Below, piece by piece: positions 1 to 64,000 of a stretch of 64,000 nt of DNA. The translations under genes and the position numbers were made by a program. Source of the DNA: Paenibacillus sp. GM2 (lineage in GTDB: Bacteria > Bacillota > Bacilli > Paenibacillales > Paenibacillaceae); assembly GCF_900069005.2 (NCBI RefSeq), contig NZ_LN831278.1, forward strand, positions 588,235-652,234, read 5' to 3'. The notes under the pieces were generated by a model. It was given only the letters and a program-made list of their open reading frames with translations. It was not told the origin of the DNA and did no database searches. Each line of letters starts with the position of its first letter. Position 1 is the first letter of the stretch.

Positions 1-1149
1 TTCCTGGCGGCGTGCCGGGGCCATGATATTGTGCTCACGACATATCAATTGACCGGCAGGGATGCTAAAGAGATGAGGGAGGTATCCTGGAGCTCGATCG
101 TGCTGGATGAAGCCCAATATATTAAAAATTTCGGTACGAAGCAGGCTCAGAGCGTCATGAAGCTCGATTCAGGGCATAAGATCGCCATGACGGGGACTCC
201 GGTGGAGAATCGGCTGAGTGAGCTGTGGTCGATCTTCCAGTTCCTAAACCCGGGATATCTCGGTTCAAATGCCTCGTTCCGTTCTCGCTTCACAAGCAAT
301 GGAGAGCGGCAAAATGCCGAACTGGGCAAACTTCGGAAGCTGATAGCCCCTTTCCTGCTGCGTCGCCTCAAGAGCGACCCGGACATCCGCAAGGATCTGC
401 CAGAGAAGATCGAGCTGAAATCGTATTGCAGTCTGACTGTGGAACAGGCCAGATTATATCAAGCGGTCACCGATGGCTTGCTGGAGCGAATCTCCGGCAG
501 CGAGGGGATCGCCCGGAAGGGGATTGTACTCTCATCTTTGACACAGCTGAAGCAGATTTGCGATCACCCGCATCTGGCCGGGGCCCGCATCAAGGGAGCA
601 ATGACCCGCGCGGAACGGTCCGGGAAGCTGGATCGACTGTTCGAACTGCTTGATCTTATTCTGGACAATAAAGAATCGGCCCTGATTTTCACGCAATATG
701 TACAAATGGGAGATTTGCTGCAGGAGCAGCTACTGGCGAGATACGGAGAAAAGCCGTTTTTTCTGCACGGTAGCGTTGCCAAGCAGGATCGCGATCAGAT
801 GGTGCATGATTTTCAGGAAGGGCAGGGCTCCTCGTTGTTTGTGCTCTCGCTGAAGGCGGGCGGAGTTGGCCTCAATCTAACGCGGGCGAATCATGTTATC
901 CACTATGATCGCTGGTGGAATCCTGCTGTCGAGAATCAGGCGACGGATCGTGTATTCCGCATTGGCCAGCAGAAGAATGTAGAGGTTCATAAGCTGATAT
1001 GCCAAGGGACGCTGGAGGAGCGGATCGATGAGCTGATCGAGCGAAAGAAAGCCCTCTCGGAGCAGGTTGTAGGTTCCGGCGAGCATTGGTTGACGGAAAT
1101 GTCGAATGAGGAGCTGCAAAATCTGATCGCCCTGCAGGGCTGGTCTTAA
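1..1149 (+). CDS. SNF2-family helicase, C-terminal part (5' end outside window)
   Basis: The reading frame is open from base 1, so this is the 3' portion of a larger gene. It encodes a SWI2/SNF2-type ATP-dependent DNA translocase. Motif II is seen as DEAQ, followed by motif III MTGTPVENR, and the second RecA-like lobe carries GGVGLNL (motif V) and QATDRVFRIGQ (motif VI). The C terminus is helical and ends in LIALQGWS. The order of motifs and the tight TAATG overlap with the next gene suggest the YwqA-like bacterial SNF2 group, often paired with SWIM-finger proteins. Family assignment is firm; the cellular role is not known from the sequence. Confidence 0.93.
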   Translation, partial: FLAACRGHDIVLTTYQLTGRDAKEMREVSWSSIVLDEAQYIKNFGTKQAQSVMKLDSGHKIAMTGTPVENRLSELWSIFQFLNPGYLGSNASFRSRFTSNGERQNAELGKLRKLIAPFLLRRLKSDPDIRKDLPEKIELKSYCSLTVEQARLYQAVTDGLLERISGSEGIARKGIVLSSLTQLKQICDHPHLAGARIKGAMTRAERSGKLDRLFELLDLILDNKESALIFTQYVQMGDLLQEQLLARYGEKPFFLHGSVAKQDRDQMVHDFQEGQGSSLFVLSLKAGGVGLNLTRANHVIHYDRWWNPAVENQATDRVFRIGQQKNVEVHKLICQGTLEERIDELIERKKALSEQVVGSGEHWLTEMSNEELQNLIALQGWS

Positions 1150-1952
1150 TGGGGGAACCCGTGATGAAGAAAAGTGTAGCGAGCATTAGAGATGAAAATA
1201 TAGAATTTCAGTGGACGGCTGCAGGCTTTCGAATGACATTTCTATTCCAAGAGCCCGAACCGCACCACTGGGTCGTCCAGCTGCCTCGGGAGCCGATTGA
1301 AGAGGCCAGCGGCCGGCTGATTGAGCATTTGAAGCGGGATTCCCTTCAGCTTGCTGCTCTTGGCGAGCATGGGGGCGAGGCCATCTCCGATCTGCTGCGT
1401 ATGCCTTATGCGGAGGAGAGGGAACCTCAACGTCCACTGAGCGCAATGGTGAGCCAGTCTGATTGCCCTTGCGGGCAAATCGGCTGCAATCATATTCAAG
1501 AGGCCTTGAAGACTGCAGAAGGCTCCTGGAGGGCTGCCTCGGCGATAGATAGGTTAGCTTGGCTCGGCTGGACGGCAGAGTCCTTATTGGATGCTGTACT
1601 GGACTGCTGGTCGAGCAGTTTGGGCGGAAAGGATGCGGAGGCCGAGCTGAAGCGCTTTGCTGCCCGTCTGGATACACCTGCGTATCGAAGCAAGGAAGGC
1701 GAAGCGAATCTTGCAGAATGGCTGGCAGAGATGGCTCATAACGGCCATCTGCATCAGCCCGGACCTGAGCTTCATGATGTAGAGGTCAGCTTGACCCCGC
1801 TGCGGTTGGCCTCGCAGGCTACCGTGGTACAGCCCTGGATAAAGCTTCTTCCCGGCGTTCCAGGTGTCGCGGAGGGCTTATCGCTTGTGATAGAGCAAGC
1901 GAGCAGGAATGCGGAGCGGCTTGCCAAGCCTCTCCGGGCCAGCAAGTCTTAA
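1149..1952 (+). CDS. Small SWIM-motif protein linked to SNF2 helicase
   Basis: The start codon overlaps the helicase stop (TAATG), so the two are translationally coupled. An alternative ATG lies 15 bases downstream (MKKSV). The 267-aa product has one recognisable element: C106-x-C108-x4-C113-x-H115, which fits the SWIM zinc-binding pattern CxCxnCxH. The rest is acidic and helical with no known catalytic motif. SWIM proteins neighbouring bacterial SNF2 helicases (B. subtilis YwqB next to YwqA) are known, but those are usually much longer. A DNA- or protein-binding partner of the helicase is inferred from context. Confidence 0.7.
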   Translation: MGEPVMKKSVASIRDENIEFQWTAAGFRMTFLFQEPEPHHWVVQLPREPIEEASGRLIEHLKRDSLQLAALGEHGGEAISDLLRMPYAEEREPQRPLSAMVSQSDCPCGQIGCNHIQEALKTAEGSWRAASAIDRLAWLGWTAESLLDAVLDCWSSSLGGKDAEAELKRFAARLDTPAYRSKEGEANLAEWLAEMAHNGHLHQPGPELHDVEVSLTPLRLASQATVVQPWIKLLPGVPGVAEGLSLVIEQASRNAERLAKPLRASKS

Positions 1953-2186
1953 AGATTGGCCTAGTCACAGGAATCTCGGAACGCCAAACAGCTGCAGGGA
2001 GCGCTTATGCCCCTTGCAGCTGTTTTTATTGATGTCAAGCTAACGAAACGGATTTTGCAGCTAAGTCAGCAGTTTAGGGGGATTCGAATGCTCCGGATCG
2101 GAGCTGGAGCTGCCCATGATTTCCTTGCGCAGCCCGCACATTTTCTTGTCCAGGGCATCGGCGGCTTTGGCCGCCTCGGTAAGCTC

Positions 2187-2738
2187 TTATACAACATGAT
2201 AAGGAACCTGCTTCTCATACTTGTAGTAGAGAATATGCTCCATGCTGGCCCAGAAATCCATAGCGAGCGTTCGCATCTGAATCTCGACCTTCATCCAGCG
2301 CTGTCCCTCCAGGAGAGTAAGCGGCACAGCCACGATCAGATGCAAGCTCTGATAGCCATTGGGTTTAGGGTGCTCAATATAGTCCTTAATCTCCAGAATC
2401 GAGAGGTCTTCCCTTTGCTTGAGATGCTCCAGCAGACTGTAAATATCCTGAACGAAGGAGAAGACGATACGCATTCCGGCGATATCGTGAATTTTGTTCA
2501 CCATGTTGTCGACTGTAATATCGTATCCTTTGCGCTGCAGCTTGCCCATAATGCTCTTCGGTTCTTTAATTCGCGTTTTTATATGCTCGATCGGGCTGTA
2601 TCCGTTCTCGATTTTCCATTCGGTCTGAATAAGCTTGATCTTATTCTTCAATTCATCCAGTGCAAGCTGATAAAGTATAGGGAGCTTCTTCCATTCCTCG
2701 AATTTACGCAGATCATCTTCATCGATTTCCCAATACAA
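2187..2738 (-). CDS. Small alarmone synthetase (RelP/RelQ type), truncated by in-frame stop
   Basis: The product resembles the single-domain (p)ppGpp synthetases YjbM/YwaC, which transfer pyrophosphate from ATP to GDP or GTP. Diagnostic stretches include HDIAGMRIV, HPKPNGYQSLHLIV, VEIQMRT and AMDFWASMEH. Two oddities are visible. First, the frame stops with TAA after VPYHVV but stays open for 41 more codons (ELTEAAKAADALDKKM and on) to a TAG at 2061-2063; that stretch matches the normal C-terminal helix of the family. Second, the TTG at 2738 has no good ribosome site, while an AGGAG at 2808-2812 lies 9 bases before an in-frame CTG at 2798, adding 20 codons. The gene may be a decaying or truncated allele; catalytic residues are intact. 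Confidence 0.8.
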   Translation of the reverse strand: MYWEIDEDDLRKFEEWKKLPILYQLALDELKNKIKLIQTEWKIENGYSPIEHIKTRIKEPKSIMGKLQRKGYDITVDNMVNKIHDIAGMRIVFSFVQDIYSLLEHLKQREDLSILEIKDYIEHPKPNGYQSLHLIVAVPLTLLEGQRWMKVEIQMRTLAMDFWASMEHILYYKYEKQVPYHVV

Positions 2739-2798
2739 TTCCTTCAGGTTAAATTTCTGCAGGACACTTTGATTATCTTTACTGTTAGGCTTGTTCAG

Positions 2799-3190
2799 GG
2801 TAATCTACTCCTATATTTTTAAATTCTCTTGCCTCTTCCGTTCTTTCTTAAGTACATATTCAAAATGGTCGATTTTCAACACCAGGGCTTATGTTTCCAA
2901 CATGCGTTCCTAGTAAACGGTTCAGTTGAATAAAGCCAGGGCATGAGAAGCGGGCTTTTTGAATAACCTTCATAAGTCAGGCTTATCTATAATATATCGA
3001 TCGTATTGTCTTGGTGCCGGATCATAACACAGGTAATATAGACTTACTTTTATTGTAACTTGAATAACTTGTCAAAATCAAAACAAGACTTAGGTACAGT
3101 TTTCACCGCGGAGAAAAATCTGTTATGATGTTTTCATAATTAATGGGCAGCTTAGTGCTTCAGAAAGTAGTGTAGGGAGGTAATGGAATT
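2799..3190. other. Non-coding gap with probable promoter for the zinc-ribbon gene
   Basis: No convincing gene is seen in these 390 bases. A stem AAAGCC/GGGCTTT with a short T run lies at about 2934-2962. A plausible sigma-A promoter precedes the next gene: TTTTCA at 3100-3105 and TATGAT at 3124-3129, 18 bases apart. The first part of the gap is the leader of the minus-strand alarmone synthetase. Confidence 0.4.
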
Positions 3191-3991
3191 ATGAATTTCT
3201 TCAGAAAAATAAAGGATAGTGCTGGGAAGATGTCCGATCGGGCACAAAATGTTGTAGAGATCGGACGTTTGAATACACAAATTTCAAATATTGAACGTGA
3301 AATGGGACTGTATTATCAAAAAATGGGTGAGGTTTTCTACGAAGGATATCGTATCAAGGATATGTCAGAGGCTGAGAAAGAGATGCTGGAACTGGCTAAA
3401 ACCTGCGATCTGTTGGTAGAAGAGCGGGACGAAATTCGTCTGAAGATCGCCGAGCTGAAGAATGAGCGGCTATGCGGAGCCTGCAGCAAGAGCATCGCTC
3501 AGGATGCGCTGTTCTGTCCTTATTGCGGGAGCAAGCTGGAGAAGAGCAGCGGTCAGATTGCGGATCGCAATCCAGGCGGGCTGAAGGATCTTCAAGCGGA
3601 GGAGAGCGCGGTTTCCGATGAGACGATGGTCTATAAGCCGCAGATACTTGAGGATTTGCCTTTGAAATCGGTTCTTGAGCAGGATGAGGACAGCGATGAG
3701 CTCGATGAGCGCCGCAAGCAGCAGCTAGAGCGCGAACGGGAGCGCCAGGAAGAACTGGATCGCCGGATTCGTACCTGGAAGGAGAACGTTGGTAAGCCGG
3801 ATGATAGTAACTCGTATGCCGATAAGAGCTATAGAGACCTGCCCAATCCGGACAGATCAGCTTCCGCAGAAATTGATGCGAGAAAATCCGAATCCGATCC
3901 GGAGGGGCAAACGGTAAAGTGCCAAATATGTTCCTCGGTGCTGGTCAAAGGAACGAAGTGGTGTCCGCATTGCGGTTCGGAGCAACTATAG
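3191..3991 (+). CDS. Zinc-ribbon protein with coiled-coil region
   Basis: The ATG at 3191 follows a good GGGAGG site. The 266-aa soluble protein begins with a helical segment (residues 1-90) predicted to be coiled coil. It carries two zinc ribbons: CGACSKS with CPYCGSK at about 95-115, and CQICSSV with CPHCGSE near the C terminus. Between them is a long charged linker rich in R, E and D (RRKQQLERERERQEELDRR). Such proteins are common in Bacillales and usually unnamed. No enzyme motif is visible, so the function is unknown; the ribbons suggest metal-dependent protein or nucleic-acid contacts. Confidence 0.8.
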   Translation: MNFFRKIKDSAGKMSDRAQNVVEIGRLNTQISNIEREMGLYYQKMGEVFYEGYRIKDMSEAEKEMLELAKTCDLLVEERDEIRLKIAELKNERLCGACSKSIAQDALFCPYCGSKLEKSSGQIADRNPGGLKDLQAEESAVSDETMVYKPQILEDLPLKSVLEQDEDSDELDERRKQQLERERERQEELDRRIRTWKENVGKPDDSNSYADKSYRDLPNPDRSASAEIDARKSESDPEGQTVKCQICSSVLVKGTKWCPHCGSEQL

Positions 3992-4030
3992 CAAGGGAAC
4001 GAAGAATGTCACTAAGTTGTAATAAATAAT

Positions 4031-4071
4031 GCCTTACTAGTAGGTGAATCTCACGTAGTAAGTAGTAAGGC
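4031..4071 (+). terminator. Hairpin after zinc-ribbon gene
   Basis: GCCTTACTA at 4031-4039 pairs perfectly with TAGTAAGGC at 4063-4071, and a smaller GTGA/TCAC stem sits inside it. A T5 run follows at 4076-4080. It may act as a first terminator in tandem with the next hairpin. Confidence 0.45.
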
Positions 4072-4086
4072 AACGGTTTTTCCTTT

Positions 4087-4132
4087 GGGCACGGAATGGT
4101 CGGGAAACCCTGGCCATGCCTCGTGCCTTTTT
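4087..4132 (+). terminator. Rho-independent terminator upstream of 4203 gene
   Basis: A long stem begins GGGCACG and closes with CGTGCC, with an inner GGGAAACCC hairpin and a T5 run at 4128-4132. It lies between the zinc-ribbon gene and the small gene at 4203, so it ends the former or attenuates the latter. Confidence 0.6.
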
Positions 4133-4202
4133 CTATGAGTGAATGGCGCCCGATGGACAGGGGAATGCTGAAAAACAAGAGTACATTAGGGAGATGAGTT
4201 TC

Positions 4203-4511
4203 ATGGAATGTATTGTTCATTTTGACGTACATCACAAGGATGGTATTAAGCCTCTGAGAGGATTGATTTTCCTTCAGGAAGACAGAAAGATTCCGACGGA
4301 GAGAGATCTGCTGCAGATGTTTGAAGATATGGGATATAAGCTTAAAATGGATGACCGCGATAAAATGATATTTGTTTCCACCGAGTCAGGCAGCGATTAT
4401 GACTGGATTCGGGTGCGTGAGCTGGATACAGGAGAGAAGACCTATAAAGAGGACGGCGAGCTTAGAAGTGTGCTCAGTAATCTGATGCCGCAAGATTTCA
4501 GACCTATTTAA
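4203..4511 (+). CDS. Small conserved-looking protein of unknown function
   Basis: The frame is open from 4143, but the ATG at 4203 has an AGGGAG ribosome site 9 bases upstream, giving a 102-aa product starting MECIVHFDVHHKDG. The protein is acidic, has no signal peptide or membrane segment, and alternates strands and helices in a way expected of a small globular domain. I do not recognise the family. It stands alone behind a terminator-like hairpin and upstream of the xpt promoter. Confidence 0.65.
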   Translation: MECIVHFDVHHKDGIKPLRGLIFLQEDRKIPTERDLLQMFEDMGYKLKMDDRDKMIFVSTESGSDYDWIRVRELDTGEKTYKEDGELRSVLSNLMPQDFRPI

Positions 4512-4711
4512 GGCTTTAAGTTCAAAAAGTCCATTTATGATCAGAAAAACAGGATTGAGGCCGGATTCAAGGCTGAGCGAGCGTGATGCATAAGGCTGGT
4601 TTCGCCCCGGGTATTGTTGCAGGATCAGAATTGAAAATCGAAGTGAAAATTGCAGCAATTTGAAAAAAATTCATTAAAGGCACGAAATACCTCTTTATTT
4701 CCTCGCATAGT

Positions 4712-4741
4712 TTGCGTTATACTTCAAACATTGTGTATAAT
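4712..4741 (+). promoter_or_regulatory. Sigma-A promoter for the xpt riboswitch transcript
   Basis: TTGCGT at 4712-4717 and TATAAT at 4736-4741 are 18 bases apart and sit about 20 bases before the riboswitch aptamer, as expected for a purine-salvage leader. Confidence 0.65.
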
Positions 4742-4759
4742 GTCGTTTTTTCATAGATT

Positions 4760-4831
4760 TTCTCGTATAAGTGCAGGGATCGGCCTGCATGTCTCTACCT
4801 GATCACCGGAAATGATCGGACTACGGGAGAA
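4760..4831 (+). ncRNA. Guanine-class purine riboswitch
   Basis: The three-way junction can be traced by eye. P1 pairs TTCTCGTA (4760-4767) with TACGGGAGAA (4822-4831). P2 is GCAGG/CCTGC with the loop GATCGG. P3 pairs CTGATCA with TGATCGG around CCGGAAA. The conserved TCTCTACC joint and the ACTACGGG ending are present. The specificity base in the GGACTA segment is C, which in this family reads guanine or hypoxanthine rather than adenine. The expression platform (about 4825-4930) has a GTCTGAG/CTCAGAC hairpin at 4850-4870, but I see no clean U-tract terminator, so the mechanism is not settled. Confidence 0.93.
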
Positions 4832-4930
4832 GGCTCTATACCGGATTTTGTCTGAGGGCAAGGCTCAGACAAGGTTCTCTTCGGTGTCAGGGCGTTTTCT
4901 TCGTGGGTTCATTTTCCTGTTGGGGAGTGA

Positions 4931-5608
<678 letters not shown>

Positions 5609-5665
5609 GGATAAGTCTGGCTGTCTGATAAGAAGCAGCCATCATATAAACCTATAAATATAAAT

Positions 5666-5710
5666 GAGGCGTTCAATGGATTTGGTTTTCAGCACCAAAT
5701 GAACTGCCTC
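5666..5710 (+). other. Stem-loop between xpt and pbuX
   Basis: GAGGC (5666-5670) pairs with GCCTC (5706-5710), TTCA with TGAA, and an inner ATTTGG/CCAAAT stem closes the structure. No U tract follows. It may tune the relative expression of pbuX or stabilise the xpt message. Confidence 0.45.
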
Positions 5711-5745
5711 TATAAGTTGAGCCTGGGGAGGAACTAGTAAAAATC

Positions 5746-7095
5746 ATGGAACACCACGAACGCATTTTTCAAAGAAACAGACATCCTTTCAAGACGTTTT
5801 CTTTGGGGATTCAGCATGTATTGGCTATGTATGCCGGAGCGGTTCTCGTACCGTTGATTGTAGGCGGAGCGCTGGAATTTAGTCATGAGCAATTAACTTA
5901 CCTGATTTGTATTGATCTGTTGGCTTGCGGTGTAGCGACATTGCTGCAGGTATGGGGTAATCGCTTTTTTGGCATCGGATTGCCGGTCATGCTCGGCTGT
6001 GCTTTCCAGGCGGTGTCGCCGATGATCGCAATCGGGCAGAGCGATGGCTTGGGCGTATCAGCAATCTATGGGGCGATTATTGCCTCCGGCCTATTCATTT
6101 TTCTGTTTTCCGGCTTATTCGGCAAGCTGATTGCGTTCTTCCCTCCGGTCGTGACCGGTTCGGTGGTGACCATTATCGGGGTCACCTTGATACCGGTTGC
6201 ACTTACCGACCTGGGCGGAGGAGATGCGGCAAGTCCGGATTTCGGCAGTCCGCTTAACCTGGCCCTCGGGTTCGGAGTATTTATTTTTATTATTCTGCTG
6301 AATCGATTTACAACAGGGTTCCTGCGTTCCATCTCTGTATTGGTCGGCTTGATTGCCGGTACTATTATCGCCGGATGGTTTGGTGCGGTCGATTATGCAC
6401 CGCTTAAAGAGGCGAGCTGGTTCCATATGGTACAGCCTTTCTATTTTGGACGTCCAACCTTCCACGTCTCGGCGATATTAACCATGATCCTGGTATCGAT
6501 CGTCAGTGTTGCTGAATCGACAGGCGTGTTCATGGCATTGGGCAAAATCGTGGATAAGGACATCAAGTCCGAGGATCTGACCAAGGGCTACCGCGCAGAA
6601 GGCTTGGCGATCATGCTGGGGGGTATATTTAATTCCTTCCCATATACCACCTATTCGCAGAACGTTGGCCTGATCCAGATGAGCCGGGTTAAGACGCGTG
6701 ATGTCATCGTGGTAGCCGGAGGCCTGCTGATTCTGCTCGGCTTCGTGCCGAAGATCGCAGCCCTAACTCAGCTTGTACCGAGTTCGGTACTGGGTGGAGC
6801 GATGATCGCCTTGTTTGGCATGGTGCTCTCCTCGGGCATCCGCATGCTGGGGGATCAGGTCGATCTGAACCGGCATGAGAACTTGCTGATCATCGCGTGT
6901 TCCGTAGGCATGGGCCTTGGTGTCAGCGTGGTGCCAGGTCTTTTCGAGAGTCTTCCCGCTTGGCTGCGTATTCTGGTTGACAACGGTATTGTCGCTGGTA
7001 GTGTGACAGCCATAATTATGAACCTGCTCTTTAATGGCCTGAACGGGCATAAACATAAGGCAGCGTCTAGCCAGACGGAAGCAGAGACGAACTAG
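5746..7095 (+). CDS. pbuX: Xanthine permease
   Basis: This is a nucleobase:cation symporter-2 (NCS2/UraA) family transporter of 449 aa with 12 or more hydrophobic segments. The motif region SVAESTGVFMALGKIVDKDIK (split here over residues about 260-280) and FNSFPYTTYSQNVGL are diagnostic of the xanthine/uric-acid branch. It lies 137 bases after xpt and shares the purine riboswitch leader, so import and salvage of xanthine are co-regulated. A uric-acid permease would be the main alternative; xpt linkage favours xanthine. Confidence 0.94.
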   Translation: MEHHERIFQRNRHPFKTFSLGIQHVLAMYAGAVLVPLIVGGALEFSHEQLTYLICIDLLACGVATLLQVWGNRFFGIGLPVMLGCAFQAVSPMIAIGQSDGLGVSAIYGAIIASGLFIFLFSGLFGKLIAFFPPVVTGSVVTIIGVTLIPVALTDLGGGDAASPDFGSPLNLALGFGVFIFIILLNRFTTGFLRSISVLVGLIAGTIIAGWFGAVDYAPLKEASWFHMVQPFYFGRPTFHVSAILTMILVSIVSVAESTGVFMALGKIVDKDIKSEDLTKGYRAEGLAIMLGGIFNSFPYTTYSQNVGLIQMSRVKTRDVIVVAGGLLILLGFVPKIAALTQLVPSSVLGGAMIALFGMVLSSGIRMLGDQVDLNRHENLLIIACSVGMGLGVSVVPGLFESLPAWLRILVDNGIVAGSVTAIIMNLLFNGLNGHKHKAASSQTEAETN

Positions 7096-7145
7096 CTACA
7101 GGCTTAACTGCCTCATCCATATGGTTATGAAAGAACAGGCGGTTT

Positions 7146-7484
7146 CTACATCCGGTTCAGCTGGCGCTCTGCGAGCTCACCGATCCAAGGGAGCTTAAGC
7201 CATTTTCCTTGCAGGGCAGTGAACATCAGGATGATCCACAGAAAGACGCCGAGCAATGTCAGAAGCAAGTTAACGACAAGCCCGATAAATGGGATAAATC
7301 CGGTTACGGCATGGGCAATCATGATTCCTGCGAAGAGCATAACCGATTGCAGCGCGTGGAAGAGAACAAATCTGCTTCTGCGCTCGATAACGAGAAATAC
7401 AACGCCGCCGACAAAAGCGAATAAATAGCAGAGAAACCCGGCTATGTTCTCGTACAGTCCGGTAGATGATTTGAACGGGGACAT
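7146..7484 (-). CDS. DUF4870/Tic20-like small membrane protein
   Basis: The 112-aa protein has about three membrane segments (LCYLFAFVGGVVFLVIE, VMLFAGIMIAHAVTGFIPF and LLLTLLGVFLWIILMFTA). The phrase FVLFHALQS between the first two is characteristic of the DUF4870 family. It is convergent with pbuX. The family has no assigned biochemical function. The start ATG at 7484 follows an AAGGAAGG stretch on the minus strand. Confidence 0.8.
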   Translation of the reverse strand: MSPFKSSTGLYENIAGFLCYLFAFVGGVVFLVIERRSRFVLFHALQSVMLFAGIMIAHAVTGFIPFIGLVVNLLLTLLGVFLWIILMFTALQGKWLKLPWIGELAERQLNRM

Positions 7485-7632
7485 AGAAAAGCACCTTCCT
7501 TCCCAAGAGCTAGCAGGGAAGTTAGGCGCTGATCGTAAAATGCTTCGCTGTCATTTCCCGACCTGACTGTCCCTGTCTCAATAAAATGTATGACGAGCCT
7601 GGGGTGGACAGAACCTTGATTCGGACGGGCGA

Positions 7633-8817
7633 TTACAAAATGACAGAGTATTCCTCCTGGCGGATGGTGATATCGTGCCAGAAATTTAATATATCGTCTA
7701 CGATGAGCTCCGCGGCCTTTGGCTTGCGGAGCTCATCTATTTTGCGGCGGACAAGGGACAGCTGATTCTCATCATGCAGCAGAGAGAGAATCTCTGCGGT
7801 GAGTTGTCTGTGGCTGTTCGTGATGCGCGCTATCCCTTTCTCCTGGAGATACTTGGCGTTGTTAAGCTCCTGACCGGGCACCGGGCGATACAGAAACATC
7901 GGCAGGCGGCATTCCATGGCTTCGGCTAGCGTCAGCCCCCCGGGCTTGGTTACGATGCAATCGCTGGCTCTCATCAATGTGGCGACATGAGTGACATAGC
8001 CGTATAAGTATAAATCCGGATGACTGCCCATAGCCGCTCTAAGCCCATTATACAAGCCCGTATTGCGGCCGCATACCACGATGACCTGAATGTTCTCTTC
8101 TCGAAGGAGCCGTTCGCAGATGTTAAGAATATCCTGCATTACCCCGTAAGCGCCGGCCATAAGCAGAACGGTCCTTTTGCCGGAATAGAGGTAGCCTGTA
8201 TCTTTCATGGCGTGGCCGGTGTCGAATATATCCTGAAGCGCGGAATGCTGCATGCCCTCAGAGAAGCTGGAACGGATCGGGATGCCCGTTACCTGGATAT
8301 GCTCAGCGGGAATGCCGCGCGATTCGATTTGCCGCTTCAGATCGTCCGTAGCTACGTAGTAACGATCGACATCGGGATGAATCCAGCGGCCGTGCAGATC
8401 AAAATCGGTAATAATATTAATTAGTGGAATAGATTTCCCGGTCTTCTTGAGCAGTCTGGGCATAGTAAGCTGAGGGAAGGTATGGATAACGATGTCAGGC
8501 TCAAATTGCTCGATAATCTGGTGCAGCTTGCGGATTCCCAAGGAATGGAGCAAGGAATGGAGCGGGTCTCCGGGCTGTAATTCTTTGGTAGAGTTATACA
8601 GCCAGCCATATACAGAGGACAATGACTTATAGCTGTGCATATAGACGAATTTGGTGACCTCATTTAACAAGGGGTGGGACTTGGCCATCAGATCCAGCAG
8701 GATGACTTCACTGATCCCCTTGGCCTGCAAGCAGGCCTCAATGGCTTGAGAGGCGCGATAATGCCCGTCGCCATAGCTGGCAAAGAGAATGATGATTTTA
8801 GGCATTCTTGAGCTCAT
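7633..8817 (-). CDS. MGDG synthase/UgtP-like glycosyltransferase
   Basis: The 394-aa protein belongs to the GT28 group that transfers sugar from UDP-sugar to diacylglycerol or related lipids. The N-terminal domain begins IIILFASYGDGHYRASQAIE, the family's lipid-side signature. The C-terminal nucleotide-sugar domain has TKPGGLTLAEAMECRLPM and a downstream PGQELNNAKYL. The ATG at 8817 has GGAGG nearby upstream on the minus strand. Glycolipid synthesis (lipoteichoic-acid anchor) is likely, and an ltaS gene lies elsewhere in the window, but sugar and acceptor cannot be read from sequence. Confidence 0.85.
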   Translation of the reverse strand: MSSRMPKIIILFASYGDGHYRASQAIEACLQAKGISEVILLDLMAKSHPLLNEVTKFVYMHSYKSLSSVYGWLYNSTKELQPGDPLHSLLHSLGIRKLHQIIEQFEPDIVIHTFPQLTMPRLLKKTGKSIPLINIITDFDLHGRWIHPDVDRYYVATDDLKRQIESRGIPAEHIQVTGIPIRSSFSEGMQHSALQDIFDTGHAMKDTGYLYSGKRTVLLMAGAYGVMQDILNICERLLREENIQVIVVCGRNTGLYNGLRAAMGSHPDLYLYGYVTHVATLMRASDCIVTKPGGLTLAEAMECRLPMFLYRPVPGQELNNAKYLQEKGIARITNSHRQLTAEILSLLHDENQLSLVRRKIDELRKPKAAELIVDDILNFWHDITIRQEEYSVIL

Positions 8818-9370
8818 GGGTTATTTTCCTCCGATCCAAGATTGGCATGTTAATAGAGGTAGTTGTGGTGAAAATGGCCTTTTTTTTGGAACACGTATTA
8901 ATAATATGCCGGGCCTGAATATATTTTAACAAGGGACTTACATTATATTAACCTACAATTGTAAAATAAATGAATGATCCACAAAAAAGAGGTTCCTCTA
9001 GCTTTATTTAGTGGGGCGGTTGAAAATGTGAGCCTTGGCTGCGCTGGATTTCGAGCTATAACCGAAATTTTTGAACTTACGCTAAAAATAGGTATTAGGA
9101 AGAAAGCTGAAACATGAAGCTGAATATGTTACAATAGAATAGATAGGAGGTTTTTTCCAAATCATTGCACCGCGTTGATGCTGACGTATACTGCAAGACG
9201 CTTTTTCCACTGTTCTTGATCTGACGAGAATCTCATTGGGGCACACTAATTACAGTGTCTTACGCAAAGGTGGGAGCAAAGAATCTTTATAACTTCATGA
9301 TTTTACAACCGTGCTTTTAGAGTTCTCATGATCGGGGCATTTATTTCAAGCGTTCTGGGAGGGAATTAGT
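8818..9370. other. Divergent non-coding region, long possible leader
   Basis: About 550 bases without a convincing gene separate the glycosyltransferase from the 9371 gene. The left part is AT-rich promoter-like DNA. A -10-like TACAAT at about 9128-9133 would give a leader of about 230 bases. That leader has AAATCAT near 9161 and ATGATTT near 9297 able to close a long stem. I could not match it to 6S, T-box, SRP, RNase P or a known riboswitch. Confidence 0.3.
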
Positions 9371-9559
9371 ATGGCTACAAAAGGTCATAATGAAGTGAAG
9401 GAAAGCTTGCGGGAGATGACCCGGATATTCAAGCCGAAGGATCCGAAGAAGTTCGTGAAGGAATATGTCAGGAAGTACCGGATAATGGGGGGCTATGAGG
9501 AAGAACTAACTCTTATTGTTGAGAATGAGTTGGATAAATTGGATTCGTCGGTTTCCTGA
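9371..9559 (+). CDS. Small basic protein of unknown function
   Basis: A GGGAGGG ribosome site precedes the ATG at 9371. The 62-aa product is highly charged (KPKDPKKFVKEYVRKYR) and predicted to be helical, with an acidic end. No family is recognised. It is followed by a strong terminator at 9614, so it is a single-gene unit, possibly with a long leader. Confidence 0.65.
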   Translation: MATKGHNEVKESLREMTRIFKPKDPKKFVKEYVRKYRIMGGYEEELTLIVENELDKLDSSVS

Positions 9560-9613
9560 TACTACATATCAGGAAGGCTATCACGTGTTTAATCAGGAAC
9601 TCCTGAATATAAT

Positions 9614-9646
9614 CGTCCTGGCGGATAATAGCCGGGACGTTTTTTT
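9614..9646 (+). terminator. Rho-independent terminator
   Basis: CGTCCTGGC (9614-9622) pairs with GCCGGGACG (9631-9639) around GGATAATA, then T7. It closes the 9371 transcript. Confidence 0.85.
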
Positions 9647-9746
9647 CTTCTGTTCCGAAACATATAAATACAATAACAAGTGTAGAGCCTTGAGCTTCTA
9701 TACAAATACTCCATTATTTTATTGGGCAGAAAGGAAGTGCCTTGAC

Positions 9747-10496
9747 GTGAAGGTAGGCTTGAAATCGAAGGAGGACATTGCAAGGATCAAGGAAGCGGGA
9801 GAGATTCTGGCTGATTGTCATAAAAGAATTTCTGAAATCATTGCTCCCGGAATTACAACATTGGAGATCGATGCTTTTGTGGAGGAATATTTGGCCGATA
9901 GGGGGGCTACTCCGGAGCAGAAGGGCTATCGGGGATTCCCGTTTGCCACCTGTGCGTCGGTCAATGAAGTGGTATGCCACGGCTTTCCTACCAACAAGGA
10001 GCTGCGCGAAGGCGATATCGTGACGATCGACCTGGTCGTGAACAAGAAGGGGTGGCTGGCTGATTCAGCCTGGACCTACCCGGTTGGCAAAATTAGCGGC
10101 GAGGCCAAGCGGCTGATGGAAGTGACTGAGCAGGCTCTCTATGCCGGCATTGCCCAGGCCGTGCCGGGGAACCGTATCGGAGATATCGGCCATGCGGTGG
10201 GACGCTGTGCGGAAGAAGCAAATATGGGGATAGTGAAGGCGCTGATCGGCCATGGGATTGGACGGAAAATGCATGAAGCGCCGGACGTGCCGAACTTTGG
10301 ACGTGCGCATAGCGGCATGATCATTAAGCCGGGGATGGTATTCACAATTGAACCGATCTTTACGCTTGGAGATACAGGAGCGGTGCTGTGGGACAATGAC
10401 GGCTGGACGATCCGATCAGCGGATGGAACCCTGGGTGCGCATTTCGAGCATACTTTGGCAGTTCTGGAAGATGGACCGGTCATTTTAACAAAATAA
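9747..10496 (+). CDS. map: Methionine aminopeptidase, type I (YflG-like)
   Basis: The enzyme removes N-terminal methionine from new proteins. The frame is open from 9516, but the GTG at 9747 has AGGAAG 9 bases upstream and yields 249 aa, the length of B. subtilis YflG. The five metal ligands of the pita-bread fold are present: D95, D106, H169, E202 and E234, and H79 is the conserved substrate-side histidine (CHGFP). It is isolated between terminators and is not next to secY/adk, which is where the main map copy usually sits, so this is probably the second MAP. Confidence 0.92.
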   Translation: MKVGLKSKEDIARIKEAGEILADCHKRISEIIAPGITTLEIDAFVEEYLADRGATPEQKGYRGFPFATCASVNEVVCHGFPTNKELREGDIVTIDLVVNKKGWLADSAWTYPVGKISGEAKRLMEVTEQALYAGIAQAVPGNRIGDIGHAVGRCAEEANMGIVKALIGHGIGRKMHEAPDVPNFGRAHSGMIIKPGMVFTIEPIFTLGDTGAVLWDNDGWTIRSADGTLGAHFEHTLAVLEDGPVILTK

Positions 10497-10505
10497 ATTT
10501 GGCGA

Positions 10506-10529
10506 AAAGAGAGCTCAGCTCTCTTTTTT
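10506..10529 (+). terminator. Rho-independent terminator after map
   Basis: AAGAGAGCT and AGCTCTCTT form a near-continuous hairpin followed by a T run, 10 bases after the map stop codon. Confidence 0.85.
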
Positions 10530-10621
10530 GATACAATGTTCAAATAATGTTAAACGAAATGTCAAAAATGACAGAATTGCGTCAAACGCTGGGATGGAGC
10601 GCGAATAAGGATAAAACGAAC

Positions 10622-10643
10622 GGGCCTTTAGGGCCTGTTTTTT
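10622..10643 (+). terminator. Second terminator-like hairpin
   Basis: GGGCC and GGCCT pair around TTTAG and are followed by T6. It lies between map and the ctaC promoter. Confidence 0.6.
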
Positions 10644-10721
10644 GGTTTGCAAACGTTGACAAACATTGATACAATGCACTTTTTCGGATATTTGAACATT
10701 TTGTGAACTGTCTGCGATTCA

Positions 10722-10750
10722 TTGACAAAAGATGGGTTCGATCATATATT
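10722..10750 (+). promoter_or_regulatory. Promoter of the cta operon
   Basis: A consensus TTGACA (10722-10727) and TATATT (10745-10750) are 17 bases apart. A second possible TTGACA lies at about 10770. The leader to ctaC is about 120 bases and shows no known riboswitch. Confidence 0.65.
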
Positions 10751-10876
10751 TAATAGGTGATTGTTATAATTGACAAGAGTGCATCTATTGTGCTAAAAGT
10801 CGTGTCTTGTTACTGGAAATGCAACATCTTTGTACTCGTACATATCGGGAGAAAACGTAAAGTGGGGTAGATCAAA

Positions 10877-11932
10877 ATGATGAAACCTGGAAAGGCTTTT
10901 AAACGGCTTGTCCCCCTGTTCCTCGGCATTTCGCTCCTGCTCTCCGCATGCGGACGTGAGGATTTATCTGCGCTTAGACCGCAGGGGCCTGTGGCAGAAG
11001 GACAATTCGGACTGATCAAGCTGGCGATTTCCATCATGATCGGGGTGATGATCGTCGTATTCGGAATAGCTGCCTATGTTCTGATCCGATTCCGTCGCAA
11101 GCCAGGACAGAATGAAGTACCTAAACAGGTAGAAGGGAGCTTTAAGCTGGAGGTTCTGTGGACCGCCATCCCTTTGCTGCTTGTATTGATTCTGGCGGTA
11201 CCTACGGTTCAAAAGGTATTTGCCTTTGGTGAAGATTATTCCAAGGATAAAAATGCGGTTAAGGTTAATGTGACATCGCATCTCTTTTGGTGGGAATTCT
11301 CTTATCCGGATTATGGCGTAACGACGGCACAGGATCTGATCATTCCGACAGGCAAGAAGATTGCCTTGCAGCTGCGCACGGCGGATGTGCTGCATTCCTT
11401 CTGGGTCCCGTCTCTGGCGGGCAAGACGGATACCAATACGGACGGAACGGTTAACAAGGCCTGGTTGGAAGCTTCTAAGGAAGGCGTATATCTCGGAAAA
11501 TGCGCCGAACTATGCGGTCCGTCCCACGCTTTTATGGAGTTCAAGGTGAAGGCGGTTAGCGAGGATTCGTTCAAAAATTGGATCGAAGCGATGAAAGCTC
11601 CTGCTGTGCTGCCGGAGGACCCGGCAATTGCAGAAGTGTTCAAGAGTCAATGCTTGACCTGTCATGCGGTTGGCGATCAAGGAGGGCCGGCGGCACCGAA
11701 CTTGACGGGTATCGGCAGCAGGGAGAGCGTGGCTAGCATATTGCTGAATGAAGGGGCCTCAGGCAAACCGGGGGATCGCAAACCGGTCAAGGATAATTTG
11801 GTCGAATGGCTGGAGGATCCGCAAGCTGTGAAGCCAGGCAATAAAATGCCGGCGCCTAAAGATTTAGGGCTGACGGATGATCAGATCGAAGCGATCGCCC
11901 AGTACCTAGCTGACTATAAATTATCTTACTGA
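10877..11932 (+). CDS. ctaC: Cytochrome c oxidase subunit II with fused cytochrome c (caa3)
   Basis: Subunit II accepts electrons from cytochrome c into the CuA centre. A lipoprotein signal peptide ends LLSAC with C25 as lipidated residue. Two membrane helices follow (about 46-72 and 95-115). CuA ligands are seen: H173, C209, E211, C213, H217, M220. The C-terminal domain has CLTCH at 259-263, the haem c site, with a distal methionine in GNKMPAP. This fusion marks a caa3-type terminal oxidase. The gene heads an operon with ctaD, ctaE and ctaF. Confidence 0.97.
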   Translation: MMKPGKAFKRLVPLFLGISLLLSACGREDLSALRPQGPVAEGQFGLIKLAISIMIGVMIVVFGIAAYVLIRFRRKPGQNEVPKQVEGSFKLEVLWTAIPLLLVLILAVPTVQKVFAFGEDYSKDKNAVKVNVTSHLFWWEFSYPDYGVTTAQDLIIPTGKKIALQLRTADVLHSFWVPSLAGKTDTNTDGTVNKAWLEASKEGVYLGKCAELCGPSHAFMEFKVKAVSEDSFKNWIEAMKAPAVLPEDPAIAEVFKSQCLTCHAVGDQGGPAAPNLTGIGSRESVASILLNEGASGKPGDRKPVKDNLVEWLEDPQAVKPGNKMPAPKDLGLTDDQIEAIAQYLADYKLSY

Positions 11933-11996
11933 TCCGATGCCACTTCTGGCATGAACGGCAATTCTAAGGCAAAGGAACTTAAAGGGGGTACAAACC

Positions 11997-13886
11997 TTGG
12001 CTCACGCTCATACTGTTAAGCGGCACAAGGGATTGATGGACTGGCTGACTACAGTCGATCACAAGAAGATCGCTATTCTGTATTTGGTCGCTGGTGCTCT
12101 GTTCTTTGGTATCGGCGGGATTGAAGCGCTGTTGATTCGCGTTCAGCTCGCGAAACCGATGAATGATTTCGTAACGGCGCAGCAGTTCAATGAATTGATT
12201 ACAATGCACGGTACTACGATGATTTTCCTCGGGGTTATGCCCGTCATTTTTGCACTGATGAACGCGGTGATTCCGCTGCAGATCGGTGCGCGTGACGTAG
12301 CGTTCCCGTTCTTGAATGCCCTTGGCTTCTGGACGTTCCTGTTCGGCGGCCTGCTGCTTAATCTCAGCTGGTTTATAGGCGGGGCTCCCGATGCGGGATG
12401 GACGGCTTATACCCCGCTGTCATCGACGGAATACAGCTTGACGCATGGCGTCGATTTCTATACGATCGGCCTGCAGATTGCCGGTTTGGGTACTTTGATC
12501 GGGGGGATCAACTTCCTGGCGACGATCATTACCATGCGTGCCCCGGGCATGTCATATATGCGGATGCCGATGTTCACCTGGACGTCGTTCGTCACATCAG
12601 CAATGATCCTGTTTGCCTTCCCGGCAGTGACGGTGGGTCTTGTACTGTTGACGTTTGACCGAATTCTGGGAGCGAACTTCTTCAATGTCAGCGCCGGGGG
12701 CAACCCGGTACTCTGGCAGCATATCTTCTGGATCTTCGGACACCCTGAAGTGTATATTCTGATTCTTCCGGCCTTCGGCATGATATCCGAGGTGGTAAGT
12801 ACATTCTCGCGCAAGCGTCTGTTCGGATACAGCTCGATGGTGTTCGCTACGATTCTGATCGCCTTCCTCGGCTTCATGGTCTGGGCTCACCATATGTTCA
12901 CGACCGGACTCGGACCGGTGGCTAACGCCTTGTTCTCCATCGCGACGATGTTGATCGCGGTTCCGACAGGAATCAAGATCTTCAACTGGCTGTTCACAAT
13001 GTGGGGCGGTCAAATCCGCTTTACGACACCAAATCTGTTCGCTGTTGGCTTCATCCCGACCTTCGTTATGGGGGGAGTTACCGGTGTGATGTTGGCATCA
13101 GCTCCGGCGGATTATCAATATCATGATACTTACTTTGTTGTTGCACACTTCCACTACGTAATCGTAGGCGGTCTCGTACTTGGTTTATTCGCGGGTCTTC
13201 ACTATTGGTGGCCTAAGATGTTCGGCCGGATGCTTAGCGAGAAGCTGGGCAAGCTGGAGTTCTGGACCTTCATTATCGGCTTCCATATGACTTTCTTCGT
13301 ACAGCATTTCCTTGGGTTGATCGGTATGCAGCGTCGGGTATTTACCTATTTGCCGAACCAAGGCTTTGATCTGATGAACCTGATCAGTACAATTGGCGCA
13401 TTTTTGATGGGGGTTGGAGTCATCGTATTCCTGATCAATATCGGAATCACGGCTGCCAAGCCAAGAAATGCCTCGAATGATCCTTGGGAAGATGGACGTA
13501 CACTGGAATGGACAATACCTTCACCGCCTCCAGAGTACAATTTCAAGCAAACCCCGCTTGTTCGCGGACTTGATGCATTTTGGAAAGAGAAGATGGCAGG
13601 CAATAAGGAGATGACTCCGGCTGAACCGGTTGGTTCCATCCATATGCCTTCGCCGACGATTCTTCCGTTTATTATGTCAGTGGGGCTGTTCATCGCCGGC
13701 CTTGGATTTATGTTCACCAGCGATGATTTCGGCAGCAGCTTTATGAACTTCATCTTCAGCAACTATGTCGTTACAGGTATCGGCCTGGCGATTACATTTG
13801 GAAGTATGCTCGTCCGCTCGTTGTATGACGATCATGGCTGGCATATCGAACCGTCTGAATTGAATGAGAAGGGGGTAAAAGCATGA
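11997..13886 (+). CDS. ctaD: Cytochrome c oxidase subunit I
   Basis: This 629-aa, multi-helix protein holds haem a and the haem a3-CuB site where oxygen is reduced and protons pumped. HPEVYILILP contains the CuB His and the cross-linked Tyr. WAHHMFTTG gives two further CuB histidines, and VVAHFHYVI gives the two haem histidines. MHGTTMIF carries the first low-spin haem ligand. TTG at 11997 is chosen as start because AAAGGGGG lies just upstream. The gene overlaps ctaE by four bases. Confidence 0.97.
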   Translation: MAHAHTVKRHKGLMDWLTTVDHKKIAILYLVAGALFFGIGGIEALLIRVQLAKPMNDFVTAQQFNELITMHGTTMIFLGVMPVIFALMNAVIPLQIGARDVAFPFLNALGFWTFLFGGLLLNLSWFIGGAPDAGWTAYTPLSSTEYSLTHGVDFYTIGLQIAGLGTLIGGINFLATIITMRAPGMSYMRMPMFTWTSFVTSAMILFAFPAVTVGLVLLTFDRILGANFFNVSAGGNPVLWQHIFWIFGHPEVYILILPAFGMISEVVSTFSRKRLFGYSSMVFATILIAFLGFMVWAHHMFTTGLGPVANALFSIATMLIAVPTGIKIFNWLFTMWGGQIRFTTPNLFAVGFIPTFVMGGVTGVMLASAPADYQYHDTYFVVAHFHYVIVGGLVLGLFAGLHYWWPKMFGRMLSEKLGKLEFWTFIIGFHMTFFVQHFLGLIGMQRRVFTYLPNQGFDLMNLISTIGAFLMGVGVIVFLINIGITAAKPRNASNDPWEDGRTLEWTIPSPPPEYNFKQTPLVRGLDAFWKEKMAGNKEMTPAEPVGSIHMPSPTILPFIMSVGLFIAGLGFMFTSDDFGSSFMNFIFSNYVVTGIGLAITFGSMLVRSLYDDHGWHIEPSELNEKGVKA

Positions 13887-14509
13887 CGACACCTCACGCA
13901 GAGCAAGCGACGAACGTCCTTCCCCATGAACCGGAGAAAGCTACGCTGGAGGGGCGCAATAAAGTGCTTGGCTTCTGGCTCTTCCTGGGTGGGGAGGCTG
14001 TATTGTTCGGCACGCTGTTCGCAACCTTCTTAACACTTAGAAATCAAGTGGCCGACGGTCCGTCTGCCAGCGAATTGTTCAGCCTGCCGATCACAGCAGC
14101 AGCGACCTTCATCCTGTTAATCAGCAGCTTGACCAGCGTGTTTGCAGTTCAGGCGCTGCACCGTGGCAATCGCAGTTCATTGGCGAAATGGCTGGGTATT
14201 ACTGTATTGCTTGGCCTGGCGTTTCTGGTGCTGGAAATCTATGAATTTTCGGAATACATGCATGAAGGGTATAGCATGACGACAAGCGCATTTAGTTCCG
14301 CTTTTTATACTCTAGTCGGATTCCACGGGGCGCACGTCCTGTTCGGGATTTTATGGATTTCGGTTATTATCGGTCAGTTATACAAGAAGGGATTGACCGT
14401 GGTAACCGCACCGAAAGTTTATGTGTCCGCGATGTATTGGCACTTTATCGACGTCGTGTGGGTATTTATCTTTACCGTAGTATACCTGCTTGGAAAGGTG
14501 GTAGATTAG
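13883..14509 (+). CDS. ctaE: Cytochrome c oxidase subunit III
   Basis: The 208-aa protein has five membrane helices, typical of the short bacterial subunit III. GFHGAHVLFGILWI and YWHFIDVVWVFIFTVVYL are family signatures (the latter C-terminal). The ATG overlaps the ctaD stop (ATGA), so translation is coupled. It stabilises subunit I and is part of the caa3 complex. Confidence 0.96.
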   Translation: MTTPHAEQATNVLPHEPEKATLEGRNKVLGFWLFLGGEAVLFGTLFATFLTLRNQVADGPSASELFSLPITAAATFILLISSLTSVFAVQALHRGNRSSLAKWLGITVLLGLAFLVLEIYEFSEYMHEGYSMTTSAFSSAFYTLVGFHGAHVLFGILWISVIIGQLYKKGLTVVTAPKVYVSAMYWHFIDVVWVFIFTVVYLLGKVVD

Positions 14510-14510
14510 C

Positions 14511-14831
14511 ATGACGAATCACGATTCGAATGGCGGCACAACGATCAAACATCGACATCGCCAGGAAGGACCGCAGAAGCATGTCATTGCGTTTATCTTC
14601 TCCATCGTTCTAACCTTGATCGCTTTCGCTTCCGTTGCAGCGGGTGGAGTTAATACGGCTTTTACCGTTCTGCTCTTGCTCGTGATGGCTGTGCTTCAGG
14701 TGCTCGTACAGCTGGGCTACTGGATGCATCTAAAGGACAAAGGGCATATGATACCCATTCTGTTCATGGCCGGTGGATTCTTCGTTGCCGGCTTGGCGAT
14801 TATCGCCGCGTTATACTGGATGTGGTGGTAA
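14511..14831 (+). CDS. ctaF: Cytochrome c oxidase subunit IV
   Basis: The 106-aa product has a hydrophilic N terminus rich in H and R followed by three helices, the last two around LVQLGYWMHLKDKGHMIPI, which is typical of CtaF/CyoD-like subunit IV. It starts one base after the ctaE stop, and a terminator follows directly, so it ends the structural operon. Confidence 0.92.
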   Translation: MTNHDSNGGTTIKHRHRQEGPQKHVIAFIFSIVLTLIAFASVAAGGVNTAFTVLLLLVMAVLQVLVQLGYWMHLKDKGHMIPILFMAGGFFVAGLAIIAALYWMWW

Positions 14832-14841
14832 CAAATATGAG

Positions 14842-14868
14842 GAGGGCTTGATTCCAAGCCCTCTTTTT
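14842..14868 (+). terminator. Terminator of the ctaCDEF operon
   Basis: GAGGGCTTG (14842-14850) and CAAGCCCTC (14855-14863) pair around ATTC, followed by T5. Confidence 0.92.
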
Positions 14869-15048
14869 ATGTATAAATATAGAGGGAGTATGATTTATGT
14901 CATACATAGTGAATGGAAACGGATATCGCCCATCTGGCAGGGGGAGAACCGTTTTTACTTGTATTAGTGGAAAGTTTACAGACAGGTACAAGGGTGAAAA
15001 TGTTCATCATATCGACAGAATCGAAGTCTCCAGGAAGGAGGGGTTCGT

Positions 15049-15987
15049 GTGCTCGGATTAGAATATTTTACATTTACACAGGTGTGGAGTCCCATTGTAT
15101 TAGCGCTTGTCCTGCTGATCACGGCGGGATACTTCATATTGATCGGACCGCTTAGCGAGAAATACGGCCAAGGGGAGAAGGTATCTCTGAACAGGAGGCT
15201 GCTGTTCTTGCTTGGACTGGCCTTGCTATATATGGCTCAGGGTGGCCCGGTAGAATTGCTCGGGCATATCATGTTTAGCTTCCATATGATTAGCATGGCG
15301 CTTTCGTATTTGCTCGCTCCGCCGCTTCTGATGCTTGGCATCCCTGTCTGGGTATGGCGTGGAATTGTATCTTGGCTCAGAAGGAGCCCGCTGCGTATGC
15401 TCAAATTCTTCACCCATCCTGTCGTTGCAGCGCTGGTATTCAATGGGCTGTTTTCTTTTTATCACATCCCTGCGATTCACGATTACGTCATGCTTCATTT
15501 TGGGGTGCACCGACTCTATTATGTCGTGTTGTTTATTGCGTCAGTGCTAATGTGGTGGACCCTAGTGGATCCGCTGCCGGATCTGGCTGCGGGGAAGGGA
15601 GTCAAGAAGGTCGGCTTTATTTTTCTCAATATGGTGCTTCTGACACCGGCGTGTGGACTCATTATTTTCGCGACGGCTCCCCTGTATGCGACGTACAGTG
15701 ACCCGGTCGTCTGGTCCAAGGCGATGGGCTATTGCATTCCTGGAGATACAACGATGCTGCTGAGCCAGTTCGGCGGCCCACAATTCTTCGGTTATCTGGA
15801 ACCCGTTGTTGATCAGCAGGTCGGCGGGATTTTGATGAAGTTCATTCAGGAGATTATCTTCGCCTCGATGCTTGCCTATGTGTTCTTTCATTGGTACAGG
15901 CAGGAGAACCGCAATGAAGATGAAGAGATTGTACCTGTGCCTGTGCCAGAAGAATACGCTCCCTCAAGCGAGCTGAAACAAATATAA
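15049..15987 (+). CDS. ctaG: caa3 oxidase assembly factor CtaG
   Basis: The GTG at 15049 follows AAGGAGGGG. The 312-aa protein has about seven membrane helices. Its stretches GHIMFSFHMISMALSYLLAPPLL and ALVFNGLFSFYHIPAIHDYVM (read in pieces) match the Caa3_CtaG family, which in B. subtilis is needed for active caa3 oxidase. Histidines in the helices suggest copper handling. It lies 217 bases after the ctaF terminator, so it is a separate transcription unit together with the next gene. Confidence 0.94.
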   Translation: MLGLEYFTFTQVWSPIVLALVLLITAGYFILIGPLSEKYGQGEKVSLNRRLLFLLGLALLYMAQGGPVELLGHIMFSFHMISMALSYLLAPPLLMLGIPVWVWRGIVSWLRRSPLRMLKFFTHPVVAALVFNGLFSFYHIPAIHDYVMLHFGVHRLYYVVLFIASVLMWWTLVDPLPDLAAGKGVKKVGFIFLNMVLLTPACGLIIFATAPLYATYSDPVVWSKAMGYCIPGDTTMLLSQFGGPQFFGYLEPVVDQQVGGILMKFIQEIIFASMLAYVFFHWYRQENRNEDEEIVPVPVPEEYAPSSELKQI

Positions 15988-16005
15988 CAAGCAGGAGGAT
16001 AAATC

Positions 16006-16470
16006 ATGGACGTTTACACATTATTTCCGACGATCAGTACGGCGTTCATCGTAATTAGCGCTGTGCTGGTAGCGATCGGCTGGACGCTGATTATTAAGGG
16101 GAGACGAGAAGCGCATAAGAAGACGATGATCGCGGCTGCGGTTGCGGCATTGCTATTTTTCATCATTTATATGTCCAGAACGATATTTATCGGCAATACA
16201 GCATGGGGAGGACCGGATAATCTGAAGGTGTATTATCATATTTTCTTGATCTTCCATATTGTTCTCGCAACTGTAGCGGCGATATTTGGGATTACAACGT
16301 TAGTACTCGGATTCAAGGCAAAATATGCCAAGCATCGTAAATGGGGACGCACAACGTCGGTGATCTGGTTTTTTACGGCGATTACCGGCGTTGCTGTATA
16401 TGTACTGCTGTATATGATGTATCCTGGCGGACACACGAAGCCGGTATGGGAAGTCATACTGGGCGCCTGA
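16006..16470 (+). CDS. DUF420 membrane protein (YozB-like)
   Basis: The 154-aa protein has four membrane helices and conserved histidines between them (YYHIFLIFHIVLATVAAIFG, KHRKWGRTTSVIWFFTAITG). This is the DUF420 pattern, as in B. subtilis YozB, frequently next to ctaG. An AGGAGG site lies ten bases before the ATG, and it follows ctaG by 18 bases. A haem- or copper-related accessory role in oxidase assembly is inferred from context only. Confidence 0.88.
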   Translation: MDVYTLFPTISTAFIVISAVLVAIGWTLIIKGRREAHKKTMIAAAVAALLFFIIYMSRTIFIGNTAWGGPDNLKVYYHIFLIFHIVLATVAAIFGITTLVLGFKAKYAKHRKWGRTTSVIWFFTAITGVAVYVLLYMMYPGGHTKPVWEVILGA

Positions 16471-16522
16471 TTCTGGTTAAAGGGTGCTGCCTATAGCTAA
16501 TATGCGGCAAAGCCTGCTAGAC

Positions 16523-16554
16523 AAAAAGCCAACCATCATGATGGTTGGCTTTTT
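16523..16554. terminator. Bidirectional terminator
   Basis: A perfect 32-base palindrome, AAAAAGCCAACCATCA joined to its reverse complement, ends in T5 on both strands. It serves the DUF420 gene on the plus strand and the monooxygenase-domain gene on the minus strand. Confidence 0.92.
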
Positions 16555-16559
16555 GAGTT

Positions 16560-16883
16560 CTATTGCTCATATTTGTAATCTCGTTCGACCTTGCAAATTC
16601 TCGTCTTGTATTTGAGATACCACTCTGACTTCCCTTTACTTTGTGCCATGAGATGCCTCTCATTTTGTTTCCAATTTTGTATAGCTTCAAGAGATTCCCA
16701 ATACGACACTGTAATCCCCAGACCTTCCCTTGCGCTCTCCACTCCCAAAAATCCGGGCTGGATGGCGGCGAGCCGAACCATCTCCTCGGCCATCTCGGCA
16801 TAACCGTAGTCTCCCTCTGTCCGTTCAGAGGTGAAGATTACTGCATAATACGGTGGCTGTGGTGTACAGGCCAATTCGCTCAT
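16560..16883 (-). CDS. ABM-domain (antibiotic biosynthesis monooxygenase-like) protein
   Basis: The 107-aa protein has the dimeric ferredoxin-like layout of ABM domains: a strand YYAVIFTSERT, a helix YAEMAEEMVRLAAIQPGFLGVES and a strand GITVSYWESLEAIQNWKQNERH. It resembles YqjZ-type proteins of Bacillales. The family includes haem-degrading and quinone-forming monooxygenases, but most small members have no known substrate. It is a single gene. Confidence 0.82.
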   Translation of the reverse strand: MSELACTPQPPYYAVIFTSERTEGDYGYAEMAEEMVRLAAIQPGFLGVESAREGLGITVSYWESLEAIQNWKQNERHLMAQSKGKSEWYLKYKTRICKVERDYKYEQ

Positions 16884-16988
16884 GTCTATTCCCCCAATAA
16901 CAATCCAATTTAGAACATTTGTTCGTGAAAGTCAAGCGTTAATCATCCAATTGGCTTGGGCAGTAAGTTGAAAAATGGATTTTCTGGG

Positions 16989-17021
16989 TTGACGAGCAGA
17001 ATAAGCACAGTATATACTGTG
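16989..17021 (+). promoter_or_regulatory. Promoter with palindromic operator before GntR-linked ABC operon
   Basis: TTGACG (16989-16994) and TATACT (17013-17018) are 18 bases apart. The perfect 16-bp palindrome CACAGTATATACTGTG (17006-17021) covers the -10 region. Related halves (ACAGTA, CACAGTAG) recur at 17034-17048. This is a likely site for the GntR regulator encoded third-hand downstream at 17865. Confidence 0.6.
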
Positions 17022-17086
17022 TATAAAGATATAAACAGTAAGCACAGTAGAATAGTGTTTATGTACATAGGGAGAGAAGAGAAAGG

Positions 17087-17821
17087 ATGATGAAATTGGA
17101 AGGCTGGAAGGATGCTTGGGTCATCTTCAAAAAGGACGTATGTTCAGATCGATTTTATCTGATCTGGAATGTCCTGTTCATGTTATATTTCGGCGGAATG
17201 TTCAGTACGATGCTCTATTCCGTAGTTCATTCCGATGATGCGTTTCATTCATTAGCGGATTGCTTGATGCTAGTGCTTATCCCGATGATCGGATTTTATT
17301 TTTCGCGCAGATCGTTCAGTTATTTGAGGGAAGATTCCTACACTCAAATGCTGTGGTATTATCACACCCTACCGATCCCTGTGAGGACCATTATAAAGAG
17401 TCGCTACCTTCAGCTCATCGCAGCCCTTCTGTTTAACGGAACCTTTTTCTTCGGAGTGATATTCGTTATCTTTTGGCTAGGCGGATTAGACATTAATCTG
17501 GGTCCGTTCCAATACATTGCCTTTGCTCTGACCTGGATCGGATATGCACTGCTTATAAACGGACTGTATATTTATATGGAATTGCTGAATAAAGGCAAAA
17601 CTTACTTTTGGTTGAGCTGCGTGTTGATGCTCAGCGTGGTCGTGATCTCCGTTGTTATTACCCTTCTACATGGCAATTTGTTGAAATACACGATGGATGT
17701 TTCTGCCCGTTATGCTCTGCTGTCGCCTCTAATGTGGGGGACTCTTTTAGTCGGCGCTTTAGGGGCATATGGGATGGGTCTTCAAACTATGCGGAAGCTG
17801 AACAAGCGGGATTTGGTCTGA
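17087..17821 (+). CDS. ABC-2 type transporter permease
   Basis: The 244-aa protein has six hydrophobic segments and little else, as in ABC-2 permeases of the YtrC/D kind. Starts at 17087 or 17090 are both possible after GAGAAAGG. It precedes a GntR regulator and an ATPase gene in the same direction, so the three form an operon. FKKDVCSDRFYLIW at the N terminus is typical of exporters that act in cell-envelope stress or peptide resistance, but the substrate is unknown. Confidence 0.8.
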   Translation: MMKLEGWKDAWVIFKKDVCSDRFYLIWNVLFMLYFGGMFSTMLYSVVHSDDAFHSLADCLMLVLIPMIGFYFSRRSFSYLREDSYTQMLWYYHTLPIPVRTIIKSRYLQLIAALLFNGTFFFGVIFVIFWLGGLDINLGPFQYIAFALTWIGYALLINGLYIYMELLNKGKTYFWLSCVLMLSVVVISVVITLLHGNLLKYTMDVSARYALLSPLMWGTLLVGALGAYGMGLQTMRKLNKRDLV

Positions 17822-17864
17822 TGAATGGGCAGCCGACAAATTGAGACCGGAGGTGAGGGGAAAG

Positions 17865-18275
17865 GTGTGGATTCCGATACAAATTGATGAGCAAAGTGCA
17901 GAACCTTTATATTATCAGATCGAGACGCAGCTTAAATCATTGATCGTAAGCGGGCAAATTGAAGAAGGCACACTTCTGCCATCCATTCGCGAATTAGCAG
18001 CGAGCCTAAGCTGCAGTGTCATTACAATCAGACGGGTATATCAGGATTTAGAGAATGAAGGCCTGCTTAGGACGAAGCAAGGGACGGGAACCTTTGTGGC
18101 CAGGGTAGGGACCGGGGAACGGGATGCATATCGGAAATCTGTGGTTCAGGAAGCTGTCGAGACGGCGGTGGATACTGGAATATCTGTGCAATATGGAGAA
18201 GAAGAACTGAAACAACTGTTTCTAAACATATTGAAGCAAAAATATCATAAAGATGGCGGGAGGGATGGAGCGTGA
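17865..18275 (+). CDS. GntR-family transcriptional regulator (YtrA subfamily)
   Basis: The GTG at 17865 follows GGAGGTGAGGGG. The 136-aa protein has an N-terminal winged helix (EPLYYQIETQLKSLIVSGQI, then LPSIRELAASLSCSVITIRRVYQDLENEGLL) and only a short C-terminal tail, which is the YtrA subfamily layout without a ligand-binding domain. Such regulators repress ABC transporter operons in which they lie. The palindrome at 17006 is the probable operator. Confidence 0.9.
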   Translation: MWIPIQIDEQSAEPLYYQIETQLKSLIVSGQIEEGTLLPSIRELAASLSCSVITIRRVYQDLENEGLLRTKQGTGTFVARVGTGERDAYRKSVVQEAVETAVDTGISVQYGEEELKQLFLNILKQKYHKDGGRDGA

Positions 18276-19177
18276 CAGAGCGCATGGCGATTGAATTTAG
18301 AGGAGCAATTAAAAAAAGACGCAGACACCCGATCGGACCGATCGATCTGACTATTCCGCAGGGTTATATCGTTGCACTGGTTGGTGCCAATGGAGCCGGC
18401 AAGAGCACGATGATGAACATGATGCTGCAGACGACCAGGCCGGACCAAGGGTCAATCCGCTGGTATGGGGAGACGTTCAACGGCGAAATACCGTTATCCT
18501 TAAGACAGAAGATCGGTTATGTTCCGGAGACTTCGATCGCGGAGGAAAGTCATCTTACGGCGGATGCGGTAGCGGAATTTCGCTCATACTGGTATCCAAG
18601 CTGGGATGAGGGGCGATTCGAGGAATTGATGCAACGGTTTCGCGTGCCGCGTAATGAGCGATTGAACCGGATGTCCAAGGGGGAGAGACGCAAGTTCGAG
18701 ATCGCGGCTGTGCTTGCCGCCCGTCCCAAGCTTCTGCTGCTGGATGAGCCCTCTTCAGGACTTGATCCGTTCGCTTGGGGCGATATGATCGATGAACTGC
18801 AGGCATCGATGGAGAATGAGGAGGTGACGATCGTGTTATCGACTCATGTTGTAGATGAGGTCAAGCGATTGGCGGACTATATCATTCTGGTCGATGAAGG
18901 ACGGATTCTCGGGATAGCAGAGAAGGATTCGCTGTACGGGACCTGGAAGGAACTTTGGGTACAAGGGGATGCAGGCGCGCTCGGCAAGCTGCCGGGAGTC
19001 GTCAAATGCAATCCGGACGGTCCGTCTTTAACACGGATTACGGTTCGGGATAATGAACAGTGGAAAAAGTATTTGGCGGCAGCGGATTTACAGGTCGTGA
19101 AATCACGTACACTTGAGCTTGAAGAGATATTGAGGTTGTGGATCGAAGGGCATAAGCCAGAGGAATTGTCAGTGTAA
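18272..19177 (+). CDS. ABC transporter ATP-binding protein (YtrB-like)
   Basis: The GTG overlaps the GntR stop. The 301-aa ATPase has Walker A GANGAGKST, a signature MSKGERRKFEIA, Walker B LLLLDEPSSGLD and the switch STHVVDEV. The C-terminal extension (about 210-301) is typical of YtrB-like proteins. It would power the permease encoded at 17087. It ends at 19177, 59 bases before a second ABC ATPase with its own permease. Confidence 0.9.
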   Translation: MTERMAIEFRGAIKKRRRHPIGPIDLTIPQGYIVALVGANGAGKSTMMNMMLQTTRPDQGSIRWYGETFNGEIPLSLRQKIGYVPETSIAEESHLTADAVAEFRSYWYPSWDEGRFEELMQRFRVPRNERLNRMSKGERRKFEIAAVLAARPKLLLLDEPSSGLDPFAWGDMIDELQASMENEEVTIVLSTHVVDEVKRLADYIILVDEGRILGIAEKDSLYGTWKELWVQGDAGALGKLPGVVKCNPDGPSLTRITVRDNEQWKKYLAAADLQVVKSRTLELEEILRLWIEGHKPEELSV

Positions 19178-19236
19178 ATGCCTGTTATGCCATAGATGTA
19201 TAAATTTTGAATAAGTGAAGCGAGGGATAACGAAAG

Positions 19237-20142
19237 ATGGTAAAACCTTTAGTGCTGGAGAAGGTTGTAAAGCAATTTGGCGAGAAGACCGCGGTTAACG
19301 AGATCTCGCTGCAAGTGGATGCCGGGGAAATCTACGGTCTGCTCGGCGCGAACGGAGCGGGAAAGACAACAACGATGCGAATGGTGCTTGGACTAATCTA
19401 TCCTGATGAAGGCAGCATTATGTATCATGGCAAGCCCTTCAATAAAGAGCTGCAGAGCAACATGGGTTATTTGCCGGAAGAACGCGGTCTGTACCCTAAA
19501 GTGAAAGTCAGCGACCAAATTAAATATTTAGCCAAGCTGCGGGGCATGTCGGAATCTGAGGCGGAGAAGAGTCTTCGTTATTGGCTGGAACGGTTTGATG
19601 TACCGGATTATTATAACAAGCGGATTGAAGAACTCTCCAAAGGGAATCAGCAGAAGATGGGCTTCATTGCCGCGGTTGTGCATAAACCCAAAATCGTCAT
19701 TATGGACGAAGCCTTTAGCGGTTTGGACCCGGTTAATGTCGAGCTGCTCAAAGCGACGGTCAAAGAATTGCGCGATGAAGGCACCAGCATTTTATTCTCT
19801 ACACACCGGATGGAGCATGTTGAAGAACTATGCCGCAATATTACGATTTTGGATCGCTCCAATACAGTTCTGCAAGGCAATCTGCGCGAAATTAAGAAGC
19901 GCTATCCGCGTGAAGAGGTCCTTCTCTATACGACAGGTGAAGTAAACGGACTGGAAGCGATCGATGGAGTCGAGAAGGTGGAGCGCAAGGAGCGAGGGTA
20001 TTCGATTCGCATATCCGACGTGGCCGTAGCGAAGGCCATTTTGCGTAAGGCGATGGATGAGAGCGAAGTAGAGCATTTCGAGATAAAAGAGCCAACATTG
20101 AATCAGATCTTTATTAGAGAGGTTGGTGAGGTTCATGAATAA
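19237..20142 (+). CDS. ABC transporter ATP-binding protein (NatA/YhaQ-like)
   Basis: Walker A is GANGAGKTT, signature LSKGNQQKMGF, Walker B KIVIMDEAFSGLDP, and the H-loop is STHRMEHVEE. The 301-aa length with a C-terminal regulatory stretch ending in EIKEPTLNQIFIREVG matches the YhaQ/NatA group. It overlaps the next gene by eight bases, a coupled pair. The NatAB family exports sodium or other toxic compounds; the real substrate here is unknown. Confidence 0.9.
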   Translation: MVKPLVLEKVVKQFGEKTAVNEISLQVDAGEIYGLLGANGAGKTTTMRMVLGLIYPDEGSIMYHGKPFNKELQSNMGYLPEERGLYPKVKVSDQIKYLAKLRGMSESEAEKSLRYWLERFDVPDYYNKRIEELSKGNQQKMGFIAAVVHKPKIVIMDEAFSGLDPVNVELLKATVKELRDEGTSILFSTHRMEHVEELCRNITILDRSNTVLQGNLREIKKRYPREEVLLYTTGEVNGLEAIDGVEKVERKERGYSIRISDVAVAKAILRKAMDESEVEHFEIKEPTLNQIFIREVGEVHE

Positions 20143-21424
20143 GCTTAGTACAGTTATAGGCTTCACGTTTATGAATAAGGTGAGAACAAAATCATTTTTG
20201 ATCACAACACTGGTGCTGGCCATATTGTTGACAATCGGTATTCATATTCCTTATTTCATTGATAAATTCACAGGAAAAGAAAGCGGCCCGGTGACAGTGG
20301 GGCTCGTGTATTCGGACTACCCCGAACTGGCTGGTTCTTTGGAGAAATACCATGATCGTCTTGCCGCGTCAGGCCTGAAGTTCACCAAGTATGAGCAGGC
20401 TGACACATCGTTGGACAAGGATCTGGAGGAGGGTAAAATCGCCGGTTATCTGCAGTTCAACAAGTCAGAAGCAGAGAGCTTCCCGGAAGTGAATTATGTC
20501 TCCAAGAATGATAATATCAACAGCGGAGTACAGACCGAATTGCAGGCTGCCCTGCAAAGTGTGAAGACTGAATTCATTACCAAAGGCTCGCTATCGGATG
20601 CCCAGGTGGCTGAATTGAATGCTCCTGTATCGATCAATATACACAAGCTGGAAAATACACAAGGCGGCGCCCAGAATGGAGAAGAATCCGGCAAGGAGCG
20701 CGATTTCTCGCCAGCCAACTTCGTTGTAATGTACGCGCTCATTATTCTCTTCTTCATGACGATTATGATGACCGGGAATATGATAGCGGCCGAGGTAACT
20801 GCCGAGAAGAGCTCGCGGATTATGGAGCTACTGATTACAAGCACGTCCCCGCTGGTGCAAATGTTCGGTAAAATTATCGGCATGTTCTTGATCGGATTGC
20901 TGCAAATCCTCGTCTTTGCCGTAGTTATAGCTGCGAATCTATCGCTTCCATACAATCGCGCATCCTTGGAAGGGTATGAGCTTGATTTCTCGCAGTTGGA
21001 TCCATCTGTACTTATTCTTGGGCTGGTGTATTTCATCTTGGGATATTTCTTGTACGCGACGCTGTTCGCTGCGGTTGGCTCGTTAGTAAGCCGCACAGAG
21101 GAGCTGGGTCAAGCGGTTATGCCGATCACGATGTTGTCGTTGGCCGCGTTTTATATCGGCAGCTTCAGCATGAGTGCGCCAAATTCACTTTTGATGAAGG
21201 TATGTAATTACATTCCATTCTTCTCTCCGATCAGTATGATCGTTCGTATCGGAATGGGAACGCCGAAAGCCTGGGAGATCGCCGTCTCTATCGTGGTGCT
21301 GCTCATTGCGATCTATGTCTTCGGATGGCTGTCTGCGAAGATCTATCGCACAGGCGTATTGCTATACGGCAAGCGCCCAACCATCAAGGAGCTTCGCAAG
21401 GCGATGAAGGCTTACAAGATTTAA
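20135..21424 (+). CDS. ABC transporter permease (NatB/YhaP-like)
   Basis: The ATG at 20135 follows GGTGAGG. The 429-aa protein has one N-terminal helix (about 15-40), a large extracytoplasmic domain of about 170 residues, and then five or six helices, the ABC-2 membrane 3 arrangement of NatB and YhaP. NMIAAEVTAEKSSRIMELLITS is a signature stretch preceding the second membrane bundle. It works with the 19237 ATPase. Confidence 0.9.
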   Translation: MNKLSTVIGFTFMNKVRTKSFLITTLVLAILLTIGIHIPYFIDKFTGKESGPVTVGLVYSDYPELAGSLEKYHDRLAASGLKFTKYEQADTSLDKDLEEGKIAGYLQFNKSEAESFPEVNYVSKNDNINSGVQTELQAALQSVKTEFITKGSLSDAQVAELNAPVSINIHKLENTQGGAQNGEESGKERDFSPANFVVMYALIILFFMTIMMTGNMIAAEVTAEKSSRIMELLITSTSPLVQMFGKIIGMFLIGLLQILVFAVVIAANLSLPYNRASLEGYELDFSQLDPSVLILGLVYFILGYFLYATLFAAVGSLVSRTEELGQAVMPITMLSLAAFYIGSFSMSAPNSLLMKVCNYIPFFSPISMIVRIGMGTPKAWEIAVSIVVLLIAIYVFGWLSAKIYRTGVLLYGKRPTIKELRKAMKAYKI

Positions 21425-21454
21425 GAAACCTTGAGATTGCAGTAAATTAAACTA

Positions 21455-21500
21455 AGGTCTATTCCTTCTTAATCGATAAGGGGGAGTAGGCCTTATTTCG
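21455..21500 (+). terminator. Weak terminator-like hairpin
   Basis: AAGGTCTA and TAGGCCTT can pair with one G-U, followed by ATTTCG. It lies after the ABC permease and before the DUF4091 gene. Confidence 0.35.
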
Positions 21501-21624
21501 CATAGCAGCAGCAGGCGAAGCCCCTGAAAAGTCAATATAGAACGTTTACATTGCGATTATCGGAGAGTACCATTAGGGTTAACGATAGATAGAAAATACT
21601 TCATACTGGAGGCTGTTCGAATCT

Positions 21625-23301
21625 ATGAACCTCAAGGTTAAGAAACTATCCTCTCTGGAGAAAGTGTTCCTTCATGAAGAGCCGCTTGCAGCCTGTAGCT
21701 TGGTTGATTCTGTATTGCGCGGCGAGAAATATTCGTATCAGATCGCTTACTACATAGATCCCGAGGAGGCCGAGGTGGCACAATATCTTCACGTTAAGGC
21801 AGTGCCATCTCCGGGAATCAATGTGAAGATGAGCAGGGTAGGAGTGGTACCTTCCGAAATGCCAGCTTATCCGAAGACGGATGCGGATTATTTGACGAAG
21901 CACCCCGGATTATTTCCTGATCCGTTGCTGGAGCTGACGGACGACAATATCAAAGTGCTGCCGGGACAGTGGCGGAGCATTTGGGTGGAAGCGGAGTTCG
22001 CAGAAGATGCCGTAGTACAGGACGCGGCTATAATCATTCGTTTCCTGCATGAAGATGGAACAAAGCTGGCTGAGGTCAGCCATACCATCTCGTTGATCGA
22101 TGCGGTGCTTCCTAAGCAGACGTTAATTCATACCGGCTGGTTCCATTATGATTGTCTAAGCACGCATTACGGGGTGGAGGAATTGAGCGAGTCCCATTGG
22201 ACACTGATAGAAGACTATATGAGGACAGCGGCCGAGCACGGGATGAATATGATTCTGACTCCTTTGTTCACACCGCCTCTTGATACAAAGATCGGGGGCG
22301 AACGCCCTGCCGTTCAGCTCGTTAAGGTTCATGTCGATGCTGAAGGTAATTATTTATTTGATTTTCAGAGATTAAAAAGGTTCATAGATATGGCATTGCG
22401 AACGGGGATGGAATATTTCGAGATGTCCCATTTGTTTACGCAGTGGGGAGCGGTTTCCGCTCCAAAGATTATAGCCAGCATTGCTGGGGAAGAACGGGCT
22501 ATATTCGGTTGGGATACCGATGCCGGAGGAGATGCTTACCGTAAATTCCTAAGCTCACTTTTGCCGCAGTTGACCTCGGTTTTGGAGGAATGGGGAATTC
22601 AGGAGCGCTGTTATTTTCATATATCGGATGAGCCGAACCTGGAGCAATTGGACAGTTACCGCCGCGCCTGTGAGATCATGGAGCCGCATTTGCGGGGATA
22701 TAAGGTGATCGATGCGTTATCCGATTATGAGTTTTATGAGAAAGGCTTGATCCAGACCCCTATTCCGGCAAATGATCATATCGATGCGTTTATTGAGGCG
22801 AAGGTGCCGAATTTGTGGACTTATTATTGCTGCGCCCAGCATAACAAGGTAAGCAATCGCTTCATGTCTATGCCAAGCCGCCGCAATCGCATCATCGCTA
22901 CCCAGCTCTATAAATTTGATATTGCCGGCTTCTTGCATTGGGGCTACAACTTCTGGTATACGCAGTTTTCCATTCACGCGATTAATCCTTATGCAGTGAC
23001 CGACGCGGGCTGCGGATTCCCTTCCGGCGATGCCTTTCTGGTGTACCCGGGAGCAGAGGGAAGCCCGGTCACTTCCATCCGGCTCAAAGTATTCCGCGAG
23101 GCGCTGTATGACCTCCGGGCGATGAACCTTCTGGAGAGCTTGAGCTCTAAGGAATTTGTGATGAGCATCATCGAGGAGGCTGCGGTTGAACCGATTACCT
23201 TCTCCGAATATCCTAGAAAGGAGCAGTATATTATCGATATGCGCAACCGGATTAATCGGGAGATCCAGGAGAGGCTTGTCACGGCAACTTCAATCATGTA
23301 G
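21625..23301 (+). CDS. DUF4091 domain protein (glycoside-hydrolase-like)
   Basis: The 558-aa protein lacks a signal peptide. The N-terminal 160 residues are beta-rich; the rest looks like a TIM barrel. HISDEPNLEQLDSYRRACEI (around residue 332) and FLHWGYNFWY (around 435) are typical of the DUF4091 family, in which the DEP motif is thought to hold the catalytic acid. A cytoplasmic glycoside hydrolase is likely. Substrate is unknown, and no sugar-uptake genes adjoin it. Confidence 0.82.
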   Translation: MNLKVKKLSSLEKVFLHEEPLAACSLVDSVLRGEKYSYQIAYYIDPEEAEVAQYLHVKAVPSPGINVKMSRVGVVPSEMPAYPKTDADYLTKHPGLFPDPLLELTDDNIKVLPGQWRSIWVEAEFAEDAVVQDAAIIIRFLHEDGTKLAEVSHTISLIDAVLPKQTLIHTGWFHYDCLSTHYGVEELSESHWTLIEDYMRTAAEHGMNMILTPLFTPPLDTKIGGERPAVQLVKVHVDAEGNYLFDFQRLKRFIDMALRTGMEYFEMSHLFTQWGAVSAPKIIASIAGEERAIFGWDTDAGGDAYRKFLSSLLPQLTSVLEEWGIQERCYFHISDEPNLEQLDSYRRACEIMEPHLRGYKVIDALSDYEFYEKGLIQTPIPANDHIDAFIEAKVPNLWTYYCCAQHNKVSNRFMSMPSRRNRIIATQLYKFDIAGFLHWGYNFWYTQFSIHAINPYAVTDAGCGFPSGDAFLVYPGAEGSPVTSIRLKVFREALYDLRAMNLLESLSSKEFVMSIIEEAAVEPITFSEYPRKEQYIIDMRNRINREIQERLVTATSIM

Positions 23302-23324
23302 TATCGGGTTGAGGTGAGGATGAG

Positions 23325-23810
23325 GTGGAGCAAAAACAGAGAATAGGAGTTCTATTTGTATGTCTCGGCAACATATGCCGTTCGCCGATGGCGGAGGCTG
23401 TGTTTCGTCATAGGGTGGCTGCTGAGGGGTTGGATGATCGCTTTCTGATTGATTCTGCAGGCACGGGGAATTGGCATATCGGCAAGCCGCCACATCATGG
23501 CACAAGAGGGATACTTGATGAGTATGGGATTTCTTATGAAGGCCTGAAAGCAAGACAAGTATCAATCGAGGACTTCTCGGAATTCGATTACATTGTCGCC
23601 ATGGATGTCCAGAATGAGAAGGATTTGAGACGGTTATCGCAGAGCGAGCATGCACAAATTGTCAAGCTGCTTGATCTCGTGCCAGGTATAATGAACAAAG
23701 AAGTGCCGGACCCCTATTATACCGGCAACTTTGAAGAGGTCTACGAATTAATCGGCAGGGGTTGCCAGGCTTTGCTGGAACGCATTCGTCAGGAAGCGCA
23801 GTTGGATTAG
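23325..23810 (+). CDS. Low-molecular-weight protein tyrosine phosphatase
   Basis: The 161-aa protein carries the P-loop VCLGNICRS (C13 nucleophile, R19) near the N terminus and the general-acid DPYYTG motif at about 128-133. Size and both motifs fit the LMW-PTP family, for example B. subtilis YfkJ. GTG at 23325 is preceded by GAGGTGAGGATGAG. Substrates in Bacillales include stress-related arginine or tyrosine phosphosites, depending on subgroup. Confidence 0.93.
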   Translation: MEQKQRIGVLFVCLGNICRSPMAEAVFRHRVAAEGLDDRFLIDSAGTGNWHIGKPPHHGTRGILDEYGISYEGLKARQVSIEDFSEFDYIVAMDVQNEKDLRRLSQSEHAQIVKLLDLVPGIMNKEVPDPYYTGNFEEVYELIGRGCQALLERIRQEAQLD

Positions 23811-23985
23811 TGGACTATGGACTATAGATTATGGACTCGCCCTCATCCGTTGATTTAACGGATGGGGGCGTCTTGCATTATTGCGAGAACGAAACTTTAT
23901 CCCCCTCCCAAGCGTTTACTAGAAGTGAGAGTTCAAAAGGGACCTCTGGAGTAGTATGCAAATCTGGATAGTTAGGGGAAATGTT

Positions 23986-25170
23986 ATGGATCCGGTATCA
24001 TCATTGCCTAGCCGTTCTACAACGAGACAAGGAGGAGCAGGGAAGAAAGGCAGTTCCACAGCGACTCGCAAACCTTCCAAGAAGCGGAAACGCAAAAAGA
24101 AGGGCTTCTTCCATACGGTCGGAAGATTTCTGATGGTATTGATCTTGCTGGCTGCGATAGGCGAGGTGTGGCTCTATTTAACGCCATCCGGCAATAAAAT
24201 GCTCTATTTGATGGCAGATACCTTAATTACAACCCAGCATCGGCACTGGGCCAAATATCTCATTGGACAGGCGGAGCTGGATCGAAGAGTAGCCGCCTAC
24301 CAGAAGCAATTTGATGAAATGGGAGAAGAGAAGGATACACATACAATCAAGCCGCAGCCAGGGACTGCAGGGGCAGGGGATAAAGAGGAAGAGAAGCCAA
24401 AGCCGTTAATGGAGATCGAGGAGGTATCGGGTACTGGATACCGCGGGTATGTGGTGACCGTCAATGATCCGACGAAGATCAGGCTTGGTGTTCCGGCCAA
24501 ACGGGGCAAGGGTGAGAAAGTGTCCAGTATGGTCGAACGGACTGGCGCTGTTGCGGGAATTAACGGGGGAGGCTTCGCCGATCCGAACTGGAAAGGAAAT
24601 GGTTTCAAGCCTATCGGTGTTGTTATCTCGCAAGGCAAGCTATACTATAACGGACTGGATTCCAAGAAATCCTCCACCCAAATTGTTGGGATCGACAAGC
24701 AAGGAAAGATGGTGGCCGGCAAATATTCTTTGGATGAACTGAAGGATATGGGGATCCAGGAGGCTGTTACCTTCCAGCCGCGAATTATCGTGAACGGCAA
24801 AGGCCAGATCAAGAGTCAGAAGGAAGGCTGGGGCATCGCGCCACGCACGGCAATGGGGCAGCGCGAGGACGGGGCAATCCTGTTCGTCGTTATCGACGGG
24901 CGTCAGCCTGGTTACAGCATCGGGGCCAGCCTTTACGATGTACAGCAGATCATGCTGGATCACGGCGCAGTGCTCGCGGCGAACTTGGATGGCGGCTCTT
25001 CGACCGTGCTAGTGACTAAGGGCGGGGAGATTGTCAACAAGCCTTCATCTGAGTATGGCGAACGTTATTTGCCAACCGCATTCCTCGTATTTGAGCATCC
25101 GGAGCAAGTGAACATTCCGAATATCTGGGAGGGCTTGCGCCCGCAGGATATCGACCCGGGCAAAAAATAG
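23986..25170 (+). CDS. NAGPA-domain (phosphodiester glycosidase) membrane-anchored protein
   Basis: The frame is open from 23956, but the ATG at 23986 has AGGGG upstream; the product is 394 aa. A very basic N terminus (KKRKRKKK) is followed by one membrane helix (about 45-65), leaving the rest outside. The C-terminal domain has GINGGGFAD, GIAPRTAMGQ and LDGGSSTVLV, the signature set of the phosphodiester glycosidase (NAGPA) family. Roles in exopolysaccharide or wall-polymer turnover are known or suspected for the family; the target is not evident. Confidence 0.88.
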   Translation: MDPVSSLPSRSTTRQGGAGKKGSSTATRKPSKKRKRKKKGFFHTVGRFLMVLILLAAIGEVWLYLTPSGNKMLYLMADTLITTQHRHWAKYLIGQAELDRRVAAYQKQFDEMGEEKDTHTIKPQPGTAGAGDKEEEKPKPLMEIEEVSGTGYRGYVVTVNDPTKIRLGVPAKRGKGEKVSSMVERTGAVAGINGGGFADPNWKGNGFKPIGVVISQGKLYYNGLDSKKSSTQIVGIDKQGKMVAGKYSLDELKDMGIQEAVTFQPRIIVNGKGQIKSQKEGWGIAPRTAMGQREDGAILFVVIDGRQPGYSIGASLYDVQQIMLDHGAVLAANLDGGSSTVLVTKGGEIVNKPSSEYGERYLPTAFLVFEHPEQVNIPNIWEGLRPQDIDPGKK

Positions 25171-25177
25171 CATTATA

Positions 25178-25224
25178 AATGGCCATCTTCCAAGCGCCCT
25201 GCGCCTGGAAGATGGCCATTTTTT
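25178..25224. terminator. Bidirectional terminator
   Basis: AATGGCCATCTTCCA (25178-25192) pairs perfectly with TGGAAGATGGCCATT (25206-25220); a T run follows on the plus strand. It sits between the NAGPA-domain gene and the convergent degV gene. Confidence 0.92.
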
Positions 25225-25261
25225 CGTTCTATGATGAGCAGTAATCTGCAAAAATTATGAT

Positions 25262-26122
25262 TTAGTAGGATAGCTGTTTTTTCTTATACATGATAGCGAC
25301 GGTGCGTGGTCCGCAATGACAGGAAATCGCGCAGCCGCCTTCAATAATCTCAACCTCTTTGACAGCTGTCCGCTCCAGCAATGCTGTCTTGATATATTCC
25401 GCAGTCTTGTCCGCAAGCGTCTGCGCCACGATGATCAGATCGCGGTCGATCTTGTGGAAGTTCTCCGTGAGGTGATGCAGCATGCGTTCGACGGCTTTTT
25501 CCGTCTTGCCACGGTATTTATCAGCCGAGATGACGACGCCTTCTTTAATCCGCAAAATAGGGCGAATCTTGAGCAGGCTCCCGATCATATGCTGCAGATT
25601 GGAGACACGGCCTCCTTTATGCAGGTAATCGAGCGTATCGACAAGCACTTCAATTTCTACCTGATCCCGCTCCTCATGGAGCATGGAGGCGATCTGCTCT
25701 GCCTTCATGCCTGCCTTGGCTGCCATGACAGCCCTCATCACCAGCAGGGCGATGCCCCCTGACACGTTCAGTGAATCAACGACATGTACACTGCCTTCCG
25801 GTAGCTCGGCTGCGGCGATCATAGCGCTCTGGTAAGTTGATGAGAGCTTGGATGACATACTGATGAACACAATTTGATTTTGTTGCTCGATCCATGGGGA
25901 GAAGGCCGCTATGAAATCCGCAGGAGACGGGGCAGAAGTACGGGGCAATTCTCCAGTCGCCTCGACTCTTTTGTAGATGTCGTTGGTAGTGATCTCAAGT
26001 CTGTCTTTATAGGCAGTCTCGCCAAACACTACATACAGCGGTACAATCCCGATGTCATATTGGTCGATCCAGGATTGTGGGATATCGGAGATACTGTCCG
26101 CGAAAATTTTCACTTGTGTCAA
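25262..26122 (-). CDS. DegV family fatty-acid-binding protein
   Basis: The 286-aa protein begins VKIFADSISDIP and contains TSAPSPADF and DTLDYLHKGGRVSNL, the signature segments of DegV/FakB proteins. These hold a fatty acid for phosphorylation by the FakA kinase. No fakA lies nearby. A single-gene unit, convergent with the NAGPA-domain gene. Confidence 0.92.
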   Translation of the reverse strand: MTQVKIFADSISDIPQSWIDQYDIGIVPLYVVFGETAYKDRLEITTNDIYKRVEATGELPRTSAPSPADFIAAFSPWIEQQNQIVFISMSSKLSSTYQSAMIAAAELPEGSVHVVDSLNVSGGIALLVMRAVMAAKAGMKAEQIASMLHEERDQVEIEVLVDTLDYLHKGGRVSNLQHMIGSLLKIRPILRIKEGVVISADKYRGKTEKAVERMLHHLTENFHKIDRDLIIVAQTLADKTAEYIKTALLERTAVKEVEIIEGGCAISCHCGPRTVAIMYKKKQLSY

Positions 26123-26234
26123 TGCATTTCCTCCAGTGTTGGTGTAATTGGTTCTTTATCTGCATTATAGAGGAGAAGCGGGACAGAAGCAAAAAGTATA
26201 CCGTTGGTAATTACTCCTACGGCTATGGCCTAAA

Positions 26235-27140
26235 TCAGGATTCCCTGTTCCAGGCAAAATGTTGGCGGAACCTGCGCGGGGACAAGCCCTCCTGCTTGGT
26301 GAAGCAAGCGGTGAAATAGGCCGCATGGTTGAAGCCAACTTCTTCTGCGATCCGTTCAATGGGCATATCGGTCTGAACGAGCAGCAGCTTGGAGTGCTCG
26401 ATCCGGATCAGCAGCATATATGCGGCCGGCGAGCATCCGAATACCTTCTGCATGCACCTGGCAATATAGACGGGATGAAAATTAATGCTCTCACCGAGTT
26501 TTTTGGCGGAGAAGGGTTCACGGAAATGCTCACGCAAATAAGCGGCTGCCTTCTCCGCGCAGACTGAACCTGGGGAGGGGGCAGCGGTCTCCAGAGACGC
26601 GGCGAGCAGACCGATGACATCCTGGAACAAGGCCTGCTGCTTCAGCCGTACACTGCTATGATGAGATGCCCGGTTCATCTCTGTTAATTCATCGATGGTG
26701 TCGATCATTTTCTGTAGCTGGGGAAGATAGGTGAACTGCGGCACAGCCAGCGTGAAGGGCGTTGTGGTGAAGGGATGCAGCGACATATACGCTCCGTCTT
26801 CGCCTTCCTGAGCCAAATGCTGCTTGCAGTATTCCGACAGCTCGATGACACGCCAGTTCCCGGATACCTGGAAATGAAGCCAATGATGAACCGTCTCTTC
26901 CTGGCAGCCTGAGAAACCGAAATGGTAGCAATCCGGGCGAAGGATGAGGGCGTGGCCTGCGGAGACTTCGTAATTTTGCTTCTCTTCGCCCACGTAGAGG
27001 CAGCCTTGGGAGACGACAAGCAGATCAAATACGCCGATATTTTTGCGGCTGAGGTGTTTGCCGCCATATGACATATGCGTCGATCCGCTAATAATATATT
27101 GCGGCAGCGGGGGAGCGGTTATTTCGATAATTTGAGACAT
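26235..27140 (-). CDS. AraC-family transcriptional regulator
   Basis: The 301-aa protein has an N-terminal cupin-like sensor half (GHALILRPDCYHFGF) and a C-terminal pair of helix-turn-helix units at about 200-295 (SAKKLGESINFHPVYIARCM, then IERIAEEVGFNHAAYFTACF, ending LSPRRFRQ). It is divergent from a MATE exporter 163 bases away and may control it. The ligand is unknown; the cupin half suggests a sugar or small metabolite. Confidence 0.92.
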   Translation of the reverse strand: MSQIIEITAPPLPQYIISGSTHMSYGGKHLSRKNIGVFDLLVVSQGCLYVGEEKQNYEVSAGHALILRPDCYHFGFSGCQEETVHHWLHFQVSGNWRVIELSEYCKQHLAQEGEDGAYMSLHPFTTTPFTLAVPQFTYLPQLQKMIDTIDELTEMNRASHHSSVRLKQQALFQDVIGLLAASLETAAPSPGSVCAEKAAAYLREHFREPFSAKKLGESINFHPVYIARCMQKVFGCSPAAYMLLIRIEHSKLLLVQTDMPIERIAEEVGFNHAAYFTACFTKQEGLSPRRFRQHFAWNRES

Positions 27141-27303
27141 ATATCCACCTCCAGGAGCGCTAAATATAGGTTTGAATTATGAAAGATTGAGTTGATTATT
27201 TGATACATTATTTCTAATAATGCATCTATAATGTGATTCATGTCAATAAGTTTAATAAGAGCAGGAGCGTAGCATCGTCTCCGTTCTTCAGGAGGTTGTA
27301 ATA

Positions 27304-28704
27304 ATGAAGAAATCCAAGACCAACGAGAGCAATAAATTTAACCTCTGGCTGCTCGCTTGGCCTATATTTATTGAACAATTCCTGCAATTTTTGCTCGGCT
27401 CCGTCGATACCCTGATGGTGAGCCGGATATCTGATAATGCGGTAGCCGTTGTCGGTTTCTCCAATCAGCTATTTAATGCGCTTACGACGTTGTTTGCAAC
27501 GGTAGCCAGCGGGGCGGGGATTGTGATTGCTCAGAAGATTGGCTCCCGCCTGCAGGAGGATGCCCGAACGGTCGGGATTATCTCTTTTAAAGTAACCATC
27601 GCGATCGGGCTGGCGTTAAGCGTATTGTTAATTGCTTTTTCACGTCCGATTGCCAAAATGCTGCAGCTTCCGGATGAACTGCTGCCCTTGGCGGATACCT
27701 ACATCCCTATCGTTGGCGGGGGCATGATTCTTATCGCTGCTATTGCCGTATTGGGTACGGCGATCCGCAATACGGGAAATACGAAAGGACCGATGATCAT
27801 CGCCGTCGGCATGAATGTGATTCATATTGTGATGAATTACGGCTTTATTTTTGGCGCATATGGCTTCCCGCAATTGGGGCTTACCGGGGTTGCAATCTCG
27901 ACGGTGACCAGCCGCCTGATCGCTACGGTCGTCCTGTTCGTCATCTTTCTAGGCTCGTTCGAGCGCAAGATTAAATTCAGCGATTTCCGCCTCTTTGACC
28001 GCAGGTTGTTCAAGGAAGTGCTGCAGATCGGCTGGCCGCTCGGCATCAATTCAGCGAATTGGGTATTTTCGCAATTGGCGATCTTCTCCTTCCTGGCAAT
28101 GCTCGGCTCGACGGAGCTGGCGGCCAGAACCTATATGAATACGCTGGAATCGTTCTGCTTCCTGCTTGGTTTCTCTCTCGCACTGGCTGCACAGATTCAG
28201 ATCGCTCATTTGTATGGGGCCGGGAAGACGGGAGAAGCCTACCGGGCTGCCTATAAAGTGCTGGCCGTTGGGTTGCCGCTGGTGGCAGTGAATGCATTCA
28301 TTCTCGTCGTCTTCGGCAGGCATGTGCTTGGTTTGTTCACACAGGATACCGATATATTGGCGCTTTGTGCCGTATTGCTGTGGATGAACCTTATGCTTCA
28401 GCCGGGGAAAATGGTCAATATGGCGCTCGGCAACTCGCTTAACGCCGTAGGGGATACGCGTTATACGATGAAGATCTCCCTGATCTTCATGTGGGTGGTA
28501 GCGACGGGCTGCTCCTACCTGCTGGGGGTATCGTTAGGCTGGGGGATCATCGCTATCTATTCATGCATGATTGCGGATGAGTATATCCGCGGGGTATTCT
28601 CCTACTTCCGCTGGAGAGGGCGTAAATATTTGCGCAAGAAAGAAGAAGAGATACAAAGAGAACAGGGGGAGCAATGCGCGGCCGAGGTCCGCTTGGCGCT
28701 GTAA
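27304..28704 (+). CDS. MATE family efflux transporter
   Basis: The 466-aa protein has about 12 membrane helices in two halves. WPIFIEQFLQFLLGSVDTLMVSR at the N terminus (in two pieces) is the usual MATE start, and each half has the NAxxG-like helices. An AGGAGG lies eight bases before the ATG. The family exports drugs or metabolites using sodium or proton gradients. Divergence from an AraC regulator suggests inducible expression. Confidence 0.92.
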   Translation: MKKSKTNESNKFNLWLLAWPIFIEQFLQFLLGSVDTLMVSRISDNAVAVVGFSNQLFNALTTLFATVASGAGIVIAQKIGSRLQEDARTVGIISFKVTIAIGLALSVLLIAFSRPIAKMLQLPDELLPLADTYIPIVGGGMILIAAIAVLGTAIRNTGNTKGPMIIAVGMNVIHIVMNYGFIFGAYGFPQLGLTGVAISTVTSRLIATVVLFVIFLGSFERKIKFSDFRLFDRRLFKEVLQIGWPLGINSANWVFSQLAIFSFLAMLGSTELAARTYMNTLESFCFLLGFSLALAAQIQIAHLYGAGKTGEAYRAAYKVLAVGLPLVAVNAFILVVFGRHVLGLFTQDTDILALCAVLLWMNLMLQPGKMVNMALGNSLNAVGDTRYTMKISLIFMWVVATGCSYLLGVSLGWGIIAIYSCMIADEYIRGVFSYFRWRGRKYLRKKEEEIQREQGEQCAAEVRLAL

Positions 28705-28717
28705 TTGTCCTGGAACC

Positions 28718-29165
28718 TGAAATTTCGCCAACATAGCGATTTGAGCGAGCGGGTAAACCCCTGCGATAATCGAACTGTTGAAAAGGGCAATAGTGTGGTA
28801 AACTCCTAGGATAATCAGACTGTTGAAAAAGGGCAAGAAAGTCTTACGAAACTCTGGTGAAACTTTTGTGGGGACTCCCGTGGGGACTCTACTAGAACTC
28901 TAGTAGAGCTCTAGTAGAACTCTAGTAGAACTCATGTGGGAACTCCTGCAAACTCCCGCAAACTCTAACGAAACACCGTATCGCTATTTACACAAAAATA
29001 AGGGGTATGGAAATCTAACGAAACACCATAACGCTATTTGGGTAAAAACCCGCTATTTAGCCCCTTATTTGCTACAATAGCGATCCCCAGTTTCGTTAGA
29101 ATTGTGAATCGCCCTTTTTGGCGTAAATAGCGATCCCCAGTTTCGTTAGATTTCTGATTCGCTCA
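28718..29165. repeat. Repeat block A (50-bp periodic inverted repeats)
   Basis: No gene is seen from 28705 to 29889. Block A starts near CAACATAGCGATTTGAGCGAG. Two copies of CTAACGAAAC (28965 and 29015) lie exactly 50 bases apart and face two copies of the complement GTTTCGTTAG (29090 and 29140), also 50 apart. Each unit also has ATCGCTATTT or its complement. The block thus forms a long imperfect inverted repeat. Block A resembles block B over most of its length. Confidence 0.85.
28887..28930. repeat. Tandem 11-mer and palindrome within block A
   Basis: CTCTACTAGA (28887-28896) and TCTAGTAGAG (28899-28908) form a perfect 10-bp inverted repeat. The 11-mer CTCTAGTAGAR then runs in tandem three times (28898-28930). 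Block B has a shorter, degenerate version here, so this expansion is specific to block A. Confidence 0.8.
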
Positions 29166-29265
29166 CTTTGCCGCAACTATAGGAACCCTGTCTTTTAGAC
29201 GAGGGTTTCTTTTTTTATATAGTGTACAGTTCCTATACTTCTTCGTGAAAAGATACAATAGTGCT

Positions 29266-29745
29266 GGGATTTTGGCAACATAACAATTTGGGCGAGCGGG
29301 TAAGCTCCTGCGATAATCGAAACTGTTGAAAAAAGCGATAATCGGACTATTGGAAAAGGGCGAGGAAGTCTTACGAAACTCTGGTCAAACTTTTTGCGGG
29401 GACTCCCGAGGGAACTCTAATAGAACTCACTGTGGAACTCCCGCAAACTCCCGCAAACTCTAACGAAACACCATATCGTTATTTACACAAAAATGAGGGG
29501 TATCGAACTCTAACGAAACACCATAACGCTATTTGGGTAAAAACCCGCTATTTAGCCCCTTATTTGCTACAATAGCGATGCCCAGTTTCGTTAGAATTGT
29601 GAATCGCCCTTTTTGGTGTAAATAGCGATGCCCAGTTTCGTTAGAATTGTGGATCGCCCTTTTTGGTGTAAATAGCGATGCCCAGTTTCGTTAGAGTTTG
29701 GAATCGCCTTTTGGCGTAAATAACGATCATCAGTTTCTTTACAAT
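29266..29745. repeat. Repeat block B (second copy of the 50-bp periodic block)
   Basis: Block B restates block A in the same order: GCGAGCGGGTAA, AATCGAAACTGTTGAAAA, TCTTACGAAACTCTGG, then CTAACGAAAC at 29460 and 29510, facing GTTTCGTTAG at 29585, 29635 and 29685, all 50 bases apart, plus a decayed copy (GTTTCTTTAC) at 29732. It has one more right-hand unit than block A and differs at scattered positions, so the two are old duplicates. Confidence 0.85.
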
Positions 29746-29866
29746 GTGGGGATCGGATAGTAAGCATATTTGTGTTTTGAAACGCAACTTGGCGGGTATA
29801 GTTCGGTCGTGGGGAGTAAAGGGTAAATGAGTTTGGATGAATATGAATGTTTGTGAAAGAAAATGA

Positions 29867-29894
29867 TTGATTTATGAGCGCTATGTGCTATGAT
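29867..29894 (+). promoter_or_regulatory. Promoter of the fru operon
   Basis: TTGATT (29867-29872) and TATGAT (29889-29894) are 16 bases apart and lie 22 bases before the chosen fruR start. The -10 overlaps the first in-frame ATG at 29890, which argues against that ATG as start. Confidence 0.5.
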
Positions 29895-29916
29895 AAGAAC
29901 AGATGGAGGGATGGCT

Positions 29917-30672
29917 ATGTTGACAGAAGAGCGATACAACCTAATATTAGAGCGCTTGCAAAGTCAAGGTGTTGTTAAGCTGCAGGAGCTTATTGAAGCT
30001 ATCGGAGCTTCGGAATCGACGATCCGTCGGGATTTGGTCGATCTGGAGAGCCGCCATCTGCTGAAGCGAATTCACGGCGGAGCCAGCTTGCTGAATCAGA
30101 GGAGTCAGGAGCCGGGGATGGATGAGAAAACATCCAAAAACATTCAAGAAAAGGATGCTATCGCTCGCCTTGCCGCTCGCGAAATTCGGGATAATGAATG
30201 TATTTATTTAGATGCGGGAACTACTACTCTAGCGATGATCTCATATATTGAAGCGGAGAATGTGACGGTTGTGACTAACGGACTGTCCCATGTCGAAGCT
30301 CTGGTTAACCAACGAATCCGCAGTTATTTGCTTGGCGGAATGATGAAGATTCATACCAAGGCTGTCATCGGTAGCATTGCCTTGCAGAACATGGATAATT
30401 TCCGATTCGACCGATGCTTCCTTGGGACGAACGGAGTTGATCTGGAGCTGGGATATACCACCCCGGACCCTGAGGAAGCGCTTATCAAGCGGCGGGCTCA
30501 TCAGTTATCGGGTCAAACCTATGTTCTAGCGGATTCCAGTAAGATCGGCGAGGTCACTTTCGCCAAGCTGCTGGATCTGAACGAGGCGATCCTGATTACA
30601 GATAGCGTACCTCCCCATCTGCGGAAGGGCATCGCACATAAAACAAAAATAATCGAGGGATCAGCATCATGA
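29917..30672 (+). CDS. fruR: DeoR-family regulator of the fructose operon
   Basis: The ATG at 29917 has GGAGGG six bases upstream, giving 251 aa beginning MLTEERYNLILERL. The N-terminal HTH is LQELIEAIGASESTIRRDL with the adjacent LLKRIHGGA that marks the DeoR family. The C-terminal sugar-phosphate sensor has the DAGTTT segment and CFLGTNGVD. It overlaps fruK by four bases, so it is the first gene of fruRKA and probably represses it until fructose 1-phosphate accumulates. Confidence 0.93.
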   Translation: MLTEERYNLILERLQSQGVVKLQELIEAIGASESTIRRDLVDLESRHLLKRIHGGASLLNQRSQEPGMDEKTSKNIQEKDAIARLAAREIRDNECIYLDAGTTTLAMISYIEAENVTVVTNGLSHVEALVNQRIRSYLLGGMMKIHTKAVIGSIALQNMDNFRFDRCFLGTNGVDLELGYTTPDPEEALIKRRAHQLSGQTYVLADSSKIGEVTFAKLLDLNEAILITDSVPPHLRKGIAHKTKIIEGSAS

Positions 30673-31580
30673 TATATACAATAACGCTTAACCCGTCTGT
30701 GGACTACATCGTAGAGGTTGACGAGCTTAACATAGGCGGCCTTAGCCGGATGAAGCGGGATTTGAAGCTTCCGGGGGGAAAGGGAATTAACGTGTCACGC
30801 GTATTGAACCAGCTTGGTGCCGAGAACACGGCGCTTGGCTTCCTTGGAGGATTCACTGGCCGGTACGTGAACGATAGATTGCAGGAAGAGCGCATGTCGA
30901 CCGACTTTGTAACAATAGCAAGCGATACGCGGATTAATATCAAGCTGAAGCATGGCGAAGAGACGGAGATTAACGGCCTCGGGCCGGACATTAGCGAAGC
31001 GGAGGCGGAGCAGCTGCTACAGAAGTTATCCGCCTTGCAAAAGGATGACATCGTGATCCTGTCGGGCAGCGTTCCGCCATCGCTCGGTGAGGATTTTTAC
31101 GAACGCTTGATTCGGGTTAGCAAGCAAAGAGATGCCGAGTTTGTAATCGATACGACTGGTGAAGCGCTGCTCCAGTCACTCAAGCATCATCCACTGCTCG
31201 TCAAGCCGAATCACCATGAGCTCGCTGAGTTGTATGACACCGAGCTAAATTCCGTGGAGGATATCGTCGTGTATGGACGCAAGCTGCTGGAGGATGGAGC
31301 GAGAAATGTCCTCGTCTCTATGGCGGCTGAAGGGGCTCTGCTAATCACCGAGTCCGCTGTGTATCATGCGGTGGTGCCGAAGGGGCAAGTCAAGAACTCG
31401 GTGGGAGCCGGTGATTCGATGATTGCGGGTTTCGTAGGTACGCTGGTGCAAACCGGCGATTCGCTCGCAGCATTCCGCACCGGGGTCGCTGCAGGCAGCG
31501 CTACGGCATTTGCGGATGATCTTGCCACCAGAGATCAAATCAATCAACTGCTGCCGCAGGTCGTTATTAATAACCGATAG
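30669..31580 (+). CDS. fruK: 1-phosphofructokinase
   Basis: The 303-aa PfkB-type kinase phosphorylates fructose 1-phosphate to fructose 1,6-bisphosphate. LPGGKGINVSRVL (about residues 35-47) and the C-terminal VGAGDSMIAGFVG (about 247-259, catalytic D) are the two PfkB signatures. The ATG overlaps the fruR end and fruA follows 45 bases later, so it sits in the middle of the fructose operon. Confidence 0.96.
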   Translation: MIYTITLNPSVDYIVEVDELNIGGLSRMKRDLKLPGGKGINVSRVLNQLGAENTALGFLGGFTGRYVNDRLQEERMSTDFVTIASDTRINIKLKHGEETEINGLGPDISEAEAEQLLQKLSALQKDDIVILSGSVPPSLGEDFYERLIRVSKQRDAEFVIDTTGEALLQSLKHHPLLVKPNHHELAELYDTELNSVEDIVVYGRKLLEDGARNVLVSMAAEGALLITESAVYHAVVPKGQVKNSVGAGDSMIAGFVGTLVQTGDSLAAFRTGVAAGSATAFADDLATRDQINQLLPQVVINNR

Positions 31581-31624
31581 ATTCAGGCTGGTTGGGTAAA
31601 CGAATAACTAAAGGGGTGTTAACC

Positions 31625-33568
31625 ATGAAAATAACCGATTTGTTGATCAAAGAGACGATGATCATGGATTTACAGGCGCAGACGAAGGATGCGGCAATCG
31701 ATGAGCTGATCGCAAGCCTGTATAAGCATAATCGAATCTCCGACCCAGTGCTGTTCAAGGAAAAGATTCTGAAACGTGAAGCAGAAGCGAGTACGGGGAT
31801 CGGTGGGGGAATTGCCATGCCCCATGCGAAGACAAATGTGGTTAACGAAGCGACTGTTGTATTTGCCAAAAGCTCCAAAGGAGTGGAATTCGATTCTATC
31901 GATGGAGAGCCAGCCACAATCTTCTTTATGATTGCCGTTCCGGAAGGGGCGGGCAATATGCATCTTCGCACGCTGGCTACGCTGTCTAAGCTGTTAATTG
32001 ATAGCGAATTCATCGACCAATTAATGAACACGAGAACACCTGATGAAGTGACGGCATTGTTTGACACCAAGCAGGCTGAGGGCGACGAAGAGGCGCAAAG
32101 CAGAAGCAAGGAAGCCGGGCATAGCGAGGGTCGGGAGAAGACCCATCCGGTGGCGCAGGAGACCTCTTCCGAAACAGCGGAATCTGAAGCTTTGGTTGTA
32201 GCTGTAACCGCTTGCCCAACGGGGATCGCCCACACGTATATGGCTGAGGATGCTCTAATAAAGATGGCCAAGGAGATGGGCGTAACTATCCGGGTGGAGA
32301 CGAACGGCTCGGAAGGAGCCAAAAATGTATTAACTCCGGATGAAATCCGCCGGGCCAGCGGGGTAATTGTCGCTGCGGATAAAAACGTCGAGATGGCCAG
32401 ATTTGATGGGAAACCCGTGCTCATAAGACCCGTTAGCGACGGTATCCGCAAACCTAAGGAGCTGATTCAAAAAGCGCTCCAGGGCGATGCACCGATCTAC
32501 CATGGCGGCAATAAAGCCGCTGAGGAACCAGAGCGGGAAGAAAAGAAAAGCGTTGGCAGCAAAATTTACAAGGACTTAATGAACGGTATTTCGCATATGC
32601 TGCCGTTTGTCGTAGGCGGCGGGATACTAATCGCTATCTCCTTCCTGTTCGAACAGGTGGGCGGACCGGATCATCCACTGTACAAGTTGCTAATGACGAT
32701 CGGGGGAGATGGGGCCTTCCACTTCCTGATTCCGATTCTGGCCGGATTTATCGCCATGAGCATCGGGGATCGTCCAGCGCTCATGCCAGGGATGGTTGGC
32801 GGCTTGATGGCGGTCAATTCGAACGCAGGTTTCCTTGGTGGTCTGGCCGCTGGTTTCATGGCCGGTTATATCGTGATTGGGCTGCGCAAGCTGTTCGCCG
32901 GATTACCGAAATCGCTGGAAGGGCTTAAGCCAATTTTGCTCTATCCGGTATTTGGGCTGCTGATCGCTGGCTCAATTATGTACTTTATCTTCGATCCTGT
33001 CTTCAGCTCGATTAATACATGGCTGGTATCCGGATTAAATAATCTGGGGACGGCCAACGCGGTTCTGCTGGGGCTTGTACTCGGCGGGATGATGGCGATA
33101 GATATGGGCGGTCCATTCAACAAAGCTGCATATACCTTTGCTATCGGGGTATTCGCATCCAGCGGCAACACAAACGGACTGATGATGGCGGCTGTCATGG
33201 CCGGAGGGATGGTTCCTCCGCTGGCGATTGCGCTGGCCAGCACCTTCTTCAAGAACAAATTCACAGAAGACGAACGGAAGTCTGGCTTGACCAACTATGT
33301 GCTGGGGCTGTCCTTTATTACCGAGGGAGCGATTCCGTTCGCGGCAGCTGATCCGCTTCGTGTCCTGACTTCCTGTATCCTCGGTTCAGCGGTGGCCGGC
33401 GGGCTTACCCAGCTATGGAAGATTAATATCCCGGCTCCACACGGCGGAATCTTCGTTGCTGCACTGGCCAATCATGCGCTGTTGTTCCTGCTTGCAGTAG
33501 CGATTGGTTCGGTGATCTCAGCCCTGGTGCTCGGTATTTGGAAGAAGCCAATGGCGGATAGAGCTTAA
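31625..33568 (+). CDS. fruA: PTS fructose transporter, fused IIA-IIB-IIC
   Basis: The ATG at 31625 follows AAGGGGTG; the product is 647 aa. Order of domains: IIA (about 1-145) with phospho-His in IAMPHAKT; a charged linker; IIB (about 190-290) with phospho-Cys in VTACPTGIAHTYMA; IIC (about 315-640) with eight or more helices and FITEGAIPFAA. It imports fructose as fructose 1-phosphate, the substrate of FruK. Confidence 0.97.
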   Translation: MKITDLLIKETMIMDLQAQTKDAAIDELIASLYKHNRISDPVLFKEKILKREAEASTGIGGGIAMPHAKTNVVNEATVVFAKSSKGVEFDSIDGEPATIFFMIAVPEGAGNMHLRTLATLSKLLIDSEFIDQLMNTRTPDEVTALFDTKQAEGDEEAQSRSKEAGHSEGREKTHPVAQETSSETAESEALVVAVTACPTGIAHTYMAEDALIKMAKEMGVTIRVETNGSEGAKNVLTPDEIRRASGVIVAADKNVEMARFDGKPVLIRPVSDGIRKPKELIQKALQGDAPIYHGGNKAAEEPEREEKKSVGSKIYKDLMNGISHMLPFVVGGGILIAISFLFEQVGGPDHPLYKLLMTIGGDGAFHFLIPILAGFIAMSIGDRPALMPGMVGGLMAVNSNAGFLGGLAAGFMAGYIVIGLRKLFAGLPKSLEGLKPILLYPVFGLLIAGSIMYFIFDPVFSSINTWLVSGLNNLGTANAVLLGLVLGGMMAIDMGGPFNKAAYTFAIGVFASSGNTNGLMMAAVMAGGMVPPLAIALASTFFKNKFTEDERKSGLTNYVLGLSFITEGAIPFAAADPLRVLTSCILGSAVAGGLTQLWKINIPAPHGGIFVAALANHALLFLLAVAIGSVISALVLGIWKKPMADRA

Positions 33569-33725
33569 GCTTAATTAGACAGATAGGTATGGATTCATTG
33601 GAGAGCCGTTCGCGCAGCAGCGTCATTTGCTAGCGCGGGCGGCTCTTGTGCATAATGAGGTCGATCCGGATGAAAGGATTATGTTACATTGAACAGAGCG
33701 CTACTAAATAAGGAGAAGATGGATT

Positions 33726-34274
33726 ATGAAATTGATGTTTATTTCCGACATTCATGGATCAGCGTACTGGCTGAACAAGGCAATCGAGAAAGTGAAGGAG
33801 GAGAGGCCTGACCAGATCGTTATGCTCGGCGATTTTATGTATCATGGGCCTAGAAATCCGCTGCCTGAAGGATATAACCCAGCACAGGTCGCAGAGACGC
33901 TGAATCAGTACAAGCGGCATATCGTGGCTGTGCGCGGGAACTGCGATTCGGAAGTGGATCAAATGCTGCTCGAATTCCCGATGATGGCGGATTATACGGT
34001 AATCCTTCATGAGGGACGTCGCATATATGTAACGCATGGGCACGGCTTCAGTATAGAGCAATTGCCGCCGCTATTGGAGAACGATATTTTCATTCAGGGT
34101 CATACTCACGTACCTGTAGCTGATATGAAAGACGGCATATTTGTGCTTAATCCCGGATCGATTGCACTTCCCAAAGAGAATTATCCGAACTCCTACGGTA
34201 TTATGGAAGACGGCAGCTTCCTCGTTAAGGATTTCGAGGGTGGCACGGTCAAATCGATAACCTTTGTCTCATAG
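33726..34274 (+). CDS. yfcE: YfcE-like metallophosphodiesterase
   Basis: The 182-aa protein shows the metallophosphatase motif series FISDIHG, VMLGDFMYHGP, VRGNCDSE, VTHGHGF and FIQGHTHVP in the expected order. The domain is full length and matches YfcE of E. coli. A GGAGAAG site precedes the ATG. It is followed by a terminator. The natural substrate of YfcE proteins is not established. Confidence 0.92.
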   Translation: MKLMFISDIHGSAYWLNKAIEKVKEERPDQIVMLGDFMYHGPRNPLPEGYNPAQVAETLNQYKRHIVAVRGNCDSEVDQMLLEFPMMADYTVILHEGRRIYVTHGHGFSIEQLPPLLENDIFIQGHTHVPVADMKDGIFVLNPGSIALPKENYPNSYGIMEDGSFLVKDFEGGTVKSITFVS

Positions 34275-34290
34275 GAGTGTATGTTACGAT

Positions 34291-34327
34291 AACAGGCCGC
34301 CTGTTTAAGCCAGGGGCCTGTTTTTTT
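34291..34327 (+). terminator. Terminator after yfcE
   Basis: AACAGGCC (34291-34298) pairs with GGCCTGTT (34315-34322), followed by a T run. Confidence 0.8.
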
Positions 34328-34379
34328 ATATTTGCAGTTATGAGCAATGGGTATTAAACCAAGAGTACAAAAGTGTAAA

Positions 34380-35141
34380 TCAGGGATAGAGCAATGTAAT
34401 ATCTTGATTTTCCAGGAATGAGATCCACTCGTCGGAAGGTTTTCGATCGGTAATGATATAACGGATCTGCTTGAACTCAAGCATTTTGACGAAGCCGATC
34501 AAATCGAATTTACTTGAATCGATGAGCAGAATGGTCTGCCGGGCCTGCTGACTCATCGCTTGCTTCAATTCGCTCTCCGGCTCATTGGAATCGGTGATGC
34601 CGCTCATCATGGATATGCCTTTACAGCTGAACAGGGCAATATCGACATTATAATTTTGAATGGTCTGTCTGGCTACCGGTCCGATCAACGAGCTTGCCTT
34701 GGGCCGAAGTGAACCGCCGGTGGAAATAATCGTATGGCTTGTCTGATTGAACTCGTTCAGGATAATCACAGAATTTGTGATAATCGTCAGATTGTCGCGT
34801 TCAGACTCGAGGAGCTTGAGCGCTTCAAATACGGTGGAGCTTGTATCGGTCATCAGTGTATCTTCGTCGTTAATCAGTGAGAGCAGTAAGCTGGCGATGG
34901 CTCTTTTCTCCTCGATATTTCGCGTATTTCTCATCTGATAGGGCAGATCGTCCTGGATATGATTGTTTAGAACGGCCCCGCCATAATTTCTGGTCACGAC
35001 CCCTTCCTGCTCAAGCTTCTCCAGATCGCGGCGAATTGTCTCTTCGGTAACCTTGAAGCTGTCAGCCAGCTGTGAGACGAGTACTTTTTTATGTCTATGT
35101 AATTCTTGAATAATTTTTTCTTTCCGCTCAAAAGCCTTCAT
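34380..35141 (-). CDS. DeoR-family regulator divergent from rhaD
   Basis: The 253-aa protein has an N-terminal HTH (LVSQLADSFKVTEETIRRDLEKLEQEGVV) with TRNYGGAVL after it, and a C-terminal sensor domain with TDTSSTVFEAL. It faces the aldolase gene at 35404 across a 262-base AT-rich region with inverted AAACAAAA motifs. It probably controls rhamnose or related deoxysugar use. No kinase or isomerase gene is in the window. Confidence 0.92.
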   Translation of the reverse strand: MKAFERKEKIIQELHRHKKVLVSQLADSFKVTEETIRRDLEKLEQEGVVTRNYGGAVLNNHIQDDLPYQMRNTRNIEEKRAIASLLLSLINDEDTLMTDTSSTVFEALKLLESERDNLTIITNSVIILNEFNQTSHTIISTGGSLRPKASSLIGPVARQTIQNYNVDIALFSCKGISMMSGITDSNEPESELKQAMSQQARQTILLIDSSKFDLIGFVKMLEFKQIRYIITDRKPSDEWISFLENQDITLLYP

Positions 35142-35266
35142 TTGAACCCGCCTCTCCCAGAGTGAACATAATTCTATTGTACCTAAATTTAGAAGAAAAA
35201 CAAAAAAACAAACTACGAAAAACCAAATAAAATCTTTTTTTGTTTTTGATATTAAAGGTTAAATGT

Positions 35267-35314
35267 GAAAAACAAAAATAAAACTATTAAATGACGTTGA
35301 ATTATTTTGTTTTC
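35267..35314. promoter_or_regulatory. Inverted repeat in the deoR-rhaD control region
   Basis: GAAAAACAAAAATAA (35267-35281) faces TTATTTTGTTTTC (35302-35314) 20 bases away. Further AAACAAA/TTTGTTT motifs occur at about 35197-35215 and 35236-35247. They are candidate DeoR-family operators. Confidence 0.5.
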
Positions 35315-35403
35315 ATGTTATCATAATGTTGGAAACAAAGAAAATGGATAATTTATTGGAAAAGTCATTTATTTATATTAACAGCAAGGGTAGGGTGAAG
35401 AGC

Positions 35404-36225
35404 ATGCTTCAGGATATACGGACTGCACCGTTTCTTCGGGAAATGTGCGATACTACGGCCAATTTGTACCGTTTGGGATGGGACGAACGCAATGGAGGAA
35501 ATATTAGCTATCTAATCGCAGAGGAGGAAGTAAGCGATTATCTGGATATTTCGCAAGTAGAGCGCACTGTGCCGATGAGCTTTGATGCCGCTGAATTGGC
35601 AGGGAAGTACTTCATTGTCACGGGATCGGGCAAATACTTCAAGAATGTTATCAAGGACCCGGCAGTGAACCTTGGAGTGATCCGGATAGGCCAGGATGGG
35701 CATAGCTATGAGATTTTATGGGGGTTTGCCGATGGGGGAGTGGCTACGAGCGAGCTGCCAACTCACCTGATGAATCATATGCAGCGGTTAGTAGTAGATC
35801 CTAAGCACCGAGTCATTATGCATTGCCATGCAACCCATCTGATTGGCATGACCTTTACACATAACCTGGATGAGATTGAATTTACGAAAACTCTATGGGA
35901 GATGTGTACAGAATGTCTGGTTGTGTTCCCGGAAGGCGTTGGAATTATTCCGTGGATGGTGCCAGGTACAGATGCGATTGGCGAAGCAACCGCAGAGCGC
36001 ATGAAGGGTGTGCGAATTGTGATGTGGCCGCATCATGGCGTGTTCGGAGCAGGTACGACGATGGATGAGGCCTTTGGATTGATCGAGACCGCGGAGAAGG
36101 CTGCGCAGGTCTATACGATAGTATGTGCACAAGGCGGCAAGCAGCAGACAATCTCGGATCGAGAGCTGCTTGATTTGGCTCAAGCTTTTGGTGTGACACC
36201 AAGACCAGGTGTGCTGCAGAACTAA
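35404..36225 (+). CDS. rhaD: Rhamnulose-1-phosphate aldolase
   Basis: The enzyme splits L-rhamnulose 1-phosphate into dihydroxyacetone phosphate and lactaldehyde. The frame is open from 35326, but ATG 35404 follows AGGGTGAAGAGC and yields 273 aa, the size of E. coli RhaD. Zinc ligands lie in [10 protein letters not shown] and [17 protein letters not shown] near the N terminus binds the phosphate. No rhaA or rhaB is next to it, so it may serve another deoxysugar route. Confidence 0.92.
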
Positions 36226-36263
36226 ACCGATGGGTTGGATAGAGGAAGCACATATAATATAGC

Positions 36264-36304
36264 AAAAACCAGGCAGCCTAATATTGAGGCAGCCTGGTTT
36301 TTTT
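36264..36304. terminator. Bidirectional terminator
   Basis: A-run, ACCAGGC-A-GCCT, loop AATATTG, AGGC-A-GCCTGGT, T-run. The symmetric A and T tracts suit termination of both rhaD (+) and the convergent ltaS (-). Confidence 0.9.
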
Positions 36305-36315
36305 GTAAAGCAGAT

Positions 36316-38187
36316 TTACTCTTGATCCTTCTCACGATCCGGGAGCTGTTGTACATAGCTGTCAGATAAGCGCAGCAGATCAAGCGCCCGGTTATATTCA
36401 TCCTCCGTAGTGAGGGCCTGACTAACACTGTCCTTGGCCAACGGGAACTGGGTCCCATCCTCATACCAGGTTCCCGGCATGAACACGGCTTTGTCGTTAA
36501 TGAACGAACCTGAAGGCAAATAGTAACGCTGTGGCAATAAATTATAGTTATGATTCAGTATATCTTCACCAAAATGGATCTGATCGTTCATCGAAACACC
36601 CAGCAGGTTGGCGACGGTCGGCAGAATATCCACCTGTCCGCCGACATTCTCCAAAACTTTTGGTTCCGATTGTCCTGGAATCGAGATGACAAGCGGGATG
36701 TTCAACATATCACGGTAGCTGTAGTCGCGACCGTAAATTTCGCTCATAAGTTCCAGGCCATGCTTATCGAGCGAAAATTTCGGCAGTCCCAGATGGTCGC
36801 CATAGACGACAACCACACTGTTGTCCCAAATTCCGCGCTGCTTCAGATCATCAATGAATAAGCCAAGGGCATAATCCGCATAATTTTGCGAGCGAAGGTA
36901 ATCGCCGACCATATTGTTCTCGTAACGCTCCGGCAGCGTAATCCGGTCCAATTCGTGTGGAATGGTAAATGGATGATGCGCGGTCATTGAAATAACCTGT
37001 GAATAGAATGGGAGACCTGTCGCTTGCATTTTACCCAATTCTTCAGCCGTTTTCTTGTATAGCACTTCGTCCGTAGGTCCGAAGAATACGGTATCCTCTT
37101 GACCGAAGAACTTTTGGTCGTAATAGCGGTCCCATCCGATCGCTTTGTACAATTCGCCGCGATTCCAGAAATCTACCACATTGGTGTGGAAGGTAGCCGT
37201 ATCGTAGCCATTTGATTTTAATAGTTTAGGCAGGCTAGGCAGCTCTTTATTCGGATAATTCTGCGTTGCCGCTTCGTTATAAGGAATATAGAATGATGTA
37301 TTTACTACGAACTCGGCATCCGATGTATTCCCTTGCCCTACCATTTGATAGAAATTCTTAAAATAGAAATTATCTTTAACAAGCGAATTCATGACGGGAG
37401 TAATCTCCTGACCATCAATCTCCAGATCGACCAGGAAGTTCTGGAATGACTCTAACTGGATAATAATCAGATTCTTGCCTTTGGCTGCGCCAAAGAATTG
37501 CGGATTGTCCTGCTTATTAATCCCTTTGATCTTGTCGATTTTAGCTTGGGAAATCTCATCTTTGTCTACGAGATCTTCCTCTTTGTTCGATAGAATGGTA
37601 TAGGTCTCATAGCTCAGAATCCCCATTTGCTCGGCTTGCTTGATCTCATTCATGCTGGCCCGATTCGGCCAAATATTGAATATGCAAAGAGCGAGTGAAA
37701 TTCCGAGTACAACGCCTACAAAGGTCTTGCTGACTCGGTTCAAATTAAATAATCTCTTGAATTTCTCCGCTCTCTTCCTGCGCATTAGCCAGAAGCCGAT
37801 GACAACAATATCAAGGAAAATAAGCAGATAATATGGAGCGAGCAGAGAGAATACGCTGTTCTTAACTGCGGTCACCTGATTAACCTGCTGAAGCGCATGA
37901 TAGGTGACGATAACGCCATAATATTTATGATACATAATAGCTGCAAAGAAGACGGCAGTAACAATCAGGTTGACGCTCAGATAAATTCCGAATTTTCTCC
38001 TGGAGGAGAAGACCTCGATTAGACAGAACAGAATCAGGATAAACGGGAGCTCCTTGATCAACGGTCCCCAGACCGGCATTTGATCGAATATCGTGATCCA
38101 GGCAAGGTAGCTTTTCAGGATCATAATCACGGTAAAGAATACGAACGGCTTGAGATTCCCAGGCCGGATTCGTTGAAACGCTGACAT
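36316..38187 (-). CDS. ltaS: Lipoteichoic acid synthase-type sulfatase
   Basis: The 623-aa protein (start at 38187, which has AAGGAAGG eight bases upstream; the frame is open 33 codons further without a ribosome site) has five N-terminal membrane helices, then an extracellular sulfatase-fold domain. GQGNTSDAEFVVNTSF contains the catalytic threonine; YGDHLGLP carries metal-binding D and H. These are hallmarks of LtaS, which polymerises glycerol phosphate. Bacillales often hold several paralogues (YfnI, YqgS, YvgJ), so the exact role is uncertain. Confidence 0.92.
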   Translation of the reverse strand: MSAFQRIRPGNLKPFVFFTVIMILKSYLAWITIFDQMPVWGPLIKELPFILILFCLIEVFSSRRKFGIYLSVNLIVTAVFFAAIMYHKYYGVIVTYHALQQVNQVTAVKNSVFSLLAPYYLLIFLDIVVIGFWLMRRKRAEKFKRLFNLNRVSKTFVGVVLGISLALCIFNIWPNRASMNEIKQAEQMGILSYETYTILSNKEEDLVDKDEISQAKIDKIKGINKQDNPQFFGAAKGKNLIIIQLESFQNFLVDLEIDGQEITPVMNSLVKDNFYFKNFYQMVGQGNTSDAEFVVNTSFYIPYNEAATQNYPNKELPSLPKLLKSNGYDTATFHTNVVDFWNRGELYKAIGWDRYYDQKFFGQEDTVFFGPTDEVLYKKTAEELGKMQATGLPFYSQVISMTAHHPFTIPHELDRITLPERYENNMVGDYLRSQNYADYALGLFIDDLKQRGIWDNSVVVVYGDHLGLPKFSLDKHGLELMSEIYGRDYSYRDMLNIPLVISIPGQSEPKVLENVGGQVDILPTVANLLGVSMNDQIHFGEDILNHNYNLLPQRYYLPSGSFINDKAVFMPGTWYEDGTQFPLAKDSVSQALTTEDEYNRALDLLRLSDSYVQQLPDREKDQE

Positions 38188-38481
38188 GGTGCGACCCTTC
38201 CTTTCATAAATAGTGGAGTAAGCGAATTCTTGAACATACACTTTTAATATCATAACTGAAATAAGGGGAAGAAGGAAATCGTTCAATTTCTCTTATTTAA
38301 CAGTAAATGGCATTAAAAGGGATTAAACCGCTTCTCCACTTTGTTTTTTGCTTTAAATTGGCATTTTTCAGACCCTTCACATATCTATGATGCCAGACCG
38401 GTAATTAGAAAGCAGTGGAATTGTTCACGTTCTGAAAAGTTACCGGAAGATTATTGTATGGGATTTATATCGATTATAGAA

Positions 38482-38961
38482 CTAGAGATGCTCCGTTAGA
38501 ACCTGGACGAATTGCTCCAGAAAAGCTTGATCCAACTCGTCGAAGCGGGATTTCAGCGGGCTATCCATATCGAGTACACCGATCAGCTCGCCATTCTTGA
38601 TCATTGGAATGACAATCTCGCTGTTCGATGCGGCATCACAGGCAATATGACCTGGAAAAGCATGTACATTATCTACTCGTAGGGAACGGCGTTCTTTTGC
38701 GCTTGTCCCACATACGCCTTTGCCAAGCGGGATGCGGATGCAAGCCGGCAGTCCCTGGAACGGGCCGAGCACAAGCTCCTTGCCATCGAACATATAGAAG
38801 CCCACCCAGTTAATGTCCGATAGATAGAAGTTTAATAGAGCAGAAGCGTTGGCTAGATTGGCAATTCTGTCTGGCTCCTCGTAGATTAGTGATTTTAATT
38901 GCGATACGACTTGATTATGCTGTTCTTCACGGGAACCCGTGTAGCTGATTGTATGGAACAT
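38482..38961 (-). CDS. Free methionine-(R)-sulfoxide reductase (GAF)
   Basis: The 159-aa GAF-domain protein reduces free Met-R-sulfoxide. The three conserved cysteines are C74 (PAC), C84 (KGVCGTSA) and C108 (HIAC), with the same 10- and 24-residue spacing as in E. coli fRMsr. NWVGFYMFD near residue 51 is another family stretch. It is a single gene on the minus strand. Confidence 0.93.
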   Translation of the reverse strand: MFHTISYTGSREEQHNQVVSQLKSLIYEEPDRIANLANASALLNFYLSDINWVGFYMFDGKELVLGPFQGLPACIRIPLGKGVCGTSAKERRSLRVDNVHAFPGHIACDAASNSEIVIPMIKNGELIGVLDMDSPLKSRFDELDQAFLEQFVQVLTEHL

Positions 38962-39053
38962 ATGCCCATCTCCCTTTTATCTGTTTAGAGGTTGTTCACG
39001 AACTATTACGCCTTATTATATTATGAATGCCTGGCCGTATAAAGCAGAGCCAC

Positions 39054-40046
39054 TCAGGTGGATAGTGGCAATACGGCAGGCTCAGTAGACGTGGTGAATT
39101 CGATGGGGATGGTGGTGAGGGCTGGCACCGCTTCCTCCTTGAGCGCTTGATGTATTAATATGCGGACTGCTTCGCTATATTCTTTGGGGGCTACAGCATA
39201 GGCATTGCCGTGGATCGCGCCATCTACCAGGAGCAGGCTTCTCTGTCCGGGCTTGCGCTTGTACAGCTGTTCGCTCATATAGGTGGGTACATAGTTGTCC
39301 TTCGTCCCATGGATGAAAAGAACGGGGAGATGGCAGTGTTCTACCGCCTGTAGTGGGCTAACCTGTTCCATGGTGAATCCGGCTTTGCGTTTCAGAAGCT
39401 TATTGACGATAGGCAAGAGCGGGTAAGGTGGAAGCTTATAGATCGTTCTCGCTTGATGATGCAGAAGCTGTGTCAAATCGGAGAACGGGCAGTCTGCGAT
39501 TACAAATTTGATGTTGGAATGGGCGATGCTCAAATACTCAAGCACGGTCGCTCCGCCGAGTGACTGGCCATGAAGGCCGATGCTGCAATCGGTACCGTAG
39601 TTATGTAAGAGCCATCTGACCCATGCAGCAACATCGTATTTTTCATAGAAGCCGTAGGTTGTATATTTCCCTTGACTATTTCCGTGGCGGCGCTGGTCAA
39701 TGAGCAGAATATTGAAGCCTTCGCGCTGGAAAAGATCAATATATTGGGTGGAGATGAGCATAGAGACGGTATAGCCATGGACGATAATTACCCATTGTTT
39801 GGACGATGGGTCGGTTTCTATGACATAGCCGCACAAGCGCAAACCGTCCTCAGAGAGAATATCAACTTCCTGCTTCTTCAGACAGTCGAAACGCTCCCGG
39901 CTGTAGACGCCGGATTTCTCCAAATATTGAAACAGATGATAAGTGGATTGCAATTTCATGTGAGTCAGCTGCTGGAAGGCGAAGGCGACAATTCCTGATC
40001 CAATCGCAGCGATGGCCAACAGAGTAATCATCAAATAAATTGTCAT
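39054..40046 (-). CDS. Membrane-anchored alpha/beta hydrolase
   Basis: The 330-aa protein starts with one membrane helix (about 3-25). The hydrolase domain has the oxyanion segment VHGYT, a DQRRHGNSQGK strand, the nucleophile elbow GLHGQSLGG, and HGTKDNYVP plus a late histidine (IHGNAY) for the acid and base. It resembles the YqkD-like peptidase-S9 or lysophospholipase group. Substrate unknown. Confidence 0.86.
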   Translation of the reverse strand: MTIYLMITLLAIAAIGSGIVAFAFQQLTHMKLQSTYHLFQYLEKSGVYSRERFDCLKKQEVDILSEDGLRLCGYVIETDPSSKQWVIIVHGYTVSMLISTQYIDLFQREGFNILLIDQRRHGNSQGKYTTYGFYEKYDVAAWVRWLLHNYGTDCSIGLHGQSLGGATVLEYLSIAHSNIKFVIADCPFSDLTQLLHHQARTIYKLPPYPLLPIVNKLLKRKAGFTMEQVSPLQAVEHCHLPVLFIHGTKDNYVPTYMSEQLYKRKPGQRSLLLVDGAIHGNAYAVAPKEYSEAVRILIHQALKEEAVPALTTIPIEFTTSTEPAVLPLST

Positions 40047-40303
40047 GCGAGTGAACCTCCTTAACTGTCGGACTTTGGTGGAACATCCAGAGAATGTGGT
40101 TTATATTATCTGCCGATCCGCCGGATGAATATGCTGCATTATATTGTGAATTTGGGCGGTTGGGGATTAACTAAAAATAATTTATGAAAAAACGCCTTAT
40201 ATCGCTTAATATTGTGATTTCATTCACATGTACAAATATAGCAAAATACTATTATTGATAGTGACACTATCATTTTATTATGGGTGCAAAGGAGATGTAG
40301 TAA

Positions 40304-41284
40304 ATGAAAGAAGTATTTGTACTTGGCGGCACGGGGTTTCTGGGCTTTTATACAACCAAAGAACTGCTAAAGAGAGGTTACCGCGTCTCAACAGTGGCGC
40401 TTCCACCCATGCCTGCAGAGGATTTACTACCCTCTGAAGTTCAATGCACATTGGCTAATATCAATGAGATGACGGATGAACAGGTTGTAAAAATGCTGGA
40501 AGGCAAATATGCGTTTATATATGCGGCTGGTGCAGATGAACGTGTCGTTCCGGCGCCACCTGCGATGAAATTTTTCTATGAAGCTAATGTCTTGCCGACT
40601 CAACGCATGGCTCGTCTTGCCAAGCAGGCCGGCGTGAAGAAATTTGTGGTCTTCGGCTCGTATTTTTCCCATTTTGCCGAGGTTTGGACGGATCTGGATT
40701 TAAAGCGGAACAATGGCTATCCTCGGACACGTCTGCTTCAGGAAGAAGTTGCATTTATGGAAGGTGAAGGGACGATGGATGTGATGTCGCTGCGCTTGCC
40801 TTATATTTTCGGAGTGATGCCTGGACGTATGCCTCTGTGGACGATGTTCGTGGAACAGGTAAAAGGCAAAGACACCGTACCCGTACTGGACGGGGGCACT
40901 GCTATGGTGACCGTACAGCAAGTGGCTGAAGCGGCTGCAGGCGCAATTGAACACGGGACTCATCGCAGCTGTTATGCGATTAGTGACACCAATATGAAAT
41001 TTACTGAATTCAATCAGATGATTGTTGATATGCTGGGGCAGACGGAGACGAAGGTCATTGTAGTTCCATTAGAGACGATGAAATCGGCGATGGAACAGAT
41101 GGATGCGGCAGAACTGGCGGCTGGAAGAGAGCATGGTATTCATTTGGCGGATACGATGGAGATTCAGAATCGCGACGCATATCTTGATCCAGAGGATACG
41201 ATGCCAGTATTGCAGTACAGGAAGGACGATGTGCGGGCTGCCATCCGTGAGACTTTGCAAAAATGTATCGTGGGCTTGCAATGA
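40304..41284 (+). CDS. NAD-dependent epimerase/dehydratase family protein
   Basis: The 326-aa Rossmann protein begins VFVLGGTGFLGFYTTKELLKRG, an extended-SDR dinucleotide site (GGTGFLG). YKxxxK-like catalytic residues are not clear: the usual YxxxK is replaced by a region around YFSHFAEVW. It may therefore be an atypical SDR acting as a sensor or a reductase with a modified site. The GGAGATGTAGTAA site precedes the ATG. It is followed by a terminator. Confidence 0.85.
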   Translation: MKEVFVLGGTGFLGFYTTKELLKRGYRVSTVALPPMPAEDLLPSEVQCTLANINEMTDEQVVKMLEGKYAFIYAAGADERVVPAPPAMKFFYEANVLPTQRMARLAKQAGVKKFVVFGSYFSHFAEVWTDLDLKRNNGYPRTRLLQEEVAFMEGEGTMDVMSLRLPYIFGVMPGRMPLWTMFVEQVKGKDTVPVLDGGTAMVTVQQVAEAAAGAIEHGTHRSCYAISDTNMKFTEFNQMIVDMLGQTETKVIVVPLETMKSAMEQMDAAELAAGREHGIHLADTMEIQNRDAYLDPEDTMPVLQYRKDDVRAAIRETLQKCIVGLQ

Positions 41285-41324
41285 GCAAGCTATGAACTGA
41301 AAATACAATACTCCTGATAGGATA

Positions 41325-41354
41325 AAGTCCGGACAAGTGCCGGGCTTATTTTTT
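41325..41354 (+). terminator. Rho-independent terminator
   Basis: AAGTCCGG (41325-41332) pairs with CCGGGCTT (41340-41347) around ACAAGTG, followed by T6. Confidence 0.85.
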
Positions 41355-41416
41355 CGCTTTGACTCCGGCTCCTGTTCTGTGCTTATATAAAAACAACTGA
41401 TTGCGCAGGTTAGGAG

Positions 41417-42001
41417 ATGAGGCTTGTGTTTAAATGCGGTGGCAAGATTCCGGTGCTGGAAGGCGAGAGGATACGCCTAAGAAGGATGGAGCAGGCGGAT
41501 TCCGCAGATCTGTTCCGCTATTGGAGTGATCCGCTGGTCGTTAAATATATGAATGTCCCCGTGTTTACCTCTGTGGGAGAGACAGCGGAGATGATCGATT
41601 TCCTCAACGGCTTGTCCGAGACGGAGGATACGATGCGCTGGGGAATCGAGCTGGTGCAGGAGCAAAGGCTGATTGGAAGCTGCGGCTTTAATACGTGGGA
41701 GCTGTCCGGGGCCTATCGCGGGGAAATCGGCTACGATATAGGGCGTGATTACTGGCGACAGGGTTATATGACAGAGGCGCTTCGTTTAATACTGAATTAC
41801 GGCTTCATGACGATGGGACTGAACCGGATTGAAGCCCTGGTCGATCCACGGAACAGTGCCTCTCGCAGCATATTGCAATCTTTTGCCTTCCATGAGGAGG
41901 GGCTGCTGCGGGAGTACCAGCGAACCGAGGAGGGCTTCGTTGATCTGATTATTTGTTCTTTGCTGCGTAGAGACTATGATTCAGGGGGGAAATACTTGTG
42001 A
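41417..42001 (+). CDS. GNAT acetyltransferase (RimJ/RimL-like)
   Basis: The 194-aa protein has the GNAT layout with LRRMEQADSADLFRYW at the start, GEIGYDIGRDYWRQGYMTEAL for acetyl-CoA binding, and a closing EEGLLREYQRTEEGFVDLI. Start could be the ATG at 41417 or GTG at 41426, the latter with better spacing from AGGAG. It overlaps the next gene by four bases. RimJ-type enzymes acetylate N termini or small molecules; the target is unknown. Confidence 0.88.
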   Translation: MRLVFKCGGKIPVLEGERIRLRRMEQADSADLFRYWSDPLVVKYMNVPVFTSVGETAEMIDFLNGLSETEDTMRWGIELVQEQRLIGSCGFNTWELSGAYRGEIGYDIGRDYWRQGYMTEALRLILNYGFMTMGLNRIEALVDPRNSASRSILQSFAFHEEGLLREYQRTEEGFVDLIICSLLRRDYDSGGKYL

Positions 42002-42765
42002 ACCAGTTACATCCAGATTATTCACTCAGGCGGGGCTTCGGGCTGAAATCTATAGATCCGCTCAGCAAGCTGGTCGCTTTGTTCTGTGCTGCGCTTCTGG
42101 CGATGCATTGGGACAAGCCGATACCGCTGCTGATCATGCTGGCCTTGTTCGTCGGATTGGCCCGTTATGGTGCGGGAATGAGCTGGTTGCGCCTAATGCG
42201 CAGATTGCGGTTTATTGCCGTCTTTGGCTTGCCCTTGTTCATCATCACCAGCATCGCGGCTCCAGCGGGGGAAGCATTTGCCAGCTGGGGGCCTCTACAG
42301 ATTACAATCGAAGGCACCGAATATGCAGCGGCGATTACACTGCGCATGTTCTGTCTGTTTTTATCTTCAATCCTTTACATCGAGTCCACAAATCCCAAGG
42401 ATTTCGTTACCGTTTTGACTACACGCCTGAAGCTTCCTTATCGCTTCGTCTTTGGCATATCCATGGCGTTAACCTTTCTACCGTTGCTTGAATCGGAAGG
42501 TCGGGTAGCAAGGCAAGCGCGCCAGCTGCGATTCGGCAGGAAGCCTCGCGGCATGGGTGAGAGATTGCGGATGTGGCGCGGCAATCTTGCGGCTATATTC
42601 ACCGGGGCTATAAGACGTGTGGAGCAGACGGCCGGCTCAATGGAGTCCAAGGGCTTCGGCGCTTACCCGGTGCGCACTTTCCTCAGGGGCGTGGAGATTG
42701 GGATTGCCGGATATGTTCTGATGGTGATAAGTGTTGGAGTGACGGCCTGTTTATGGTTCATTTAA
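41998..42765 (+). CDS. ykoC: ECF transporter transmembrane T component (YkoC-like)
   Basis: The GTG overlaps the GNAT stop. The 255-aa protein has five or six helices, with the cytoplasmic ARQARQLRFGRK and SMESKGFGAYP segments that couple EcfT proteins to the ATPases. The next two genes are the substrate-binding and double-ATPase components. The set resembles B. subtilis YkoEDC, which takes up a thiamine precursor. Here the T gene comes first and is coupled to a GNAT gene. Confidence 0.9.
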   Translation: MNQLHPDYSLRRGFGLKSIDPLSKLVALFCAALLAMHWDKPIPLLIMLALFVGLARYGAGMSWLRLMRRLRFIAVFGLPLFIITSIAAPAGEAFASWGPLQITIEGTEYAAAITLRMFCLFLSSILYIESTNPKDFVTVLTTRLKLPYRFVFGISMALTFLPLLESEGRVARQARQLRFGRKPRGMGERLRMWRGNLAAIFTGAIRRVEQTAGSMESKGFGAYPVRTFLRGVEIGIAGYVLMVISVGVTACLWFI

Positions 42766-42774
42766 AAAAAAGAC

Positions 42775-42825
42775 TTGACGCGTTCTAATTGTTAACCTAA
42801 ATTTAAATTATTGGTTAACAATTAG
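42775..42825 (+). promoter_or_regulatory. Promoter with 13-bp inverted repeat before ykoE-like gene
   Basis: TTGACG (42775-42780) and TAAATT (42798-42803) are 17 bases apart. The perfect inverted repeat CTAATTGTTAACC (42785-42797) and GGTTAACAATTAG (42813-42825) brackets the -10 element, so a repressor site is likely. A pure terminator is less likely because no U tract follows. Confidence 0.65.
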
Positions 42826-42832
42826 AGAGAGG

Positions 42833-43444
42833 ATGACGAAACAAATGAATCAATCTTCAGGTAATGGAGTATTCAAAGCATTTACAACGATTGAAATTGT
42901 ACTTATGGCGATGTTGGCGGCGGCCAATGGGGTAATAACGATTTATCTCTCACCGCTCAATCAGGCCTTGAATGGACTGGGCGGACCAATAGCGACGTCT
43001 ACGATTACTGGTTTATATATGATTTATGGCCTGCTTGCGTATTACATTATCCGCAAACCGGGAACGGCGGTCATTACCTATGGTATTGGAGCGGTCGTTC
43101 AGTCCTTTATGGGATCGGCATACGGAATCGCTTCCTGCTTCGTAGCTGCAGCATGTTATATGGTGATTGCCGAGCTTATATTCGCTGCGGTTCGGTACAA
43201 GAAATGGAATCTGCCTGTACTTATGCTGGTTGGGGGAGCGATGGTTCCGATCTGGTTCTTCTTCGCAGCCAGGATGTTCGGCTATATGGCATGGGGAACG
43301 GATGTGCTGCTCATGGCTCTTGGAGTTCGTATTCTAAGCGGCATCGTGATGTGCGGGATACTGACCAAGCTGCTGGGCGATGTGCTGAGCCGTAGCGGTC
43401 TGCTGCGGCGGTTTGCAGTCAACAGTGGTAGAAGAGCAAATTAA
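42833..43444 (+). CDS. ykoE: ECF transporter S component, YkoE family
   Basis: The 203-aa membrane protein has six helices. The N-terminal KAFTTIEIVLMAMLAAANGVITIYLSPL (two pieces) is characteristic of YkoE, the substrate-binding component for hydroxymethylpyrimidine or thiamine. Starts at 42833 or 42845 are possible. It precedes the fused ATPase by an overlap (TAATG). No TPP riboswitch is seen ahead of it, unlike ykoFEDC in B. subtilis, so thiamine-related substrate is inferred from homology only. Confidence 0.88.
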   Translation: MTKQMNQSSGNGVFKAFTTIEIVLMAMLAAANGVITIYLSPLNQALNGLGGPIATSTITGLYMIYGLLAYYIIRKPGTAVITYGIGAVVQSFMGSAYGIASCFVAAACYMVIAELIFAAVRYKKWNLPVLMLVGGAMVPIWFFFAARMFGYMAWGTDVLLMALGVRILSGIVMCGILTKLLGDVLSRSGLLRRFAVNSGRRAN

Positions 43445-45027
43445 TGAGTTCTTCTGCAGAAGCATCGATTTATCCGCTTAAACTGCGTAATGTTGCTTAT
43501 TCCTATGCGGAGGATGCCAAGCCGGCATTACAAGCGATTTCGCTCTTCGCTGCATCTGGTGAATGGGTTCATATCACGGGAGACAGCGGCAGTGGCAAAT
43601 CTACTCTGGCCCAGCTGCTCTGCGGCTATTTGCCCCGAACGGGAGGCGGAATCCGCAGTGGAGAGCTATCTGTCCACGGAGTAGATCCGGCTGGAGAAGG
43701 AGCAATACGTGAGGTCGCCGAGCGAATCGGTGTCGTATTTCAGGATCCGGATGCCCAGCTGGTACAAGGGCGCGTAGAAGATGAGGTCGCCTTTGGGCCG
43801 GAAAATATGTGCTGTGAACTGTCCGAAATCGAACGAAGGATTGTGGAATCACTGGCTGCGGTTGAGCTTAGCAATTACCGCATGGATAATGTGCATAATT
43901 TGTCTGGGGGCCAGCGTCAACGCGCGGCCATCGCCGCCGTGCTGTCCATGGAGACGCCCATACTCGTGCTTGATGAGCCTGCGGCGAGTCTGGATGCTGC
44001 AGCGAAGGAACGTCTGCTCCTGCTGCTGGACAAGCTGCAGCAGCAAGGTCGCACCATTGTGACCCTTAGCGGAAGGATCGATGAATTCGCCGTAGCGGCG
44101 GGAAGATTGATCGTGCTGGAGCATGGGAACATTGCCCTGGATGGGCCCAGCGAGCGCCTGCTGGAGCAGGAGAGAATAAATCTGGTCAAGCTGGGCCTCC
44201 TGTCTGATCGAATGCAGCCTGGGCTTGAGCGAAGAGCTTCGTCAATGCTAAAAGCAGAAGCCGAGTTTGAAGTTGAGATTGAGATTGAGGCTGAAGCTGA
44301 AGTTCATACGCAAAAGGCCCCTTCCAATAAGCTATTAATGGAAATCAATAATTTGTCCTATGCTTATGATTTGAACAAGGGGAATGTTCTGAAGAATATC
44401 AGTCTGTCTCTGTACGCAGGGGAGTGGAAGCTCTTATGCGGGGAGAATGGATCGGGCAAGACGACATTGTCGCGCCTATTCATGGGCCTGCTTGATCCCC
44501 CAAAAGGGAAAGTATGGTGGCGGGGACAGGATATTGCGCGCTTATCCTTATCGGATATGGCCCAGGATATCGGTTATGTCTTTCAACAGCCGGAGCATCA
44601 GTTCGTGGCTAATACGGTGCTGGAAGAACTTCTCTTTGGTCCCCGTGCGGTTCATGGGCTCGCTCCTCGCGAACGGACGCCGGAGCCGATGTTGGAGCGG
44701 GCTCAGGCCCTGCTTGCCATTGCAGGACTTCGAGGCAAGGAACGCCTGTCTCCTTATATGCTTAGCGGAGGGGAGAAGCGGCTGCTGAGCGTAGCCGCAG
44801 CTATGATCGTGCCTAAGAAGCTGTATATTCTCGATGAGCCGACAGCGGGCACAGATTTGCACGGAGCAGCCAGGCTGGCCGCTCTCTGCAGGGAGGCTGT
44901 GGCCTCCGGAGCAGCGCTGGTCATGATTACCCACGAGCCGGAATTGTTCGCAGGGGAGCAGGCAGCGACTTGGCGGATGAATCAGGGAAGTCTGGAGACG
45001 GAAGACCAGCTTCATTTTTTTAAATGA
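43444..45027 (+). CDS. ykoD: ECF transporter fused double ATPase (YkoD-like)
   Basis: The 527-aa protein holds two complete ABC modules. First: Walker A GDSGSGKST, signature LSGGQRQRAAIA, Walker B ILVLDEPAASLD. Second, after an acidic linker rich in E (about 275-295): Walker A GENGSGKTT, signature LSGGEKRLLSVAAA, Walker B LYILDEPTAGTD. The fused design matches YkoD. It would drive the YkoE/YkoC pair encoded upstream. Confidence 0.93.
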   Translation: MSSSAEASIYPLKLRNVAYSYAEDAKPALQAISLFAASGEWVHITGDSGSGKSTLAQLLCGYLPRTGGGIRSGELSVHGVDPAGEGAIREVAERIGVVFQDPDAQLVQGRVEDEVAFGPENMCCELSEIERRIVESLAAVELSNYRMDNVHNLSGGQRQRAAIAAVLSMETPILVLDEPAASLDAAAKERLLLLLDKLQQQGRTIVTLSGRIDEFAVAAGRLIVLEHGNIALDGPSERLLEQERINLVKLGLLSDRMQPGLERRASSMLKAEAEFEVEIEIEAEAEVHTQKAPSNKLLMEINNLSYAYDLNKGNVLKNISLSLYAGEWKLLCGENGSGKTTLSRLFMGLLDPPKGKVWWRGQDIARLSLSDMAQDIGYVFQQPEHQFVANTVLEELLFGPRAVHGLAPRERTPEPMLERAQALLAIAGLRGKERLSPYMLSGGEKRLLSVAAAMIVPKKLYILDEPTAGTDLHGAARLAALCREAVASGAALVMITHEPELFAGEQAATWRMNQGSLETEDQLHFFK

Positions 45028-45051
45028 AGTCAAAGTAGAAGAATGAATCAG

Positions 45052-45110
45052 CGAACAAGCAGATGTGGCAAACTATGCCTATATAATTCTGCTTGTTCGT
45101 CTTTTCTTTT
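45052..45110 (+). terminator. Terminator after the ECF operon
   Basis: CGAACAAGCAGA (45052-45063) pairs perfectly with TCTGCTTGTTCG (45088-45099), then a T-rich tract. Confidence 0.85.
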
Positions 45111-45171
45111 AATAGGGGGTCATTTATAATTTAATGATGCATGTCTAGACAGAGAGAGAGGAAGAAAGAGA

Positions 45172-46659
45172 GTGAGCGCAACATTAAAACGCAATTATAT
45201 ACTGGCCGGGCTGTTATTATCTACATTTCTGGCTGCGATTGAAGGGACGGTTATCGGTCCGGCAGGGCCGAGAATTGTCGGAGATATCGGTGGTGTGGAG
45301 CTGCTGAGCTGGGTATTTACCGCTTATTTGCTGACGATGTCAGTAGCGACTCCAATTTTCGGGAAAATCAGTGATTTATATGGGCGTAAGCTCGTATTTG
45401 TTATCGGATCGGTTCTGTTTCTGGCCGGATCGATGTTGTCCGGCTTTGCTTCAGGTATGGAGCAGCTTATTATTTTTCGGGCAATCCAAGGGATCGGCGC
45501 CGGTGGGCTGCTTCCGGTTACCTTTACCATCATCGGGGATATCTATTCTATAGAGGAGCGTGCCAAGGTTCAGGGGATGATCAGCTCGGTCTGGGGCATC
45601 TCGTCGCTCGTTGGTCCGCTGCTCGGCGGATATGTCGTAGATTCTCTGAATTGGCGCTGGATCTTTTATTTTAATTTGCCATTTGGGCTGATTTCTTTAT
45701 TTATGATCATTCGCTATTTTAAAGAAGAGGTCAAGCGGCGGGATGTGAAGATCGACTATGCCGGAGCGATTACGTTTACCATCGGGGTAACTGCGCTGCT
45801 GTTTGGTCTGGCGACCGGAGGACAGCAATGGGAATGGACCTCGCCGCTCTTGCTCGGTATTTTTGCGGTATCGGTTATATCGCTGGTTATTTTCTTTATT
45901 GTGGAGCAAAAAGTGGAGGAGCCGCTGCTTCCGCTCAAGCTGTTCAAGATCAAGGACATCGCTTACTCCAACATCGCGAGTGTGCTCGGGAGTGCTCTGC
46001 TGATTGGCTTGACTTCTTATCTGCCGCTTTATGTACAAGGTGTACTTGGCAAGAATGCTACGATCTCCGGGCTTGTGCTTGCGCCGATGTCGATCGGCTG
46101 GATGCTTGGCTCGGTGCTGGGCAGCCGTTGGATCATTAGCCGAGGAATACGCAGCACCTCGCTGATCGGTATGCTGATTATCGCGGCAGGAGCCATCGGT
46201 TTGGCCTTTGTTCACGAAGGAACACCCATGTTTATGATGTTAATATTTAATGCGCTGTATGGAATAGGCTTCGGCTTTTCTTTTACCGTATTTACGATCA
46301 TAGCGCAGTCCTCGGTAGGTTACAATCTGCGAGGAGCGTCGACCGCTCTGAACTCATTTGTGAAATCGATTGGTCAGACGATTGGCGTTGCTGTCTTTGG
46401 CGTATTGATTAACTTGCAAATTGCCGCTCGTACGGCCAAAGGTACGACTTCGGGGGCAGAGGTCACACAGGAGGATATTAACAACTTGCTCTCGCCGGAG
46501 AAGGTTCATCTTCTGCCGCAGCAATTGTGGAGTGAGCTGAAGCATGTGCTGGGCGACAGTCTGCATATTTTGTTCATCGTAATGGCTGTTATCGCTGTAA
46601 TTGGTGTCTTCTCGGTCTTGGGGCTTCGCAGCCAGGCGCCTGAGGCCAAAGAGGAATAA
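45172..46659 (+). CDS. MFS transporter, DHA2 (EmrB/QacA) family
   Basis: The 495-aa protein has 14 predicted helices. Near the N terminus AIEGTVIGPAGPRIVGDIGG is the D-to-E variant of the LDxTVVNVALP motif C-like start; GKISDLYGRK is motif A; GIGAGGLLPVTFTIIGD contains motif C elements. Drug or metabolite export is typical of the family. The GTG at 45172 lies after a purine-rich AGAGGAAGAAAGAGA stretch. Confidence 0.9.
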   Translation: MSATLKRNYILAGLLLSTFLAAIEGTVIGPAGPRIVGDIGGVELLSWVFTAYLLTMSVATPIFGKISDLYGRKLVFVIGSVLFLAGSMLSGFASGMEQLIIFRAIQGIGAGGLLPVTFTIIGDIYSIEERAKVQGMISSVWGISSLVGPLLGGYVVDSLNWRWIFYFNLPFGLISLFMIIRYFKEEVKRRDVKIDYAGAITFTIGVTALLFGLATGGQQWEWTSPLLLGIFAVSVISLVIFFIVEQKVEEPLLPLKLFKIKDIAYSNIASVLGSALLIGLTSYLPLYVQGVLGKNATISGLVLAPMSIGWMLGSVLGSRWIISRGIRSTSLIGMLIIAAGAIGLAFVHEGTPMFMMLIFNALYGIGFGFSFTVFTIIAQSSVGYNLRGASTALNSFVKSIGQTIGVAVFGVLINLQIAARTAKGTTSGAEVTQEDINNLLSPEKVHLLPQQLWSELKHVLGDSLHILFIVMAVIAVIGVFSVLGLRSQAPEAKEE

Positions 46660-46706
46660 AACCTCGCCCTTCTCCGCACCTTATATGGTAAGGGGAGGTG
46701 TTATGG

Positions 46707-47051
46707 ATGTTAGAGGAATTCAATGTAGATCAGAATACATTAGTCCATGCCTGGCAAGAGCAGCTTCCGGAATTTCTGGAGCCAGGTGATTCGGCTGAGG
46801 TGCTCGCTGATGAGAGTAACCCTCAAGGACTTAGGGTTCATATTAATGCAGCGGGCCACCAGTTCTATTCCTTCGATTTTTATTGTTCTTATATGGACCC
46901 CCGGGAAGTCAAGGTGGAACTGGTCGATGTAGAGAAGGACGGACAGACGGTGAATGAGCAAAATGAACGTCTTCAGGAGCTGACCGGCGACTATGTGCGC
47001 CATCTTCATGAATGTGCGCAAGCTCTGCACCGGATCACGAATCCATCTTGA
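46707..47051 (+). CDS. Small acidic protein of unknown function
   Basis: ATG at 46707 has GGGGAGG eight bases upstream and gives 114 aa. The product is acidic, with strand-rich HINAAGHQFYSFDFYCSYMDPREVKVELVDV and a C-terminal helix. I do not recognise the family. It lies 47 bases after the MFS gene and 19 bases before another small gene, so it may be co-transcribed with both. Confidence 0.65.
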   Translation: MLEEFNVDQNTLVHAWQEQLPEFLEPGDSAEVLADESNPQGLRVHINAAGHQFYSFDFYCSYMDPREVKVELVDVEKDGQTVNEQNERLQELTGDYVRHLHECAQALHRITNPS

Positions 47052-47070
47052 GGAAAGCGAGGCATGTAAG

Positions 47071-47241
47071 ATGGCTAAAGGCAATGGTCGGGACAAAAAT
47101 CTCGGCAACGTGGCTGATGATCTGCAGCAATCAGCGGTGAACAGCCATAGTGCGCAGCAGACGCAGCAAAAAGCGAATGACCGCCGTCACCGGGATGTAC
47201 ACAACCACCATAAAGAGACGGATATGGATCCATCACATTAA
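47071..47241 (+). CDS. Very small hydrophilic protein
   Basis: The ATG at 47071 follows GAGG. The 56-aa product is rich in N, Q, H, D and R and lacks hydrophobic residues, so it is likely disordered; small spore or stress proteins of Bacillales look like this, but that is only resemblance. A strong terminator follows directly. Confidence 0.55.
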   Translation: MAKGNGRDKNLGNVADDLQQSAVNSHSAQQTQQKANDRRHRDVHNHHKETDMDPSH

Positions 47242-47249
47242 TGTAAGGC

Positions 47250-47284
47250 AAAGAAGGCTGTCCTGAAGCGGACAGCCTTTCTTT
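47250..47284 (+). terminator. Terminator after small hydrophilic protein gene
   Basis: AAAGAAGGCTGTCC and GGACAGCCTTTCTTT pair around TGAAGC. The A and T flanks allow bidirectional action with the convergent marR gene. Confidence 0.88.
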
Positions 47285-47311
47285 GTGATGAATATGTGAA
47301 ATGAGGAACAA

Positions 47312-47779
47312 CTATTTGCGTGCCAAAGGCGCTAATTTCTCCGCTTCACGTCCCATTTTTTTCAACAATTCAATCATAGTCTGCTTCTCTTCCTCGCTTA
47401 AACCGCTTAGCGCATGATCGATTCGATCAGAGAAGTCAGGGTACAACCGATCCATCAGCTCTTTGCCCAAAGGAGTCAACTCGGCAAAAATTACGCGACG
47501 ATCCCGTGGACAAGGGCTCCGGTGCAAATAACCGGCAGATTCCAGTTTATCGATGACATAAGTAACATTGCCGCTTTGAAGCAGCAGCTTGGCACCTATT
47601 TGTTGGATCGGTTGCGGGCCTTTGTAATAAAGGACTTCCATAACAGCGAAGGCTGTAGGGTTAAAGCCCTGAATTTTACTTCCTGTTACGGCATGCTCGT
47701 TGACGCTCTTGAAGGACTTCGAAAATACGCGATAAAGATGCAGTGACAAATCGGTTCCGCGTTCCTCGGTTTTCAACAT
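47312..47779 (-). CDS. MarR-family transcriptional regulator
   Basis: The 155-aa protein has the MarR winged helix: PQPIQQIGAKLLLQSGNVTYVIDKLESAGYLHR, then the wing PCPRDRRVIFAELTPLGKEL. GFNPTAFAVMEVL at the N terminus is the usual helix 2. It is divergent from the interrupted MFS gene at 48122 and probably regulated it. Family members often respond to phenolics or oxidants. Confidence 0.93.
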   Translation of the reverse strand: MLKTEERGTDLSLHLYRVFSKSFKSVNEHAVTGSKIQGFNPTAFAVMEVLYYKGPQPIQQIGAKLLLQSGNVTYVIDKLESAGYLHRSPCPRDRRVIFAELTPLGKELMDRLYPDFSDRIDHALSGLSEEEKQTMIELLKKMGREAEKLAPLARK

Positions 47780-48121
47780 TTATCATCCCGCCTTGTTCTA
47801 TTATTTTAATGAGCTAAAAATTGTTTGGAATAATGTTATCTTAGATCAAGCCTATATTAAAAAAAATATAATTTATCACAATTTTCGGTATTTATTTTTA
47901 AAATTGTGTTTTTGCCCCGTTTGTCCTCCCTGGGACCTCATCAAAAATCCTTCCTCAGTTGGCGATCAATATCATTCTGGAGGCGGATGGATATAAATGC
48001 CTTAAGTATTAATATGAGTCGTAGAAAAAGTTCGTGAACGCATGGATGCTATAAGGCAACTGTTGTTGCACAATAGGTGCTCTGAATCAGACAACAATTT
48101 CGAAATGGGCAGGTGAGATGA
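47780..48121. other. Divergent marR-MFS control region
   Basis: A 342-base AT-rich region without a gene. AAAAAAAATATAATTTAT at about 47860-47878 gives several -10-like elements. TTGTTG and CAACAA at about 48063 and 48092 could be halves of a MarR site. Nothing else stands out. Confidence 0.4.
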
Positions 48122-48466
48122 ATGGCGGCTTTGAATATCGCACAGGAGAAGAAGGGACTTCTGCACAACCGTGCTTATATGTCTTTGATGGCTTCGCAAC
48201 TTATATCCAATTTAGGGGATTGGCTGCATTTATTGGCGCTCTTAATGATGGTCGGGCTGAAATGGCATGCAACCCCTTGGCAGATTACGATGATCATGTT
48301 GTGTTCCATGCTGCCCATGCTGGTGGGTGGTCCTCTGGCAGGAATGCTGGCCGACAGAGTAGAGCGCAAGAAGCTGATGATCATCGCGGATGCAGTCAGG
48401 ATTTTTATTGTGTTGGGCTTGGTATTTGTAACGGATATATGGCAGGTATACGTAAAAAGTATTTAA
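48122..48466 (+). pseudogene. MFS transporter, 5' fragment cut by element insertion
   Basis: The ATG at 48122 follows AGGTGAG. The 114-residue frame covers three helices of an MFS carrier, including the motif-A-like GMLADRVERKKLMIIADAVR. MFS proteins of this kind run to about 400 residues, yet this frame ends in WQVYVKSI and is followed at once by an integrase gene. The remainder should lie beyond the other end of the element. An overlapping 120-codon frame beginning at 48118 is a shadow. Confidence 0.85.
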
Positions 48467-48538
48467 TGCCTTATAAATAAGGAGTTTGTATTATTTTATA
48501 TCGTCAAGGGTAACATTTGGGTAACATTAGTCTGGAAT
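48440..48538. other. Left end of the integrated element (attL region)
   Basis: The MFS homology stops at about 48455-48460 (codons for WQVYV), which is the likely crossover zone. Next to it GGGTAACATT occurs twice in direct orientation with an 11-base period (48508-48517 and 48519-48528). These fit arm-type integrase sites. The core repeat cannot be defined without the right end. Confidence 0.55.
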
Positions 48539-49774
48539 TTAAAAGCTTCTCATGAGTTCGGCGAACTTGTGGGAAGCTTCTTTTTTTTGAGGCTTCGTGA
48601 TGTGTAAATAGATTCTTCTTGTAGTCTCATCATCACTGTGTCCAAGACGCTGCATGATCTGTTCTAAGCTCGCTCCAGCTTCTGCAAGTAGGGACGTGTG
48701 AGTGTGTCTCAGAGAGTGGGGGGTTAACTTTTCGTTTAACCCTGCAATCTTTAACAATCGGGTCATACGTTGCTCCACAAACTTTTGGTATGTTGGGTAA
48801 CCGGGATATCTGTTCTTAAATTGGGCAAAAACAAAATCCTTATCGTGATAAGGCAGGCCAGATTTTAGACGTTTTGCTTTGAGTTCATCCTGCTTTACTT
48901 TCAATAGCTTTAGTTCACCAAGTACAAATTCCTCAACGTCGATGACGCGCCTTGAAGATCTCGTCTTCGGTGTTAGAAGAACATATTCTTGCATAACGTT
49001 TCGCTCACTATAGTGTGTCTTTGTGATGCTTATAGTGTGTCCCTCAAAATCAACATCTTGCCACTTTAAAGCACACAGTTCCCCGCTTCTCATACCGGTA
49101 TAGGCTAAAAGTAGAAACATAGGGTAGTCTCTTTCAAGCCCACGGACCTCAGCCGTTTTTAAAAACTTGGCTAATTCTTCTTTTTCCATATATTTAGGAA
49201 GTTCTTTTTTCTTCTCTAAGTCCTCCACAGTAGCTATTGTTTTAGGCACGATCGCGGTAGCGGTAGGGTCGTTTTTAATTACTCCTAAATCTATAGCCCG
49301 CTTAAAAATCATACGCCCAGTGCTGTGTGTTCCATTAATTGTATTATCGGCGTAGTCTTCCTTCTTCAGATCATTCAGGGCATCCTGATAATTCTTTTTT
49401 GAAATGTTGTGCATCTTTAACTTAGCCAAATAAAGATTTAGCAGATTTATCTGCTGCTTCCGTATCCTCTTTGTACTAATTTTGACTCTTCCCGTAGACA
49501 TATAGCCTTGTAGCCACTCCTTAGCGAAGTCTTCAAAGGTAACCTTTTGTTCATCAACAAAAGTTCCTTCCGAGAGCTCAGCAATCACAAGGGCCGCTGC
49601 CTCTTGGGCTGCTCCCTTAGTCTTAAATCCTCCTTTCTTCTTCTGCTTGCGTCTCCCCGTTGCAGGGTCTGTTCCAATATCGATAATGTATGACCAAGTT
49701 GCACCACACTTGCATTTCTTGTCCTTTGGACATTTACAATGTGGTTTGTAGAAATGCCCTTTCATTTCCATCAC
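48539..49774 (-). CDS. int: Tyrosine recombinase / phage integrase
   Basis: The 411-aa integrase has a cysteine-rich N terminus (HCKCPKDKKCKC, C13, C15, C21, C23), an AP2-like arm-binding domain (to about 75), a SAM-like core-binding domain, and a catalytic domain with R229, H353, R356, H379 and nucleophile Y389. It sits at the left end of the element, reading outward, next to the truncated MFS gene. The cysteine cluster is an unusual addition, possibly zinc-binding, though recalled Firmicute phage integrases have similar N termini. Confidence 0.95.
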   Translation of the reverse strand: MMEMKGHFYKPHCKCPKDKKCKCGATWSYIIDIGTDPATGRRKQKKKGGFKTKGAAQEAAALVIAELSEGTFVDEQKVTFEDFAKEWLQGYMSTGRVKISTKRIRKQQINLLNLYLAKLKMHNISKKNYQDALNDLKKEDYADNTINGTHSTGRMIFKRAIDLGVIKNDPTATAIVPKTIATVEDLEKKKELPKYMEKEELAKFLKTAEVRGLERDYPMFLLLAYTGMRSGELCALKWQDVDFEGHTISITKTHYSERNVMQEYVLLTPKTRSSRRVIDVEEFVLGELKLLKVKQDELKAKRLKSGLPYHDKDFVFAQFKNRYPGYPTYQKFVEQRMTRLLKIAGLNEKLTPHSLRHTHTSLLAEAGASLEQIMQRLGHSDDETTRRIYLHITKPQKKEASHKFAELMRSF

Positions 49775-49836
49775 TCCAAACGTACGTTCTATTATAGGGT
49801 GTATTTAAACAGCCTTACGGCTGGAAAGCACGTAGG

Positions 49837-50322
49837 TTACTCAAACATTTCAGCAACGCCTAACGGATTGAAATAAATTATGTAGTTTTCCCATGTTGTA
49901 TAAATCCCGTATTTGCTGGAGTATCGATCAATGCTAGCCTGTAAAAATTCCTCTGTGACTCTCAAATATTCAGCAAGCTCAAACCTTCCTTTAATCCTGG
50001 CGTGAAAAGCTTGTACTAAGGAGGGCAAAGGAACGAGTTTTTCATAGCCCCATTGCCTCGCCCTTAGCTCCTGCTGCTGATTTTCTAGTTTCGATTGATC
50101 GGTAATATCGCCTACGGTGCGATAATAGTGGCCAAGTTCCTCTGATAAAATGCATTTTCGCTCAGTGTTGGTCTCTATGTTTTTGTTGAGGAGTATCATA
50201 TCGGCCACACTAGATTCGATAAAAATCCCCTTTAATCCGGTAGGGAGTACCGCATTATCATCAAAGATGATAGGAACTTCTTTTGCTAGATCCTCATAGC
50301 TGATCATCCGTTCATCTCCCAA
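49837..50322 (-). CDS. ImmA/IrrE-like protein
   Basis: The 161-aa protein resembles the ImmA/IrrE metallopeptidases that cleave phage repressors. The motif region is ILSEELGHYYR, in which the first His of HExxH is replaced by Glu (EELGH), leaving one His and one Glu. The gene lies just after the XRE repressor gene in the same direction, as in ICEBs1 immR-immA. Whether it is still a protease is uncertain. Confidence 0.82.
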   Translation of the reverse strand: MGDERMISYEDLAKEVPIIFDDNAVLPTGLKGIFIESSVADMILLNKNIETNTERKCILSEELGHYYRTVGDITDQSKLENQQQELRARQWGYEKLVPLPSLVQAFHARIKGRFELAEYLRVTEEFLQASIDRYSSKYGIYTTWENYIIYFNPLGVAEMFE

Positions 50323-50327
50323 TTTAA

Positions 50328-50978
50328 TTACTTATCGTTTTTAGCGAGAGCAATTTTCATGGCTAGTTTGATCTGTGCGAGCTGCTCTTCTGTTAGAGCT
50401 CCTTCATGGCCAACCTGATGGGCGGCCAGGGTGAGGATCTGTTTTTCGGATAGCTCATCACTGGCCCCACTTGCGGGTTGAGTGACCTCGTCAAAATCCT
50501 CGTTTTCAAAATCCTTTTGCAATTGGTTGAAAGCCTCTTGAGGCGAAATAGAGGGCCCGTCATATGCCGGTGGCTCTTGACGTCCATATGCGGCGGCCAA
50601 GATAGAAGAATCCATATCTAGAGCCTTGGCAAGTCGGTCTATCAACCCTCCCGGTTCATAGTCGCTCGGATCTGGAGGGAATGAATCAAGACTTTCGGCC
50701 CTGCCTTTCGGCCATTCCATCGCTTTATTTAAGTCGTCCATAGACATATTTAATTCATTAATTCTGTTTTCAATTACCGCAACAATTGATACCCCCAGCA
50801 AATAATCTAAGGACACATCAAAAATCTCAGCCAACTTTAAGGCGTTCTCTGCACTTAATCCATTTTCACCCTTTTCTATATCGTAATAATGTTGTGCAGA
50901 TATTCCCATTTGTTTCGCTATTTTTGTACCGCTCAAATTTTTACTTTTCCTAATTCTTCGAATTCGCATTTTTTCCAT
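50328..50978 (-). CDS. XRE-family phage repressor
   Basis: The HTH lies at about residues 5-60 of the 216-aa product (MRIRRIRKSKNLSGTKIAKQ, then MGISAQHYYDIEKGENGLSAENALKLAEIF in two pieces). The frame opens upstream at 51041; 50978 and 50990 are the best starts after GTGAGG. The C-terminal half is acidic and helical. It is divergent from the Cro-like gene across a 21-bp perfect inverted repeat, the usual lysogeny switch. ImmA-like protein follows it. Confidence 0.9.
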   Translation of the reverse strand: MEKMRIRRIRKSKNLSGTKIAKQMGISAQHYYDIEKGENGLSAENALKLAEIFDVSLDYLLGVSIVAVIENRINELNMSMDDLNKAMEWPKGRAESLDSFPPDPSDYEPGGLIDRLAKALDMDSSILAAAYGRQEPPAYDGPSISPQEAFNQLQKDFENEDFDEVTQPASGASDELSEKQILTLAAHQVGHEGALTEEQLAQIKLAMKIALAKNDK

Positions 50979-51094
50979 TATCAAACACATCCTCACTGTT
51001 TCTATATATCTCATATTATCATCAATTAGATTAAAACTCAAACGCTAAAGTTAGAAAAAAAGAGGAAAATTGAGCAAATAGATGCATAATATCT

Positions 51095-51148
51095 AATTTA
51101 GCATTTAGATTAATTATATTTCTCTTAAATTAATCTAAATGCTAAATT
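51095..51148. promoter_or_regulatory. Lysogeny switch operator with 21-bp perfect inverted repeat
   Basis: The 21 bases at 51095-51115 are the exact reverse complement of 51128-51148, with a 12-base spacer (51116-51127). Each arm contains ATTTAGCATTTAGAT-like sequence; shorter ATCTAA/TTAGAT pairs at 51091-51110 give additional half sites. Position between the divergent repressor and Cro-like genes points to repressor binding. Confidence 0.82.
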
Positions 51149-51206
51149 ATAAGAGATGATTTAATTAATCTTTTAGGTTAATATTATTTCTGGGAGGTGA
51201 GACAAT

Positions 51207-51419
51207 TTGAGCTTTTCGATTAAAATAAAACATGCTTTAGTGGATGCGGATATGAATCCCTCTAAGCTAGCTAGAGAAACCGGCTATTCAGTCATGCATA
51301 TCCATAATCTATTAAACGGTCGTCGACGCTGGAATGAAGAATCCATGCAAAAAGTATGTGACACTCTAGGGCTAGAATTAAAATTAGTACCGAAAGAAGA
51401 AAGCGAGGTAACGAAATGA
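51207..51419 (+). CDS. Cro-like HTH protein
   Basis: The 70-aa protein has a single Cro/C1-type HTH (MNPSKLARETGYSVMHIHNL with the recognition helix GYSVMHIHNLLNG). TTG is the start, after GGGAGGTGAG. It is the first gene on the rightward (lytic or excision) transcript and overlaps the antirepressor by four bases. Confidence 0.88.
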   Translation: MSFSIKIKHALVDADMNPSKLARETGYSVMHIHNLLNGRRRWNEESMQKVCDTLGLELKLVPKEESEVTK

Positions 51420-52240
51420 ATCAATTACAAGTATTTAATTTCTCAGGTAACATCGTTCGCGTTGTAACAAAAGGCGGACAACCCTGGTGGGTGGCTAAGG
51501 ATGTTTGTGAGGTATTGGATATTAAGAATAATCGCGATGCACTAGGAAGACTCGAAGAAGATGAGGTAGATTCAACCGACATCATCGATTCAATGGGCCG
51601 AACTCAACAAACTGCGGTTGTTAATGAACCAGGTCTTTATTCGTTAATACTTGGAAGCCGCAAGCCTGAAGCAAAACAGTTCAAGCGTTGGATTACCCAT
51701 GAAGTTATTCCGGCAATCCGTAAGACAGGTTCGTATTCCATATCACAATCAAAAATTAACGATGACGCAAAGCTTGAAGTCCAAAAACAACGGGCAGAAG
51801 CGATGCTCAAAAACGCACAGGCCAGACAAGCAAAACTTATCTTCGATGTTACTCATCGCTTCCGCGATCGGCTACCTGATGTAACCGTTGAAAGTCTAAT
51901 CGCTGCAGGAACAAAGACTCTTACTGGGCAGGAGCTTCTACCGTCACCAAAAGTGGAACAGAAGTTTCATACCTGTGAAGAGATTGCGAAAAGGCTTGGG
52001 GCAATGAGCAAGAAGGGACTCCCTCACAACAAAGCTATAGCAGCTTTAATAAAGAACATCGGTTTTACTGAAACGGAAGTTGTTACCGTCGTAGAGTCGG
52101 CGGGGTCTTGGCAAGGAACGACAGATAAGTATTCTGATTCTGTTATCTCTCGTTTGGAACAGAAGTTAAGTGAATTAGGATATCCATCGGTTCTAAATCT
52201 TGATAAATCTTATAAAGTGGCTTGGTCGAGAGGGGCTTAA
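51416..52240 (+). CDS. Phage antirepressor (BRO-N domain)
   Basis: The 274-aa protein starts with a BRO-N domain (QPWWVAKDVCEVLDIKNNRDAL, read in pieces; then EPGLYSLILGSRKPEAKQFKRWITHEVIPAIRKTGSYS). The C-terminal half resembles the DNA-binding part of Ant-type proteins (TCEEIAKRLGAMSKKGLPHNKAI). The start overlaps the Cro-like gene stop. Antirepressors of this class neutralise the phage repressor. Confidence 0.92.
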   Translation: MNQLQVFNFSGNIVRVVTKGGQPWWVAKDVCEVLDIKNNRDALGRLEEDEVDSTDIIDSMGRTQQTAVVNEPGLYSLILGSRKPEAKQFKRWITHEVIPAIRKTGSYSISQSKINDDAKLEVQKQRAEAMLKNAQARQAKLIFDVTHRFRDRLPDVTVESLIAAGTKTLTGQELLPSPKVEQKFHTCEEIAKRLGAMSKKGLPHNKAIAALIKNIGFTETEVVTVVESAGSWQGTTDKYSDSVISRLEQKLSELGYPSVLNLDKSYKVAWSRGA

Positions 52241-52262
52241 TGGAAAGGAAGAGTGAAGCTTC

Positions 52263-52502
52263 ATGACAGCTATGAAAATCAAACGCCTTGAAGATCTCCC
52301 AGATTTGCTGACTCCTCAACAGGTGGCTGATTACATAGGCATCAGCCGCAAACGGGTATATGAGTTCTGCCAACTTAAAGAAAGTGCTGGCGGTCTAGTA
52401 AGTTTTCTAATTGGGAAGTCACGGAAGATCGAAAAGCAGGAAATGGTTCGTTGGCTTGATTCCATGAAAGAGGTGGGGACTAATTATGAATCAAGGAGGT
52501 GA
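52263..52502 (+). CDS. Excisionase-like helix-turn-helix protein
   Basis: The 79-aa protein has a MerR-like winged helix (LTPQQVADYIGISRKRVYEF, then FLIGKSRKIEKQEMVRWL) of the DNA-binding excisionase family. It lies in the early rightward operon. It could act as the recombination directionality factor for the integrase or as a small regulator. Confidence 0.85.
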   Translation: MTAMKIKRLEDLPDLLTPQQVADYIGISRKRVYEFCQLKESAGGLVSFLIGKSRKIEKQEMVRWLDSMKEVGTNYESRR

Positions 52503-52509
52503 GAAGAGG

Positions 52510-52659
52510 ATGCATGTTCACATTGAAGAGGCAGTAATCGCGTTAAGCAATTGGGTGGAGGACAAATGCAAAAATGGAACCTCCAGCGAGGAACTAGAAG
52601 TTCTGCCGGAGGTAGTCAAAGGTTTGGCAGCTTTAGTAGCCGCAATTTACAACGGTTAG
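52510..52659 (+). CDS. Tiny early phage protein
   Basis: ATG at 52510 follows AGGAGGTGAGAAGAGG. The 49-aa product MHVHIEEAVIALSNWVEDKC and on is helical and acidic. It fits between the HTH gene and the next small gene with the spacing of a phage operon. No family recognised. Confidence 0.55.
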   Translation: MHVHIEEAVIALSNWVEDKCKNGTSSEELEVLPEVVKGLAALVAAIYNG

Positions 52660-52716
52660 TTCCGAATCTGCTCGTTGTGTTACAAGATTTAATTCTATGA
52701 AAGAGGTGTCATCTCA

Positions 52717-52923
52717 ATGAGCAAAGTGCTTGATTTGCAATCAGTTGAAGCCATAGAAATCTGCGCTAACCCGGAATGCAATTCAGAAATCTACTTCGGT
52801 CAGCCAGTCTTTAAGATCGGTCACGATCTGGTGTGTAGCGGTAAATGCCTTATGAAAATGCTTGGCGCCAAGACAGTGATAGCTGGGAGGGATACAGATG
52901 GCGGCAGAGTTCGCGATTTATAA
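52717..52923 (+). CDS. Small cysteine-pair protein (early phage gene)
   Basis: The 68-aa product has CANPEC and CSGKC, a likely zinc site (C-x4-C and C-x3-C). ATG 52717 lies after AAGAGGTG. It overlaps the next gene by 26 bases. Function unknown. Confidence 0.65.
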   Translation: MSKVLDLQSVEAIEICANPECNSEIYFGQPVFKIGHDLVCSGKCLMKMLGAKTVIAGRDTDGGRVRDL

Positions 52924-53107
52924 AGGTGATGAAATGCTTGCTTTAGGTACGGCAAAAGAATGTGCTAAAAAGCTAGGAGTTACTAAAGAGTATATTTACT
53001 GGCTTACAATGCCGACCGCGAAAAGAAGGTTCGCCAAAAGGATGCATCCAGAGAGATGCACAGTTGGAGTCAGGTTGGATAAGGAGGATGAAGATGAAGA
53101 TATCTGA
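52898..53107 (+). CDS. Small HTH-like protein
   Basis: ATG 52898 has GGGAGG upstream. The 69-aa protein has AKECAKKLGVTKEYIYWLTMP, a helix-turn-helix-like stretch also seen in small phage regulators, followed by a basic segment and an acidic end (DKEDEDEDI). Confidence 0.65.
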   Translation: MAAEFAIYKGDEMLALGTAKECAKKLGVTKEYIYWLTMPTAKRRFAKRMHPERCTVGVRLDKEDEDEDI

Positions 53108-53273
53108 ACTGATTTTAGAATTACAGGATTTTATGGCTGCCGACGGTGACTGCGAAGTCGTATTCGCCGAATATAGTCCCTACGATGGCGTGAATCTCAA
53201 TAGTTACAACATTAATGACATCACACCCGAAGAGGTCGAGGGAAAGCCGGTAATTGTTCTATGGGACAAATAA
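53094..53273 (+). CDS. Small phage protein of unknown function
   Basis: ATG 53094 (MKISELILEL) has AGGAGG six bases upstream; the 59-aa product has EVVFAEYSPYDGVN and is acidic. It overlaps its neighbours on both sides, as expected of a compact early operon. No function is evident. Confidence 0.6.
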   Translation: MKISELILELQDFMAADGDCEVVFAEYSPYDGVNLNSYNINDITPEEVEGKPVIVLWDK

Positions 53274-53476
53274 TCATCCGTTCAGGCAGCAGTTACACCT
53301 TCAGTTACTGTGGATCGGCCCCGGTCACCTGGATAGTTGACGTTATCAACGCCGAGTCAGACCAGATATACCTGCATCAAGTCGGTAACGGCAAGACGCT
53401 TCAGATGAGCTTGGAACACTTTCGGGAGATTTATGATCGGCACGGTGTGAGGGAGGTGCCACATGTCAATACCTGA
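53261..53476 (+). CDS. Small phage protein of unknown function
   Basis: The 71-aa product begins MGQIIIRSGSSYTFSYCGSA and looks strand-rich, with a possible SH3-like barrel (WIVDVINAESDQIYLHQVG). It overlaps the preceding and following genes. No known family. Confidence 0.6.
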   Translation: MGQIIIRSGSSYTFSYCGSAPVTWIVDVINAESDQIYLHQVGNGKTLQMSLEHFREIYDRHGVREVPHVNT

Positions 53477-53594
53477 TGAACTTTTGAATTACTTAGCCGA
53501 TCAGTATGATCGAGCCTGTATTGATTCATCTCGCCTTCCATTTATGACGTGGGCTTCGATTCAGATCGAGAGAATGGGTTGGGTGATTGAGTAA
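53463..53594 (+). CDS. Tiny phage protein
   Basis: A GGGAGG site lies before the ATG at 53463. The 43-aa product MSIPDELLNYLADQYDRACI and on is helical. It overlaps the previous gene by 14 bases and ends 30 bases before the next start. Confidence 0.5.
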   Translation: MSIPDELLNYLADQYDRACIDSSRLPFMTWASIQIERMGWVIE

Positions 53595-53624
53595 TCTAAC
53601 TAGCCTTGGAAGGAGGTGAGGGAC

Positions 53625-53771
53625 TTGAATCGTAAGCAACGTTTGAGGGTTTGCTGTAATCTGCTGCAGTTAGCCAGCACAGCACAGTCGGAGCAACTGC
53701 GGAAATGTTTTGGGGATCAATATCTGAATACGATCTCGCGCTTAAATGAAAAACAGCTTCCTGCGGGTTAG
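53625..53771 (+). CDS. Tiny phage protein
   Basis: TTG 53625 is preceded by a strong AGGAGGTGAGG. The 48-aa product is basic with a helical middle and three cysteines (VCCN, KCFG). Nothing like it is recognised. It precedes the AbrB-like gene by 69 bases, a stretch that holds a GCCAGT/ACTGGC hairpin. Confidence 0.5.
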   Translation: MNRKQRLRVCCNLLQLASTAQSEQLRKCFGDQYLNTISRLNEKQLPAG

Positions 53772-53840
53772 GAGCCGCTAGAAGCTGCACAAGTAACTTA
53801 GCTTAGCGCCAGTTTAGCACTGGCAGAAAGGATTTGCAAT

Positions 53841-54092
53841 ATGAAAGCTACTGGAATTGTACGTCGTGTCGACGATCTGGGCCGTGTGGTTATTCCGAAG
53901 GAACTCCGCGCTACCCTTGGGATCGCTAATGGAGATACTGTCGAGTTCTTCACGGACGGGAACAGGGTTATCCTCCGTAAATATCACCCAGGTTGCTACA
54001 TTTGCGATAACACCGAAGATCTACGCACGTTTCACAGTAAGCAAATTTGCGTTAACTGCATTCGTGCTGCTGCACTGCTTTACAGTAAATAA
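53841..54092 (+). CDS. AbrB-like regulator with C-terminal zinc ribbon
   Basis: The 83-aa protein begins MKATGIVRRVDDLGRVVIPKEL, the AbrB/SpoVT swapped-hairpin DNA-binding domain (1-48). Its C-terminal part has CYICD and CVNC, two cysteine pairs likely to bind zinc. Host AbrB proteins have a different multimerisation tail, so this looks like a phage version. It is located just before the replication module. Confidence 0.88.
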   Translation: MKATGIVRRVDDLGRVVIPKELRATLGIANGDTVEFFTDGNRVILRKYHPGCYICDNTEDLRTFHSKQICVNCIRAAALLYSK

Positions 54093-54115
54093 ACCATTTT
54101 TAGGAGGACTTATAC

Positions 54116-54577
54116 ATGCCCGTACAAATTACGATTAACGGCGAAAACGCCAATCAAGCCATTGAGGAGTTCGCTACCCTATCAGCTGCATTTGCTGGAC
54201 AAGCTCCGGTAACAGCTACAGTTGAACCGACGCAGCAGCCACAAGCACAATCGCAGCAGTTTACTCCACCAGCTGCTCAGCCATCATACCCGCAGCAGCC
54301 TACACATCAGCCGCAACAAGGCTATGGAGCGCCTTCTGTACCTGTAGCACAACCACAGACAGCACCGACAGCACAAACAGGCGGGGTTCCGACCAGCGCC
54401 CCTACTTACGATCTGACCCAGCTAGGGGTCGCCGCACAGCCAATCATGGACGCTGGACGTCAGAACGAGATTATCGCTTGGCTAAATCAACATGGTGTTC
54501 AAACCTTGATGCAGCTTAGTCCTAGCCTTTATGGTGAGTTCGCCACCTTCTTACGTAGCCTGGGGGCGAGGATATGA
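54116..54577 (+). CDS. Phage protein with Q/P-rich linker
   Basis: The 153-aa protein has a short N-terminal domain (VQITINGENANQAIEEFATL), a low-complexity Q/P/A linker of about 60 residues (about 38-100), and a small helical C-terminal domain (IIAWLNQHGVQTLMQLSPSL). Such proteins occur upstream of DUF2800/DUF2815 in Firmicute phages. The linker suggests a flexible tether. The gene overlaps the next by four bases. Confidence 0.75.
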   Translation: MPVQITINGENANQAIEEFATLSAAFAGQAPVTATVEPTQQPQAQSQQFTPPAAQPSYPQQPTHQPQQGYGAPSVPVAQPQTAPTAQTGGVPTSAPTYDLTQLGVAAQPIMDAGRQNEIIAWLNQHGVQTLMQLSPSLYGEFATFLRSLGARI

Positions 54578-55758
54578 CCCAGATTGCACATGCCGAACGG
54601 GATCACGCCCTGCTATCAGCTAGCGGGGCACACCGTTGGCTGCATTGTACGCCTAGCGCCCGGCTTGAAGATACGCTGCCGGACACAGAGAGCGAAGCAG
54701 CCAAGCGCGGAACGCTAGCCCATGAAATCGCAGAACTGAAGCTTCAGAGGATTTTCTCAGGGCTTCCGACTAGGAAGTTTAATGCGGAGCTCAAGAAGTT
54801 TAAAGCTCATGAGCTGTACGAACCGGTCATTGACGATCATACGAATGCTTACGTTGAGTTCATTCAATCAATCGTACACACATTCCCCTCGCCGCCATTT
54901 GTGGCGATTGAACGGAAAGTTGATCTAACGAATTACGTTCCGGAGAGTTTCGGGACGTCTGACTGCATCATCATAGGTGCTGGAAAGCTCCACGTTATTG
55001 ACTATAAAAATGGTCAAGGCGTACCCGTGCCGGCAGAGAACAATCCTCAGATGAAGCTGTACGCACTCGGAGCCCTCAAGGCATTTTCTCTGCTCTTCCC
55101 GATCGAGGAGGTTCACCTGGCAATCGTTCAGCCGAAAGTATGGGATCAGCCTTCGGAATGGTCAATCTCAGTGACTGATCTTCTGGCTTGGGGCGAATCG
55201 ATCAAGCCGATCGCGCAGGCAGCCTTCAAAGGTGAAGGAGACTATGCGGTAGGTGATCATTGCGGCTTCTGTAGGGCGAAGGCAACATGTCGCGCCAGAG
55301 TAGAGCACATGCTTGATTCTGGCAGCAGGGCCCCGCTTAAGCCGCCTCTTATCGGCTGGGATGAAGTGGGCGAAGTTCTTCGGCAGGCGGAGGGAATCGT
55401 CAAATGGTACAAGGCCTTGAAAGATGCAGCCTTGGCCGAAGTCCTCAAAGGTGGTCAGGTTGCTGGCTGGAAGGCTGTAGCAGGCAGAGGAAGCCGGGAG
55501 TATGACGATCTGGACAAAGCTTTTGCCCATTTGAAGGAAAAAGGTATTGAAGAGGCGATCCTGTATGAGCGAAAGCCGCTAACTCCGCCGCAGCTTGAAA
55601 CTGCTCTAACCAAGAAGGTTTACAAGAAGCTACTGGAGGAGCCAGGGCACGTTATAAGTAAGCCTGGTGCGCCTACGCTTGCTCCAGAGGGAGACAATCG
55701 CCCTGCAATCACTGATCAGGTCAAGCCGGAGGACGCATTTAGCGAACCGGTTGAATAA
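54574..55758 (+). CDS. DUF2800 protein (RecB/Cas4-like nuclease fold)
   Basis: The 394-aa protein begins with LLSASGAHRWLHCTPSARLE and has the RecB-family series: GTLAHEIAEL, GTSDCIIIGAGKLHVIDYKNGQG (motifs II and III: D, D-x-K) and QMKLYALGA (motif with Q). CGFCRAKATC adds cysteines like the Cas4 iron-sulfur cluster. DUF2800 proteins in phages are linked with DUF2815 and DNA polymerase; this supports a recombination or end-processing role. Confidence 0.88.
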   Translation: MTQIAHAERDHALLSASGAHRWLHCTPSARLEDTLPDTESEAAKRGTLAHEIAELKLQRIFSGLPTRKFNAELKKFKAHELYEPVIDDHTNAYVEFIQSIVHTFPSPPFVAIERKVDLTNYVPESFGTSDCIIIGAGKLHVIDYKNGQGVPVPAENNPQMKLYALGALKAFSLLFPIEEVHLAIVQPKVWDQPSEWSISVTDLLAWGESIKPIAQAAFKGEGDYAVGDHCGFCRAKATCRARVEHMLDSGSRAPLKPPLIGWDEVGEVLRQAEGIVKWYKALKDAALAEVLKGGQVAGWKAVAGRGSREYDDLDKAFAHLKEKGIEEAILYERKPLTPPQLETALTKKVYKKLLEEPGHVISKPGAPTLAPEGDNRPAITDQVKPEDAFSEPVE

Positions 55759-55787
55759 TTTTAAAAAGCGAAAAGGGGAAACGACAA

Positions 55788-56579
55788 ATGACTAATGAAT
55801 CGACAAACGTAACGACTGGACAAGTAAGACTGAGTTTTGTACATCTATTTCAACCGCACGCTAATCAACCAGGGCAAGAGCCTAAATACAGCACCACAAT
55901 TCTGATTCCAAAAACAGATGTTGCTACGATGCAGCGGATTAATGCAGCTATTGAAGCAGCAGCTCAAAAAGGGGTTGCCGGGATCTGGAATGGTGCCCGT
56001 CCTCCGCAACTTAAAACGCCGATTTGGGATGGTGATGGCGTTCGTCAGAACGGAGAACCGTTTGGGCCTGAATGTAAGGGTCATTGGGTACTGACAGCCA
56101 GCAGTAAACAACAGCAGTCAGTTGTGGATGTGAATCTTAATCCGATCATCAACCAAACTGAAGTGTACAGCGGTATGTATGCCCGCGTGAATATTAACTT
56201 CTTCCCATTCTCCAACAGCGGGAATCGTGGTATTGGTGCTGGACTCGGTCCAGTTCAGAAGTTATCTGATGGTGAACCACTCGGGGGCCGGATTAGTGCA
56301 GAACAGGCTTTCGGCGGTAACGGTGGCGGCGTAGGTTATGCGTCAGCACCAGCTCCGCAGGGATGGGAGCAGACAGCCCCGACGCAGCAGTATGGACAGC
56401 CGGCTCCTGCAGCTCCGCCAGCGTATCCTGGGCAGCCGGCTCCACAGCAGTACGGGCAACAGGGTTATGGTCAGGCACCGCAGCAAGGCTATCAGCCCCC
56501 AGCACAATCACAACAGCCACAACAACAGATGGACCCGATCACGGGTAAACCTCTTAACGGTGGAGTTTGGGGCATCTAA
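55788..56579 (+). CDS. DUF2815 family single-strand DNA-binding-like protein
   Basis: The 263-aa protein contains a DUF2815 domain in about 1-170 (SFVHLFQPHANQPGQEPKYSTTILIPK; SGMYARVNINFFPFSNSGNRGIGAGLGPVQKL, in parts), an OB-fold-like SSB relative. The C-terminal 85 residues are low-complexity (Q, P, G, Y, A), ending in DPITGKPLNGGVWGI. The tail resembles that of SSB-like proteins. It follows DUF2800 by 29 bases, before the DNA polymerase gene. Confidence 0.85.
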   Translation: MTNESTNVTTGQVRLSFVHLFQPHANQPGQEPKYSTTILIPKTDVATMQRINAAIEAAAQKGVAGIWNGARPPQLKTPIWDGDGVRQNGEPFGPECKGHWVLTASSKQQQSVVDVNLNPIINQTEVYSGMYARVNINFFPFSNSGNRGIGAGLGPVQKLSDGEPLGGRISAEQAFGGNGGGVGYASAPAPQGWEQTAPTQQYGQPAPAAPPAYPGQPAPQQYGQQGYGQAPQQGYQPPAQSQQPQQQMDPITGKPLNGGVWGI

Positions 56580-56633
56580 GTAGCGACAAAGGGGTTCTTC
56601 TATAGAGCCCCTTTCTTATCTCCAAGGAGGGCT

Positions 56634-58607
56634 ATGATGTGGCATTTATCAATAGATATTGAGACTTATTCAAGCGTGGATATCAAGAAAGCGGGTCTAT
56701 ATAAATACGTTCAAAGTCCGGATTTTGAAATCCTGTTATTCGCTTATTCGTGGGATGGCGGCCCTGTGGAGATCGTGGATCTTAAACAAGGCGAGTCGTT
56801 ACCGATGGAGGTTATACACGCCCTGTACGATCCTAATGTTATCAAGCACGCATACAATGCCGCCTTTGAATGGTACTGCATAAACAGCGTGATGGAATCG
56901 CCAATCGAGCAATGGCGTTGTACGCAGATTCACGGCCTATACTGCGGCTATCCCGCAGGACTAGGTAAAGTAGGCGAGGCATTAGGGCTCCCTCAGGATA
57001 AAAAGAAGATGGGTGTCGGAACCTCATTAATCAGAACATTCTGTGTACCTATCAAAAAGCCTGCGAAATCAAACGGATATCGCACTAGAACACTACCGCA
57101 TCATGAACCTGAGAAGTGGGAGCTCTTCAAACAATACTGCGTCGGTGACGTCGTAGCCGAAAAGGAGATCCTTCGCCGTTTGTCTGTCTTCCCGGTTCCT
57201 GAACAGGAATGGCAGTTATGGCAGCTCGACCAACGAATCAATGCCCGTGGCATTGCCTGTGATCTTGAACTCGTTGAGGGCGCTTTGACAGTAGATCAAC
57301 AGGTTACTCGTGAGCTGATGGCCGAAGCCGTGGAGCTCTCCGGTCTGGATAACCCGAAGTCGGTTCAACAACTTAAGAAATGGCTAACTGAGGAGATCGG
57401 CGAGGAAGTCGAGGATCTGCGGAAAGATACCGTTTCTGGCTTGATTGAGACGGTAGAAGAGGGCCGGGCAAAGCGTGTGCTAGAGATCCGCAGAGAGCTC
57501 AGCAAGACAAGTGTTAAGAAGTATCAGTCTATGCAGACTGTAGCCTGCGAGGACGGTAGAGTACGCGGATTGCTTCAATTCTACGGAGCCAACCGGACAG
57601 GCCGCTGGGCTGGTCGATTAGTGCAGGTTCATAACTTGACCAAGAACAAAATGGATCTGGAGCTACTGAAATATGCGCGGCAGCTTGTTCGGGAACAACG
57701 GATTGATATGCTCAAGCTGATTTTCGGTAATGTGCCTGATACACTATCGCAGCTGATCCGGACGGCCTTCGTAGCTTCTCCGGGTAAGGTCTTAAACGTT
57801 GCTGACTTCAACGCGATTGAGGCCAGAGTGATCGCCTGGTTAGCTGGAGAGCAGTGGAGACTTGATGTATTTGCTTCTCACGGGAAAATTTATGAAGCAT
57901 CAGCTTCTCAGATGTTCGGTGTGCCGATCGAATCTATCGGCAAGGACAGTGACCTACGGCAAAAGGGTAAAGTATCAGAACTTGCCCTTGGTTATCAGGG
58001 AGCTGCTGGCGCGCTGATCAGCATGGGCGCTTTGGATATGGGGCTGACCGAGGGAGAGCTTCCGGAGATTGTAACCCGCTGGCGTAACGCGAACCGACGA
58101 ATTGTTGATCTGTGGTATAGCTTCGAGCGGGCAGCCATTGAGGTCATGGAATCAGGGCAGCCGGTCGGCGTAAAAGGCATCATCTTTGCTAGGGAAAGTC
58201 ACTACGATAATCGCCTGGACTTCTTCACGATCCAGCTTCCAAGCGGTCGCAAGCTCTATTATGTAGAGCCAACGCTGGCACAAAACGACTTCGGCAAGCA
58301 GGCCCTTCACTACATGGGGCCTGACCAAAAGACAGGTAAATGGACGAAGATTTCCACCTATGGAGGCAAGCTTGTAGAGAACGTGGTACAAGCGATAGCC
58401 CGGGACTGTCTGGCCGTTTCATTAATAAAAGCAGAACAGGCCGGATTCGAAACCGTACTTCACGTCCATGACGAAATCGGGATCGAGTCCGATCGGCCCG
58501 AGGATCTGGAGAAAGTATTGGAGTTGATGGCTCAGCCAATAGACTGGGCGCCAGGATTACCGCTTAAGGCGGCTGGATTCACAACTGAATTTTATATGAA
58601 GGATTGA
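56634..58607 (+). CDS. Phage family A DNA polymerase
   Basis: The 657-aa protein combines an N-terminal 3'-5' exonuclease (motif I SIDIETYSS, D8 and E10) with a family A polymerase. Motif A is ADFNAIEARVIAWLAG (D391), motif B RQKGKVSELALGYQG (442-456), motif C VHDEIGIE (D613). There is no 5'-3' nuclease domain. Such polymerases sit in phage replication modules with DUF2800 and DUF2815, as here. ATG 56634 or 56637 follows AAGGAGGGC. Confidence 0.95.
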   Translation: MMWHLSIDIETYSSVDIKKAGLYKYVQSPDFEILLFAYSWDGGPVEIVDLKQGESLPMEVIHALYDPNVIKHAYNAAFEWYCINSVMESPIEQWRCTQIHGLYCGYPAGLGKVGEALGLPQDKKKMGVGTSLIRTFCVPIKKPAKSNGYRTRTLPHHEPEKWELFKQYCVGDVVAEKEILRRLSVFPVPEQEWQLWQLDQRINARGIACDLELVEGALTVDQQVTRELMAEAVELSGLDNPKSVQQLKKWLTEEIGEEVEDLRKDTVSGLIETVEEGRAKRVLEIRRELSKTSVKKYQSMQTVACEDGRVRGLLQFYGANRTGRWAGRLVQVHNLTKNKMDLELLKYARQLVREQRIDMLKLIFGNVPDTLSQLIRTAFVASPGKVLNVADFNAIEARVIAWLAGEQWRLDVFASHGKIYEASASQMFGVPIESIGKDSDLRQKGKVSELALGYQGAAGALISMGALDMGLTEGELPEIVTRWRNANRRIVDLWYSFERAAIEVMESGQPVGVKGIIFARESHYDNRLDFFTIQLPSGRKLYYVEPTLAQNDFGKQALHYMGPDQKTGKWTKISTYGGKLVENVVQAIARDCLAVSLIKAEQAGFETVLHVHDEIGIESDRPEDLEKVLELMAQPIDWAPGLPLKAAGFTTEFYMKD

Positions 58608-58612
58608 TATCG

Positions 58613-59548
58613 ATGGACGTAGTTATAAATGGAAAAGCGCGAGAGGCGTTGAATCGGCTGGCCGCTATGCCTGGCATGGCTCAGGTCAAAGATCAGATCG
58701 AACAAATGGTTCAGTTCCGTCGAATCGCCGAGCTTCGTAAACAAAATCGATTGAAGACCCGGCCACAGACGAATCACATGGTTTTCACAGGGAACCCCGG
58801 AACGGGTAAGACTACAGCAGCGCGTTTGATTGGAGAAGCTTTCGCCGAGTTAGGTCTATTAAAACGTCAGGGGGAGCAGGTGCCTTTCGTAGAAATCAGC
58901 AACTCTAAGATCGCACATCCACACGTTGGGGAATCTGAGCAGATTGTAGGTAAAAAATTCAAAGAGGCGAGAGGCGGCGTTCTGTTCATTGATGAAGCTT
59001 ACTCCCTCATTGGGCACGGAGATCACAAGTCGGATATGAAGGTTGTTGCTGCAATAGTTCAATATATTGAAGATCTACGCGACGAGGTTATGGTCATTGC
59101 GGCAGGCTACCCTAAAGATATGGCTAAATTTATCTCTTTTAATCCTGGACTTGCTTCCCGGTTCCCAACTACAGTCCATTTTCCTGATTATAACGTACCG
59201 GATCTTGTCCGAATTGCGCAGCAGATGATACTAGATCAGGAATATCAAGCTGCTCCGGATTACTTGGATGCCCTGTCTAGTGTTATGTGGATTGAGAAAA
59301 GCAAGCCTAATTTCGGAAATGCGCGATCAGTACGAAACCATGTCGAGCGTTCTATTAGGAAACAATCGATTCGGGTTTCGCAAATACCACGGCCCTCTCG
59401 TAAGGATCTTGCAACTTTGATCGCTGCGGATCTGGTGCATTCGCCTAGTGATTTACAAGCGGCTGAAAGAGTAGCGTTGAACCAAATCATTACAGAAGCA
59501 CAGGGGCGGCTGCTTCAGCTAGATTTGCTTTCTATATTAAAAGCTTGA
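58613..59548 (+). CDS. CbbX/SpoVK-type AAA ATPase
   Basis: The 311-aa protein (ATG 58613, AAGGA 9 bases before) has a central AAA module: Walker A GNPGTGKTT (60-68), Walker B GGVLFIDEAYSL (D127, E128), and sensor ARSVRNHVERSI near the end. The layout with the pre-Walker segment AMPGMAQVKDQIEQMV is that of CbbX/SpoVK proteins. It lies between the DNA polymerase and a sigma factor, an unusual place. A role in remodelling polymerase or sigma complexes is a guess. Confidence 0.9.
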   Translation: MDVVINGKAREALNRLAAMPGMAQVKDQIEQMVQFRRIAELRKQNRLKTRPQTNHMVFTGNPGTGKTTAARLIGEAFAELGLLKRQGEQVPFVEISNSKIAHPHVGESEQIVGKKFKEARGGVLFIDEAYSLIGHGDHKSDMKVVAAIVQYIEDLRDEVMVIAAGYPKDMAKFISFNPGLASRFPTTVHFPDYNVPDLVRIAQQMILDQEYQAAPDYLDALSSVMWIEKSKPNFGNARSVRNHVERSIRKQSIRVSQIPRPSRKDLATLIAADLVHSPSDLQAAERVALNQIITEAQGRLLQLDLLSILKA

Positions 59549-59562
59549 TCGGAGGTAACTCC

Positions 59563-60669
59563 TTGAATATTGGATACAATCCCCATTTGGGATATGAGGC
59601 TGATGTATTACGAGATTACGAGAATATGGTTCATTCAGTAGCAAATAAATTCCGGCGATCTATAGGAACTGGTGTTGACTACGAGGATCTTGTGTCTGTC
59701 GGGATGCTGGGACTGATTGAGGCGTTCCGTAACTACGATCCTGATCGGTTCGATGGGAAAGTCACATCGTTCTCTACTTACGCCTTTCCTATGATCAAAT
59801 GGAGCGTTCAACGCTTTCTTAGAGATAAAAGAAACACTGTCCGTGTTCCGAGGCTTCTCCAAGAAAAAATAACTGCCATTCGAAAACAGGGCTGGGAACA
59901 GGAAACAGCGGAGAAAATTGCCGAGATAACCGGCTGGAAGCTTTCCGAAGTCCGGGAAGTCCAGAAGCATCTGAATGGCTGGTCGGTGGCTTCATTAGAT
60001 CAGACCGTGGCAGTAACGGATAAAGGCGACGAGGATGTTACATTGTTGGACATGATGTCCAGTACGGAAGACTTTACGAGAGTGAATGTTCAGGAGTTTA
60101 TGTCGTATTTGTCAGATACGGAGCAAGTAGTGATTCAAATGCGGCTTAAGGGTTTTACGCAAAGCGACATTGGCAAGCAAATAAGAAAAACACAAGTACA
60201 TGTCTCCAGGGTCTTGTCACGGATCGGAACTAAATATCATCAATTCGAGAAGGGAGAATTAATAATGGCCAGACCACAAATAAAACCAGAAGTAATGGGA
60301 TTTGATATACCGGGATTAGATAAGAGCGCTAAAGTTGAATGGTTTATCGATGAAGGGGTACCGACGAATCCAACGATCGGGATAAACGGTCAGGGGTTAA
60401 GTCTGAATCAAAGAGCCATACACGAATTAGGGGTAAAGCCCGGCCAATGTGTGCAGGTGGGTTATGAGCCAGCAAGTCAAAGGCTCTTAATCAAGGTGGC
60501 TGATAATGGGCTTAAGCTTAAAAAGAATGGAAGGAGTAGCGGGCTTAGCATCGTAAATAAGCGATTAACTTCTTGGCTGCAACAAAAAGAGTTGCCTTTG
60601 AAGCGTTACGTTCTTCATGCGGACCGGAATTCTGGAATTCATTATGTTTACTTAGACCGCCATGCGTGA
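59563..60669 (+). CDS. Sigma-70 family factor with extra C-terminal domain
   Basis: TTG 59563 has GGAGG just upstream; 368 aa. Residues about 10-235 form a sigma factor like those of the sigma-B/F/G group: region 2 (VDYEDLVSVGMLGLIEAFRN, FSTYAFPMIKWSVQRFLRDKRNTVRVPR), region 3, and region 4 (LSDTEQVVIQMRLKGFTQSDIGKQIRKTQVHVSRVLSRI). After FEKGELI comes a further domain of 134 residues not found in ordinary sigma factors. An ATG at 60265 with an AAGGGAG site can start that domain alone. It probably controls later element genes. Confidence 0.9.
   Translation: MNIGYNPHLGYEADVLRDYENMVHSVANKFRRSIGTGVDYEDLVSVGMLGLIEAFRNYDPDRFDGKVTSFSTYAFPMIKWSVQRFLRDKRNTVRVPRLLQEKITAIRKQGWEQETAEKIAEITGWKLSEVREVQKHLNGWSVASLDQTVAVTDKGDEDVTLLDMMSSTEDFTRVNVQEFMSYLSDTEQVVIQMRLKGFTQSDIGKQIRKTQVHVSRVLSRIGTKYHQFEKGELIMARPQIKPEVMGFDIPGLDKSAKVEWFIDEGVPTNPTIGINGQGLSLNQRAIHELGVKPGQCVQVGYEPASQRLLIKVADNGLKLKKNGRSSGLSIVNKRLTSWLQQKELPLKRYVLHADRNSGIHYVYLDRHA
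60265..60669 (+). CDS. Possible independently translated C-terminal domain of the sigma factor
   Basis: Within the sigma gene AAGGGAG (60250-60256) lies eight bases before ATG 60265, in frame, at the junction between sigma region 4 and the extra domain. The 134-aa product MARPQIKPEVMGFDIPGLDK and on has a strand-rich middle (GLSLNQRAIHELGVKPGQCVQVGYEPASQRLLIKV, shown in parts), recalling small phage DNA-binding-like proteins. It may be made both fused and free. Confidence 0.45.
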   Translation: MARPQIKPEVMGFDIPGLDKSAKVEWFIDEGVPTNPTIGINGQGLSLNQRAIHELGVKPGQCVQVGYEPASQRLLIKVADNGLKLKKNGRSSGLSIVNKRLTSWLQQKELPLKRYVLHADRNSGIHYVYLDRHA

Positions 60670-60838
60670 TCCGTATTTTCAAGACATCCCATGGGATTTG
60701 ATATATGACGATAACGGCGAGCTGATCGGGGAGGTTTATGCTATCCTTCCTGATCCGCCAAGGAGGAGACACAGTAAATGTCATACGAATTCTATATTAC
60801 TCCAGAAGAGTACAACAAGGCAGCCGGAAACGGAATAA
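60662..60838 (+). CDS. Possible tiny overlapping phage gene
   Basis: ATG 60662 overlaps the sigma stop. The first 39 residues (MRDPYFQDIPWDLIYDDNGE and on) look protein-like and fill the gap to 60778, but the frame then runs into the next gene and has no ribosome site of its own; translation would rely on coupling. Confidence 0.3.
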   Translation: MRDPYFQDIPWDLIYDDNGELIGEVYAILPDPPRRRHSKCHTNSILLQKSTTRQPETE

Positions 60839-61269
60839 GTCCCCATGCGCTAGAGCAGCGAATTAGGGTATACGGCTGGCAGAAGTCAAAAGCTATTGCG
60901 ACTCCGATCAGACGCGAGAAGGATCGACTTTTCTGGCGCCGCATTGCTGATAAAAACGGGATTGCTCCAGGTACATTCTATCGTAGGGTGAACGGTTACG
61001 GGTGGGACATAGAAAAAGCAGCAACGGTTCCAACGATTGACCGGGATGAGGCCAGAAGGATCGGCCGGGAGACTATGAGGAAATATCCCCAGGAATTTAT
61101 TGACCTAGCTTCCCGTAATGGGATATCTGCAGCGCTGTTTCGGGAAAGAGTCCGGGAAAGGGGTCTTAGCTATGAAGAGGCCGCTACTCAACCGCGCATG
61201 TCGTTATCAGAATCCGGACGCCTGGGGAAATTGGCGCTAGAACGAAAATTAAAGCAGAAATTAATGTGA
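60778..61269 (+). CDS. Three-repeat phage protein (HTH-like repeats)
   Basis: The 163-aa basic protein contains three copies of a motif with NGI, then a helix ending in R-x-x-x-x-GW/GL, then A-x-x-P. Copy 1 is NGISPHALEQRIRVYGWQKS; copy 2 NGIAPGTFYRRVNGYGWDIE; copy 3 NGISAALFRERVRERGLSYE. Each looks like a helix-turn-helix half used to bind DNA repeatedly. AGGAGG precedes the ATG. No family recognised. Confidence 0.7.
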   Translation: MSYEFYITPEEYNKAAGNGISPHALEQRIRVYGWQKSKAIATPIRREKDRLFWRRIADKNGIAPGTFYRRVNGYGWDIEKAATVPTIDRDEARRIGRETMRKYPQEFIDLASRNGISAALFRERVRERGLSYEEAATQPRMSLSESGRLGKLALERKLKQKLM

Positions 61270-61295
61270 TTTTTAAAAGTAGGAGGTAATCCTTT

Positions 61296-61553
61296 ATGGA
61301 TATTAGATTTTGTTTTCGTTTGAGCGCTGAGGCAGGGATGGCCCGTAATACTCAGACGGGTGAGCCCGTGGAGTGTTTTACTCAAGTTCAATTAGGTGGT
61401 GCTAAAAATGCCCCGTCTGATTATAACGCGATGCATGAATCTCTTAGGGGGCTAGTGGCAGCTCAAATAGGAGTTAAGCCGAAATACGTAATACCAATCA
61501 GTCAGGCAGAGTATGACGAGAATGTTGTTGATTGGGAGGACATTGAAGAATGA
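61296..61553 (+). CDS. Small phage protein of unknown function
   Basis: The 85-aa product starts after AGGAGG and ends in an acidic tail (ENVVDWEDIEE). No recognised motif. It overlaps the next gene by four bases (ATGA). Confidence 0.65.
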   Translation: MDIRFCFRLSAEAGMARNTQTGEPVECFTQVQLGGAKNAPSDYNAMHESLRGLVAAQIGVKPKYVIPISQAEYDENVVDWEDIEE

Positions 61554-61912
61554 GACCACTGACAGCGGAAGAGAAAGCCCGCAGCAAAGAAGCGCGGAAG
61601 TGGGCGAATAAGGTGCTCAGGAAGAGACGGCGAACCTCTGGGGAGAGGCTCCTAGATGTGAAAGGTCTTCCCGCCATATTAAAGATCAACGATCTAGAGA
61701 TTGTAATCGACTACGAACTTTTTCAGAGATATCTTCGGAAACTTAAAAAGCGTCATTGGACGATGAAGATGACTCAAAGCTCCGGAGGGCGTTCATTGAT
61801 CATAAATCACTATGTTGATGTTTTGAGCAAGGATCGGGGCTCCATAGAACTCTACGAACTTCCAGGATCTCAACGAGAGCTACTGAAGGATCTACCTATT
61901 GTTGAGATTTAA
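61550..61912 (+). CDS. Phage protein of unknown function, basic N terminus
   Basis: The 120-aa product starts with a very basic segment (KARSKEARKWANKVLRKRRR) and has a globular remainder. It overlaps the previous gene and precedes the VapE-like gene by 21 bases. No motif is recognised; nucleic-acid contact is possible. Confidence 0.65.
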   Translation: MRPLTAEEKARSKEARKWANKVLRKRRRTSGERLLDVKGLPAILKINDLEIVIDYELFQRYLRKLKKRHWTMKMTQSSGGRSLIINHYVDVLSKDRGSIELYELPGSQRELLKDLPIVEI

Positions 61913-61933
61913 ACAGAAAGGCAGGCAGGCGTC

Positions 61934-64000
61934 ATGCAATACGATAGACAACTAACCATTTCATCCGCCGGCAGCCGGAACAGCACAAACTGGCAGCCAC
62001 AAGTGATCTACTGGTCTGAGCTGGTGGAGCGCCTGCGGACAGCTACCAGAGGCACAGAGACGCTGGCGCAGTACCTGGCAATGCCGAAGTCCCAACAGGA
62101 CGACCTGAAGGATGTCGGGGGCTTCGTCGCTGGAGCCCTGACTGGTGGACGCCGTAAGGCTGGGGCTGTGACCGGACGCGATGTAATTACGCTGGACTTG
62201 GACAATATTCCTGCAGGAGCCACAGCAGACATATTGCGCCGCCTCGATGGCTTAGGCTGCTCTTATGCCGTTTACTCTACCCGGAAACACGAAGAGGCGA
62301 AGCCGCGGCTACGTGTACTTGCTCCTCTTGATCGGACGGTTACGGCAGATGAATATGAGCCGCTAGCACGTAAGCTGGCGGCCATCATCGGCATAGAACT
62401 TTGTGACCCGACAACGTTTCAGGTGACGCGGCTAATGTACTGGCCGAGCTGTAGCGCAGATAGTCAGTACGTATTCACTTATGGGGATAAGCCATTTTTA
62501 TCTGCAGACGGTCTTCTCAGTTTATATACTGATTGGCGTAACTGGCAGGAGTGGCCGCAGGTACCTGGGGCTAGTCAGGCACATGTAAGGATGGCCGCAA
62601 AGCAAGGCGATCCAACAACAAAGCCTGGCATCGTTGGAGCGTTCTGCCGAATCTACGATGTGTCGGCAGCCATTGAGACGTTTTTGCCGGGGATCTATAC
62701 CACCGTAGATGATGGCAGCGGCCGTTTAACTTTCATCGGCGGATCCACTACAGGTGGCGCGATCATTTATGATGACGGCCAGTTCCTTTACTCGCACCAT
62801 GCTACTGACCCGTGCAGTGGTCGCCTGGTCAACGCCTTTGATCTGGTCCGTCTGCACAAGTTTGGCGATCAGGACGACGATGCGAAGCCAGGAACGCCAA
62901 CGAACAAGCTCCCGAGCTATACGGCCATGACTACCTTTGCGCTGCAGCAGGAGGCGGTAGCGGGGCTGCTAATGCAGGAGCGATACGAGAGAGCCGTGGA
63001 GAGCTTTGGCGATACTGCATTAGCTGCTCCGGACAATATGGACTGGATGCAGAAGCTTGAGATAAATAGCAATGGGATGTACCGGAAGACAGTCGATAAT
63101 GTCCTAATCGTACTCGAATACGATCCGGTTCTGAAAGGTAAGATCGCCTTTGATGAATTCGCCAATCGAGGGCTTGTGCTTGGCGCTCTTCCTTGGGATC
63201 CGCGAGAGGATCGGAGGCCTTGGGCGTCTTCCGACGACGCCGGAATCTATCATTATATCGAAAAGGTATACGGCATTGCCGTAGAAGCTAAGATCAATAA
63301 CGCCCTTACGCTTGTATCACATAAGCATAGATTCAATGATGTTCAGCGGTATTTGGAGAGCTTGCAATGGGATGGGATCCCGAGATTAGATACTTTGTTA
63401 ACCGACTACTTAGGCGCTGAGGACAGCGTTTATACCCGGGCAGTGTCTCGTAAATCATTCACGGCTGCCGTAGCCCGGGCTATGGTGCCGGGTTTCAAAT
63501 ACGATTACATGCCGATCCTTGCAGGCCCCCAGGGGCTGGGGAAGAGTACCTTCCTACGATTAATGGGCAAGAGTTGGTATTCAGATAGCTTGACCACCTT
63601 CGAAGGTAAAGAGGCCTGCGAGATGATCCAGGGCATCTGGATTAATGAAGTCGGTGAGCTGACGGGGATGTCCAAGTCTGAGAGTAACGCCGTTAAGCAG
63701 TTCCTTAGCCGTACGGAAGATATTTATCGGGAAGCATACGGCAAGCGGACTATGCCATATCCGAGGCGCTGTGTATTCTTCGGGACTACGAATGACAGCG
63801 AGTTTCTACGGGACAGAACGGGGAACCGCCGCTTTTGGCCCGTGGATGTTGGACTTGTACAGCCAGTGAAGAGTGTCTTCCGTGATCTAGCTGGAGAGGT
63901 TGATCAGATATATGCGGAGGCCTTTGTACGCTGGCAGTTGGGAGAGCAGTTGTATTTAACCGGAGAGGCAGAGGAGCTAAGCAAACAGCAGCAAGAGGCC
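61934..64000 (+). CDS. VapE-type primase/helicase, partial (runs off window)
   Basis: The frame from ATG 61934 stays open to the window edge (689 codons). The first 300 residues resemble the N-terminal primase-like part of large phage replication proteins (TLDLDNIPAGATADILRR; LCDPTTFQVTRLMYWPSCSA in parts). The C-terminal part is the virulence-associated E (VapE) ATPase: Walker A AGPQGLGKST near residue 530, Walker B-like GIWINEVGEL, then RTEDIYREAYGK, FFGTTND and RRFWPVDV. It completes the DUF2800-DUF2815-polymerase-VapE replication module. Confidence 0.9.
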   Translation, partial: MQYDRQLTISSAGSRNSTNWQPQVIYWSELVERLRTATRGTETLAQYLAMPKSQQDDLKDVGGFVAGALTGGRRKAGAVTGRDVITLDLDNIPAGATADILRRLDGLGCSYAVYSTRKHEEAKPRLRVLAPLDRTVTADEYEPLARKLAAIIGIELCDPTTFQVTRLMYWPSCSADSQYVFTYGDKPFLSADGLLSLYTDWRNWQEWPQVPGASQAHVRMAAKQGDPTTKPGIVGAFCRIYDVSAAIETFLPGIYTTVDDGSGRLTFIGGSTTGGAIIYDDGQFLYSHHATDPCSGRLVNAFDLVRLHKFGDQDDDAKPGTPTNKLPSYTAMTTFALQQEAVAGLLMQERYERAVESFGDTALAAPDNMDWMQKLEINSNGMYRKTVDNVLIVLEYDPVLKGKIAFDEFANRGLVLGALPWDPREDRRPWASSDDAGIYHYIEKVYGIAVEAKINNALTLVSHKHRFNDVQRYLESLQWDGIPRLDTLLTDYLGAEDSVYTRAVSRKSFTAAVARAMVPGFKYDYMPILAGPQGLGKSTFLRLMGKSWYSDSLTTFEGKEACEMIQGIWINEVGELTGMSKSESNAVKQFLSRTEDIYREAYGKRTMPYPRRCVFFGTTNDSEFLRDRTGNRRFWPVDVGLVQPVKSVFRDLAGEVDQIYAEAFVRWQLGEQLYLTGEAEELSKQQQEA

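Follow-up and report, generated by a model that had tools for sequence, protein, structure and literature searches.

A phage-type sigma factor gene of Paenibacillus sp. GM2 with a predicted AbrB/MraZ-like tail and a putative internal start for the tail alone

The window analysed here is a 64,000-base stretch of the Paenibacillus sp. GM2 genome, to which all coordinates refer. On its forward strand, an open reading frame of 368 residues (59563–60669) runs from a TTG start to a TGA stop and joins a sigma factor to a C-terminal tail. GGAGG lies 7 bases 5' of the TTG at 59563, with an anti-Shine-Dalgarno pairing energy of -12.1; an alternative in-frame TTG start is possible at 59545. An AAA ATPase gene (58613–59548) lies directly upstream, and the open reading frame that begins at 61934 looks, as judged by eye, like a protein of virulence-associated-E type. 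Brevibacillus phage Emery likewise has a sigma factor, an AAA ATPase and virulence-associated E as neighbours. The same gene was also found on a 41,813-base viral contig (locus L006, from a viral collection), which suggests that the window gene most likely sits in a prophage. A tRNA scan of the window found none, and a search for a second copy elsewhere in the host genome returned only a match at E 0.185. The last bases of the sigma gene are shared with a small open reading frame (60662–60838, MRDPYFQDIPWDLIYDDNGELIGEVY...), to which a close match lies behind the sigma gene of genome G003.

The N-terminal part of the frame (59563–60264) comprises, by Pfam and NCBIfam, a SigB/F/G-like sigma-70 portion (regions 2 to 4) and a short stretch behind it. 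The original prediction had called this a full sigma-70 region 2 to 4, which held for region 2 and for the sigma factor as a whole. Region 2 matched PF04542 over residues 17–91 (E 3.1e-12, 46.6 bits against a cut-off of 24), and the NCBIfam sigma70-ECF superfamily model spans residues 14–221 with 82.9 bits, above its cut-off of 42.9. Region 4 (PF04545, residues 181–220, E 7.2e-4) scored 19.5 bits, under its cut-off of 24.1, and region 3 gave a Pfam E of 0.26 only. The SigB/SigF/SigG family model (TIGR02980) spans residues 15–221 at E 9.3e-36, a likeness that nevertheless falls under the family cut-off. To our knowledge, cellular SigB/SigF/SigG members carry no such tail. The 134 residues of the tail had been described as free of sigma features, and a Pfam search of 60265–60669 agreed, giving nothing meaningful (best E 0.064).

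At the junction, the predicted in-frame ATG (60265) and AAGGGAG (60250–60256) are both present in the sequence, separated by 8 spacer bases, and the frame of the tail alone (60265–60669) is nested in that of the fusion. The energy of this internal site is -13.2, compared with -12.1 for the sigma factor's own TTG start. It is one of 382 internal in-frame ATGs from 58 script-derived, non-overlapping window frames of at least 100 residues: six of these reach -10.8 or lower, and ATG 60265 is the strongest of all. The junction ATG with its site is more than chance would give in the window. The first part of the tail (60265–60363) is probably disordered, as judged from predicted models, and would form a linker in the fused protein and the N-terminal part of a free domain. 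In the full-length model, pLDDT is below 50 at residues 235–267, with low overall confidence (pTM 0.30); in the free-domain model it is below 50 at residues 1–8.

The idea that the tail is unique to the element in the window was rejected, as relatives were found in other genomes and in phages. Tail matches were found in 3 of 59 genomes of relatives, 2 of 40 genomes of the genus, 2 of 398 of the class, 8 of 394 of the family and 8 of 392 of the order of G048, these sets overlapping. Seven are real in each of the last two sets; the match in G454 (L023, E 6e-4) was dropped as false, as the sequence looks like a sensor kinase. Matches in G048, G780 and G544 are not sigma fusions. Among 50,697 phage records, six carry the tail. 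Counting each protein once, there are 15 distinct sigma-tail fusions across genomes of the same class and phages: the window gene (identical to L006), G003 (identical to L009 and L016), the Vegas group, L010, L011, two in G651, G644, two in G600, L040, G542, Emery, L015 and G135. The Vegas group was read from the DNA of phage Hayley (L004); the G805 protein is identical, and the phage search gave similar matches for Vegas, Vadim and Diane. L014 differs from L011 by a few residues, and L012 and L013 have similar profile scores. One of the two G651 fusions ends at a contig end and retains only 39 sigma codons.

Comparison of these fusions showed that 11 of the 15 have an in-frame junction ATG 8 bases past the last G of a purine-rich site. 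The site reads AAGGGAG in the window and G003, AAGGGAGG in the Vegas group, L010 and L011, AAGGAGG in both G651 fusions, AGGGAGG in G644, and AAGCGAGG in both G600 fusions and L040; in one of the latter (G600a), the second of two ATGs is the spaced one. The linker residues vary across these genes (KGELI, KKGAVR, KREAIN, SKEETA, TREEFV and SEEWK, for example). The GGGAG core of the Vegas group lies one base further upstream than that of the window and is therefore read in another codon phase. In three further fusions, of Brevibacillus type (Emery, L015 and G135), AAGGGA is followed after 4 bases by an in-frame GTG. The energies are -10.3 and -10.4, at rank 6 of 397, for Emery and G135; the GTG of L015 was judged by eye. 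Emery also has a later ATG, which lacks a ribosome site (rank 229 of 397). The remaining fusion, G542, has no clear junction start: its GTG is a weak case, for which 57% of recodings are equally good.

Energies at the 11 junction ATGs range from -10.8 to -13.2. These genes contain 88 other in-frame ATGs, the strongest of which reaches -8.7; the four fusions without a junction ATG (Emery, L015, G135 and G542) were left out of this comparison. We chose the cut-off of -10.8 with the junction values already known; any value lying between -8.7 and -10.8 leads to the same split, 11 of 11 against 0 of 88. The corresponding Fisher p of 8e-15 is overstated because the genes are related. In all 10 ATG-type genes ranked (L040 was left out), the junction site stands at rank 2 to 6 among all codon positions. 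Neighbouring codons that share one site were counted, so that a rank of 2 is close to the top. Recoding with synonymous codons alone matched the site energy in 6–18% of trials per ATG gene, so that much of the signal is the choice of amino acids; combined p values were 0.009 for seven genes or 0.017 for four deep lineages, with independence assumed. Most of the signal accordingly comes from lineages whose differing residues all encode a junction site. The site and its 8-base spacer are kept over pairs of fusions down to about 30% tail identity. These comparisons make it very likely that internal initiation at the junction is selected for. The proposal that fused and free forms both exist is thereby supported in part, through a junction start and site kept in relatives as ATG (11 of 15) or GTG (three).

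Outside sigma fusions, the tail occurs as a gene of its own, as had been asked of related elements, in two elements of more than 200 kb. One is a 206,307-base contig (G544), also present in the viral collection, where the tail gene has its own AGGAGG 10 bases from the start and a frame that reads like a reductase follows downstream; the sigma part was not found within 19 kb around this gene. In the other, a 214,846-base P. urinalis plasmid, the tail is a 159-residue 'hypothetical protein' beside annotated ribonucleotide reductase genes. Both elements (L043 and L044) are probably large phages or phage-plasmids. In two more genomes, G048 and G780, the tail is joined to a non-sigma helix-turn-helix protein, with no ATG directly before the tail. 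Between Emery and G135 (L005 and L008) the tails are 87% alike and the sigma parts 49%, a mismatch that suggests a likely exchange of modules at the junction; in the other 12 printed pairs (of 66), tail and sigma identities lie within 10 points of each other. Phage PG1 was considered as a split form, with the sigma factor followed by a separate tail gene, and was rejected: the next gene overlaps by 4 bases and is unlike the tail by eye.

The AF2 model of the tail has a mean pLDDT of 79.8, with ten-residue blocks at 78–93 over residues 31–130. The predicted fold, from about tail residue 35 on, is AbrB/MraZ-like. The best matches among solved structures were four MraZ chains (Z 6.5, 5.7, 5.4 and 5.0), two of them titled UPF0040, an older name for MraZ. 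The top match aligned 85 residues at an rmsd of 3.0, its Z being middling by the tool's own note, and plant B3 DNA-binding domains followed at Z 4.6 and less. Foldseek against the PDB gave no match at E 0.001 or better, a tail-profile sequence search of the PDB gave a best E of 0.4, and the window tail matched neither PF04014 (MazE) nor PF02381 (MraZ) at E up to 1. The first half of the tail aligned in register with a profile of four AbrB-like sequences from the same genome, scoring 20.8 against a maximum of 13.8 in 100 column shuffles, at an hhalign probability of only 36%; when MraZ repeats were added to the profile, the score fell to 16.0 and the probability to 5%. The second half did not match the AbrB profile (51 of 100 shuffles were equal or better). 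A tandem repeat within the tail was rejected, as repeats 1 and 2 score 10.1 against each other, a value reached by 11 of 100 shuffles. A stand-alone homologue gave sub-threshold hits to TIGR01439 AbrB (E 0.099), an antitoxin family (0.18) and an AT-hook (0.076). Tails are basic (pI 9.5–9.9) in 11 of 12 cases, the exception being G600a at pI 6.8. Among 50 listed viral Foldseek matches, 22 had a probability of at least 0.87, five of these with E 0.001 or better; 13 of the 22 are shorter than 150 residues, nearly all lack a named function, an exception being a C-5 cytosine DNA methylase. Viral scans with both G600 tails found no relatives. Together, these models and profiles give moderate support to a tail fold nearest MraZ with an AbrB-like first half, both of them DNA-binding types, and to the tail as a candidate DNA-binding domain. 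The original prediction had spoken of the sigma factor's own regulatory domain, a role that is putative. By sequence, the second half is unlike the MraZ and AbrB transition-state regulators.

The fusion itself is already on record. PHROG 351, 'RNA polymerase sigma factor', includes genes of Paenibacillus phage Hayley and Brevibacillus phage Emery with the same sigma-tail fusion; its profile matches the window protein over residues 9–345 (E 7.2e-71) and the window tail alone at profile positions 781–871 (E 2.8e-6). More distant tails alone escape it (L040, E 0.068; G600a, no match). Deposited phage genes give the fusion a single product name, 'RNA polymerase sigma factor', and in the two phage records examined neither the tail domain nor the nested start is annotated. 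The tail is therefore not new to databases; for the domain and the nested start we found no description. Titles and opening parts of abstracts in a literature search, whose scope took in few subscription papers, did not describe the arrangement. Herelleviridae sigma factors (LysYB1 and Moonbeam) also have a long C-terminal extension, which differs from the window tail in looking helix-turn-helix-like by eye (L054, 1971–3332; L056, 1899–3443), and they align with the window protein up to about its residue 232 or 270. For the translation device there is a precedent in Cas11, for which one paper describes internal in-frame translation and two in-frame products per gene (PMC11899642); Cas11 is a CRISPR effector subunit, not a transcription factor.

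Two in-frame products from one gene would be the simplest account of these observations. The product from TTG 59563 would be a phage sigma factor of the SigB/F/G kind that carries, behind a flexible linker, an AbrB/MraZ-like domain at its C-terminus; initiation at ATG 60265, in the same frame, would yield only that domain. We think it probable that the gene encodes both a free tail and a sigma factor whose AbrB/MraZ-type tail targets DNA. DNA binding by the tail, or its oligomerisation on DNA, is probable, and could tether the sigma factor, together with host RNA polymerase, to those phage promoters at which tail-binding sites occur. The free tail would start with an ATG, at a ribosome site somewhat stronger than that of the TTG of the sigma factor; it could share or compete for the sites of the fused form, or assemble with it, and would thereby set the level or the end of transcription from phage promoters. 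A self-titrating switch of this kind, in which the fused form recruits host RNA polymerase to its sites, the free form then shares or blocks these, and two ribosome sites on one message set the ratio, is a tentative proposal.

Other explanations differ in whether the free tail acts on DNA and whether the internal start is used. The start may be real and the free tail a protein partner, anti-sigma-like or for oligomerisation, that binds the sigma factor in trans, or else a small phage protein that does something unrelated. The occurrence of the tail away from sigma factors and the near lack of named functions among the 22 listed viral matches are compatible with this. However, the best solved matches are DNA-binding folds, the first half matches an AbrB profile and the tails have a basic pI, and we consider a partner role rather unlikely.

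The junction site might also go unused, its sequence reflecting a conserved protein-level linker (lysine/arginine, glutamate and methionine) or a relic of two formerly separate genes. The encoded residues do favour purine-rich codons, as the recoding trials show, but site and spacer stay constant where linker residues differ, even between distant tails, the other in-frame ATGs of the same genes have no such site, and a relic should decay; this explanation is improbable. Still less credible is a ribosome pause that aids domain folding without any translation start: the purine-rich stretch does sit at a domain border, but a pause needs neither an ATG nor a fixed spacer, and both are kept in 11 genes. 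The reading with a fused sigma factor and a free DNA-binding tail is the one we prefer. Should the fused and the free form both be produced, a conserved phage transcription gene would have a second product that standard annotation overlooks, and it would offer compact sigma regulation without a separate anti-sigma gene. The predicted fold also offers an initial clue to the function of a phage domain that occurs by itself, on sigma factors and joined to a non-sigma helix-turn-helix protein, and that has structural look-alikes among phage proteins without assigned function.

A separate observation concerns a helix-turn-helix gene of related elements, which was not found in the window. At seven loci (L039–L042, L003 (1150), L029 and L025, of which L039 and L040 show one and the same stretch), an in-frame ATG with a strong ribosome site (-10.7 to -12.2) lies inside this gene, between an N-terminal peptide and the helix-turn-helix domain. 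The L036 homologue seems by eye to have no internal ATG. This gene is possibly a second two-product gene of these elements.
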